44,620 nucleotides of DNA from Ignavibacteriota bacterium (GTDB lineage: Bacteria > Bacteroidota > Ignavibacteria > UBA10030), in the NCBI GenBank assembly GCA_003155495.1, contig PMDB01000068.1, positions 42,451-87,070 on the forward strand. Reading direction: 5' to 3'. A program made the translations under genes and the position numbers. Under the pieces are notes generated by a model. The model was given only the letters and a program-made list of their open reading frames with translations. It ran no database searches and was not told the DNA's origin. Every line of letters begins with the position of its first letter. The first letter of the stretch is position 1. Below are positions 1 through 44,620 of this stretch, piece after piece.

Positions 1-1023
1 GGGCAGAATTATGACTACGAGTTGAACGAGATTTTTTTTAAGGATCTCGGGATCCGGACACCTGACCGTTTTCTGAAAGCGGTAGGTGCAAATGTGGCTG
101 AAACTATCGGTCTGATTATCGCACGTATCGATGTTGTTTTTGAGGAAGTCCTTCCCGATGCGATTCTCATACTGGGTGACACCAACAGCTCTCTGGCGGC
201 GATCGCAGCGAAACGAAGAAAAATTCCTGTATTTCATATGGAAGCGGGTAATCGCTGTTTCGACGAACGTGTGCCGGAAGAGATCAATCGGAAGATTGTC
301 GATCACATCGCTGATATCAATCTTACGTACAGTTCGATCGCACGCGAATATCTGTTGCGAGAAGGCCTCTTACCTGATCGGGTTATTAAAACCGGAAGCC
401 CTATGTTCGAAGTGCTTGCGTCCTATCGGAAGAAGATTGATCGTTCCTCAATTCTCAAGAAATTGCATTTAAAACCGCAGCATTATGTTATTGTCAGCGC
501 GCATCGGGAGGAGAATGTCGATGATGAGGAGCGCTTCGCACAATTCGTCGATGTACTGAACAATCTCGCCAGAGAATTCGGCGAGCGTGTGATTGTTTCA
601 ACACATCCGCGTACCCGCAAGAGGTTTGAAGCACATGGTATCAAATTGCCCAAACAGATCGAACTGATGAAGCCATTCGCATTTTCGGATTACGTGAAGT
701 TGCAGGAATATGCGCGTGTTGTTCTTTCGGACAGCGGTACTATCACGGAAGAATCGTCCATTATAAACTTCCCGGCGTTAAATATTCGTGAAGCACACGA
801 ACGGCCGGAAGGTATGGAGGAGGCTTCAGTGATGCTTGTCGGGCTCCGTTGGGAACGTATTCGACAAGCGATCTCGGTCGTTGAACGACAGAAGCGGGGT
901 AAAAACCGAACATTGGAATTGGTAACAGACTACAACGTTCCGAATGTTTCCGAGAAAATAGTCCGGATACTCATAAGCTATATTGATTATGTGAAGAGGA
1001 ATGTCTGGCGAAAAAAGATATAG
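1..1023 (+). CDS. UDP-GlcNAc 2-epimerase family protein, FnlC/WecB-like (5' truncated)
   Basis: The reading frame is open from base 1 and starts before the window; the first codons read GQNYDYE, a conserved N-terminal stretch of the family, so the TTG at 22 is not the start. Conserved blocks visible in order are GDTNSS, HMEAGNRCFDERVPEE, SAHREEN, STHPRTR and SDSGTITEESS, all typical of non-hydrolysing UDP-GlcNAc 2-epimerases. The wording is closest, from memory, to FnlC/WbjD, which converts a UDP-2-acetamido-2,6-dideoxy-L-talose to the L-fucosamine form. That would predict fnlA/fnlB-like genes just upstream, outside the window. Plain WecB (UDP-ManNAc) is the alternative. The next gene, a glycosyltransferase, starts 23 bases downstream, so the two are probably co-transcribed. 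Confidence 0.9.
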   Translation, partial: GQNYDYELNEIFFKDLGIRTPDRFLKAVGANVAETIGLIIARIDVVFEEVLPDAILILGDTNSSLAAIAAKRRKIPVFHMEAGNRCFDERVPEEINRKIVDHIADINLTYSSIAREYLLREGLLPDRVIKTGSPMFEVLASYRKKIDRSSILKKLHLKPQHYVIVSAHREENVDDEERFAQFVDVLNNLAREFGERVIVSTHPRTRKRFEAHGIKLPKQIELMKPFAFSDYVKLQEYARVVLSDSGTITEESSIINFPALNIREAHERPEGMEEASVMLVGLRWERIRQAISVVERQKRGKNRTLELVTDYNVPNVSEKIVRILISYIDYVKRNVWRKKI

Positions 1024-1046
1024 ATTCCTAATATTTTCCAACACTC

Positions 1047-2267
1047 ATGAAAATTCTTCTTATTTTTTCTCTATTCCAGCCGGAGCCGAATCATCTCAAA
1101 GGTCTTGCATACGCACGACAGATAGCCCGTGAAGGACATTCCATTCAGGTATTGACCGGCTTTCCAAATTATCCTGATGGAAAAGTCTACAAAGGATACA
1201 AACTGAAATGGCGTATGCGGGAATTAATGGATGGTATTGAAGTCATCCGTGTTGTCCATTATCCGAGTCATGATCGCTCGGGTATGAGGCGATTTATTAA
1301 TTACTTCAGCTTTGCTCTTGCAGCCAGTTCGATTGGACTATTCTCGGTGAGACGACCCGATGTGATTCATGTGTGTCAGGGTTCCCCGACCCTTATGATG
1401 CCGGCAATTTTGCTCAAGATACTGTATCGTGTTCCCATCGTTCTCGACATTCAAGATCTGTGGCCTGAGAGTGTCATTTCATCTGGAATGTTCAATGTGC
1501 CGGGTGGTCTATGGGTGCTTCACTTGTGGTGCCGGTTTACATATGCAGTAAGCAATAAAATTATTGTTCTTTCATCTGGATATAAGGCACTATTGGAAAA
1601 ACGCGGTGTACATCGAGACAAAATAGAAATAGTATATAATTGGTGTGACGAAAGTTCAATCGAAAATCTCCAACGAAATGAAAACGTAGGTGTGATATTT
1701 GGACTTCACGATAAATTCAATGTGGTTTTTGCAGGGACAATGGGGAAGGTGCAAGCGCTCGATGCAGTGCTCGATGCTGCCGATTTAATAAAAACTGAAC
1801 TGCCCGGTGTTCAACTGGTTTTTGTTGGTGGAGGCGTCGATCTACCAAAGCTTATGAATTCAGCTTCATCACGAAATTTAACGAATGTTGTTTTCATACC
1901 TCGTCAACCTGCCTCAGAGATCTCAAAGATTCTTGCTTTTGCCGATGTCCTGCTTATTCACCTTCGCGGTGATTTATTAGGTCGTATCGGTATTCCGCAG
2001 AAGACTCAGGCATACCTCGCTTCGGGGAAACCCATTATTGTGGCGGTCGACGGTGAAGCTGCAGAAATCGTCAAAGCGGCGCATGCAGGCATTTCTTGTA
2101 TGCCGGAAGATTCGGCAGCAATTGCATCAGCGATCCGCCAACTGTATGCAATGCCGGTAGTTGAACGTGAGGTGATGGGAAAGAATGGTCAACGGTATTA
2201 TCATGAAAACTTCTCCTTTATGAAGGGCGTAACGAAAATGATTAATATCTATCAAAAATCCTTGTGA
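1047..2267 (+). CDS. Glycosyltransferase family 4 (GT-B), WbuB-like
   Basis: A 406-residue cytoplasmic GT-B glycosyltransferase. The N-terminal acceptor domain begins MKILLIFSLFQPEPNH and contains LTGFPNYPDGKVY and DIQDLWPES, a layout shared with WbuB and WcaI-type GT4 enzymes. The C-terminal nucleotide-sugar domain has VVFAGTMGK near residue 226 and AYLASGKPIIV with a following GEAAEIV. WbuB-like enzymes transfer an L-fucosamine-type sugar to lipid-linked O-antigen, which fits the FnlC-like epimerase immediately upstream; the exact donor is inferred from that context only. No strong ribosome-binding site precedes the ATG, suggesting coupling to the upstream gene. The stop codon overlaps the Shine-Dalgarno of the next gene. 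Confidence 0.85.
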   Translation: MKILLIFSLFQPEPNHLKGLAYARQIAREGHSIQVLTGFPNYPDGKVYKGYKLKWRMRELMDGIEVIRVVHYPSHDRSGMRRFINYFSFALAASSIGLFSVRRPDVIHVCQGSPTLMMPAILLKILYRVPIVLDIQDLWPESVISSGMFNVPGGLWVLHLWCRFTYAVSNKIIVLSSGYKALLEKRGVHRDKIEIVYNWCDESSIENLQRNENVGVIFGLHDKFNVVFAGTMGKVQALDAVLDAADLIKTELPGVQLVFVGGGVDLPKLMNSASSRNLTNVVFIPRQPASEISKILAFADVLLIHLRGDLLGRIGIPQKTQAYLASGKPIIVAVDGEAAEIVKAAHAGISCMPEDSAAIASAIRQLYAMPVVEREVMGKNGQRYYHENFSFMKGVTKMINIYQKSL

Positions 2268-2277
2268 GGAGAAGCAA

Positions 2278-3657
2278 ATGCAAAACACACCTCAAGTCTC
2301 TCACCCTCCATCTGGAATCGTGCAAAACAGTTTCTACATTCGTGAAATGTGGGAGAGCGATATTGCAGACGTCGTCAACGTGCATTTGTCGAGTTTTCAG
2401 AATTTTTTCTTATCGTTTTTAGGCCCACGATTTCTTACACTATTGTACCATGAAATCTTACGGGAACCCGGTAACGTCAATCTAGTTGCGATGTCATCGG
2501 ACAATGAAGTTATCGGTTTTGTGGCCGGTGTGAAAGATCAGGTAAGATTTTATCAACGGCTGGTGAAAGAAAAAAGTTTTGCATTTGCTCTTGCATCGAG
2601 CAGTGCTGTGATTCGACGTCCTTCAATAATTCCAAGGTTATTCAGGGCGCTTCGATATGCGGGGAAAGCGAAGGAAGCATCATATCCGGCATCTCTGATG
2701 TCGATTGCAGTATTACCTGCCGCGAAAGGAAAAGGCGCAGGGAAGTCTCTTGTGAAATATTTTTTAAATGAAATGGAGCAAAAAGGAGTGAAGGAAGTCT
2801 GCCTGACCACAGATCGGGATAACAACGAAAACACAAACATATTCTATCGAAAGTTGGGATTTTTGGTGACGCATGAATATCGGACAACTGAGGGTCGATG
2901 GATGTATGAGTATAGTATTCATACGGATACTGTGAATACGAGTTCAGGTCGGCACTTGCATAAAGATACTGATATTCAAATCCGCTTTGCTACTTTAGCT
3001 GACATCGAAACATTGACAAATTTACATTTTTCTTTATTTTCTCCTGAAGAACACGTTGCAATGATCCTGGGCAGGAGGTATATCAAAGCGATGCATCGCT
3101 GGGAGGTGACAAGCGATCATGCATATTCATTGATTGCCGAGGTGAACGGACAAGCGGTTGGTTTTCAAGGTGTCTCTGACGTGCCCTATACATGGCCTAT
3201 GTTTATCCACTGTTTTAGTACACTCGTCGTTTGTATTCTGCAAAAACCCTCTTTTCTTTTTGAAAAGAGACTGTGGGAGCGATTCTTACGGCATGAGAGA
3301 AGCAGGGGTATGGTGAAAATTGATCGAGCTAAGATCATTCAGCTTGGTGTCGCACAGTTGATAGTCGGTGGGGTTGAATCTCGATATCGGGGAAAAGGAA
3401 TTTTCCATAGTCTTATTGAATCAGTGAAAAAAATAAGCACAAAGAGGGGAAGTAATGCCATTGTCTCAGGGGTATATAAAAATAATTCGCTGGGTCGTAG
3501 GGTCTTTATCAAATACGGATGGCTTGAGAGTCCGGTTCTTGAGACCTCGGAAACAATATTTTATGCTACGCTTTTTGACTCATCTTTTGCTGGTGAAATC
3601 ATTAAACTATTAAAACTTAAAACTAACCATGATGATACCTCAAAAGCTAAACAATAA
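2278..3657 (+). CDS. Tandem GNAT-domain acetyltransferase
   Basis: A 459-residue protein made of two GNAT (PF00583-type) domains joined by a linker near residues 215-232. Domain 1 (about 20-215) has the acetyl-CoA loop around KGKGAGKSLVKYF and ends with FYRKLGFLVTHEY. Domain 2 (about 232-445) has ESRYRGKGIFHSLIESV and ends with FIKYGWLES. Both keep the RxxGxG/A-type pyrophosphate-binding loop in recognisable form, with R-to-K or A substitutions in domain 1. The ATG is preceded by GAGGAG overlapping the upstream stop, so translation is probably coupled to the glycosyltransferase. In this locus it plausibly N-acylates an amino sugar, but no substrate can be read from the sequence. Fused double GNATs with both halves intact are uncommon. 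Confidence 0.75.
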   Translation: MQNTPQVSHPPSGIVQNSFYIREMWESDIADVVNVHLSSFQNFFLSFLGPRFLTLLYHEILREPGNVNLVAMSSDNEVIGFVAGVKDQVRFYQRLVKEKSFAFALASSSAVIRRPSIIPRLFRALRYAGKAKEASYPASLMSIAVLPAAKGKGAGKSLVKYFLNEMEQKGVKEVCLTTDRDNNENTNIFYRKLGFLVTHEYRTTEGRWMYEYSIHTDTVNTSSGRHLHKDTDIQIRFATLADIETLTNLHFSLFSPEEHVAMILGRRYIKAMHRWEVTSDHAYSLIAEVNGQAVGFQGVSDVPYTWPMFIHCFSTLVVCILQKPSFLFEKRLWERFLRHERSRGMVKIDRAKIIQLGVAQLIVGGVESRYRGKGIFHSLIESVKKISTKRGSNAIVSGVYKNNSLGRRVFIKYGWLESPVLETSETIFYATLFDSSFAGEIIKLLKLKTNHDDTSKAKQ

Positions 3658-4120
3658 CGAATTCTTCTCTTTTTCGGAAGGGTAATCTTCTCCTCCTTCA
3701 GACTTCAATGGTTTGGATTAGGAATTCACACCGAAAATTGGACAATAAGTTATGATTATGTATTTAGTAAATTACAAAAGACATATTCAGTAGGAAAAAT
3801 GTGTAAAGTATATTCTATATACTCCAATCACTCGACGCACCTATGACGATCGACGATTTTAAATTCAGGATGGGTTATAGAACATTATTGGTAAAATAGC
3901 GTGTGGTTTTTCATCCACTTGTTCTCCCTCTTGTGAACCGTTGTACACTACGGATACTTCAGGGGTTGCAGGGTCGATATTCATCCAGCCCATGGCTTGC
4001 GAAAGCAGAAGGTTTAGCCAGATTTTCAATCGATGGGAAAAGGCTTTCAAACGATCAAAATAGGCAGGAAATTTTGAAAATGTATAATAATTAAAATGAC
4101 AAGGTAAGGAAAAAACTTCT
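3658..4120 (+). other. 463-base intergenic region, no gene recognised
   Basis: The stretch is AT-rich and separates the double GNAT gene from the first aminotransferase. Short open frames on both strands (3903-4094 plus, 3865-4050 minus) overlap each other and show no domain, signal peptide or good ribosome-binding site. No clear terminator hairpin with a T-run was found. The last 25 bases hold the ribosome-binding site (AAGGTAAGG) of the next gene. A promoter for the aminotransferase probably lies here, but none could be placed. Confidence 0.5.
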
Positions 4121-5326
4121 ATGACACATCAAATACGCGAGTCTGGACACAATACAAAACTCACTCCTCGGTTAAAATATTTACCGTTTGCTCTGCCGGA
4201 TATAGATGAGACGGAACTCCGTGAGGTCAAGGAGGTTTTAGAATCGGCGTGGATTACAACAGGCCCGAAGACAAAACAGTTTGAGTCTGCATTTGCAAAT
4301 GCCGTAAATGTAAAACATGCGATTGCAGTGAATTCCTGCACCGCTGCATTGCATCTTGCACTGGAAGCAATCGGCCTCCAGCGCGGAGATGAAGTACTGA
4401 CGACGCCGTACACTTTTGCGGCATCGGCCGAGGTGATTCGGTACTTCGATGCAAAGCCCATCCTAGTCGATGTCGATTCTCGATGCTTGAATATGAATCC
4501 GGAATTGATAGAGCGGGCGATCACTCCACGGACAAAAGCAATTCTCCCTGTGCATATCGCAGGTCTGCCGGCTAATCTGGATGCGATTCATTCAATCGCG
4601 CTCAAAAATGGATTACCGGTGATCGAAGATGCAGCGCATGCATTCCCGACAAAATATAAAGGGAAAATGATTGGTTCACTGAGCCAAGCGACATGTTTTA
4701 GCTTCTATGCGACAAAAACGATTACCACGGGTGAAGGTGGAATGATTTGTACGAATGATGAGGCTCTTGCCGCTCGTTGCCGTATCATGGCATTGCATGG
4801 CATCAGTAAGGATGCCTGGAAGCGCTACACCGCTGAAGGCATGTGGTACTATGAGATCGTTGCCCCCGGATTTAAATATAATATGACGGATGTCGCGGCT
4901 GCAATGGGAATAGCCCAGCTGCGAAAAGCGCAAAAGATGCTTGCCCGGCGGCAGGAAATCGCTCGGCGATACAATGAGGCCTTTTCATCTATCCCCAAGC
5001 TTCAAGTTCCTCACGATAATCCGGAGATGCAGCATGCCTGGCATCTTTATATGCTTCGATTGAACCTTGAGCAATTGCGAATTGACCGTGCGCAGTTTCT
5101 CATTGAGTTAAAGAATAGGAATATTGGGTCGAGCGTTCATTTCATCCCGCTCCATATCCATCCGTATTATCGGGAGACATACGGTTACAAGCCGGAAGAT
5201 TTTCCAGTCGCATACAGAGAATATCGTCGAGAGATATCTCTGCCAATTTATTCTAAGATGAGTGATCAGGATATCTCTGATGTTATTGCAGCTGTTGTAA
5301 ACATAGTAGATACAAATGTTCGGTAG
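4121..5326 (+). CDS. DegT/DnrJ/EryC1/StrS-family sugar aminotransferase
   Basis: A 401-residue PLP-dependent aminotransferase of the nucleotide-sugar type. It shows SCTAALHLALEA (phosphate-binding region), TTPYTFAASAE, VIEDAAHAF (the Asp that contacts the PLP pyridine nitrogen) and SFYATKTITTGEGG, which places the Schiff-base lysine at K199 (codon 4715-4717). Family members transfer an amino group from glutamate to a 4-keto (or 3-keto) UDP/dTDP sugar. The next gene, a phosphoglycosyl transferase, begins before this one stops (11-base overlap), so the pair is translationally coupled. That suggests the aminated sugar is the one loaded onto undecaprenyl phosphate by that transferase. The start is chosen for the upstream AAGGTAAGGA. 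A second family member lies at 13657-14799. Confidence 0.9.
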   Translation: MTHQIRESGHNTKLTPRLKYLPFALPDIDETELREVKEVLESAWITTGPKTKQFESAFANAVNVKHAIAVNSCTAALHLALEAIGLQRGDEVLTTPYTFAASAEVIRYFDAKPILVDVDSRCLNMNPELIERAITPRTKAILPVHIAGLPANLDAIHSIALKNGLPVIEDAAHAFPTKYKGKMIGSLSQATCFSFYATKTITTGEGGMICTNDEALAARCRIMALHGISKDAWKRYTAEGMWYYEIVAPGFKYNMTDVAAAMGIAQLRKAQKMLARRQEIARRYNEAFSSIPKLQVPHDNPEMQHAWHLYMLRLNLEQLRIDRAQFLIELKNRNIGSSVHFIPLHIHPYYRETYGYKPEDFPVAYREYRREISLPIYSKMSDQDISDVIAAVVNIVDTNVR

Positions 5327-5960
5327 AATATCATCAATAGGTATTCGTACGAATGGGAAACATTTGGAGAAAATAGTGTATAACGTTTTTAATTTTATCT
5401 GTGCATTCATAGGATTATTGGTATTGTCCCCATTATTTCTCTGTGTTGCTTTTCTGGTTAAAATACATGACGGAGGGAAAGTGTTTTATCGAACGACACG
5501 TGTGGGAAGGAACAACCGGCTGTTTGTAATTTATAAATTCAGAACGATGATACCGGACGCCACTCAAAAAGGGGCAGGAATTACATCGGCGGACGATAGC
5601 CGGATTACTCCTATCGGGAGATTTCTGCGTCGCTACAAACTCGATGAATTTCCCCAACTCTTGAATGTTGTACTCGGAGATATGAACCTTGTCGGTCCGA
5701 GACCGGAAGATCCGCGCTACGTCATTCTCTATTCGGAAGAGCAGCGAAAAGTTCTTGAATTCAAGCCCGGGATGACGAGTCCTGCATCGCTCCGTTATAG
5801 TAATGAAGAGAGGTTGTTGATCGGTGACAACTTTTTAATGACGTACGTGAATGAGATTCTCCCGAAAAAAATCGAGATGGAAATGGCATATCTTTCTCAC
5901 CAGACTATTTTCGGTGATATATCAGTTATTCTCCGGACGATTTTTAAAATATTTGGATAA
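5316..5960 (+). CDS. Monotopic phosphoglycosyl transferase (bacterial sugar transferase, PglC/WcaJ type), copy 1
   Basis: A 214-residue protein of the PF02397 family. One N-terminal hydrophobic segment (about 20-45, FICAFIGLLVLSPLFLCVAF) provides the re-entrant membrane helix. It is followed by KFRTM, a DEFPQ variant of the DELPQ motif and GDMNLVGPRPE, which carry the catalytic Asp-Glu region and the phosphosugar-binding residues. Such enzymes transfer phospho-sugar from a UDP-sugar to undecaprenyl phosphate, the first membrane step of glycan assembly. The length is that of the minimal PglC-like form, without the extra N-terminal helices of WbaP. It overlaps the aminotransferase by 11 bases. 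A second copy is at 7622-8344, so the locus has two possible initiating transferases. Confidence 0.9.
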   Translation: MFGRISSIGIRTNGKHLEKIVYNVFNFICAFIGLLVLSPLFLCVAFLVKIHDGGKVFYRTTRVGRNNRLFVIYKFRTMIPDATQKGAGITSADDSRITPIGRFLRRYKLDEFPQLLNVVLGDMNLVGPRPEDPRYVILYSEEQRKVLEFKPGMTSPASLRYSNEERLLIGDNFLMTYVNEILPKKIEMEMAYLSHQTIFGDISVILRTIFKIFG

Positions 5961-6213
5961 TTCACAATCGACTCTATAAGTTCTGCAAACCTATAGGGCT
6001 CGTAGAGATCGTCGATCATAGACACAAGCTGAGAACGAAAGAAATAATGGCTGATTTGGCTTGTTATGCAAGGAGGGTATATTACTCCCAAATGTTTTTT
6101 AAGAAGCTTCCAAAAAGAGACAGCAAATATAGCGGTTGAGCGCTGTGTTCCATGTCGGAACAAAGAGCTCATCTAAAGAATTCTAAAAATGACAATGGAG
6201 TATTAATGCATAC

Positions 6214-7557
6214 ATGATTGCTAAGCTCCAGAAAAATCGAATAAAATTACTAGAGATATCTCGAAAGTATGCTTTTTGGTTTTTGGACTTTTTAAAAGGA
6301 GGAAAGATACGAAAGCACTATAGCGAAATCGTGCTTGTGCTGAAATACGCTTCCTCAAATGAAGCATTACAACGACAGGAAAAAGATCTGTCAGCCATTC
6401 TTCATCATGCTGTTACGACAACTCTATTTTACGAACAAAAGAATAACTATAAATCCTTGAATGATTTTCCTGTTATTAATAAGTCCATTGTTCGTGAGTC
6501 TTTCAATTCTTTCATCTCTAGTAAATTTAAAGAGTCGGAATTGATTCCTGTTGTCACAAGCGGATCGACCGGTACGCCTTTTAAAGTGTACCATGATAAG
6601 AATAAGAAGCTGAGAAATAGTGCTGATACAATCTTCTTTGCTCAAATGGCCGGGTATGATCTTGGAGAGAGGCTGATATACATGAAGATTTTTGTTAAGG
6701 AAAAAATGAAAAATCCTGTCAGCTATTGGATGGAGAACACAATACCGGTAGATGTTATCAGATTGAATGAACCGCAAATTGAGAGTCTTCTCTTTCAGAT
6801 GGAGAATGACAAATCTTCGTATACTATTCTTGGATATGCCTCCGCGCTGGAAATAGTTTGTAAATATCTTAATAAAAATAATTATGGAAGAGTAAAGGCC
6901 AATGTCAAATCGGTGATTGCCATGTCGGAAACGTTGAACGACTTCACGAAGGAAACGATGCAAAAATATTTTAGTGCGCCGGTTGTTTCACGATACTCGA
7001 ACCTTGAAAACGGCATCATTGCACAACAGGAGACTACCGGATCAGGGAGGTATTTCATCAACATGGCCAGTTATGTTGTCGAGATTCTGAAAATGGATTC
7101 GGATGAACAGGTGAAACCGGGTCAGACAGGAAGGATTATTGTTACCGATTTGTTTAATTACGGCATGCCATTGATCAGGTATGATACCGGTGACATTGGC
7201 GCTATCTCATCGGACTCAAGAAAAGCAGGAAACATGTATTTTGTGAAGATCGAAGGCAGGAAGTTGGACTTGCTGTATGATACTAATGGAAATTTAGTGT
7301 CATCCTACATGGTCTATAAAAACATGTGGCAATACACTGAAATCATCCAATATCAACTTGTTCAAGAAGGTCGGAGGGAATATAATATTAAAATTAATGC
7401 AGATGACAATTTCAATAAAGAAGCAAAATTGATTAAAGAGTTTAGAACTTACCTCGGAGAGGATGCGGTTTTTACAGTTGAGTATGTCGCTGAGATCCCC
7501 CTTCTTTCTTCGGGGAAGAGGAAAATGATTGTTAATAATTATTTGCAAAAATCATAG
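6214..7557 (+). CDS. CapK/PaaK-like adenylate-forming enzyme
   Basis: A 447-residue member of the ANL superfamily, phenylacetate-CoA ligase/CapK branch. The ATP-binding P-loop TSGSTG is at residues 115-120, followed by YSNLENGI (counterpart of the adenine-binding region) and RYDTGDIGAI, the conserved hinge-side Asp motif. A C-terminal mini-domain follows and ends in SSGKRKMIV, whose lysine matches the catalytic lysine position. Family members adenylate a carboxylic acid, normally to make an acyl-CoA or another activated acyl group. CapK-like versions recur in capsule and exopolysaccharide loci, where their substrates are mostly unproven. Here it lies between two phosphoglycosyl transferases. 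An ATG at 6206 is followed at once by a stop, so 6214 is the start; GGAG lies about 13 bases upstream. Confidence 0.8.
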   Translation: MIAKLQKNRIKLLEISRKYAFWFLDFLKGGKIRKHYSEIVLVLKYASSNEALQRQEKDLSAILHHAVTTTLFYEQKNNYKSLNDFPVINKSIVRESFNSFISSKFKESELIPVVTSGSTGTPFKVYHDKNKKLRNSADTIFFAQMAGYDLGERLIYMKIFVKEKMKNPVSYWMENTIPVDVIRLNEPQIESLLFQMENDKSSYTILGYASALEIVCKYLNKNNYGRVKANVKSVIAMSETLNDFTKETMQKYFSAPVVSRYSNLENGIIAQQETTGSGRYFINMASYVVEILKMDSDEQVKPGQTGRIIVTDLFNYGMPLIRYDTGDIGAISSDSRKAGNMYFVKIEGRKLDLLYDTNGNLVSSYMVYKNMWQYTEIIQYQLVQEGRREYNIKINADDNFNKEAKLIKEFRTYLGEDAVFTVEYVAEIPLLSSGKRKMIVNNYLQKS

Positions 7558-7621
7558 TAAATAGTATGATAGGATTGCCAGTTCTCCATGTTTGTTGAGC
7601 TATCGCTGCCAAGTTCAATAA

Positions 7622-8344
7622 GTGTTGTACTCAAGTTGTCTATTGAGTGAAGAGGAAAATATTTCTGTCGTAAAGTACTTCATAGGTGGAAAAATCTACA
7701 GACGGCATTTAAAAAGGTTATTTGATCTCTCAGCCGCGATATGGGCATTGCTTCTCATCTGGCCGTTTCTCTTGCTCATATACCTTCTTTTACGGTTTTC
7801 GATCGGGGTTTCAATCATTTTCCGACAAGAACGACCTGGGTTCATGGGGAGGCCATTCACTATTTATAAATATCGGACTATGACTCATGTGAGAGATTCT
7901 TCGGGTCGCTTGCTTCCAGATAAGGATAGGATCACGCGTGTAGGTCAGTTTTTACGCAGTTTTAGTTTAGATGAACTTCCTGAAATATTCAATGTGCTTA
8001 AAGGAGACATGAGTCTTGTCGGTCCCAGACCTTTGATGATGCAGTATCTAGAGCGCTATACTCCTGAACAGGCTCGCCGCCATGAAGTACCTCCAGGGAT
8101 TACGGGGTGGGCACAAATCAATGGACGCAACGATCTCGCGTGGGAAGAAAAATTTAATCTTGATGTATGGTATGTGGATCACCAATCGTTCAAACTGGAC
8201 ATATATATTATTGCAAAGACATTCTGGAAAGTCTTTCGTCGTGAGGGCATAAGTCACGATGGATATGCTACTGCTCCGGAATTTATGGGCTCTTCATTAG
8301 ATGCGGAGCATTCCAACAACAGAACCGAAGAGAATATAACGTAA
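7622..8344 (+). CDS. Monotopic phosphoglycosyl transferase (bacterial sugar transferase), copy 2
   Basis: A second PF02397 protein, up to 240 residues. It has the membrane segment LSAAIWALLLIWPFLLLIYLLL (two-part, about 37-60), then YKYRTM, SLDELPEIFNVLKGDMSLVGPRP and the downstream PPGITGWAQINGRN typical of PglC/EpsL/WcaJ-like enzymes. It keeps the canonical DELPE motif and the extra C-terminal block (EKFNLDVWYVDHQS) that copy 1 lacks, so the two are distant paralogues, not a recent duplication. The start is uncertain: the frame opens right after a TAA with GTG at 7622, and a TTG at 7643 is also possible. An AGAGGAAA lies further in but no ATG follows it. The role is transfer of a phospho-sugar to undecaprenyl phosphate; the sugar is unknown. 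Confidence 0.88.
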   Translation: MLYSSCLLSEEENISVVKYFIGGKIYRRHLKRLFDLSAAIWALLLIWPFLLLIYLLLRFSIGVSIIFRQERPGFMGRPFTIYKYRTMTHVRDSSGRLLPDKDRITRVGQFLRSFSLDELPEIFNVLKGDMSLVGPRPLMMQYLERYTPEQARRHEVPPGITGWAQINGRNDLAWEEKFNLDVWYVDHQSFKLDIYIIAKTFWKVFRREGISHDGYATAPEFMGSSLDAEHSNNRTEENIT

Positions 8345-8555
8345 TCATGGAATTGTACTTACTTGGGATGTCCCAGATGATGGAATGGTGTTTTGTGAAT
8401 TTATTCTTTGTAAGTCTATTGAGCCAGAAGCTCATGCACCTCTGGCGGAAAATAGTAAGCTCCTATCGGGGCTTCTCTCAATTCGACAAATTTTCAATTA
8501 TATTTTCTAGTCCCGTAGGGAAGAAATCGTTATAGATAACTATGGAGGATTTTCT

Positions 8556-9386
8556 ATGCCCAAAGCAATTATTATAAATACCTTTTTTATTTCTATTGCA
8601 TTGCTTGGCTGCTCGGAACGTAGACCTGATGCATTGCTCGTCAAAGATGACAAGGAACTTAAGGAAGGCCTGAAAGTGCTTGGACAAGAGCGGGTATTCT
8701 TTGGGCATCAATCTGTTGGAAACAATATACTTGGCGGATTGAGAGAGATTATCAACGAGAACCCGGAAGCGCAGTTGAACTTTCTGAACTGGACGGATAG
8801 TCTTCATCTTTCGCAAACTTATTTTGTAGGAGGATTCCTCGGAAAGAACGGGAAACCGATGTCCAAATTTGACGACTATATTCGTATTGTTGAAAAGTTG
8901 AGTCATGCAAACCTCAGTATCGCCTTGATGAAATTGTGCTTTATCGATGTTACACAACAAACAAACGTCGATCAGGTCTTCGACGAATACATCGTTACCA
9001 TTGAGTCCTTGAAGCAAAAGTATCCGTCAACGACGTTTGTTCATGTCACTGTCCCTTTGACTACTGAAGCAAATATAGCTAGGCGCATCTATCGCTCACT
9101 CCGTGGTCGTGCAATTGATTACATCGCTGATAACAGTGCGCGGGAGAGGTACAATGAAAAGCTCCGGAGACATTTTGCATCTGAGCCCATCTTCGACCTT
9201 GCGGCAGTAGAGTCGACTCATCCAAACGGGAATCGCGAAGGTGGCCAAACGTCGTCAGGAACATACTATAGTCTCGCGAAGGAATACGCGAGTGATGAAG
9301 GGCATCTAAATGAATATGGAAGAAAAATTGCCGCACGTGAACTTGTGCGAACATTAGCACAGGTTGTACGCGATCATAGAAAATAA
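8556..9386 (+). CDS. SGNH-like lipoprotein, putative esterase
   Basis: A 276-residue exported protein. The signal peptide ends in a lipobox (ALLGCS) with Cys19 as the predicted lipidated residue. The mature part begins with FFGHQSVGNN, a variant of SGNH block I in which Ser53 would be the nucleophile. The end carries DEGHLNEYG, matching block V with Asp247 and His250. This resembles a family annotated as SGNH/GDSL hydrolase-like, so a polysaccharide O-acyl esterase or transferase is plausible; the usual GDS triad is altered, and activity is not assured. The ATG has an excellent ribosome-binding site (GGAGGA, six bases upstream). It sits inside the polysaccharide locus, before the tandem PglD gene, and could tailor acetylation in the periplasm or at the outer membrane. 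Confidence 0.7.
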   Translation: MPKAIIINTFFISIALLGCSERRPDALLVKDDKELKEGLKVLGQERVFFGHQSVGNNILGGLREIINENPEAQLNFLNWTDSLHLSQTYFVGGFLGKNGKPMSKFDDYIRIVEKLSHANLSIALMKLCFIDVTQQTNVDQVFDEYIVTIESLKQKYPSTTFVHVTVPLTTEANIARRIYRSLRGRAIDYIADNSARERYNEKLRRHFASEPIFDLAAVESTHPNGNREGGQTSSGTYYSLAKEYASDEGHLNEYGRKIAARELVRTLAQVVRDHRK

Positions 9387-9585
9387 TGAGTGTATGCCAA
9401 TTGCTTTGGCACATGCAGCAACAGCACACCTGGATACAATATCTGCTAAAATTGAATTGCCATAGAATGAAGTGGAGGATTGATCCAACAATACTTTGGC
9501 CTTTGAATACTCCCAAAATCAAACTCGGAAGATCGAAGGAAGAGAAAGATCGGTTTTCTCTTTCAGAACAAATAAGGATTCTAGA

Positions 9586-10896
9586 ATGAAAGTTCTCATC
9601 GTAGGTGCAGGAGGGCATGCACAAGTAATCGCTGATCTGATTATACAGCGCCGGCTGTTTGGAGAGGAGATCGAGCTGTTAGGATTTCTTGATGATAATC
9701 CGGATGCCTTGAGTGACCCACCAGCTCTTTCGAGAAGAATCGGGTCCATCGAATTACTCGATAGTATTGTTTGCGATGGTGTGGTGATAGGTATCGGGGA
9801 CAACCAAACGAGAGAAAGACTATTCGCAAAAGCAAAGAGTCTGGGGCACAAAACGGTAAGTCTCATCCATCCCCAGGCAATAGTTTCCTCTTCAGCGAGA
9901 ATAGGAGAAGGGACAGTGATTTTTGGCGGTGCTGTCGTCAATATGGGCTCTGTGATTGGTGAAAATGTCATTATCAATACTGGAGCTACTATCGATCACC
10001 ATAATCATATTGCTTCACATGTTCACATAGGTCCCGGTGTACATTTGGGTGGTACTGTGGTAGTGCACGAAGGGGCATTTCTTGGCATCGGTGCTGCCGT
10101 GCTCCCCAATATTATGATCGGTGAGTGGTCTGTGGTCGGGGCGGGTGGCGTTGTTACAAGAGATCTGCCTGACCATGTTACAGCAATTGGAATGCCGGCA
10201 AAAGTAATCAAGAAGATTCCCATAAGGGTTCTTATTATGGGAGCCGGCGGTCATTCGAAAGTTGTTATCAATACAATATTGGCTTGTAATAAAACCGCAA
10301 ATGCTTTTTCGATTGTTGGGATTCTGGACGATAATTTGTATCTGCACAATAAAACTTTTATAGGAATCCCGGTATTGGGAGGAATTACTAGATTCAGAGA
10401 ATTTGAGCATGATGCTGTAGTTGTTGGGATAGGAGATAATTTAACTAGACAGAAATACTATTTGGAACTGAAGGAACAAGGCGAACATATGATAACAGTC
10501 GTCCACCCTCGTGCAACACTTGCTGCAGATGTTGTGGTCGGAGATGGAACTGTCATTTTCGCCGGTGTGGTTGTAAACAGCGGTGCTCGTATTGGTTCAA
10601 ATGTGATATTGAATACTGCCTGTACGGTTGGTCATGATTTGATCGTTAGCACGCATGCTCAGATTGGTCCAGGTGTCAATTTGGGAGGAGGAGTGACAGT
10701 AGGAGAAGGAGCATTCGTTGGTATCGGGAGTACAGTCATTCAAAATAAAACGATCGGCAACTGGGCAATCGTAGGTGCAGGAGCAGCAGTGATACGTGAT
10801 GTTCCTGCATTTGAGACAGTCGTAGGTGTTCCGGCAAGACCTCTCCACAAACGACCTATGAAGGACAAATTGGATACCCCAAATCTGAATAAATAA
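9586..10896 (+). CDS. Tandem-duplicated PglD/NeuD-type sugar O/N-acetyltransferase
   Basis: A 436-residue protein containing two complete PglD/NeuD units. Unit 1 (1-213) and unit 2 (214-425) each have an N-terminal Rossmann-like domain starting VLIVGAGGHAQV or VLIMGAGGHSKV, then a left-handed beta-helix of hexapeptide repeats with IGPGVxLGG and IGxxxVVGAG-type endings. The family uses acetyl-CoA to acetylate the 4-amino group of a UDP-4-amino sugar (PglD) or sialic acid precursors (NeuD). The catalytic His is present in both (His138, His350). The next residue, normally acidic, is Asp351 in unit 2 but His139 in unit 1. An upstream in-frame start at 9496 is possible, but ATG 9586 has AAGGA seven bases before it and begins exactly at the family N-terminus. 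A terminator follows at 11030-11082. Confidence 0.88.
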   Translation: MKVLIVGAGGHAQVIADLIIQRRLFGEEIELLGFLDDNPDALSDPPALSRRIGSIELLDSIVCDGVVIGIGDNQTRERLFAKAKSLGHKTVSLIHPQAIVSSSARIGEGTVIFGGAVVNMGSVIGENVIINTGATIDHHNHIASHVHIGPGVHLGGTVVVHEGAFLGIGAAVLPNIMIGEWSVVGAGGVVTRDLPDHVTAIGMPAKVIKKIPIRVLIMGAGGHSKVVINTILACNKTANAFSIVGILDDNLYLHNKTFIGIPVLGGITRFREFEHDAVVVGIGDNLTRQKYYLELKEQGEHMITVVHPRATLAADVVVGDGTVIFAGVVVNSGARIGSNVILNTACTVGHDLIVSTHAQIGPGVNLGGGVTVGEGAFVGIGSTVIQNKTIGNWAIVGAGAAVIRDVPAFETVVGVPARPLHKRPMKDKLDTPNLNK

Positions 10897-10969
10897 ATCG
10901 ATCAGCTATAGAGAAAAATTTTGTAGTATGAAACGCACATTAACTTATTCATAGTTGAGGTGCTGTTCA

Positions 10970-11009
10970 CGCCCAGCACTCGCATGGAGTGTGTGCGTTG
11001 GGCAAACTG
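10970..11009. repeat. Dispersed palindromic repeat, copy 1
   Basis: A 40-base element between the convergent PglD and ATP-grasp genes. It aligns without gaps to 39949-39988, matching at 28 of 40 positions. Both are imperfect palindromes: here GCCCA (10971-10975) pairs with TGGGC (10999-11003), and CGCA (10981-10984) with TGCG (10994-10997). Conservation of position, length and pairing suggests one family of short intergenic repeats, not chance. It may form a hairpin in either transcript. Confidence 0.45.
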
Positions 11010-11029
11010 AAGGGTTTTTACGTATGAGT

Positions 11030-11082
11030 ATGTGTTTGATCGGTGGTTTGATTCACGAAGTCGATGACACACATCTTTTTTT
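11030..11082 (+). terminator. Rho-independent terminator after the tandem PglD gene
   Basis: Arms 11030-11042 and 11062-11074 pair at 11 of 13 positions around a 19-base loop, followed by a C and then seven T residues (11076-11082). It lies downstream of the + strand acetyltransferase and just beyond the end of the convergent ATP-grasp gene, so it would end + strand transcription before antisense reading of that gene. Confidence 0.55.
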
Positions 11083-11132
11083 ATAGCTTCTTTTATTTTA
11101 TTAAACTTCGATATCAATTATTCGCTTGCTGT

Positions 11133-12140
11133 TTATAAATAGGGCTCTATGAGTGGTTTTAAACCCCTCTTGACAAATCGCTGCCAAGTAACTTTATCCC
11201 AGTTGTGGTTTCCTTCGATAAGGTCGGGGCCATTATCAGTAATAGCTATATCCCAACCAATGGATCTGTTATTTTTATTAAATAAGGCTGCATCTTTAGC
11301 CAGTTGTAATGATTCTTTCCAATATGGTATTTTAAATCCTACAATTTCAACACCTGTAATTGGATGGTAATATTCATCAGGTTTTGTAATGTCCTTGTAA
11401 CATGCGGGACATTCTATGATGCCAGTCGTAGGATTGATTGGTGCAGCTATATTGCCTGCAGACCAATTATCGATTGCAGAATTAATAGAAATTCGCAGGA
11501 GCGTACTTAATATGTCTACTTCATTATTGTTGTTTAATTGAGTTACGATTCTTAGAGTGTTGATTGCCGATGGAGCTAGTCTCATCAAATCCTTATGCTG
11601 GATGATATACTCTTCGACAAAGTCGTTTCCAGTTGCTGCGAGACGTTTAATAATTGCCTGTGAATCAAGATCTCTCACAGAGATGACCTCGATTCTCATA
11701 CCGCGTTCACCAAAAATACTTTTGAGAACGATTTTACCTGATTTATTATGCAATACTTTAACAGCAGAATCGTTATTAGCCTGCAAATCAGCCAAGGTCG
11801 CATGACCATGCTTGATAAATGGAGCATAGATTTCTAAAAATTTGAGTTTGTTATGTACTATAGAACGCTCAGATTTTGGATTCATTTTTAACTGATATTC
11901 TTCTAGGAGTGGAGTACCGACATATTTTATCCTTTCCTCTTTCTTTGCCAAGAAAAAATTAAATTGAAAATATTCTATTATAGAGATCTTGTACCTTAGT
12001 ACACTGTATACAATATCCACTAAGAGTCCGGTTTTAGTTCGACCGCTTTTCTTTTGGGCATAGTTTAAAAAGGATATGAATGTTGTTCTATCCAACTTAA
12101 TGATCCAATGCCCTAAATACAGAATTTGTTTCAGTACCAT
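11133..12140 (-). CDS. ATP-grasp protein, sugar-transfer-associated type
   Basis: A 335-residue protein resembling the ATP-grasp family found in polysaccharide loci (ATPgrasp_ST, PF14397). Visible family features are KSIFGERGMRIEVI (nucleotide-binding loop), EEYIIQHKDL, SAINTLRIVTQ and the C-terminal DLIEGNHNWD, where the Glu and Asn correspond to metal ligands. ATP-grasp enzymes join a carboxylate to an amine or hydroxyl through an acyl-phosphate, so it could attach an amino acid or similar group to a sugar; this is inferred. It is the only minus-strand gene within region 1 and looks more AT-rich than its neighbours. The whole unit, with its flanking AT-rich spacer, looks like an insertion into the locus. 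A minus-strand promoter must lie in 12141-12441. Confidence 0.75.
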   Translation of the reverse strand: MVLKQILYLGHWIIKLDRTTFISFLNYAQKKSGRTKTGLLVDIVYSVLRYKISIIEYFQFNFFLAKKEERIKYVGTPLLEEYQLKMNPKSERSIVHNKLKFLEIYAPFIKHGHATLADLQANNDSAVKVLHNKSGKIVLKSIFGERGMRIEVISVRDLDSQAIIKRLAATGNDFVEEYIIQHKDLMRLAPSAINTLRIVTQLNNNNEVDILSTLLRISINSAIDNWSAGNIAAPINPTTGIIECPACYKDITKPDEYYHPITGVEIVGFKIPYWKESLQLAKDAALFNKNNRSIGWDIAITDNGPDLIEGNHNWDKVTWQRFVKRGLKPLIEPYL

Positions 12141-12441
12141 TTTTAGTCCTCTAGTTCCTTTATTTCAATTCATCTTTAGATATTGAGATCTTTGTTTTTC
12201 AATCCACATCCTTTTTATATTCTTCAAATAATATTATTTAATTCTTTCTATTATAGCTACAAATAATTATATATTCATTATATATTAGAAATAATACACA
12301 AGAATTTACATTGGTCGTCTCACCGAGGGAAAGACTCCCGCTTACACTCTTGGTAATTACAAAACAATTATTTATTCTAGTGCCACTTCTAAAAAGAATC
12401 TTGTTTTTTAATCCTATAAACTATGCAAAAAGGAAATTATA
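12141..12441. promoter_or_regulatory. AT-rich divergent intergenic region
   Basis: About 300 bases separate the divergent ATP-grasp (minus) and methyltransferase (plus) genes. The part from roughly 12180 to 12300 is strongly AT-rich and carries no open frame. It must hold start signals for both genes; CCTATAAAC near 12412-12420 is a possible -10 element for the methyltransferase, whose ribosome-binding site AAAAAGGA follows. No other structure was recognised. Confidence 0.35.
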
Positions 12442-13386
12442 ATGTTTTTCGTTCCCCAGCAAAAATGGCGCCGCAGGGTCCTTGCCTATAAAGCTATTGG
12501 CTATCTCCCCTTCGCAGAAAAGATTATGGATGTTGCCCGATTACTGACGGGTACATCTCGCGGGCAACAAGGCCACCCCGCGCCTATTCGACAGATGCTG
12601 CAAATGTTGCAAAGGACGGACAAATCGGTCAAGGGGAAAAGGATACTCGAGATCGGTGCGGGTTGGCAGCCTGTGGTGCCGGCCCTTTTCTACGGGATGG
12701 GTGCCGGCAGTATCCTCATGACCGATATTGTTAAACACATGAGAAAAAGTTACGTGGAAGCGACTGTGAGATATTGCATTGACCATGCACGGGAGATCGC
12801 TAATCTCACCTCCATCTCACAGGACGACCTGGAGTTGAGATGGCGAAAATTACTTCCCGGCAGCGGGAACTGGGTGAAGCAATGGTATGACCTGGGAATT
12901 ACGTACAAAGCGCCCTTTGACATGACAACGTCAAAACTGCCCATGGCATCGTTTGACATGATTTACAGTTATTCCTGTATGAACTATATCCCTCTATTGC
13001 AATTGAGAAAGATTTTTAGTGAATCGGCCAACCTTCTGGATCGTTCAGGTTGGATCGCACATAATATACATGTCTATGATGATCTTTCAAGTTCGGAACG
13101 AGAGAAGTGGAATTTCCTGCGCTTTTCGGAGAAGGAATGGGACAGAATCGGGAACTGCAGGCTGCACTATCAGAATCGCCTCAGACCAAGTTCCTATACT
13201 GCGCTTGCTCAAGAGAACGGTTTTCGGGTAACCTATAGCGAAATGCTTCCGCTTGGTCTGCCAAAAGGATCTCTTGATCGCGCTAAGCTTGATGAAGAAT
13301 TCAAGTATCTGCCTGACGAGGAAATACTGTGCGGCCATTTTCTCCTAGTGGCCGAGAAGGTATCAAATTCCACAACAATACCATGA
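12442..13386 (+). CDS. Class I SAM-dependent methyltransferase
   Basis: A 314-residue soluble protein. A class I methyltransferase core is shown by ILEIGAGWQPVVP near residues 67-79 (SAM-binding motif I) and ILMTDIV about 20 residues later (acidic end of strand 2). The region MASFDMIYSYSCMNYIP near 170 corresponds to motif IV/V. No transmembrane segments are seen. In a polysaccharide locus such enzymes usually O- or N-methylate a sugar or the chain end, but the substrate cannot be read here. AAAAAGGA precedes the ATG. The upstream neighbour is divergent and the next + strand gene is 270 bases downstream, so it may be transcribed alone. Confidence 0.75.
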   Translation: MFFVPQQKWRRRVLAYKAIGYLPFAEKIMDVARLLTGTSRGQQGHPAPIRQMLQMLQRTDKSVKGKRILEIGAGWQPVVPALFYGMGAGSILMTDIVKHMRKSYVEATVRYCIDHAREIANLTSISQDDLELRWRKLLPGSGNWVKQWYDLGITYKAPFDMTTSKLPMASFDMIYSYSCMNYIPLLQLRKIFSESANLLDRSGWIAHNIHVYDDLSSSEREKWNFLRFSEKEWDRIGNCRLHYQNRLRPSSYTALAQENGFRVTYSEMLPLGLPKGSLDRAKLDEEFKYLPDEEILCGHFLLVAEKVSNSTTIP

Positions 13387-13656
13387 ACAATCAGGTGTAT
13401 ATATGAATCCGAGGTTAGCGAGGATTCCCTATGCGAAGGAATTGGTTCATCTTCACAAGTTATATTTTGCACATTAACTTCCCGATGCAAGAATAGTAAA
13501 GGAATTGGAGTCCGTCAATGGTCGTGAACGCTGAACGATGCAATAGACATCGTCCGCTTCAAACAGCTTTGACGTCCAGCATAAATTCTGGATCATCGAT
13601 AGGATGATTTGTAAATACTGGTCATTTCATCACATTGTATCATTATTAAAGGAATC
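13387..13656 (+). other. Intergenic spacer with possible decayed coding remnant
   Basis: The + strand frame beginning at ATG 13402 reads as protein-like for 24 codons (RIPYAKELVHLHK...) to a TAA at 13477-13479. It stays protein-like for about 18 more codons (LPDARIVKELESVNG...) before a TGA. This could be a fragment of a lost gene, but no family is recognised and it may be chance. The last 20 bases hold AAAGGA, the ribosome-binding site of the next gene. Confidence 0.25.
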
Positions 13657-14799
13657 ATGGATTTGAAAACGAAACATATCTATCTTTCTCCGCCTCACCT
13701 CGATGGGCGGGAACGCGAGTTTCTCCTCCAAGCCTTTGAATCAAACTGGATAACGACACTCGGACCGCAAGTGGATGCATTTGAGCGCGATATCTGTGAA
13801 CGGGTTGGCGTACCGCATGCTGCCGCTTTGGCAAGCGGAACAGCGGCTCTTCACTTAGCACTTATGAATCTTGGTATTCAACAAGGTGACGAGGTACTCT
13901 GCTCGACGTTCACATTTGTTGCATCAGCAAACCCCATTATATACTGTGGTGCCTCTCCGGTATTCATCGATAGTTCTCCCGATACGTGGAACATGGATCC
14001 TCTCTTGCTCGAGGAAGAACTTCGCGTATGCAGCAAGAGAGGGAAACTTCCACGTGCGTTGATCGTCGTCGATCTCTACGGCCAGTCGGCAGATTATGAT
14101 CCTATTCTGAAGCTCTGTGCAGAACATGGAGTGCCAATCATTGAGGATGCGGCGGAAGCGCTTGGTGCAACATACAAGGGAAAATCTTCCGGTTCGTTCG
14201 GTGTCATGGGCGTTCTCTCGTTTAACGGGAACAAAATCATTACCACAAGCGGCGGTGGAATGCTCGTGTCCGCGAACAAAGAGTATGTGGATCACGCACG
14301 GTTCTTAGCGACACAAGCGCGTGATCCTGGCCCGCACTATCAACACTCTCATATCGGTTATAATTATCGTCTGAGCAATATTCTTGCTGCAATTGGCCGA
14401 GGCCAATTGGAAAACCTCGATAAGAAAATTGCACGCCGGAAAGAAATTAATCATTTCTATCGAGAAGCCTTCGCGGATATCGCTGGAATGGAGTTCATGC
14501 CTATTGCACCGTATGGTGAGCCGAATTATTGGCTTACATGTATTACTGTCGATCCTTCACAATCAAGAGCTTCGAGTGAAGATATCCGGCTTGCACTCGA
14601 AAAAGAAAACATTGAATCGCGCCCGCTCTGGAAGCCGATGCACCTTCAGCCTGTATTTCAGTCTTGCCGCATTCGAGGAGGTGTTGTTACAGAAAAGATC
14701 TTTGCGGAAGGACTCTGTCTCCCGAGTGGATCGGGAATGACAACAAGCGATCTGCACCGTGTTGTCGATGTTGTACGAAAGGTCTGCGTTGGATCATAG
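13657..14799 (+). CDS. DegT-family aminotransferase, PglE-like
   Basis: A 380-residue PLP-dependent aminotransferase of the UDP-4-keto-6-deoxy-GlcNAc 4-aminotransferase type (PglE and relatives). It shows NWITTLGPQVDAFE near the N-terminus, ASGTAALHLAL, STFTFVASANPI, IIEDAAEALGA with the PLP-contacting Asp, and FNGNKIITTSGGG with the Schiff-base lysine at K193 (codon 14233-14235). The pattern, including the N-terminal HIYLSPPHLDG, matches PglE-like proteins that work with PglF and PglD to make N,N-diacetylbacillosamine or a related sugar. All three partners are in this locus: PglF-like at 15472-17472 and PglD-like at 9586-10896. AAAGGA lies five bases before the ATG. It is distinct in sequence from the aminotransferase at 4121-5326. 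Confidence 0.88.
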   Translation: MDLKTKHIYLSPPHLDGREREFLLQAFESNWITTLGPQVDAFERDICERVGVPHAAALASGTAALHLALMNLGIQQGDEVLCSTFTFVASANPIIYCGASPVFIDSSPDTWNMDPLLLEEELRVCSKRGKLPRALIVVDLYGQSADYDPILKLCAEHGVPIIEDAAEALGATYKGKSSGSFGVMGVLSFNGNKIITTSGGGMLVSANKEYVDHARFLATQARDPGPHYQHSHIGYNYRLSNILAAIGRGQLENLDKKIARRKEINHFYREAFADIAGMEFMPIAPYGEPNYWLTCITVDPSQSRASSEDIRLALEKENIESRPLWKPMHLQPVFQSCRIRGGVVTEKIFAEGLCLPSGSGMTTSDLHRVVDVVRKVCVGS

Positions 14800-15471
14800 A
14801 AGTTCGTAGCATGCTCCCCTTTGATATTCTCCATCGACTTCAAGTATAATGAGTAACCAAGTCCATTGTTCATAACTATTAGATTTTTATAACTACTCCG
14901 CATATACTTTCTGAATAGCTCATTGGATCAAAGATTGCAGCGATTGCCATCCCCGTAGTTTTCGCATTTTTGTATCCCGATTTTTTTGTGGGAATAAACG
15001 GGAATATTTCTTTGTTTCTCTTTGTTATTCTCATGCGCGTTTCTGCTGTTTTTCCGTCATACTGTACTGCGACATCAGATTCCCACACTTTATGCGGGAC
15101 TAGTGGGAACCTTTTTCTTTATCCTTCTGTTATTTCCACATAATGTTTCCAGTGGGAGCTTTTTTGTTCTATACATAAATCAACACACCCCAGACTGCAG
15201 AGCGGACAGGTGGGGAATGACTGTACTCATACTCATGGTTTGCCGTTATATCCTTGAAAACATTTTGAGCAGTTACAGATTTTTTATCGTTTTCTTTATT
15301 AATGATTTCTAATAAGCATTAGAAAGTTCTAATTAGCAGTCTTCTTTTAAACTTAATATACTTATTCAAGGCAAAAAAGGTTATCGGACCCCTAATTAAT
15401 TGCATTATTAAATGGACTATGCTGAAAAAACTACCAATTTTCTATATGTATAAGAAGAGGCTATAAATCCA
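14800..15471 (+). other. 672-base spacer with hydrophobic, possibly decayed open frames
   Basis: Two overlapping + strand frames look membrane-like. One near 14935-15135 reads AAIAIPVVFAFLYPDFFVG and FLFVILMRVSAVF. The other, an ORF at 15022-15312, reads LYAGLVGTFFFILLLFPHN. Switching between them needs one frameshift around 15060-15080, as if a small membrane protein gene had decayed. No family is recognised and no good ribosome-binding site precedes either. Downstream, 15308-15323 is a short perfect inverted repeat (TCTAAT/ATTAGA) in AT-rich sequence. The 3' end contains the leader of the next gene. Confidence 0.3.
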
Positions 15472-17472
15472 ATGAGCAAACGTTTCTTTACTATCATCCT
15501 CAAGGCACAGAATCGACATCTTTTTGTGCTCGATATTATCATTCTTTCCATTATCCCTATGCTGTCTTTAATTTTGAGACTCGAGACGGTTCATGCTGTG
15601 GTTGCACTTGGCAATTCATTGCTCATCTATACTCTGGTATCACTCATTCTCAAGTTAAGCGTGTTTCAACTTTGCAAATTTTATAACCGTTACTGGGTGT
15701 ATGCCAGTGTGGATGAGGTCGCTATATTATTTATTGCGACCATGGCATCTTGGCTCTCATGCGTTATCGTATTCTTTGGAATCTTAAAACCATTCGGTTT
15801 GGTTACAGCGGGTTTTCCTCTTTCGATACCTTTTATCGATGGTTTGCTAACGATTCTGATGGTCGGCGGCGTACGGGTTATGATCAGGCTTGTGTATGTC
15901 TTCAATGAACGAATTGGCACAAAAGTCAAAAACAAAAATGTTCTCATTGCCGGCGCCGGAATTGCAGGATCGATGATCGTCAAAGAGCTTCGGACAAATC
16001 CGCAATTAGGCATGAAGCCTATCGCATTTGTCGATGATGATCCAGTCAAACAGAATGTAAACATACACGGTGTCAAGGTAGTGGGGATGCTTGAGCATAT
16101 TCCCGACATCGTGAAAGAATATGGGATTGATGAAATCATTATTGCGATGCCGACGGCTTCTGGAAAAACGATCAAAAGTGTTGTTCAGATGTGCCAAACG
16201 CTGAAGGTGACAAGCAAAACAATTCCCGGGGTTTTTGAAATCCTCTCTGGATCCGCTGTTGCGCAATTGCGCGAGGTTCAAATCAATGACCTGCTCCGGC
16301 GCGGGATTATCGAAATCAACGAAATTAATTTGTGGAAACTCATTCAAGGGATGCGGGTGATGGTTACAGGGGCCGGTGGATCCATCGGAAGCGAACTCTG
16401 CCGCCAGATTATCAATTTCCATCCGAAAGAGCTCATCATGCTGGGTCACGGAGAGAATTCTATTTTCCAGATCGCGAACGAGATCAAGACCCAACATGGT
16501 GTGGTTGGCCAGGCGATAACATTTAAAACAGTGATTGCAGATATCAGAGATCGTGATCGAATGATTCATGTCATGGAGGAATCTCAACCGCAAATCATTT
16601 TCCATGCAGCTGCCCATAAACATGTGGGATTGATGGAAAAGAATTGTCTCGATGCTGTGACCAATAACGTTTTAGGTACGCAGACCCTTGTTGAACTCGC
16701 AGCTCGCTATGGAGTAGAAAAGTTTGTCATGATTTCATCGGACAAGGCAGTCAATCCGACAAGCGTCATGGGAGTGACGAAGCGTATTGCCGAGTTGGTT
16801 GTCCGTAATGCTGCTGTGAACCATCACAAGGCATTTGTTGTAGTACGGTTTGGCAATGTCCTTGGTAGCAGAGGAAGTATTGTACCTATCTTGGAGAATC
16901 AGATTCGCTCGGGTGGGCCAGTGACAATAACACATCCTGATGTGTCAAGATTCTTTATGACGATTCCTGAAGCTGTACAGCTTGTGCTGCAAGCCGGTGC
17001 ATTGGGGAAGTGTGGGGAGACGTTTGTTCTTGATATGGGTCAGCCAATAAAAATTGTTGATCTTGCGCGTGACCTCATCCGACTCAGCGGGTTACGTGAA
17101 GGAACTGATATCGATATCGTATTCACCGGTTTACAGAAAGGTGAGAAGATGCACGAAGAACTGTTCTATGCAACGGAGAATCAAACGCGATCGAGTCATG
17201 AAAAAATATTTGTCTGCAGCAATGGTGACAATCTCCATTCGGCAGCCCAAGATTATAGAAACGGTCGAAATCCTATTAGTGAAGAATCATCGTCGCTCAT
17301 TCGCGATATTAACTTGCTTATTAATGTAGCCCGAGCTGGCAAGACAGATCTTGTGTACCAGTATTTGAATAAAATCGTTCCTCAGTATTGTAGCGATGAA
17401 TTCTTTCGCGTGAATCTCGATGATCTCAAGGTTCAGAAGAGAATTCACAGTTCGGCCGAGGTGGCTGCATAA
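15472..17472 (+). CDS. PglF/CapD-type nucleotide-sugar 4,6-dehydratase
   Basis: A 666-residue membrane protein. The N-terminus has four predicted transmembrane helices (about 20-145). Next is a Rossmann domain (VLIAGAGIAGSMIV, residues 161-174, to about 290) and then the catalytic short-chain dehydrogenase domain starting VTGAGGSIGSELC near residue 298. SSDKAVNPTSVMGVTKR is the catalytic segment in PglF-like enzymes, where the usual Tyr is replaced by Met and an adjacent Asp/Lys pair does the chemistry. It dehydrates UDP-GlcNAc to UDP-4-keto-6-deoxy-GlcNAc, feeding the PglE-like aminotransferase and PglD. The length agrees with full-size members. A clear terminator follows at 17596-17627, marking the end of the + strand polysaccharide locus. 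Confidence 0.92.
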   Translation: MSKRFFTIILKAQNRHLFVLDIIILSIIPMLSLILRLETVHAVVALGNSLLIYTLVSLILKLSVFQLCKFYNRYWVYASVDEVAILFIATMASWLSCVIVFFGILKPFGLVTAGFPLSIPFIDGLLTILMVGGVRVMIRLVYVFNERIGTKVKNKNVLIAGAGIAGSMIVKELRTNPQLGMKPIAFVDDDPVKQNVNIHGVKVVGMLEHIPDIVKEYGIDEIIIAMPTASGKTIKSVVQMCQTLKVTSKTIPGVFEILSGSAVAQLREVQINDLLRRGIIEINEINLWKLIQGMRVMVTGAGGSIGSELCRQIINFHPKELIMLGHGENSIFQIANEIKTQHGVVGQAITFKTVIADIRDRDRMIHVMEESQPQIIFHAAAHKHVGLMEKNCLDAVTNNVLGTQTLVELAARYGVEKFVMISSDKAVNPTSVMGVTKRIAELVVRNAAVNHHKAFVVVRFGNVLGSRGSIVPILENQIRSGGPVTITHPDVSRFFMTIPEAVQLVLQAGALGKCGETFVLDMGQPIKIVDLARDLIRLSGLREGTDIDIVFTGLQKGEKMHEELFYATENQTRSSHEKIFVCSNGDNLHSAAQDYRNGRNPISEESSSLIRDINLLINVARAGKTDLVYQYLNKIVPQYCSDEFFRVNLDDLKVQKRIHSSAEVAA

Positions 17473-17595
17473 CTCGCACCAACCGTCAGGGATGAGTATC
17501 GGGTAGGAATTGATCGATAGACATTGACATACACGTTGTAAGCTCAAATCGGTAGCGTCTCTCGTAAGAAGGACGCTGGTTGATAAGTTCTCAAA

Positions 17596-17627
17596 GCCTC
17601 ACAAGAAATAAGAGTGAGGCTTTTTTT
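17596..17627 (+). terminator. Rho-independent terminator closing the polysaccharide locus
   Basis: GCCTCAC (17596-17602) pairs perfectly with GTGAGGC (17614-17620) around an 11-base loop and is followed directly by seven T residues (17621-17627). It lies 123 bases after the dehydratase stop. Confidence 0.85.
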
Positions 17628-17935
17628 ATTCATGGAAAAATGAAACGACGAGTTCGATGAAAAAGGGAGAGGAGCAGAACTTCTACTATGTTCAAAGATA
17701 GTGGGTTACAGTAGAATAAAAATAAATAACTGAGGATCAGGAGTTAGGAAGCTAAACAATGCCTTGCCAATAATTATTATTTGGGAAGGCATTGATGCGT
17801 ACAGCAACTTGCAAAACACCTTTTTGAATTCTTGCAATAGTGTTGCTTGGTGTTGGTGCCTGAAATTTTATGGAAGTTTACGTTACCTCATAGTATAGTT
17901 AGATAAAATTTATTATAAGACTGGCGGGAAATTGT
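17628..17935. other. Convergent intergenic region with a long imperfect hairpin
   Basis: This 308-base stretch separates the + strand dehydratase from the minus-strand cassette and has no credible gene. The most visible structure is an inverted repeat: CAATGCCTT (17757-17765) with AAGGCATTG (17786-17794), then one mismatch and four more pairs inside (17767-17770 with 17781-17784), leaving a 10-base AT loop. Neither side has a clear T-run, so it is not a standard terminator, although it is well placed to end minus-strand transcription. Confidence 0.5.
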
Positions 17936-18196
17936 TTATTGTTTGTCGAGCTTCTTCTGTAAAAATGCAGTTATTTTTAAAATGGTATCGAAATTCTCTG
18001 CAACGAGTTCATCGTCTCCAAATTGAAGCTGAAATTTTTCCTCTAAATATCCAATAAGTTCCAACACACCTGTTGAATCAATAATTCCTACTCCCAAGAG
18101 TGATTCGTCATTCACTAATGCCGTGTTCGGGTCAAAAATAAAATTCTGCTGGATAAAATCTCTTACTGTTTTCTGAATATCTTGCTGGTCAATCAT
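17936..18196 (-). CDS. Acyl carrier protein
   Basis: An 86-residue phosphopantetheine-binding carrier protein. GIIDSTGVLELIGYLEEKF holds the modification site; Ser41 follows Asp40, the D-S pair that accepts the 4'-phosphopantetheine arm. The predicted four-helix, acidic composition is typical. A longer frame starts at 18238, but the ATG at 18196 is preferred: AAAGGA (18203-18208, minus strand) stands seven bases before it, and the longer form would run back into the amidotransferase gene. It is the last gene of the minus-strand cassette, 11 bases after the amidotransferase stop. With the acyl-AMP ligase at 22437-23966 it probably forms a loading pair; stand-alone carrier proteins like this also occur in exosortase-associated polysaccharide loci. 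Confidence 0.88.
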   Translation of the reverse strand: MIDQQDIQKTVRDFIQQNFIFDPNTALVNDESLLGVGIIDSTGVLELIGYLEEKFQLQFGDDELVAENFDTILKITAFLQKKLDKQ

Positions 18197-18207
18197 GAGA
18201 GTATCCT

Positions 18208-20244
18208 TTAATGCGCTAGTAATGGATGTTGAATGCAATCGACAAATGTTTTGAATTCGAATTCTGCTCCATATCTTGGAGCGGATGTTTCAATAAACTG
18301 TTGAACAACAAGCTGGGTAGATAAAATTCCTACAAATGCCATATTATCTGTATTGCTGAATAAACCGGGTTCACGAACATGCTCACGTTTTGAAATACAT
18401 TTTTCGTACAAACCCTGAACTGCTTGTGAATTGAAAACTCTGCTCTCTTTAAGCTTACGGTCCGAAAACAGCTCTTGAACATACGCCGGTGTATCTTGAC
18501 TAAGAAAACTTGCAGCATCCGGCGCACGGTATGGCTGCTTCTTGCGGTGAATAATTGATTCTGGAATCAGTCCATCCGCCGCTTTTTTTAAGATGCGTTT
18601 CTCTTCAAGAAAAGCGAGTTTGTATTCTGTCGGAAGATCATTGCAGAATTGCATAACGTCGGCATCAAGAAAAGGAAAACGACCTTCGACGGAATGAGCC
18701 ATTAACATACGATCACCCTGGGACGAAATCAAGTACGAGGAAAGCAGTGTTGTTATTTCAAGATATTGTGCTTGTGCGAGAGAATCCCATTGGTTAAAAT
18801 TGGAGGGCAGATTATCCAGGGGAGTAGGAGATGGATTGTTCTGAAGAGAGGTCAAAAAATCTCTAGACAAGAATTTTTTCAACGATGATGTAGTCGACCA
18901 TCGAGGCTCGTGGGAAAATCCGGGTGTGTTGGCATGTTCGAGTCCTTTTTTCCAGAATTCAAAAGCCATTCCTCTTGCACGCTGCGGCGACCGTGCGAGA
19001 TATGGATAGATCCGATCAAAAAGTAATGGCCGGACCTTCGAATTCGGCTGATGAGACCAGAATTGACGAATCTTCGCTTCTCTGAAAATATCATATCCAG
19101 CTAACATTTCATCGGCTCCTTCGCCGGTCAAGACCGCCTTTATTCCGGCTTCGCGCACCGACTTGGAAAGGAGGAATAAGGGTGCAGGAGCTGTTCTGAG
19201 TATCGGCCGTTCGGTATGCCAGATAACATCAGGAAAAACTTGTGCGATATCTTTCCTAGTTACAATGATTTCTCTGTGAGAGCTGTTCAATGTAGCAGCC
19301 ATCGTTCTTTGGTATTCAGTCTCGTCGAATTCAGTATCATCGAATCGAATGGAAAACGTTTCAAATCGGCCTTCTTTTGCTTGTCGGCCTAGCTGGGCAA
19401 TCACAGAACTGTCCAATCCGCCAGATAAATAACTTCCCACCGGTACATCTGAACGCAGCATTCGTAATTTTGTTGCCTGTTCTAATTTTTCGCGCAGAAT
19501 TTCCGTGGCAGTAGCAAGCGTTGGGAAAGTAGAACTGTGTTCCCAACTTCCTGGTGCCTCAGGGTATGACGGGCTCCAATACATTTTTTCCTTCTTCTCG
19601 CCATGGGGTCCATACACTCGAATAGAAGCCGGAGGCAGTTCATCGATTCCCTCAAATACCGTTACCGGAGCTATCGATGCCCAATACGTGAATGTCTGAT
19701 CAAGGCCTTGAGGGTTGATGGAGCGAGGAACTGAAGGATCGGCAAATATCGCTTTCATTTCACTTCCCCAGAGGACTCTCCCATTGCTTTCGTGAATGTA
19801 TAACGGCCGCACACCGATTCGATCACGAGATAATATAAGATTGCGCGTTTGCGTGTTCCACAATGCAAGCGCCCATTGGCCGTTGAAATGAGAGAAACAA
19901 TCGATATCCCAAGATTCAAATGCATGGAGAATGACTTCTGTATCTGAATGGGTTCGAAAGTGATGACCTAATTTCTCAAGCTCGTTTCTCAATTCGATGA
20001 AGTTGAAAATTTCTCCATTGAAGACAATCCAAAGGGTCCGATCTTCATTGGACATGGGTTGCTGGCCTGCCTGGAGGTCGATAATAGAGAGCCGTGCATG
20101 GACTAAACCGGCATGCGTATCTCTATATAATCCGTACTCATCCGGTCCGCGGTGGCGAATAGCACCGATCATCGACTGCAACAGCTCAACAGGTGGTGGA
20201 TCATGATGGTCAGAGAGATTGACGATTCCGGCTATTCCGCACAT
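18208..20244 (-). CDS. Glutamine amidotransferase, asparagine-synthetase (AsnB) type
   Basis: A 678-residue two-domain enzyme. Met-Cys at the start gives the class II glutaminase nucleophile (Cys2), followed by IRHRGPDEYG, ARLSIIDL and VFNGEIFNF. The synthetase domain carries the PP-loop SGGLDSS near residue 270 and LTGEGADEML near 376. It hydrolyses glutamine and passes ammonia to an ATP-activated carboxylate. AsnB-like proteins in polysaccharide loci are often thought to make uronamides or other amides, not free asparagine, and the linkage to an acyl carrier protein and acyl-AMP ligase resembles the amidotransferases of exosortase A (PEP-CTERM) loci. No exosortase is visible here. It starts five bases after the NadE-like gene with AAGGAAG as ribosome-binding site. 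At 678 residues it is longer than housekeeping AsnB (about 550). Confidence 0.85.
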   Translation of the reverse strand: MCGIAGIVNLSDHHDPPPVELLQSMIGAIRHRGPDEYGLYRDTHAGLVHARLSIIDLQAGQQPMSNEDRTLWIVFNGEIFNFIELRNELEKLGHHFRTHSDTEVILHAFESWDIDCFSHFNGQWALALWNTQTRNLILSRDRIGVRPLYIHESNGRVLWGSEMKAIFADPSVPRSINPQGLDQTFTYWASIAPVTVFEGIDELPPASIRVYGPHGEKKEKMYWSPSYPEAPGSWEHSSTFPTLATATEILREKLEQATKLRMLRSDVPVGSYLSGGLDSSVIAQLGRQAKEGRFETFSIRFDDTEFDETEYQRTMAATLNSSHREIIVTRKDIAQVFPDVIWHTERPILRTAPAPLFLLSKSVREAGIKAVLTGEGADEMLAGYDIFREAKIRQFWSHQPNSKVRPLLFDRIYPYLARSPQRARGMAFEFWKKGLEHANTPGFSHEPRWSTTSSLKKFLSRDFLTSLQNNPSPTPLDNLPSNFNQWDSLAQAQYLEITTLLSSYLISSQGDRMLMAHSVEGRFPFLDADVMQFCNDLPTEYKLAFLEEKRILKKAADGLIPESIIHRKKQPYRAPDAASFLSQDTPAYVQELFSDRKLKESRVFNSQAVQGLYEKCISKREHVREPGLFSNTDNMAFVGILSTQLVVQQFIETSAPRYGAEFEFKTFVDCIQHPLLAH

Positions 20245-20249
20245 CGAAA

Positions 20250-21269
20250 TTACACTTCCTTTGATAGACGAACGGTCGATTGAATGATATCGTTGATCTC
20301 ATCAACGACGTCGATCAGAAGAGGCGGAAGATGAAGTGCGATGGTCGCGCGACGTTTTTTCTCTATATCCTTAAAAATTCTCTCCACTTGTTCTGAGGTA
20401 AGATTTGCTGCACGAGCTACTTCAGCCGAAGGGATATTGTGATTGAATCCATAAAGGCAAAGATCCATTTGCCCGTAGGGAAGCGAAAAATAGAATTCTT
20501 CTTGGGTTTGCGGGAGAGAGAACGTATCTGTAGTCGGTGTACGTTTACGTATTTCTTCTGGGATAACAAGCGCCTCGGCGAGCTGAAAGACTTGAGTTTT
20601 GTAGAGATGAGCTATTGGCTTGAAATCAGCGCTTCCATCACCCAGCTTTACAAAGAAGCCTTGATCATATTCAAGGCGGTTTGGTGTTCCGCACACAGCA
20701 TAGTTTAATTGATCTGCAAAAAGATATTCCGTCATTTTCCGTGTACGTTGTTTCAGATTTGTCGCTGCAATAAGCTGATGATATGCTTGCAAAGGTATAC
20801 GGGACGATTTGCTTTCGCCGTCCGGACTTTGAACAGTAAGGAAAGAAAGGTTCAAGCGATCATTTTCAAGAATAGACGGAAGTGAGATCTTATGTTTCCA
20901 GTCCTCTCCATACTCAGGAAATACTCGGCGTATTGCTTCGAGTTGAAGCTCATAACATCGAGCTCCCTTGAGAATGGGAGCAATATCTACTATTTGTAAT
21001 TTGACTCCAAGCGCGCCAGCAATTTGTTGAGCAAGTCTTATCGAATCAGACGACGAGTCACGTTCAGGCAATGAGAGAGCAAGTATATTTTCTTTTCCCA
21101 GTGCTTTTGTACATAATGCAGCACAAACGGAACTGTCAATGCCGCCCGACACAGCAATAATGACACCCTTCTTTCGAAGGATAGTCCTTACTTGATGATG
21201 AATCGTTTTTATTATTTTCTCAACTGTTTGCTTCGTGTCGAGTTTCAGCCAATTCATTGGATCATTCAT
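20250..21269 (-). CDS. NAD-synthase-like ATP pyrophosphatase
   Basis: A 339-residue protein of the NadE fold (N-type ATP pyrophosphatase). The PP-loop is SGGIDSSVCAALC near residues 41-53, with ALSLPERDSSSDS following. GTPNRLEYDQGFFVKLGDGSADFKPIAHLYK matches the NadE region that binds the deamido-NAD side and phosphate. It lacks a glutaminase (nitrilase) domain, so ammonia must come from elsewhere, possibly the neighbouring amidotransferase. True NAD synthase is one possibility. Its placement between a PrmC-like gene and the amidotransferase argues for a recruited copy that amidates another substrate. AGGGAA lies five bases before the ATG. The upstream spacer of 210 bases may hold an internal promoter. 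Confidence 0.8.
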   Translation of the reverse strand: MNDPMNWLKLDTKQTVEKIIKTIHHQVRTILRKKGVIIAVSGGIDSSVCAALCTKALGKENILALSLPERDSSSDSIRLAQQIAGALGVKLQIVDIAPILKGARCYELQLEAIRRVFPEYGEDWKHKISLPSILENDRLNLSFLTVQSPDGESKSSRIPLQAYHQLIAATNLKQRTRKMTEYLFADQLNYAVCGTPNRLEYDQGFFVKLGDGSADFKPIAHLYKTQVFQLAEALVIPEEIRKRTPTTDTFSLPQTQEEFYFSLPYGQMDLCLYGFNHNIPSAEVARAANLTSEQVERIFKDIEKKRRATIALHLPPLLIDVVDEINDIIQSTVRLSKEV

Positions 21270-21479
21270 GGATTTCCCTGATAAGAATATCTGACGTTCT
21301 TTTCTTGCATTTGCTATGAGATGAATGTAGAATAAACTTAATCAAACATTTACCTTTAATCAATAAGGAATTCTACGAGTACAAGAGTAGTCAAATGCTA
21401 ATGATGGAGTTATAATCTTATTCGCACTTCATCGAAGTTTTTTAGTGACTTAAAGATTGATACATTAAAAAGAATGAGT

Positions 21480-22379
21480 CTACGCGACTTGCGCCGACAA
21501 TGCTCGTACCTGATTGGTAGCGTCGACATAAGTCTGAATGTTGCAGTAAATACTTTCCTTCTTGAGCCTTTGCTCCATGGCTTTCCCTTGCCCGAGTCCA
21601 ACCTCGAAACAAAGATATGAGTTTGGTTTGAGGTATTTCGGAGATTCCCTGATCAATCGCGTGAGGATCGTAATCCCGAGTGAGCCTCCATCAAAAGCCA
21701 GACGGGGCTCGCGTTGTGAAATTTCCGGATCCATGCTGCTGACCTTCGTCGATGGGATATACGGAGGGTTGCAGGTCACGAGATCCATTTTCTTATAAAA
21801 CTCGTCCGACTCAAACGCAGCAAAGAGATCACTCTGCTTGAATTCGACCCGGTTATCCAATTTCAAATTCTGTGCATTCTTTTGAGCAAGCACAACCGCA
21901 TCTTCGGAAAGATCTGACCCGAATATTCTCGACCGGGACTCATTTGAAGCGATGCCGAGTGCCACATTTCCAGATCCAGTGCATACATCCAGAATAGTAA
22001 CGGCACCCTGGGCATCTGCGATGGATTTTGCAATCGCAAGTGCTGCGTGACCGAGGATTTCAGTCTCGATTCGTGGTATTAAGGCCTCAGGACCTGCCAA
22101 TAATTCTATCCCCAGAAAATGTTGGCGTCCTGTGATATGGGCAAGGGGCAAGCCGGCGAGACGTTTTTCAACAAGACTCTGGAGTTGTATACGCGAATGA
22201 TCGTCTAACTCCGGAACGTTCTCTTGCGAGGCTTTCTGGACCGAAACAGGAACGCCTGCAGCGAAAAAACAGAGGGCCTTCAAGGTTGATTCTGGAGTTT
22301 CCTCTGGCTTGTCCGGCTGTGCTACCCATGAAGCTGTCAGACGATCCAAGAGTGTGTTGTAGAACGGGTCTGATCTCAC
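21480..22379 (-). CDS. PrmC/HemK-like N5-glutamine-type methyltransferase
   Basis: A 299-residue SAM-dependent methyltransferase of the PrmC/HemK type. The N-terminal helical part contains GRQHFLGIELLAGPEALIPRIETE, the conserved PRxETE motif. Motif I is DVCTGSGNVALG (131-142), and the catalytic NPPY is at 204-207, followed by EPRLAFDGGSLG. PrmC methylates the amide nitrogen of the GGQ glutamine of release factors. Here the gene lies inside a biosynthetic cassette instead of beside prfA, so a different amide substrate is possible. The start is GTG: the reverse strand reads GGAGG, eight bases, then GTG, while the overlapping ATG runs straight into TGA. If this were the genome's only prmC, the location would be unusual but not impossible. 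Confidence 0.82.
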   Translation of the reverse strand: MRSDPFYNTLLDRLTASWVAQPDKPEETPESTLKALCFFAAGVPVSVQKASQENVPELDDHSRIQLQSLVEKRLAGLPLAHITGRQHFLGIELLAGPEALIPRIETEILGHAALAIAKSIADAQGAVTILDVCTGSGNVALGIASNESRSRIFGSDLSEDAVVLAQKNAQNLKLDNRVEFKQSDLFAAFESDEFYKKMDLVTCNPPYIPSTKVSSMDPEISQREPRLAFDGGSLGITILTRLIRESPKYLKPNSYLCFEVGLGQGKAMEQRLKKESIYCNIQTYVDATNQVRALSAQVA

Positions 22380-22436
22380 ATCTTTTTCCTCCCGTTATGG
22401 AGTAAGCAATTTCGAATTTGGCTTCGGTGAAGCATT

Positions 22437-23966
22437 TCAGGATATATGGCTACGTTCCTTGAACATTTCCTGAAGACGGACGCGGTCAGGTTTTCCAGAG
22501 GAAGTCTCAGGAAATCGCTCAAGCATCCATATGATATCCGGTCGCAAATATTCTGGCATTTGCATTTTGCAGTAGAGATGCAATTCCTTTTCTGAAAACG
22601 ATGATGGATCGGATGGTACAAGAGCTATGATGATATTGTTTTTCACGTCATCAAAGGGGACAGCAAATGCTACTGTGTGTTTCACCATATGTGATGCAAA
22701 AATGCAATCTTCAATTTCTTCCGGACTTACCCTCATACCGTGCGATTTAATCATTTGATCTTTGCGACCGATAAAATAGATGTATCCTTCTTCATCTGTT
22801 TTCACATAGTCACCCGAGTACACTGCAATCTCCGGCTGTCCGCCTTTTCCTTGCTGGAATGGAGCCGGCCGGAATCTTTTAGCGGTATTTTCAGGATCCC
22901 GCCAATACCCCATCGCGATGTTTGCACCCCGATGGACAAGTTCTCCCTCTTCACCCGGCTTACACATTTCACCTCGTTCATTGAGTACTAAGAGTTCTAC
23001 ATTCGGAATTGCTTTTCCAATAGAACTTGGACGAACATCGACTTGATCTGGTGAAAGATAAGTAGAACGGAATGCTTCAGTAAGGCCAAACATTAAATAG
23101 ATGTGGATGTGTGGATGAGTTTGCCTGAAAAGTTTAGTGATGCTCTCCGGCATCCGACCGCCGGTGTTCGTAATATAACGGAGATGTGGGAACTGCGTTT
23201 TAATAAACGGTGATCGGCCTCCTGCTAACTGCTGCCATAACATTGGCACAGCTCCCATGCCTGTGACCCGCTCACGATTCAAGGTATTACAAATATCAGC
23301 AGGCAACACAGAACGCTGTATCACCAAAGTTCCACCGACGAGCAATGCTGTTAACAATTGGTTGAGCCCGTAGTCGAAACTAAATGGCAGAAGGCTGATG
23401 ATGATCTCTTCTTGTGTGAGATGAAGATAATCTGTAATGATGTGGGCGCCGGAAAGAAGATTATTATGCGACAGCATGATCCCCTTGGGCATGCCGGTAG
23501 ATCCCGAGGTGTAGATGATGAGAGCAAGATCGGCACCAATGATACGAGAGGGAGTAAATTGTTGGTCGGCTGGCTTTTCAGTGTCAACGGTGAGAATGCG
23601 ATCAGTGCTCAATGGAACCTCAGTCAGTGAGGCGTGAAGACGATTGTCTGTAATGAGAAAGGAAGCTTCCGAATGATCGATAATGTAGTTAACCTGCCGA
23701 TTCTTCAGCACATCATTGATAATGACGACAACGGCGCCGAGAGACCACACAGCAAAAAGAGCAACAACAGATTCAACGGAGCGCTGCAGGTAAACGGCAA
23801 TATGGTCGCCTCGTTGTGCTCCCCGGGCTTGCAACATTGCTGCAAATCGTTCTGTCTGATGAATCAGTTCTGTGTATGTGAGCCGGTGTTCTCCATCTAT
23901 AAGTGCAATGTGCGATGTTCTGTTGCTGCGTTGCTGAAAAAGAAGATCGGATAAACAATAGATCAT
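22437..23966 (-). CDS. Acyl-AMP ligase (AMP-forming), exosortase-A-associated type
   Basis: A 509-residue ANL-superfamily ligase. The P-loop TSGSTGMPKG starts at residue 153; YLMFGLTEAFRSTYL is motif A5, SGDYVKTDEEGYIYFIGR contains the ribose-binding Asp and the hinge, and SSGKPDR places the catalytic lysine at K492. It would activate a carboxylic acid as acyl-AMP and pass it to a phosphopantetheine thiol, most simply the carrier protein at 17936. Wording resembles ligases of exosortase A (XrtA) polysaccharide loci, here without a visible exosortase. It is the first gene of the cassette; the ribosome-binding site is weak. The next gene starts 57 bases downstream. The 620-base divergent spacer before it should contain the cassette promoter. 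Confidence 0.85.
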   Translation of the reverse strand: MIYCLSDLLFQQRSNRTSHIALIDGEHRLTYTELIHQTERFAAMLQARGAQRGDHIAVYLQRSVESVVALFAVWSLGAVVVIINDVLKNRQVNYIIDHSEASFLITDNRLHASLTEVPLSTDRILTVDTEKPADQQFTPSRIIGADLALIIYTSGSTGMPKGIMLSHNNLLSGAHIITDYLHLTQEEIIISLLPFSFDYGLNQLLTALLVGGTLVIQRSVLPADICNTLNRERVTGMGAVPMLWQQLAGGRSPFIKTQFPHLRYITNTGGRMPESITKLFRQTHPHIHIYLMFGLTEAFRSTYLSPDQVDVRPSSIGKAIPNVELLVLNERGEMCKPGEEGELVHRGANIAMGYWRDPENTAKRFRPAPFQQGKGGQPEIAVYSGDYVKTDEEGYIYFIGRKDQMIKSHGMRVSPEEIEDCIFASHMVKHTVAFAVPFDDVKNNIIIALVPSDPSSFSEKELHLYCKMQMPEYLRPDIIWMLERFPETSSGKPDRVRLQEMFKERSHIS

Positions 23967-24586
23967 ATATTACACCATAACACGTTGAACAATTGTGTGA
24001 ACGGAGATAAAGTATTTGTAATTAGATAAACGTCGAAATGTTTTCCTTTGGTTCCCCCAATAGGGTTCGTATATGACGACAGTTCCCAAAAACACCCTTC
24101 TTACAATAATTTGCGAATATCCTCTAAATTGGTCAATTCGTCCTATTAAATATCCGAACAATAACGGAGAATTGCCATGTGAAGAAGAACCAATCTTTTC
24201 TATTTAATCTTTATGTTTCCATAATTTATTTTGATAGTTTGTGAGTTATTGATTGTCGATTTAATGAGAACTAACTTATTGGCAAGGAGTTTGTTCATTC
24301 TTCTCTATTATATACCTATATACCGTCGATGAAATACTTTATGGGGTCTTTTCTGGTTCTATTCTCAAGATTTAGTATGAAAAGACACTCAGTATCTGTT
24401 CACGGTAACCTTGGCAAAGAGTTCTCTTATTAGTCCTGACTGGCTTTTTAGCAGAAATCCATTTATTGTTTTAATAATGCTTATGAATAAGACAATTTGC
24501 TCAAATCACTCAATTCTCATGGCTGCTTTCTGGTTGAATGTATGCGGACGTAATGGTATTCAAACAACTTTACTGGAAGGTGGATA
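23967..24586. other. 620-base divergent intergenic region
   Basis: This AT-rich spacer divides the minus-strand acyl-ligase cassette from the + strand sugar transporter and marks the border between polysaccharide synthesis and mannan use. Short open frames inside it have no recognisable content. Promoters for both directions must lie here but none could be placed with confidence. The last 20 bases include GGAAGGTGG, the strong ribosome-binding site of the transporter. Confidence 0.45.
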
Positions 24587-26038
24587 ATGACGGAAAAATC
24601 TCCGAAATATACTTCAGCATTAGTTATCCTCACATCGCTTTTCTTTATGTGGGGATTTATCACGGTGCTCAACGACATTCTTATTCCTTTCCTTAAAAAA
24701 ATGTTCGAGCTTAACCGCTACCAGTCGATGTTTGTACAGTTCACCTTTTTCGGTGCATATTTTATCGGATCGGTCATTTATTTCATTATTTCGGTACTCT
24801 GGGGAGACCCCATGAGCAAAATGGGATATAAGAACGGTATTATCCTCGGTCTTCTGATCTCTGCCGCTGCTTGTACCGGATTTTATCCTGCTGCGGATAT
24901 CAAAGTATATGGCCTTTTTCTCGGACTGCTCTTCATTCTCGGAATTGGATTTACCCTGCTGCAGATTGCGGCCAATCCTTATGTAGCACTTCTCGGTAAG
25001 CCGGAGACCGCATCAAGCCGTCTCAACCTCTCACAAGCATGGAACTCTCTGGGTACTACAATAGCACCTATCATCGGTGGGTATCTTGTATTTCACTTCT
25101 TCGCAAAAATAGGTACTCCATTGCTTAATACCGCCGGTCAGCAGATTCTAACCGATCAAGGATTACCAATGACCGCAATGGGCATTCAATTACCCTATCT
25201 GGTATTCGCGGCAATTTTTATCTTACTAGCTGTTGCCGTTAAATTCACACACCTGCCGCAATTCATCAGCACCGAAAAGATAGAAAAAGGAATCGGGGCG
25301 CTCAGGTATCCCCATCTAGAGTTTGGTATGATCGCGATTTTCGTTTACGTTGGCGCGGAGGTGAGCATCGGCAGTCTTTTTATCAATTATGCAAAAGAAG
25401 TGGCCGGATTAGCGGAAATCAATGCTAAATCGTTCCTGGCATATTACTGGGGTGGGCTTATGATCGGACGGTTCCTGGGTTCAATTTCATTAGGTGATAA
25501 TAAGAGTACTGGGGTAATGTACTTGAAAATGGCATTATCGGCGCTTGTCATCTATTGTCTCATATCCGGCATCGTCCTCTTCGAGAGTACTCAGAGCGGG
25601 GAAAAATTCTCAGTGTTCTCAACGCTGCCGTACCTTGGGTTCATGACAATTCAATTCATCGGATTCATGATCGGGAAATCGCATGTCGCCAGAACACTGT
25701 TTGTTTTTTCACTCATCATTATCTGCTTGCTGGTTGTGACGACAATTACTGGAGGATATGTTGCGCTCTGGACGGTTATCGCCGTTGGTCTGTTCAACTC
25801 CATCATGTGGTCTAATATCTTTACCCTCGCCATCAAAGGCCTCGGCCAGCATACATCGCAGGGTTCGTCACTTCTCGTCATGATGATCCTTGGCGGAGCA
25901 CTTGTCCCGCTCTTACAGGGGTGGTGTGCCGACATGATGGGTGGTTATCATGCATCTTTTTTTATACCGATTATTTGTTATATCTACCTAGCGTTCTACG
26001 GACTCAAGGGACACATTTATATTCTTAAAAAAGGATAA
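24587..26038 (+). CDS. Sugar:proton symporter, MFS FHS family (FucP/GluP-like)
   Basis: A 483-residue inner-membrane transporter with about 12 predicted helices. The opening FFMWGFITVLNDILIPFLKK is the signature of the fucose/galactose/glucose:H+ symporter family, and LQIAANPYVALLGKPETASSRLNLSQAWNSLGTTIAP is its conserved central segment. In Bacteroides-type mannan loci a transporter of this kind imports mannobiose or mannose next to the epimerase and GH130 phosphorylase, which are also encoded here, so a mannose or mannobiose substrate is inferred. GGAAGG lies just before the ATG. The ROK kinase begins two bases after the stop, so the pair forms an operon of uptake followed by phosphorylation. 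Confidence 0.88.
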   Translation: MTEKSPKYTSALVILTSLFFMWGFITVLNDILIPFLKKMFELNRYQSMFVQFTFFGAYFIGSVIYFIISVLWGDPMSKMGYKNGIILGLLISAAACTGFYPAADIKVYGLFLGLLFILGIGFTLLQIAANPYVALLGKPETASSRLNLSQAWNSLGTTIAPIIGGYLVFHFFAKIGTPLLNTAGQQILTDQGLPMTAMGIQLPYLVFAAIFILLAVAVKFTHLPQFISTEKIEKGIGALRYPHLEFGMIAIFVYVGAEVSIGSLFINYAKEVAGLAEINAKSFLAYYWGGLMIGRFLGSISLGDNKSTGVMYLKMALSALVIYCLISGIVLFESTQSGEKFSVFSTLPYLGFMTIQFIGFMIGKSHVARTLFVFSLIIICLLVVTTITGGYVALWTVIAVGLFNSIMWSNIFTLAIKGLGQHTSQGSSLLVMMILGGALVPLLQGWCADMMGGYHASFFIPIICYIYLAFYGLKGHIYILKKG

Positions 26039-26040
26039 CG

Positions 26041-27006
26041 ATGAATCAAAAAGAAGTGGTACTTGGCGTTGATATCGGAGGAACCAACACGAAATTCGGT
26101 TATGTCGATAAGAGTGGAATTCTTATCGCGGAAGGAGAGATGCTGACAGAAGCGCATCGGCCGGCTGAAGAATTCTTTGAGCGGCTTCATACTCAGGCAG
26201 AAAATCTTTTTAATTCAAAAAAAGATCAACTGAAACTCATAGGTATCGGCTTGGGTGCTCCCAACGGTAACTATTATAAAGGTACTATCGAACAGCCCCC
26301 AAATTTAAGCTGGAAATATGTAGATGTTGTTGCGATGCTGCGCCGCTGGTATTCTATTCCTGTTGCACTCACCAATGATGCAAATGCCGCTGCATTGGGC
26401 GAAATGTTATTTGGCGCGGCGAAGGGGATGAAAGATTTTATTGTCATTACATTGGGGACAGGGCTTGGCAGCGGCATTGTGGCAAATGGAGAATTAATCT
26501 ACGGCCATGATGGATTTGCAGGAGAGATTGGCCACACTATTGTCGATCCGAACGGACGTCAATGCGGCTGCGGCAGGCGCGGATGTCTGGAAACATATGC
26601 CTCGGCAAGCGGGATTCGAAGAACCGTTGAAGAACTTCTCAAAATGCCTGCTCCTCCAAGCGAACTTCGTGAAATCAGTCTCGACCAAATTACATCAAAA
26701 CGCGTTTTCGAAGCAGCTCAGCGCGGAGATAAACTTGCGTTGGAAGCATTTGAATTGACAGGGCGATATCTAGGCATGAAACTTGCAGATTCTGTCGCTC
26801 ATACAAGTCCGGAAGCTATTATTCTTTTTGGCGGATTAGCAGCGGCAGGGGATTTTATATTTTCACCCACAAAGAAATATATGGAAGAATTTCTTCTCAA
26901 TATCTTTAAGAACAAAGTACGGCTATTGCCGTCGAGCTTACCTAAGGGAAACGCAGCAATTCTTGGAGCAGCTGCTCTCATGTGGAAGCAGCTTCTTAAG
27001 ATGTAA
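26041..27006 (+). CDS. ROK-family hexokinase (glucose/mannose kinase)
   Basis: A 321-residue cytoplasmic sugar kinase of the ROK family. It shows the ATP-binding DIGGTNTKFG (from Asp11), the catalytic NDAN with Asp113, and LGTGLGSGIV. The zinc site is formed by His165 with CGCGRRGC (Cys175, Cys177, Cys182), followed by LETYAS. Length matches single-domain ROK glucokinases. It probably phosphorylates the glucose released by the GH130 phosphorylase and the mannose released by the beta-mannosidase of this locus. It is coupled to the transporter (two-base gap). The gene downstream is convergent at 84 bases. Confidence 0.9.
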   Translation: MNQKEVVLGVDIGGTNTKFGYVDKSGILIAEGEMLTEAHRPAEEFFERLHTQAENLFNSKKDQLKLIGIGLGAPNGNYYKGTIEQPPNLSWKYVDVVAMLRRWYSIPVALTNDANAAALGEMLFGAAKGMKDFIVITLGTGLGSGIVANGELIYGHDGFAGEIGHTIVDPNGRQCGCGRRGCLETYASASGIRRTVEELLKMPAPPSELREISLDQITSKRVFEAAQRGDKLALEAFELTGRYLGMKLADSVAHTSPEAIILFGGLAAAGDFIFSPTKKYMEEFLLNIFKNKVRLLPSSLPKGNAAILGAAALMWKQLLKM

Positions 27007-27090
27007 TGGAATGAATACCTGATTGTCGAAGAAATGAAAGTCGATATCAGAAAGTTCTCTCTTCATCAGAGGTGAAGAAGTATGATGAAA

Positions 27091-28434
27091 TTATTGCTCC
27101 ATGGTTTTATCAATCAGGGCCACCGTGTTTTGAGGAGTCCAGAGTTCAAAGAAGAGAAATGCAATGACCGGCAGGTATTCGATTATTAAAACTGCAGGTT
27201 CTTGCTTCCAAACACCAAACAGTTTATAATTGAGAATGGTAAGACTGGTTAAACTTGCTGTCGCAACATAGAGAATGCCCGACCATCGCTGCGTTATTGG
27301 CAGGAAGATCATGAGCCAAGCAACGTACCAGGGATGCACGACGGGTGAAAAAAGAAGGAGCAACAGAACAGAAAGATACAATTTATCGAAGAGCGGCTTT
27401 TTGCTCATGGAGAGGAGTAAAAGAAAGAGTCCAAAAAGAAGAGCGCAGATGAGTCTGGTTTTTTGATTATTGAAAAAATAAAGATTGAGGGATTCAAAGA
27501 CAACGCCATTGAATGTCCAATGTTTTACAAATGTGAACAAGGCTTCGAATGGATTGGAATTCAACAGATATGGAATAAACTGAAATGATATGGTTAGTGC
27601 TGGAATAACCAAGAGAAGTATTCTTTTTTTCCATATTTGTTCGTGGATAATCAATATCGGCAGCAATACTAGTCCGACAGGTTTTATCGACATTGAAAGA
27701 CCTAGTAAAAACGAAGCAAGTGTAGTTTTTCTCTGAAGATATGCTAAGACGCCAAATATGAGAAATGGAAAACCTAATTCATCGAGATGGCAGTCGATTG
27801 CAAATTGAAAGAGCGATAAAGGACAAAGCGCATAAAGAAGAACAAACTTGGATGGTATTTGAAGTCGACTTGTGAGTAAGATTAATCCAATAATGGTTGC
27901 GATTTCAGAGAACAGTAATATCACCTTATATCCCCAGATTGCTTCGCCGCTCATTTGGTAGCAAAGAGAAAATATCCATTCACTGAACGGAAAATACAAA
28001 GTTTTAATATCAAGGTGGTTCACGGATGCCGGAAGCAGAACCGAATGCAAATGATTCAGCGAATCAGAATTGGGCGCGTACGAGTACGGATTTAATCCGG
28101 ATGTCTGTACTTTTCCATCCCACATGTAACGGTACACATCATCCGAGCCGATAGGAGAGACGGTGAGAAAGCTTATCTGGAGTAATAAAGCGAGTCCAAG
28201 ACAGTAGTATATATAATCTTTTGGAAGGTCAACTCGAAAAATCAGCCAACACATCCAACAAAAAAAGATTGATGTTCCAATGAATGCAAAAGTGTATGTC
28301 ATAACCGGCTGGAGAAAAGAGAAATGGACGAACAAGAACCCGAACGTCAATAGCGCTACGCTGATGGAGAATCTGAAAAGTGATATTCTGTTCACAGTAT
28401 TGTACGGTGTCGTTGATCGAGTGTATAGTAACAA
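27091..28434 (-). CDS. GT-C polyprenol-phosphate-mannose-type mannosyltransferase (GT87/MptA-B-like)
   Basis: A membrane protein of up to 447 residues with about 11-12 hydrophobic helices. SPIGSDDVYRYMWDGK after the third helix and GLNPYSYAP are typical of GT-C glycosyltransferases that use a polyprenyl-phosphate sugar; the DD pair would be the catalytic/metal motif on the first external loop. Similar proteins are annotated as polyprenol phosphomannose-dependent alpha-1,6-mannosyltransferases. The start is unsettled: the frame opens after a stop at 28435, with TTG at 28432 and GTG (codon 14) as candidates and no clear ribosome-binding site. It lies on the opposite strand between the kinase and beta-mannosidase genes, so it is a biosynthetic-looking gene embedded in a catabolic locus. 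Confidence 0.75.
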   Translation of the reverse strand: MLLYTRSTTPYNTVNRISLFRFSISVALLTFGFLFVHFSFLQPVMTYTFAFIGTSIFFCWMCWLIFRVDLPKDYIYYCLGLALLLQISFLTVSPIGSDDVYRYMWDGKVQTSGLNPYSYAPNSDSLNHLHSVLLPASVNHLDIKTLYFPFSEWIFSLCYQMSGEAIWGYKVILLFSEIATIIGLILLTSRLQIPSKFVLLYALCPLSLFQFAIDCHLDELGFPFLIFGVLAYLQRKTTLASFLLGLSMSIKPVGLVLLPILIIHEQIWKKRILLLVIPALTISFQFIPYLLNSNPFEALFTFVKHWTFNGVVFESLNLYFFNNQKTRLICALLFGLFLLLLSMSKKPLFDKLYLSVLLLLLFSPVVHPWYVAWLMIFLPITQRWSGILYVATASLTSLTILNYKLFGVWKQEPAVLIIEYLPVIAFLFFELWTPQNTVALIDKTMEQ

Positions 28435-28549
28435 TCAATCAAAAGAAATGCAAAACTGTTCTACGCGGAATAAAACACCAAACATTCACGAGCTCGCATT
28501 TCAAGTACGTTCCGTGAATTCATGAACAATACAACATTCTCGGAGAGTT

Positions 28550-31129
28550 ATGAAACACTTCTTTATCTTTACCTGTATAGCGGGTATGCTTATTTTTCAA
28601 ATTTCATTTTCTGCGAACGTTGAAAATAAGATGAAAATCAAGCTTCAAGAACATTGGAAATTTAAACAGGAAGATACCGGACACTGGTATCCAGCGGAAG
28701 TGCCAGGGTGCGTTCATACTGATCTGATGAGGAATAAGTCGATACCGGATCCATTTGTTGGCACAAACGAACAATCGCTGCAATGGATTGGTGAGAAGAA
28801 CTGGATCTATGAAACAACTTTTGACGTACCGGCAGAATTATTAAGTAAAGAAGTCGTTGAGCTTGTCTTTGAAGGACTGGATACCTACGCAGAAGTGGCT
28901 CTGAATGATTCGCTTGTCCTGAAAGCGAACAACATGTTCCGTACATGGAGGTTCGATTGCCGCAGTCTCTTACGAGAAAAAGGGAATCACATTGAAATTC
29001 GGTTTAGAAATGTCTTTGATGAAAATATGCCGAAGTATAAAGCTGCTCCTTTTGAACTTCAGGCATTTTCTAATAATGATCAAGCGGATGTAAAGATTGC
29101 CATGTATTCCCGTAAAGCGCAGTTTCATTACGGGTGGGACTGGGGCCCGCGCTTGATTACGTGCGGCATATGGCGTCCGATCTATTTAGAAGCGTGGAGT
29201 GATTTTAAAATACAGGATGTTCATATTCAGCAAAAGAATATTTCCGTATCCGATGCAGGTATACTTTCCGCAGTACATATTCTTTCTCAGAAAGAGCAAA
29301 AGGTTTCTGCCTCTGTTACCATGGATAGTGTCAATTTGTTGACGGAAATACTTCATCTCAAACCCGGGATGAATCAGATAGAACTCAGCGGGCATCTTGC
29401 CCATCCACAGCTCTGGTGGACGAATGGATTAGGTGCACAAAAACTTTACAAGTATCAAATAACCATAAAGGATGATTCTGGCCATCAGGATGTTTATTCG
29501 ACAGAGTTTGGTGTTCGATCCGTTGAAATTGTTCGAGAAAGGGATTCTCTCGGTACAAGCATGTTTGTTCGGTTGAATGGTGTTCCCGTATTCATGAAGG
29601 GAGCAAATTATATTCCCCAGGACAATTTTCAAAACAGAGTGACGAAAGAACGATGCGAACATATTGTCCGCTCAGCGGCAGAAGCTAATATGAATATGCT
29701 GCGTGTCTGGGGAGGTGGAAACTATGAGGACGATCAGTTCTATGAATTGTGTGACAGGTATGGAATTCTCGTTTGGCAGGAGATGAACTTTGCCTGTGCC
29801 ATGTATCCGGGTGACGACAAGTTTATGGAAAATGTTCGGCTGGAAGTCATCGACAACATTGTCCGCATGCGTAACCATGCGTGTATCGCATTGTATTGCG
29901 GAAATAATGAGAACGAAGTTGCATGGTATCAGTGGGGATGGAAAGAAAAATATGATGAAGGGGCACAACGCGCCTTCGAGCATGATGCAGAAAAACTATT
30001 TTATGAAGTGATTCCTTCAGCTATACGTAAAGCGGACACAACGCGATACTACCATCCCACCAGTCCTGGGGCGGGATTTAAAAATATATCAGCGAGTGAC
30101 GGCGATATTCACTATTGGGGAGTGTGGCATGGAAAGGAACCGTTTGAACGCTACACATCCAATCTTGCCCGCTTTGTGAGCGAGTACGGATTTCAATCAT
30201 ATCCGGAGTTATCGACGATTGTCCAGTATGCACAACCGGAAGACAGAACGCTTCATTCTGATGTCATGCTTTCTCATCAACGTTGTATGGCTGATGAGCG
30301 GCGCGACAAAGAGTATGGAAACAGGTTGATTCAATGGTATATGGATCAATCGTATCGTACGCCGAAAGATTTTGAATCGTATATTTATGTAAGTCAAGTG
30401 TTGCAGGCGGAAGGTGTGAAAGTGGCAATGGAATCGCATCGCCGTGCAATGCCCTTTTGCATGGGAAGTTTATACTGGCAAATCGATGATTGCTGGCCGG
30501 TTGCTTCGTGGTCAAGCATCGATTATTATGGACGATGGAAGGCGCTTCATTATACGGCGAAAAATTCCTACGCATCGGTTCTCATTTCACCTGTCCTGTC
30601 AGTGGATAATGTCAAGATTCATCTTGTATCAGACAAAGTAGAGAGCATCAATGCCCTACTCGATATAACTGTTTTGGATTTTGCAGGAAAGATCGTATCT
30701 CACAATTCGATGCCTGTGAACGTGAAACCGAACCATTCACAAATTGCTGCAACTCTTTCGACGTCGCAGCTTGTATCTGGTACCGATGAATCTCGCCTCG
30801 TGCTTCTCTGCCGTTTGAAACAGGGAGATACTCTGCTTGCGGAAAACATTTCCTATTTTAAATCTCCTAAGGATCTGGATCTCAAACATCCAAAATTTAT
30901 GCAGCATATCACAAAGTCAATTTCAGGATTTACAATAATATTGACAACAAATACACTGGCAAAAAATGTTTATCTTACCTGCAGTAATGCGAATGGATTC
31001 TTTAGCGATAATTATTTTGACCTGATTCCCGGAATCCCAAAGACAATAACAGTAAAGACTCAGCTTCAACAAGATGAGTTTAATCGATCGTTGAATATTG
31101 TCAGTTTAGTGGATAGTTATAAAGAATGA
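28550..31129 (+). CDS. Beta-mannosidase, GH2
   Basis: An 859-residue exported glycosidase. A signal peptide (about 1-22, ending FSA) is followed by the GH2 sugar-binding domain (LQEHWKFKQ, VPGCVHTDLM) and an immunoglobulin-like domain. The TIM barrel follows, with MKGANYIPQD and RVWGGGNYEDDQFYELCDRYGI. The catalytic acid/base is Glu454 in GNNENE and the nucleophile Glu545 in SEYGFQSYP, spaced as in known GH2 mannosidases. DWGPRLITCGIWRP is typical of beta-mannosidases as opposed to galactosidases or glucuronidases. It removes mannose from beta-1,4-mannooligosaccharides, probably in the periplasm, as no T9SS tail is present. GGAGAG precedes the ATG. The CE2 esterase gene follows closely in the same direction. 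Confidence 0.93.
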   Translation: MKHFFIFTCIAGMLIFQISFSANVENKMKIKLQEHWKFKQEDTGHWYPAEVPGCVHTDLMRNKSIPDPFVGTNEQSLQWIGEKNWIYETTFDVPAELLSKEVVELVFEGLDTYAEVALNDSLVLKANNMFRTWRFDCRSLLREKGNHIEIRFRNVFDENMPKYKAAPFELQAFSNNDQADVKIAMYSRKAQFHYGWDWGPRLITCGIWRPIYLEAWSDFKIQDVHIQQKNISVSDAGILSAVHILSQKEQKVSASVTMDSVNLLTEILHLKPGMNQIELSGHLAHPQLWWTNGLGAQKLYKYQITIKDDSGHQDVYSTEFGVRSVEIVRERDSLGTSMFVRLNGVPVFMKGANYIPQDNFQNRVTKERCEHIVRSAAEANMNMLRVWGGGNYEDDQFYELCDRYGILVWQEMNFACAMYPGDDKFMENVRLEVIDNIVRMRNHACIALYCGNNENEVAWYQWGWKEKYDEGAQRAFEHDAEKLFYEVIPSAIRKADTTRYYHPTSPGAGFKNISASDGDIHYWGVWHGKEPFERYTSNLARFVSEYGFQSYPELSTIVQYAQPEDRTLHSDVMLSHQRCMADERRDKEYGNRLIQWYMDQSYRTPKDFESYIYVSQVLQAEGVKVAMESHRRAMPFCMGSLYWQIDDCWPVASWSSIDYYGRWKALHYTAKNSYASVLISPVLSVDNVKIHLVSDKVESINALLDITVLDFAGKIVSHNSMPVNVKPNHSQIAATLSTSQLVSGTDESRLVLLCRLKQGDTLLAENISYFKSPKDLDLKHPKFMQHITKSISGFTIILTTNTLAKNVYLTCSNANGFFSDNYFDLIPGIPKTITVKTQLQQDEFNRSLNIVSLVDSYKE

Positions 31130-31166
31130 ATCTACGCCTTTCAAGAATAAGGAAGTGAGTGAAAAT

Positions 31167-32261
31167 ATGAATCATGTATTTCGGTTTCTGTTTATTGTTC
31201 TTCTCGTTCTAGGAGTTTCTACGATGTCGTATTCAACACATTTTATTCCCGCAAACAATAGTTTTATTCAGTATTACGGAAGATGGGATATGACCGATTC
31301 GCTTCATCCGCGGCATTCATGGCCCGGGGTGTATCTCTCTGCCGAATTCAGCGGAACAAGCATCGGAATACGTATGACTGATAGTATCAATTATTACAAT
31401 GTCTATATCGACGGCAAATTCTTAAAAGTCCTTCACGGAACAATCACAGGCGAGGCAGATTACCTGCTTGCTGATAGTTTGGTAAATATCCACCATACAC
31501 TTTTGTTCAGTAAAAGAAATATTATGTTCGATGCAGTTTTCTCAGTTTCAGGTCTATTGCTCGATGAAGGCGCAGATCTTTTTCCGCCGCAGGCAAAACC
31601 GACACGAAAAATTGAATTCATTGGGGATTCATTTACTGCCGCGGAAAGCAATGAAGCAACGGTTCAAGAATTGCCTTGGGAAGGACGATTTCCTGCGACA
31701 AATATCGATAAAGGATTCGCACCAGCTATCGCCCGGTATTATAACGCACAATACCAAACTACCTGCAGGTCAGGTGCCGGACTCGTGTGTGATTGGCAGG
31801 GGAAGCGGGATGGAACGCTGCCCATCTTCTTTGATAGAACGTTGATGGAAGCATCGGAGCCCAAATGGGATTTTTCGAAATGGATTCCAGATGTGGTCGT
31901 CGTATGTCTTGGGCTTAATGACCATTCCGGACTCAAAGATAAAGAAGGAAACGTGTCTATAGAGAAGTCTGAATTATTTCGTCAAAAATATCACGATTTT
32001 ATAAAAACAATTCGCATGGTGTATCCCGGGGTAAAAATCGTTGCGGTTGCTGCTTTTCCTGAATGGATACAAAAAAATGTTCAAGAAGTAGTGAAGGAAG
32101 AAACACAAAATGATAAAAAGGATGTATGCTATGCCCACTTCGATGATTTCCCCGGTGGGTATGTAGCGAACGGCCATCCTACCGTGGAGACACATCAAAA
32201 GATCGCTGCTCAAATCATCGATGCGATGGGAAAAAATAAAATATTCTCAGTGACAAAGTAA
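31167..32261 (+). CDS. Carbohydrate esterase family 2-like acetylesterase (intact copy)
   Basis: A 364-residue exported esterase. A signal peptide (about 1-23) is followed by a beta-sandwich (24-140; QYYGRWDMTDS, HSWPGVYLSAEF) and an SGNH domain starting KIEFIGDSFTA, which gives nucleophile Ser155. GLNDHSG follows, then GHPTVETH with His337. The two-domain order is that of CE2 enzymes, which deacetylate mannan, glucomannan or xylan backbones. A GTG start at 31155 is possible, but ATG 31167 gives a clean signal peptide. The gene lies 37 bases after the beta-mannosidase and 19 bases before a broken paralogue. It has no T9SS sorting domain, so it is probably periplasmic or outer-membrane soluble. 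Confidence 0.85.
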   Translation: MNHVFRFLFIVLLVLGVSTMSYSTHFIPANNSFIQYYGRWDMTDSLHPRHSWPGVYLSAEFSGTSIGIRMTDSINYYNVYIDGKFLKVLHGTITGEADYLLADSLVNIHHTLLFSKRNIMFDAVFSVSGLLLDEGADLFPPQAKPTRKIEFIGDSFTAAESNEATVQELPWEGRFPATNIDKGFAPAIARYYNAQYQTTCRSGAGLVCDWQGKRDGTLPIFFDRTLMEASEPKWDFSKWIPDVVVVCLGLNDHSGLKDKEGNVSIEKSELFRQKYHDFIKTIRMVYPGVKIVAVAAFPEWIQKNVQEVVKEETQNDKKDVCYAHFDDFPGGYVANGHPTVETHQKIAAQIIDAMGKNKIFSVTK

Positions 32262-32280
32262 TAATAGAGAAAAGTGCGAT

Positions 32281-34452
32281 ATGAAAAGAACTATGATGGT
32301 TTTATTGTTATCCTGTTTAGAATGTGGCATTCTTCATGCGGTGAATGTTATTCTTGCCAATCATCCGTATATTTAATATTTTGGAAGATGGGATTTTTCA
32401 GATTCTTTGGCACCAACCCATTCATGGCCGGGTGTGTATGTTTATGCTGAGTTTGAAGGAACAAGTATCGGCGTAAAAACTAACGATAATTTCAGTTACA
32501 ATAATGTGTTTATAGATGATTCATTATACACGATTTTTCATGGGAATATTTCAGGTATTGCTTCTTATACTCTAGTGTCAGGACTTACCAACGCCAATCA
32601 TAAAATATTATTTACCTTAAGAAGTGAATTGAACTGGACAAAATTTGCTTTCAATGGATTTGTTTTAGATAATGGGAAAAACCTTTTACATCCTCCGATT
32701 AAACCAGAAAAAAAGATTGAATTTATCGGAGACTCCTATACCGTCGCTTCAGGAAATGAGTGGACAGGGCAAGGTGGCGCGCCAAATGATTCTTATACGG
32801 ATATCTATAAAAGTTTTGGTCCCATGATCGCCAGAAATTATAACGCTCAGTATCAGATATCCGCTCGTGGCGGTTTTGGGCTTGTCTTAGACTATCTAGG
32901 GAATTATTCCAATAACCTCCCAAGCGAATTTGACCGGACTCTCGTGTATACACCAACACCTAAATGGGATTACTCAAATTGGGTGCCCAATTTAGTAGTT
33001 ATCTGTCTCGGATTGAATGATTATAATGGATGGGGCGGTTATTCAGGTCAGGTTGATCCTGCAAATGCTGTCATATATCGAAATAAGTACCATGAATTTA
33101 TCTCTACAATTATGGATGTGTATCCACACGTACAAATACTTGCTGTGGCTGCCAATGGCATCCAATGGATTAAGGATAATGTATCGCAAGTCGTTTCAGA
33201 AGAAAATTTATTGGGACACACGAATGTATTCTATGCATCGTTTCCATATTATAATGGGGGATATGTCAATAACGGACATCCAACGGTTGCCACGCACCAG
33301 AAGATCGCCGATACACTGGTTTCCGTTATTAATACCATCAATGCTTGGCAGCCTTACCCGCCCCGTATTACGAGATTGCCTTCCTCACCGTTTACTGCCT
33401 ACGATGTATCGTATGTTCTAAAAATTCAAACAGATTCATATGATACGCTGCGTTATATTACATCGGATAAACCGTATAGCGAAATGGAAAATGTATTCAC
33501 GACCACGGGAACGCGAAATCATTCGGTGACTCTTTCATTACAGCATGGCCATGAATATATGTACTATTTAAGGGCAATAGATCTCTACGGTCATGAGATG
33601 GATACATCGGCAGTCATTCATTTCTCGGTGGACACGACGAAACAAGTAGCTCACTGGACTTCGTTGTCGTATGATGATTCTCAATGGAAGAACGGACCGG
33701 CTCCATTGTCTAGTATCAATGATACCAGTACCGCAACGGAATTAGAAACAGTTACGACAGCATATTTTAGAAAAAAGATCATAATCGATAGCACTGAAAA
33801 TATTCCTTCAATTGTTCTTTGGGTAAAAGGACATAATGGAGCAATCATCTACGTCAATGAGCAAGAAGTTCTGCGATTCAACCTGCCTACAGGGAGAGAA
33901 ATTACTTACAGTACATATGCACAAGATTCATTGATCTTTACTCAAAAGACAACCTCGGTCCTTAAAAATATTCTCCGAAGGGGTGAAAATAGTATTGCAA
34001 TAGAAATGCATAGTGCGAAAAGACAAAATATGAGTCTGAGTTTCGATTCATAATTAACAGGTGGAAGCACACAAATCAATTACCCTTATGGTTCAGCGTG
34101 GCATTATTATGATGGGGGAAATATGCCGGGCGACCAAGTGCAAGCTAAAACATCAGATGTCACTCAGGGGATGGAAGGCCTCTTGCCCAAGAAAATGATT
34201 CTGTATGCGAATTATCCTAATCCGTTCAATCCGATAACAACCATTCGATATGAACTGTCTGCGAAGAGCCATGTTTCAATGAAAATATTTGATCTGCTTG
34301 GAAGAGAAATCGTAACTCTTGTTGATGATGCAAAGCCGGAAGGAATATATAGCGTACAAATTAATGCTGGCACTCTTTCTAGTGGAATGTATTTCTGCCG
34401 GCTTCAAGCCGGTACTTCTGTCGCGGTCGGCAAGCTTATGTTGGTTAAATAA
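32281..34452 (+). pseudogene. CE2-like acetylesterase with T9SS tail, interrupted by two in-frame TAA codons
   Basis: One reading frame runs from ATG 32281 to the stop at 34450-34452 (723 codons) except for TAA at 32374-32376 (codon 32) and TAA at 34051-34053 (codon 591). Before the first stop is a signal-peptide-like start (MKRTMMVLLLSCLECG). Right after it come YFGRWDFSDS and the CE2 beta-sandwich, then the SGNH domain with IGDSYTV (Ser152) and GHPTVATH. A fibronectin-like segment and a beta-sandwich (YDDSQWKNGPAPL) follow, and after the second stop a T9SS sorting domain (NYPNPFNPITTIRYEL). In the intact paralogue the first stop position is a glutamine (FIQYYGRWD). No frameshift is seen, so decay is recent or the stops are read through. 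It paralogues the gene at 31167-32261. Confidence 0.85.
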
Positions 34453-34648
34453 CTATCGATGAACATGTGATGATCCGATTATTATTTTAAGAATGTTTAT
34501 CAAAGGGATAGAGTGAAATCATAATGAATTCCTTTCTTTTTAGTACGAAATATTAGAAAAAGTCATGGCATATCAATTGTTAAAGATTCTATGATAACCG
34601 CCGTTGTTGAACAAACAACAGAAAATTTACCTGAGAAGAAAAATATCT

Positions 34649-36004
34649 ATGCAAGAACAAGCCGTTATAAATAAAGAAATGCAAAAAGCATTTATGGATG
34701 GAATACTTAAAAAATGGTATCCGTTGGTTCTTGATAAAAAATGCGGGGGATACTTTACCAATGTTACTCATGACTGGAAATTAGCTCCGCAGCAAGAAAA
34801 GATGATAGTGTCGCAAGCCCGGCATGTATGGGTGTTGTCCAAGGCGAGCGAATTTTTTGGCGGTGTGCAGGAGTATGAGCAAATGGCCCGCCATGGTTTT
34901 TCTTTTCTGAAAAACAGCATGTGGGATAGAGAGTACGGAGGATTTTTCCAAATTCGAAGTCGCGACGGCGGAATGTCGAATGTCAATGGATGGCGGGATG
35001 AAAAGCGTGCATATGGAAATGCATTCGCTGTGTATGCCCTTGCCGCACTCTATGCGCAAACTCATGACGCGGAAGTGTTGGAGTTTGCGCAAATGGCTTT
35101 TCATTGGATTGAAGGCCATGCCTACGATTCGAAAGGTAAAGGGTACTTTCAATTTATTATGCGGACAGGGAAGCCGTTTGATAATTCATCGGAGTATAAA
35201 ACAATTGCTTCCGATGGTAACGAGCTTGGATTCAAGGATCAAAATTCTTCAATTCATTTAATGGAGGCATTCACTGAACTGTATCATGTTTGGAAGGATC
35301 CTCTGGTACGAACACGTCTTCAGGAACTTCTCGAATTGATTCGTGATACACAGGTGGCACAACAAGGTTATCTGCAATTATTCTTCCACAATGATTGGAC
35401 ACCTGTTACTTTTCGTGATAGTTCCCGGGAGGAACGGGAAGCGAATTTTGGATTAGATCATGTCTCATTCGGCCACGATTATGAAACTGCATTTCTGATG
35501 CTGGAAGCCTCCTATGCACTGCACTTGAAGGACGATATATGCACGCTCACTATTGCAAAAAAGATGCTCGATCATGCTCTGAAGTATGGATGGGATAAAC
35601 AAAACGGCGGTTTTTGTGACGGCGGGTACTATTTTAAGGGGGATAACCACTGTACTATTATCAAAGGTACAAAAAATTGGTGGGCACAAGCCGAGGGACT
35701 AAATGCATTACTCCTGTTTGCTAAAATTTTTCCTCAAGAGACACAATACCATGAATATTTCCTCCGTCAATGGGAATATATACAATCTTTTATCATTGAT
35801 GCACGAGGCGGAGACTGGTTTGAAGGCGGTATCGATAAAGAACCTCATTATCGTACGGGTCCCAAAAGCCATATGTGGAAATGTACCTATCACACAGGTC
35901 GGACTCTTATGAATTGCAGTACGATTCTCCGGGGAGATCCCAGCAAACAAGTAAACAAGTTTATCGAACATTGGCACAAAACCGCTGAACTGCTTCCAAA
36001 ATAG
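34649..36004 (+). CDS. Mannobiose/cellobiose 2-epimerase (AGE family)
   Basis: A 451-residue protein of the N-acylglucosamine 2-epimerase fold, (alpha/alpha)6 barrel. SQARHVWVLSKA, RAYGNAFAVYALAALY, LDHVSFGHDYETAFL and KCTYHTGRTLMNC carry the conserved histidines of cellobiose 2-epimerases. These enzymes turn the reducing-end sugar of a beta-1,4 disaccharide into its C2 epimer. Because a GH130 mannosylglucose phosphorylase lies next to it (convergent, 58 bases away), the likely reaction is beta-1,4-mannobiose to mannosyl-glucose, as in the Bacteroides fragilis mannan pathway. No signal peptide is seen, so it is cytoplasmic. A longer form from TTG 34604 exists, but ATG 34649 is preferred as it matches the family N-terminus (QAFMDGILKKWYP-like). 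Confidence 0.88.
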   Translation: MQEQAVINKEMQKAFMDGILKKWYPLVLDKKCGGYFTNVTHDWKLAPQQEKMIVSQARHVWVLSKASEFFGGVQEYEQMARHGFSFLKNSMWDREYGGFFQIRSRDGGMSNVNGWRDEKRAYGNAFAVYALAALYAQTHDAEVLEFAQMAFHWIEGHAYDSKGKGYFQFIMRTGKPFDNSSEYKTIASDGNELGFKDQNSSIHLMEAFTELYHVWKDPLVRTRLQELLELIRDTQVAQQGYLQLFFHNDWTPVTFRDSSREEREANFGLDHVSFGHDYETAFLMLEASYALHLKDDICTLTIAKKMLDHALKYGWDKQNGGFCDGGYYFKGDNHCTIIKGTKNWWAQAEGLNALLLFAKIFPQETQYHEYFLRQWEYIQSFIIDARGGDWFEGGIDKEPHYRTGPKSHMWKCTYHTGRTLMNCSTILRGDPSKQVNKFIEHWHKTAELLPK

Positions 36005-36062
36005 AAAACCTGCTAACCTTTAGAACATCCACACAGCATAGTCTCTATAAGAAGCATGATAA

Positions 36063-37250
36063 CTACTTGCGGTGAAGCTTTTCGAGATTTCTATTAATAA
36101 GTTGTATACGTTGCTGAAGGTTTGGACCTGTCTTTAATCCATCTTCTGGAGTGTTGAGTACATAATCAAGCAATTGACCGACAGTGGAAACAGCCACGTG
36201 CATTCTAGTATCCGATGAGCCATAATAGACAAACACTTCGCCATTGTCACGCCTTACCCATCCATTACTGAAGACGACATTTGAGACATCCCCCACACGC
36301 TCAGCCCCTTGGGGAGCTAAAAAATATCCTCCCGGTCGAGCGATGACTTTTGAAGGATCTTTTAGGTCGGTAAGGAACATATATAAAACATAACGTAGTC
36401 CTGCGGCAGTATTCCGGACACCATGTGCAAGCTGCAGCCAACCTTTTGCTGTTTTGATTGGAGCAGGGCCTAAACCGTTTTTGACTTCTTTTATGGTATG
36501 ATAGGAGCGGTCATCAATAATGATTTCACTCTCAACCACTGCATGCTCAATTTTCTCAGATAGACCCCACCCGATGCCGCCACCTGACCCTGCTTCGATG
36601 AAACCGTCTTGCGGCCGTGTATAAAATGCGTACTTGCCATGAACAAATTCCGGATGAAGAACAACGTTTCTTTGTTGTGGAGATTTTGTAACCAAATCTG
36701 GCAATCGCTCCCACTTTAAAAAATCTTTGGTTCTGACAATACCGCATTGTGCAATAGCAGAAGAAGTGTCAGTTCGTGGAACATTGGTGTCTTTCCGTTC
36801 TGTGCAAAACAAACCATAGATCCATTCATCCTCGTGCTTCACGAGGCGCATGTCATAGACATTGACATCAGCATCAGGCATTTCTGTAAGCTGGATCGGA
36901 TAATCCCAGAATCGGAAATTGTCGACTCCATTGGGAGATTCTGCGATAGCGAAAAACGATTTTCGATCTGACCCTTCTACACGGACCACTAAAAGGATAT
37001 TTCCATGATGTTCGATTGCACCTGCATTGAATGTTCCGTTCACTCCAATTCGCTCCATCAAATATGGATTGGCATCGTAATTCAAATCGTATCGCCAAAT
37101 GAGAGGTGTATGTTCAGCCGTTACAACCGGATTGATATATCGTTGATAGATACCATTTCCTTTTTCAACTTTTGTATTCTTTGTCGAAAGGAAAGCATCG
37201 TGGTTTTTCAACAGTTGTTGTACCTTTTGATCAAATTCTGTTTTTGTCAT
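36063..37250 (-). CDS. 4-O-beta-D-mannosyl-D-glucose phosphorylase (GH130 subfamily 1)
   Basis: A 395-residue cytoplasmic glycoside phosphorylase. Characteristic blocks are [64 protein letters not shown] (the Asp of YDM, residue 133, corresponds to the catalytic proton donor), GLFCTERKD and NVVLHPEFV. This is the GH130_1 pattern, which phosphorolyses mannosyl-beta-1,4-glucose to mannose-1-phosphate and glucose. It therefore uses the product of the epimerase next door. A TTG start at 37268 is possible, but ATG 37250 is preceded by AAAGGA eight bases upstream. Mannose-1-phosphate could feed GDP-mannose synthesis, linking to the epimerase-like gene at the window end. Confidence 0.92.
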
Positions 37251-37684
37251 TTCTTTGGTCCTTTGCAAATGTCTTTTTGTACTAACACAATGTTACGAGA
37301 TTCTGTTTCTGGGGTTTCCTTGCTGAGCATTTTCCTTCAATCTTACACATAAATGATGCCATAAACATCCAAGCAGGTATCAATGTCGTTTCCATACAAT
37401 ATTCATTTATGATTTATCAGGTTAAAAATAAGTTATGGAAATGATAAATTCAATTAGGAATCATTTTTTTTGAGCAAAGAACAAAGGAAAAATTATGCTG
37501 TGGAACTGATTTTTGATGGCAAAGACTTTGTCTGTTGTTTTATGTCAAGAATAATCCTATAATCCTTTCGGAAAAAACTGTGAAGAGGTCGCGTGCCGAT
37601 AGGTTGTCACGCGATATGGTGCTGATGAGATTCACGGAGTAATCAAAAATATTTCCATAACAATTCATTTATAAGGAGCTGCGG
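37251..37684. promoter_or_regulatory. Divergent control region with an inverted repeat
   Basis: This 434-base region separates the divergent GH130 (minus) and aldo/keto reductase (plus) genes and must contain both promoters. TCGCGTG (37589-37595) and CACGCGA (37608-37614) form a perfect 7-base inverted repeat with a 12-base spacer about 70 bases before the reductase start. It could be an operator or a leader hairpin. TAAGGAGC just before ATG 37685 is the reductase ribosome-binding site. Confidence 0.4.
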
Positions 37685-38689
37685 ATGCAATTCTATTCTC
37701 CAAGATCGAATCGCTATGACGCGATGAAATATAATCAATGCGGACAAAGCGGACTCAAATTGCCTTCTATCTCATTGGGTTTGTGGCATAACTTTGGCGG
37801 GGTTGATAGCTTTCATAATGCCCGTTCCTTGATGCATCGGGCGTTCGACCTTGGCATAACACATTTCGACTTGGCAAATAATTATGGTCCCCCTCCGGGA
37901 TCCGCTGAGGAAAATTTCGGAAAATTTTTGAACAAGGATTTCTCTTCATATCGAGATGAACTCGTTATTTCAACGAAGGCGGGGTATCAGATGTGGCAGG
38001 GTCCGTATGGCGATTGGGGCTCGCGTAAATATTTGATTTCGAGCTTGGACCAAAGTCTCAATAGAATGGGATTGGAATATGTCGATATTTTTTATCATCA
38101 TCGGCCAGATCCTGAAACACCGTTGGAAGAAACGATGCAGGCCTTAGATCAGATTGTGCGCTGCGGCAAGGCTTTATATGCAGGAATTTCTAATTATTCA
38201 CCAGAGCTTACCTTGAAAGCATCAAAGATACTGAAGTCGCTTGGCACTCCTTGTCTCATTCACCAAGCAAAATATAGTATGTTCAACCGATGGATTGAAA
38301 AAGGATTGCTGCATGCGCTAAAGGAAGAGGGAATCGGTGGTATAGCATTCTCACCCTTGGCGCAAGGATTGTTGACGGACAAATATCTTAATGGTATTCC
38401 TACCGATTCCCGAGCGGCAAAGCCTCATGGTTTTCTCAGGCCTGAGGAAGTGACAGCGGATAAAATTTCCCAAGTGAAACGTTTAAATACCATAGCCCAG
38501 CAGCGCGGCCAATCCATGGCGCAGATGGCGCTTGCCTGGGTTCTGCGTCATCCTGAAATGACCTCGGTACTTATCGGAGCTAGCCGCATTTCTCAGATTG
38601 ACGATGCAGTGGGAGCACTCAACAACATTGCATTTTCTTCGGAAGAGCTTAAGGCAATTGAAAATATTTTAATTGAGACTGTAGTATAA
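37685..38689 (+). CDS. Aldo/keto reductase, YghZ (L-glyceraldehyde 3-phosphate reductase)-like
   Basis: A 334-residue NADPH-dependent reductase. Identity with the YghZ type is visible along the whole length: LSLGLWHNFG-like LISLGLWHNFGG, AFDLGITHFDLANNYGPPPGS (catalytic Asp and Tyr), ISTKAGYQMW (Lys), YHHRPDPETP (His) and GQSMAQMALAWVL near the C-terminus. E. coli YghZ reduces L-glyceraldehyde 3-phosphate and methylglyoxal; in a sugar-use locus the physiological substrate could be another aldehyde or aldose. AAGGAG lies a few bases before the ATG. The gluconolactonase-like gene follows at 16 bases, so the pair is co-transcribed. Confidence 0.88.
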   Translation: MQFYSPRSNRYDAMKYNQCGQSGLKLPSISLGLWHNFGGVDSFHNARSLMHRAFDLGITHFDLANNYGPPPGSAEENFGKFLNKDFSSYRDELVISTKAGYQMWQGPYGDWGSRKYLISSLDQSLNRMGLEYVDIFYHHRPDPETPLEETMQALDQIVRCGKALYAGISNYSPELTLKASKILKSLGTPCLIHQAKYSMFNRWIEKGLLHALKEEGIGGIAFSPLAQGLLTDKYLNGIPTDSRAAKPHGFLRPEEVTADKISQVKRLNTIAQQRGQSMAQMALAWVLRHPEMTSVLIGASRISQIDDAVGALNNIAFSSEELKAIENILIETVV

Positions 38690-38705
38690 TTTATTGGAGA
38701 TAAAA

Positions 38706-39902
38706 TTGAAAAACCTCAAATCTATTCGTGTCAATATGTTTTTTGTAATCTTGGTTTTCTTTTCCATCACAAATATTTTCGCACAATCACCGATCCCTGC
38801 CGGTGCAAAATTGGAGAAGTTGGCCACAGGTTTCCTTCAACCGGAAGGACCTGTGTGGATTGACGGCTTGGGAATTTTATTCAGTGATATTCGAGGCAAT
38901 AAGATCTATCGATGGTCACCAGTAGATAGCACGCTCACTCCTTTTCTCAACCCCTCTGATAGTTCCAATGGATTAACTCTGGATTTGCAGGGCCGCCTGG
39001 TGCTCACTCAAATGGCAAAACGTAGGATTGCAAAACAGGAGTTAAATGGAACAATTACTCCTCTCGCATCAACATACAACGGCAAGAAATTTAACAGTCC
39101 GAATGATCTGGTGGTAAAATCTGACGGATCAATTTTTTTTACAGACCCGGATTTTAATATTCCAGTTGGTCAATCCAGTGAACTCAAATTTCAGGGTATC
39201 TATAGAATAAGCCCTTCAGGTTCTATAACACTATTAGATAACACATTGAATAAACCGAATGGAATTTGCTTTTCATTGGACGAAAAAAAATTATATGTTG
39301 ATGAATCTGCTAAAGACAGTATTTATGTTTGGGATGTTGTGAATGATTCCGTGCTTGCAAATAAACGACCATTTTACAGGATTCCTGCTAATGGATATGC
39401 AGATGGTATCAAAGTGGATACTGCCAACAATATCTATTGTACGGGTCCGGGCGGAGTATGGATTATATCGCCGACCGGTACGGGTATCGGAAAAATCAGT
39501 ACTAGCCCTGATAATCCTTCAAATTGTGCATGGGGAGATGCAGATAGAAAAACCCTTTATATTACTGGAGGATCCAGTCTCTATAGAATTCGATTAGTTT
39601 CGCCTACCGATGTTAAAAAGCAAAATAGTAAATTACCAAAGGTGCTTAAATTAAATCAAAACTATCCTAACCCATTCAATCCATCAACAACCATTGAATA
39701 CCGGACAAATATATCCGGATCAATAACAATGAAGATCTTCGATGTACTTGGATGCGAAATAGCGATGTTAGTAAACGAATTCAAGCATCCCGGTACATAT
39801 ATGGTTCAATGGAATGCTTCTGGCATGCCGACCGGTACATATTTCTGCCAATTGCAGGCAGGGAATGTTGTACAAACAAAGAAGCTTGTCCTAATAAGAT
39901 AG
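38706..39902 (+). CDS. Secreted SMP-30/gluconolactonase-like protein with T9SS sorting domain
   Basis: A 398-residue protein. A signal peptide (about 1-27, ending FAQ) is followed by a six-bladed beta-propeller of the SMP-30/gluconolactonase/LRE type and a C-terminal T9SS type A sorting domain (NYPNPFNPSTTIEY onward). The metal ligands of the family are all recognisable: Glu47 in QPEGPVW, Asn in NSPNDLVV, and Asp in GYADGIKVD. It likely hydrolyses an aldonolactone outside the cell. Start choice: the frame opens at TTG 38694, but GGAGA (38696-38700) lies inside that version; TTG 38706, five bases after it, is therefore the real start. Confidence 0.85.
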   Translation: MKNLKSIRVNMFFVILVFFSITNIFAQSPIPAGAKLEKLATGFLQPEGPVWIDGLGILFSDIRGNKIYRWSPVDSTLTPFLNPSDSSNGLTLDLQGRLVLTQMAKRRIAKQELNGTITPLASTYNGKKFNSPNDLVVKSDGSIFFTDPDFNIPVGQSSELKFQGIYRISPSGSITLLDNTLNKPNGICFSLDEKKLYVDESAKDSIYVWDVVNDSVLANKRPFYRIPANGYADGIKVDTANNIYCTGPGGVWIISPTGTGIGKISTSPDNPSNCAWGDADRKTLYITGGSSLYRIRLVSPTDVKKQNSKLPKVLKLNQNYPNPFNPSTTIEYRTNISGSITMKIFDVLGCEIAMLVNEFKHPGTYMVQWNASGMPTGTYFCQLQAGNVVQTKKLVLIR

Positions 39903-39948
39903 AGCGAGAAATATTTGTTCTTTTTTTTAATTTAATACACTCCAACTC

Positions 39949-39988
39949 CGCCTGCCATACGCACGTTGTCTGTGCGTCGGGCAGATTG
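39949..39988. repeat. Dispersed palindromic repeat, copy 2
   Basis: A 40-base element in the spacer between the lactonase-like and mannanase genes, matching 10970-11009 at 28 of 40 positions without gaps. It is the better hairpin: CTGCC-AT-ACGCAC pairs with GTGCGT-CG-GGCAG, 11 pairs around one internal mismatch block and a seven-base loop. There is no T-run after it on the + strand. Confidence 0.5.
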
Positions 39989-40146
39989 CTGCGTTTAACC
40001 GGGAATCCGAAAAACAAATCGATTACCTCGGATCTCGTTCCGAAAAGGTTGATTAGAATTGACTTATTTTCGTCGGCATAGAATGAACTTAAGGGATCAT
40101 TCGATACATATTCTTTATCTCATTATCAAATAAAAGGAATATTGAT

Positions 40147-42333
40147 ATGCATATCGTCAGACACGTACTTGTATTGGTTGTTGTACTTTTATTTGCACAA
40201 GAAGCTTTTTCGCAAGTTCAAGCTAGAATCTCATACAACAGCCAACAACTATTTTTGAATGGATCTGATTTGGCTTGGGTAAGTTATGGCTCAGATTGGG
40301 GGTTGGGTACGACCGATACGACCACCATAGCAGACTGGATGGTAAAAATGCATCAACACGGTGGTAACGCCATGCGAGTGTGGTTAAACGTCGAAGGGAT
40401 TGTAACACCAAAATTTAATTCACTTGGTTACTGCACCGGCCCTGGAACAGAATTAATTCCCGAATTGAAAAAGGTATTGGATCTTGCATGGGACAGAGAA
40501 ATTGGCCTTGACATTTGTCTTTGGGGGTTCGGTATGTTGAGGTCTTCTCTCGACACCAGTGTCTTGAGAAGAAACAGGCTTCTCTTGACAGATACATCTT
40601 ATATGAATATGTATATCAAGAATTGTCTCATTCCAATGGTCGATGCATTGAAAGGGCATCCAGCAATCCTTGCGTGGGAAATATTTAATGAACCGGAAGG
40701 TATGAGCACTGAGTTTCCTTGGTCCGGGTATCAACATGTACCGATGGTGAATATCCAACGGTTTATAAATCTTTGTGCAGGTGCAATTCATAGAACAGAT
40801 CCAAGTGCAAGGGTGACCAACGGTGCGGTCACGGTTGCTTCTATAACGAATGTTGTTCTCGCAAAAAATTCTGCCGACGAAAGTCTCAATCTCGCTAAGA
40901 TGAATATGACAGAGAAGCGGAATCTCGAATTATGGTTCAATCATAAGTATCATCTATCGTTAACTGCGGATCAAATCGTTCCACAATTGCAAAAGTTAAC
41001 TGCTAACGGTAAAAACTACTATTCAGATAGCCAACTAAGAGCGGCCGGAGGCGATACTCTGGGAACACTCGACTTTTATTCTGTTCACTATTACAGTCAA
41101 AATGGGTCCTCTGTGTCCGTGATAAAATATCCTGCGAGTCATTGGAATTTTGATAAACCGGTTGTCGTTGGAGAATTTGCCATGCAAAATACGGATGGTG
41201 TACCAAAAACACAGATATACGAAACATTATATGGGAACGGCTATGCCGGTGCACTTGCCTGGTCATGGTCGGATGTGACTTTTTCCTCACGCGCGGACAT
41301 GCTGGATGGTATGCAATCACTCTGGGATAATCATCGGGCAGACGTAGATCTTATCGGTATGGGCGCAGATTGGCCATATGTTAGTATTACATATCCTCAA
41401 GATGGCGCCATGTTTCCCGATAGCAATCAAGTAACTATTCAAGTATATGTTACCGATAGCTCTACCATAACTTCTGTAACCATTTTTATTTCTGACACTT
41501 TAAAAATCGCTGAATTAACAACCGCTCCTTACACCTATGCCTGGACAAACGTTGCAAGCGGAATATACAATATTACTGCTGTTGCAACGAATATCTTGGG
41601 ACACAGTCAAAAATCCAGTATTGTAAAAATAACGGTTGGCACACCGCCAATGGCAAGACTTGAAGCAGAAGCTGCTACTCGAACAGGGCCTGGAATGTCT
41701 ATTGTGACTGATCCGATTGCCAGCGGTGGTAAATATGTGAATATTGCGGGTAATGATTCAACTACCAAAATTACATGGATTTTATATAATGTACCGACAG
41801 CTGGAAACTACCCAATTGCATTCGGTTTTAAATTAAACGCAGGTACCCCAAAATCCCAATTCATTAATGTCAATGGAGTGAAAGTTTTCGAATTAGAATT
41901 CACTGCGACTTCCTCTGCAACGTGGTACGAAAGGGACACTACTGTCAATCTCTTGCAAGGCAGTAACATAATTCAAATGCAAATGTCTTGGGGATGGATG
42001 GCTGTCGACTATCTTGCCGTTCCAAGAGACATCAATCCTATATCAGTGAAGAATCTTCCCGTTATGCCTGTAAGTTTCTCTTTAGAGCAGAATTATCCTA
42101 ATCCTTTCAATCCTTCTACGACTATCAGATACTCACTTCCCCATTCTGCATATGTGAAGTTATTCGTATACGATATTCTCGGCAGACAGGTTGCTGCACT
42201 CGTGGATAAAAAACAAGATGCCGGCGTGTATGAAACTCTATTTAATGCTTCTCTCTTGCCCAGCGGTGTTTATTTTTACCGTTTGGAAATTGGGACTTTC
42301 ACTCAGACAAAAAAGATGATAATTCTGAAATAG
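40147..42333 (+). CDS. Secreted GH5-like endo-beta-mannanase with accessory domains and T9SS tail
   Basis: A 728-residue secreted enzyme. Signal peptide about 1-22 (ending AFS), then a clan GH-A TIM barrel (about 25-420) with GGNAMRVWLN, WEIFNEPEG (acid/base Glu182) and VVVGEFAMQN (nucleophile Glu343). After it come an immunoglobulin-like domain (YVSITYPQDGAMFPDS, about 415-500), a carbohydrate-binding-like beta-sandwich (RLEAEAATRTG, about 505-625; resembles CBM35/CBM6) and a T9SS sorting domain (NYPNPFNPSTTIRYSL). Family assignment to GH5 mannanase is from motifs and locus; a related GH-A family is possible. It probably cleaves mannan or glucomannan outside the cell, feeding the esterases and oligosaccharide enzymes of this locus. 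AAAGGA precedes the ATG. Confidence 0.85.
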   Translation: MHIVRHVLVLVVVLLFAQEAFSQVQARISYNSQQLFLNGSDLAWVSYGSDWGLGTTDTTTIADWMVKMHQHGGNAMRVWLNVEGIVTPKFNSLGYCTGPGTELIPELKKVLDLAWDREIGLDICLWGFGMLRSSLDTSVLRRNRLLLTDTSYMNMYIKNCLIPMVDALKGHPAILAWEIFNEPEGMSTEFPWSGYQHVPMVNIQRFINLCAGAIHRTDPSARVTNGAVTVASITNVVLAKNSADESLNLAKMNMTEKRNLELWFNHKYHLSLTADQIVPQLQKLTANGKNYYSDSQLRAAGGDTLGTLDFYSVHYYSQNGSSVSVIKYPASHWNFDKPVVVGEFAMQNTDGVPKTQIYETLYGNGYAGALAWSWSDVTFSSRADMLDGMQSLWDNHRADVDLIGMGADWPYVSITYPQDGAMFPDSNQVTIQVYVTDSSTITSVTIFISDTLKIAELTTAPYTYAWTNVASGIYNITAVATNILGHSQKSSIVKITVGTPPMARLEAEAATRTGPGMSIVTDPIASGGKYVNIAGNDSTTKITWILYNVPTAGNYPIAFGFKLNAGTPKSQFINVNGVKVFELEFTATSSATWYERDTTVNLLQGSNIIQMQMSWGWMAVDYLAVPRDINPISVKNLPVMPVSFSLEQNYPNPFNPSTTIRYSLPHSAYVKLFVYDILGRQVAALVDKKQDAGVYETLFNASLLPSGVYFYRLEIGTFTQTKKMIILK

Positions 42334-42547
42334 ACAAAATACATACTATGATGCTGCTAGACGTTGGATGATAGATACAGCGAGCGTTTGTTTAACCTCT
42401 TGCTTGTTTATTTGACCGAAGGAACAAGAGTTATTCAGAACTGGCTAAATCATATAAAAATCTCCGAAGGGTAATTACAAAAAATTTCTTATCGCTCATC
42501 TTCTTCAAAAATAAACTGTTCAATGAGCGGATTATTATCAAGAGGCC

Positions 42548-42733
42548 ATGATGAATATCCTTCAAATGAAAGATACAATGACCCACTTTCCACTATTCTT
42601 TCTCATTTCCTTTTTTTCTTTGTTTGTTCAAGAGAAAATCTTCGCAAAAACCCGTATGGATGAAGATGATTCGTTTGTAATAATTGCTGAATTTCCATTG
42701 AATGAAAGGATGGAGGTTAAAAATGAACTCTAG
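42548..42733 (+). CDS. Small exported-protein-like open frame, doubtful
   Basis: A 61-codon frame with a hydrophobic N-terminal stretch (FPLFFLISFFSLFVQ followed by FAK) that looks like a signal peptide and then about 30 polar residues. No family is recognised. It overlaps by 11 bases the strongly marked start of the broken lipoprotein gene at 42723, which would be compatible with coupling. It may be a real small exported protein or the remains of a larger gene. The 214 bases before it, back to the mannanase stop, hold nothing recognisable. Confidence 0.25.
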   Translation: MMNILQMKDTMTHFPLFFLISFFSLFVQEKIFAKTRMDEDDSFVIIAEFPLNERMEVKNEL

Positions 42734-43001
42734 CTGAATAATTCTTTGCGGTCTTATCCTGGTGTTGCTTATTGCTTCAATGGTCGTGTCCTGTCAATCT
42801 CAAGATACAATCACGGTCCATCAAAGGTACTATTCCACTACCTGTAGCAAGTCGACGCGCTATTTGGTTGTAATGAAATATGGGTTAACTAAGAAAATAC
42901 TGGATTGTGAAAAAAGGTATAAACGACAAACGAGCTCTAAACCATTTCCTCTACTTCTTCAATACACAAATCTGAATAAAGACTATAAACAATCAGGTTA
43001 A
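42723..43001 (+). pseudogene. Broken small lipoprotein gene
   Basis: ATG 42723 has an excellent ribosome-binding site (GGAGG at 42712-42716, six bases away), but after MNSS comes TGA (42735-42737). The same frame continues with a complete lipoprotein signal (IILCGLILVLLIASMVVSC, the final Cys being the lipobox cysteine) and about 60 further codons to 43001. The tail after the lipobox is unlike any family I know and may be frameshifted. This pattern fits a lipoprotein gene stopped by a nonsense mutation in the signal peptide. Restart at GTG 42762 would leave a short signal peptide. Confidence 0.5.
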
Positions 43002-43167
43002 GATCCCTGGCTCTTCTGCATTCATCTACGCGTCGCTGTTATCCTCTTATACTTTTTATATACATTTAGTTCAAAATCTGAATAATTCAACTGTGTTCAA
43101 AATTTTTCCACAGTCTCTATAATTATAATATAAATTTACGCTTGACATTAAAAAAAAAACATAATAG

Positions 43168-43181
43168 CTTACTCGAGTAAG
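43168..43181. promoter_or_regulatory. Perfect 14-base palindrome, putative LacI-family operator
   Basis: CTTACTCGAGTAAG is a perfect palindrome with a central CG, the usual symmetry of LacI-family operators. It lies 19 bases before the regulator's ATG, downstream of a TTGACA (43142-43147) and an A-tract. The position fits autoregulation by blocking the promoter. No second perfect copy was noticed elsewhere in the window. Confidence 0.6.
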
Positions 43182-43199
43182 TAACCTTTAGAACATAAA

Positions 43200-44216
43200 A
43201 TGCGACATATAACTCAAAAAGATATTGCCGATAAATTGGGAGTAACAAGAATTACCATTTCAAAGGCGTTGAGTGATAGTTCGGATATTTCTTTAGAAAT
43301 GAGAGAGAATGTCAAACGAATTGCTCAAGAAATGGGATATATTCCTGATTATACTGCGCGAAATCTACATCGCAATAAGACAAACACTATTGGTGTCGTT
43401 GTGCCTGATGTTTCCAACTCTTTTTTTTCCTTTGCGATTGACGGGATAATGGACGCTGCTGCAAAGCATGGGTATCATGTTATGCTTACAGTTTCTCGTG
43501 AGAGTGCCGATATCGAAAAGGGAAATATTGTCACATTGCTTGCACACCGGGTTGATGGTCTATTGATAGCTATCTCTAAAGAAACAACTGATATAGCTAT
43601 CTATGAAACAGTGAAAAGAAGGGATGTGCCCCTCGTCTTCTTCGACCGCGCGATTCAGGGAATTGGATTCAGTAGTGTCGGCATAGATGACAGAATAGCA
43701 GCATCAGAGCTTGTTGCATATGCTATCAAGTGCGGTTATAAAAACATTGCGCACCTAGCAGGCAGTCTCACTATAGATATCGGACGTGAACGACATACAG
43801 GATATTTAGAAACACTTAATAAATACGGTATTCCAATTGAAGAAGATTGGATCATTTTCGGAGGATTTGATAAAATCTCGGGATACAATGGATGTCGAAA
43901 GTTGTTGAAACGAGATCGGCTTCCTGAAGTTATCTTTGCGTCGAATGATAGAATAGCTCAGGGTGCCTATAATGCAATCAAAGAAGCCGGCTTGAAGATC
44001 CCTGATGATATTGGTGTGATAGCACTGGGACATAGAGAGTTTGCTGAACTACTCTCTCCGACACTTACAATTATCGATAGTTCTCCGGAAGTCTTGGGAC
44101 AAAGAGCAATGGAAGTTCTTTTTGATGAAATGATAAGTTCAATTCCAAGAGGGGTACATCATATTTTAATGGATACTGTATTAAGGGAAAACCATTCTTT
44201 GTTCCCTAAAACGTAG
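43200..44216 (+). CDS. LacI-family transcriptional regulator
   Basis: A 338-residue repressor-type regulator. The N-terminal helix-turn-helix (ITQKDIADKLGVTRITISKALSD, residues 4-26) and hinge helix (YTARNLHRNKTNTIGVVVPD) are standard for the family. A periplasmic-binding-protein-like effector domain follows, with SNSFFSFAIDGI, VDGLLIA, FASNDRIAQGAYNAI and GVIALGH. It probably senses a mannose-derived sugar and controls the mannan locus upstream. It lies at the 3' end of that locus in the same direction, under its own promoter with a palindrome. A regulator for the epimerase-like gene downstream is also possible. Confidence 0.9.
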   Translation: MRHITQKDIADKLGVTRITISKALSDSSDISLEMRENVKRIAQEMGYIPDYTARNLHRNKTNTIGVVVPDVSNSFFSFAIDGIMDAAAKHGYHVMLTVSRESADIEKGNIVTLLAHRVDGLLIAISKETTDIAIYETVKRRDVPLVFFDRAIQGIGFSSVGIDDRIAASELVAYAIKCGYKNIAHLAGSLTIDIGRERHTGYLETLNKYGIPIEEDWIIFGGFDKISGYNGCRKLLKRDRLPEVIFASNDRIAQGAYNAIKEAGLKIPDDIGVIALGHREFAELLSPTLTIIDSSPEVLGQRAMEVLFDEMISSIPRGVHHILMDTVLRENHSLFPKT

Positions 44217-44300
44217 AATTTTATTTCCAATCAGATACAAGAGAAGAAAAGTATATTTAAAATAATTTGATTATCACGTAATTGTCATGAGGATAAAAGT

Positions 44301-44620
44301 ATGAAAAAAATAGTTGTCGCGGGTGCCGGTGGATTTATCGGCGGACATTTAACAAAAGCCTTGAAAGCAATGGGTCACGAGGTTCGTGCGGTTGATATAA
44401 AGCCTCTTACAAGATGGTATCAAATTACTCCCGGTGTGGAAAATTTTGTACTGGATTTAAAGAAAAAGGAAAATTGTTTTCAAGCACTTAATGGCTATGA
44501 AGAGGTTTTCAATCTTGCGGCAGATATGGGAGGAATGGGATTTATCGAAACACATAAAGCGGATTGTATGTTGAGCGTTCTTATCAACACACACCTTCTG
44601 ATGGCCTCTCGAGATCTGGG
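44301..44620 (+). CDS. NAD-dependent nucleotide-sugar epimerase, GDP-mannose 3,5-epimerase-like (3' truncated)
   Basis: The first 106 codons of an extended short-chain dehydrogenase; the gene runs past the window end. VVAGAGGFIGGHL is the NAD-binding GxxGxxG motif. ADMGGMGFIETHKA near residue 75 is characteristic of GDP-mannose 3,5-epimerases, which convert GDP-mannose to GDP-L-galactose or GDP-L-gulose. The catalytic Tyr/Lys segment lies outside the window, so the call rests on these motifs. GAGGA lies seven bases before the ATG. GDP-mannose could derive from the mannose-1-phosphate released by the GH130 enzyme of this locus. Confidence 0.75.
   Translation, partial: MKKIVVAGAGGFIGGHLTKALKAMGHEVRAVDIKPLTRWYQITPGVENFVLDLKKKENCFQALNGYEEVFNLAADMGGMGFIETHKADCMLSVLINTHLLMASRDL

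Follow-up and report, generated by a model that had tools for sequence, protein, structure and literature searches.

Gene layout and domain content

The window analyzed here is a stretch of 44,620 nucleotides of contig C100 in the draft genome of an Ignavibacteriota bacterium. At 32281..34452 on its forward strand lies a long gene of the CE2 esterase type, the frame of which comprises 723 residues or stops followed by a final TAA. In-frame TAA codons interrupt this frame at only two places: codon 32 (32374..32376, forward strand), between the signal peptide and the CE2_N domain, and codon 591 (34051..34053, forward strand), upstream of the C-terminal sorting tail. Translation, Pfam searches and the intact full-length homologues found in 14 genomes agree on the order of its parts, namely a signal peptide, a CE2_N domain, a GDSL/SGNH domain, a middle region and a T9SS type A sorting tail. 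In the translation with X in place of each stop, the Pfam matches cover residues 33-139 (CE2_N), 148-297 (Lipase_GDSL_2, which scores just under its gathering score) and 645-719 (Por_Secre_tail). All of them lie in a single frame, and no frameshift was found within 32281..34452. The first-pass annotation of this DNA, made from the sequence alone, had described a frame running continuously from signal peptide to sorting domain save for TAA at 32374 and 34051, with no accompanying frameshift, and on both counts translation and domain matches bear it out.

The longest open stretch left between the lesions (32407..34053, forward strand) is a mechanically called frame of 548 codons starting from TTG, which retains the esterase and the middle region and lacks both the signal peptide and the T9SS tail. 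The C-terminal stretch with the Por_Secre_tail domain (34123..34452, forward strand) is orphaned. The open middle stretch aligns to 2wao over its residues 3-314 (E 7.6e-35), and the regions around the GDS and H-P motifs match the solved CE2 enzymes 2wao and 2wab. Against the NCBIfam AxeC2 equivalog (NF042969) the gene attains 103 bits, far below the cut-off of 500. As judged from these matches, the full-length product is a predicted secreted acetyl-esterase with a T9SS tail.

Genomic neighborhood and presence in close relatives

The long CE2 gene sits in what looks like a β-mannan utilization cluster. Directly upstream is an intact short CE2 esterase paralog without a T9SS tail (31155..32261, forward strand; start at GTG 31155 or ATG 31167), and the CE2 pair is adjoined by a gene for a GH2 family β-mannosidase-like enzyme (28550..31129, forward strand). 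Downstream follow a cellobiose 2-epimerase-like gene of the AGE family (34604..36004, forward strand) and a GH130 mannoside phosphorylase-like gene on the reverse strand (36063..37268); further members of the cluster include an aldo/keto reductase (AKR) and more T9SS proteins.

The nearest sampled relative, G004, keeps this cluster at 75-90% protein identity: 90% for the MFS protein, 87% for ROK, 85% each for GH130 and AKR, 82% for the epimerase, 79% for the short CE2 esterase, which occupies the same place, and 75% each for GH2 and the SGL protein. The gap of about 160 bases between its short CE2 and epimerase genes holds no long CE2 gene, and indeed no gene at all. A long CE2 gene of G004 lies about 25 kb away from the cluster site and is 55% identical to that of the window, a value so far below that of the cluster neighbors that the two are probably not strict orthologs. 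In a second relative, G005, short and long CE2 genes stand side by side, as in the window. Given its absence from the G004 site and its presence beside the short CE2 gene in G005, the long CE2 gene is accessory, coming and going among close relatives. Its loss is therefore plausible, the more so as an intact short CE2 gene is kept next door.

Outside the window and upstream of it, at contig positions C100:30789-31000, the frame of a glycosyltransferase gene continues after its TAA with a short remnant (GATATLNEAMREGCAFVGTDSAG...) resembling a glycosyltransferase C-terminus, which is probably debris left by a further glycosyltransferase gene in the polysaccharide locus.

Conservation at the two stop sites

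The homolog set consisted of 14 full-length sequences from 14 genomes. Every one of them is open at both stop sites, from the signal peptide through to the T9SS tail, and neither TAA is shared with any. At the column of codon 32, 12 of the 14 carry glutamine (CAA or CAG) and two carry histidine (CAC). The short paralog also has glutamine here, encoded by CAG within FIQYYGRWD, just as the first-pass annotation had read it. The column of codon 591 is more varied, with glutamine in nine homologs, lysine in two, and serine, arginine and tyrosine in one each; the five nearest rows of the tree have TCG, TAC, CAG, AAA and AAA (Ser, Tyr, Gln, Lys and Lys). Since all 14 homologs are open at these positions, both TAA codons are best understood as lesions, and not as natural ends or the junction of two genes. 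One arrangement specifically looked for was that of orthologs ending naturally at codon 591, with the downstream segment belonging to a separate gene. It is ruled out, as none of the 14 ends there and all run on into the T9SS tail.

The suggestion that each stop arose by a single CAA-to-TAA transition fares differently at the two sites. At the first, the glutamine codons of the homologs make CAA the likely ancestral codon; at the second, a CAA ancestor is not well supported and remains unproven, because the five nearest homologs differ there.

The same comparison bears on the idea that part of the gene has been put to a new use, with the 548-codon stretch 32407..34053 yielding, through initiation inside the gene, an esterase that is not exported, and the rest persisting as a remnant. 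Such a reading would be in keeping with the open and conserved catalytic region, but its start would be a TTG ten residues into CE2_N with no signal peptide, an organization found in none of the 14 relatives. Moreover, the middle region contained in this stretch normally precedes a T9SS export tail, which would be lost. We regard re-use of this kind as highly unlikely.

Termination machinery and genetic code

A more radical alternative, offered by the first-pass annotation beside that of gene death, is that TAA is read through or locally recoded, for example as glutamine, at both sites, so that a full-length secreted esterase is made. The frame, open on both sides of the stops and under normal constraint, would suit this, as would the predominance of glutamine among the homologs at both sites; against it stand several properties of the genome and of the sites themselves.

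By ARAGORN anticodon calls, none of the 35 tRNA matches in the genome has an anticodon reading UAA; among these matches are a weak one on C89 (31.6 bits), left uncalled by ARAGORN, and one on C84 that an NN interrupts. The search for a suppressor tRNA that had been proposed thus yielded no candidate for UAA. The C84 gene (C84:37527-37605) is peculiar in that the NN falls in the D-arm region and ARAGORN reads a four-base "anticodon", acag. Rather than an unusual tRNA, this is most probably an assembly join accompanied by a short duplication. The gene for RF1 (prfA) is intact, with no internal stop. That for RF2 (prfB) is split over two contig ends, its N-terminal part lying at the start of C1 and its C-terminal part at the start of C107. 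Bearing likewise on UAA termination, the window itself encodes on its reverse strand an intact PrmC, the release-factor glutamine methyltransferase, with its NPPY motif (21480..22379). PrmC methylates both RF1 and RF2.

Of the 62 long frames on contig C100, 28 end in TAA, more than in any other stop. Past a TAA the frame closes about as early as it does past the other two stops, the median distance to the next in-frame stop being 12 codons after TAA, 7 after TGA and 18 after TAG. No internal stop was found in 224 matches to domains of three families in the genome, which by a rough estimate cover some 20,000 codons. The tRNA set, the release factors, the use of TAA as a stop and these stop-free domain matches together lead us to reject genome-wide recoding of TAA, which the first-pass annotation had already deemed unlikely on the ground that TAA ends other genes of the window. 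Both stops stand in a UAA-U context, and the RNA after either folds no better than shuffled sequences (z 0.56 and 0.77), and on this ground we reject programmed readthrough via a downstream structure.

UAA is the least leaky of bacterial stops, with reported readthrough ranging from 9x10^-4 to below 10^-5 (PMC4989110), and two such codons in series would therefore yield at most about 10^-6 full-length product. The bacterial stop reassignments discussed in the portion of PMC8629427 considered here concern UGA. Taken together, the lack of a UAA-reading tRNA among the matches, the presence of release factors and PrmC, the prevalence of TAA as a stop, the 224 stop-free matches and the tightness of UAA make readthrough improbable, as does the absence of both stops from the 14 relatives, and we give it only a very slight chance. 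Slighter still is that of a special form of it, in which both UAA codons would be decoded, probably as glutamine, by an unrecognized, condition-dependent suppression under an otherwise standard code, the full-length esterase being made only in some states.

Assembly quality and other broken genes

The genome is a draft assembly of 3.59 Mb in 119 contigs, 97% complete, and its kin are Ignavibacteriota metagenome-assembled genomes (MAGs). It is possible in principle that one or both TAA codons are consensus or assembly errors of the metagenome, or variants of a minority strain picked by the assembler, the gene being intact in most cells. The normal constraint of the long CE2 gene would fit an intact gene, and the assembly does have faulty joins, as witnessed by N pairs at about position 3159 of C107, on C89 and on C47, and by the split RF2 gene. 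Yet base substitutions are not among the faults seen, which consist of N joins and frame shifts. The window, which spans exactly the interval between the N runs at C100:42449-42450 and C100:87071-87074, is itself free of N. Two independent substitution errors, each creating a stop, in one gene are hardly to be expected when none occurs in the 224 domain matches. We therefore consider an artifact unlikely.

Elsewhere in the assembly, NN pairs coincide with shifts of the coding frame in an ABC transporter gene (the C107 site) and in T9SS genes (those on C89 and C47), which indicates that scaffold joins create false frameshifts. Among other broken T9SS genes, for which tails with short open frames were examined, the causes were frameshifts, NN joins or remnants, and in none was an in-frame TAA the lesion; such breakage is evidently not rare in this assembly, and the assembly has faults. 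For the T9SS proteins at C26:56594-56800 and C47:12213-12437, body and tail are encoded in different frames, the C26 stretch being N-free, and these are either true frameshift pseudogenes or assembly errors. A further candidate for an in-frame interruption, C100:10570-13150, was discarded as three separate genes, which from their translations encode an SLBB-type exporter, a NusG-like protein and a nucleotide-sugar dehydrogenase.

Constraint and age of the lesions

The comparison with orthologs proposed in the first-pass annotation succeeded to the extent that 14 homologs could be read at both sites; for constraint, the syntenic place in G004 holds no strict ortholog, and the rows compared are copies at other places, the nearest about 53-55% identical, so that they gauge a recent loss of constraint only indirectly. 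In a leave-one-out comparison of five sequences, the window gene departs at 11% of the columns that are invariant in the four other close homologs, for which the corresponding values are 10.5-17.6%. When 15 sequences are compared, near-invariant columns show a departure in 8% of cases for the window gene and in 0-14% for the others. A long-dead gene would be expected to exceed its relatives in such departures, and this one does not. Its end branch in the tree measures 0.48, and those of the two nearest rows 0.54 and 0.61. Differences by codon position in the five-sequence comparison follow the usual pattern: variation is by far the greatest at the third position, where about 60% of codons differ, a level near saturation.

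By computation, two nonsense hits would go with roughly 40-50 random substitutions (range about 5 to 190). Normal constraint and the absence of indels point to the low end of this range, and hence to a recent death of the gene, as does the lack of excess branch length. Among the random nonsense paths open to this gene, CAA-to-TAA changes account for only about 5-13%.

A probable young pseudogene in an accessory function

In light of the above, we consider it most probable that the long CE2 gene is a young pseudogene. Of the two options that the first-pass annotation had left standing, recent death by two nonsense changes is favored by the open homologs, the normal constraint and the dispensability of the gene. 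The lesions fall where homologs are open, little further decay is seen, and the gene is dispensable, being absent from G004 and having a paralog upstream. An accessory acetyl-esterase gene with a T9SS tail, situated in a β-mannan cluster, would have acquired two nonsense codons. Under the standard code, translation would stop once 31 codons had been read, where the signal peptide region ends. Were it to begin instead at an internal codon such as TTG 32407, any product would be missing the signal peptide and the T9SS tail together with some ten residues of CE2_N, and would presumably not be secretable in the normal way. The loss was presumably tolerated owing to the intact short CE2 gene upstream and to the dispensability suggested by the observed presence and absence of the long gene among relatives.

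Two points weigh against the pseudogene reading. Two nonsense codons without an indel are a minority pattern, though not a remarkable one, and both TAA codons fall in columns where glutamine is the commonest residue, despite the small share of nonsense paths that lead from CAA to TAA. The case is in itself of little importance: it provides a clean example of a just-broken accessory gene of polysaccharide degradation in an uncultured lineage, present or absent between close species. More generally, an open frame around stops, combined with normal constraint, is how a very young pseudogene looks, and is by itself no evidence of recoding.

Comparison with known systems

The long CE2 gene shares CE2_N and a GDSL/SGNH esterase domain with the CE2 family, as exemplified by the CE2 domain of endoglucanase E (PDB: 2wao, 2wab) and by the AxeC2 family (NF042969), and differs from these in its additional middle region and T9SS type A tail, as well as in the two TAA codons. 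Closer counterparts are the CE2-T9SS homologs in Ignavibacteriota, Bacteroidota and KSB1 MAGs (e.g. fen_1300, fen_1299, SURF_24 and SKW296), which have the same domain order, a similar length (732-832 codons from stop to stop) and 44-55% identity, but are all uninterrupted. Bacterial stop-codon reassignment, in which UGA becomes coding, likewise places in-frame stops within a conserved frame, as far as described in the portion of PMC8629427 considered; in the present case, by contrast, the codon is UAA, only one gene is affected and no matching tRNA was found. In Salmonella, premature stops are a frequent cause of inactivation, accounting for 131 of 346 pseudogenes with a single lesion, and only 32 of 378 pseudogenes have more than one lesion (PMC2916853). 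The young pseudogenes of that genus, with premature stop(s) in an otherwise undecayed gene, resemble the window gene, which differs from them in carrying two nonsense lesions rather than one and in belonging to an uncultured species.
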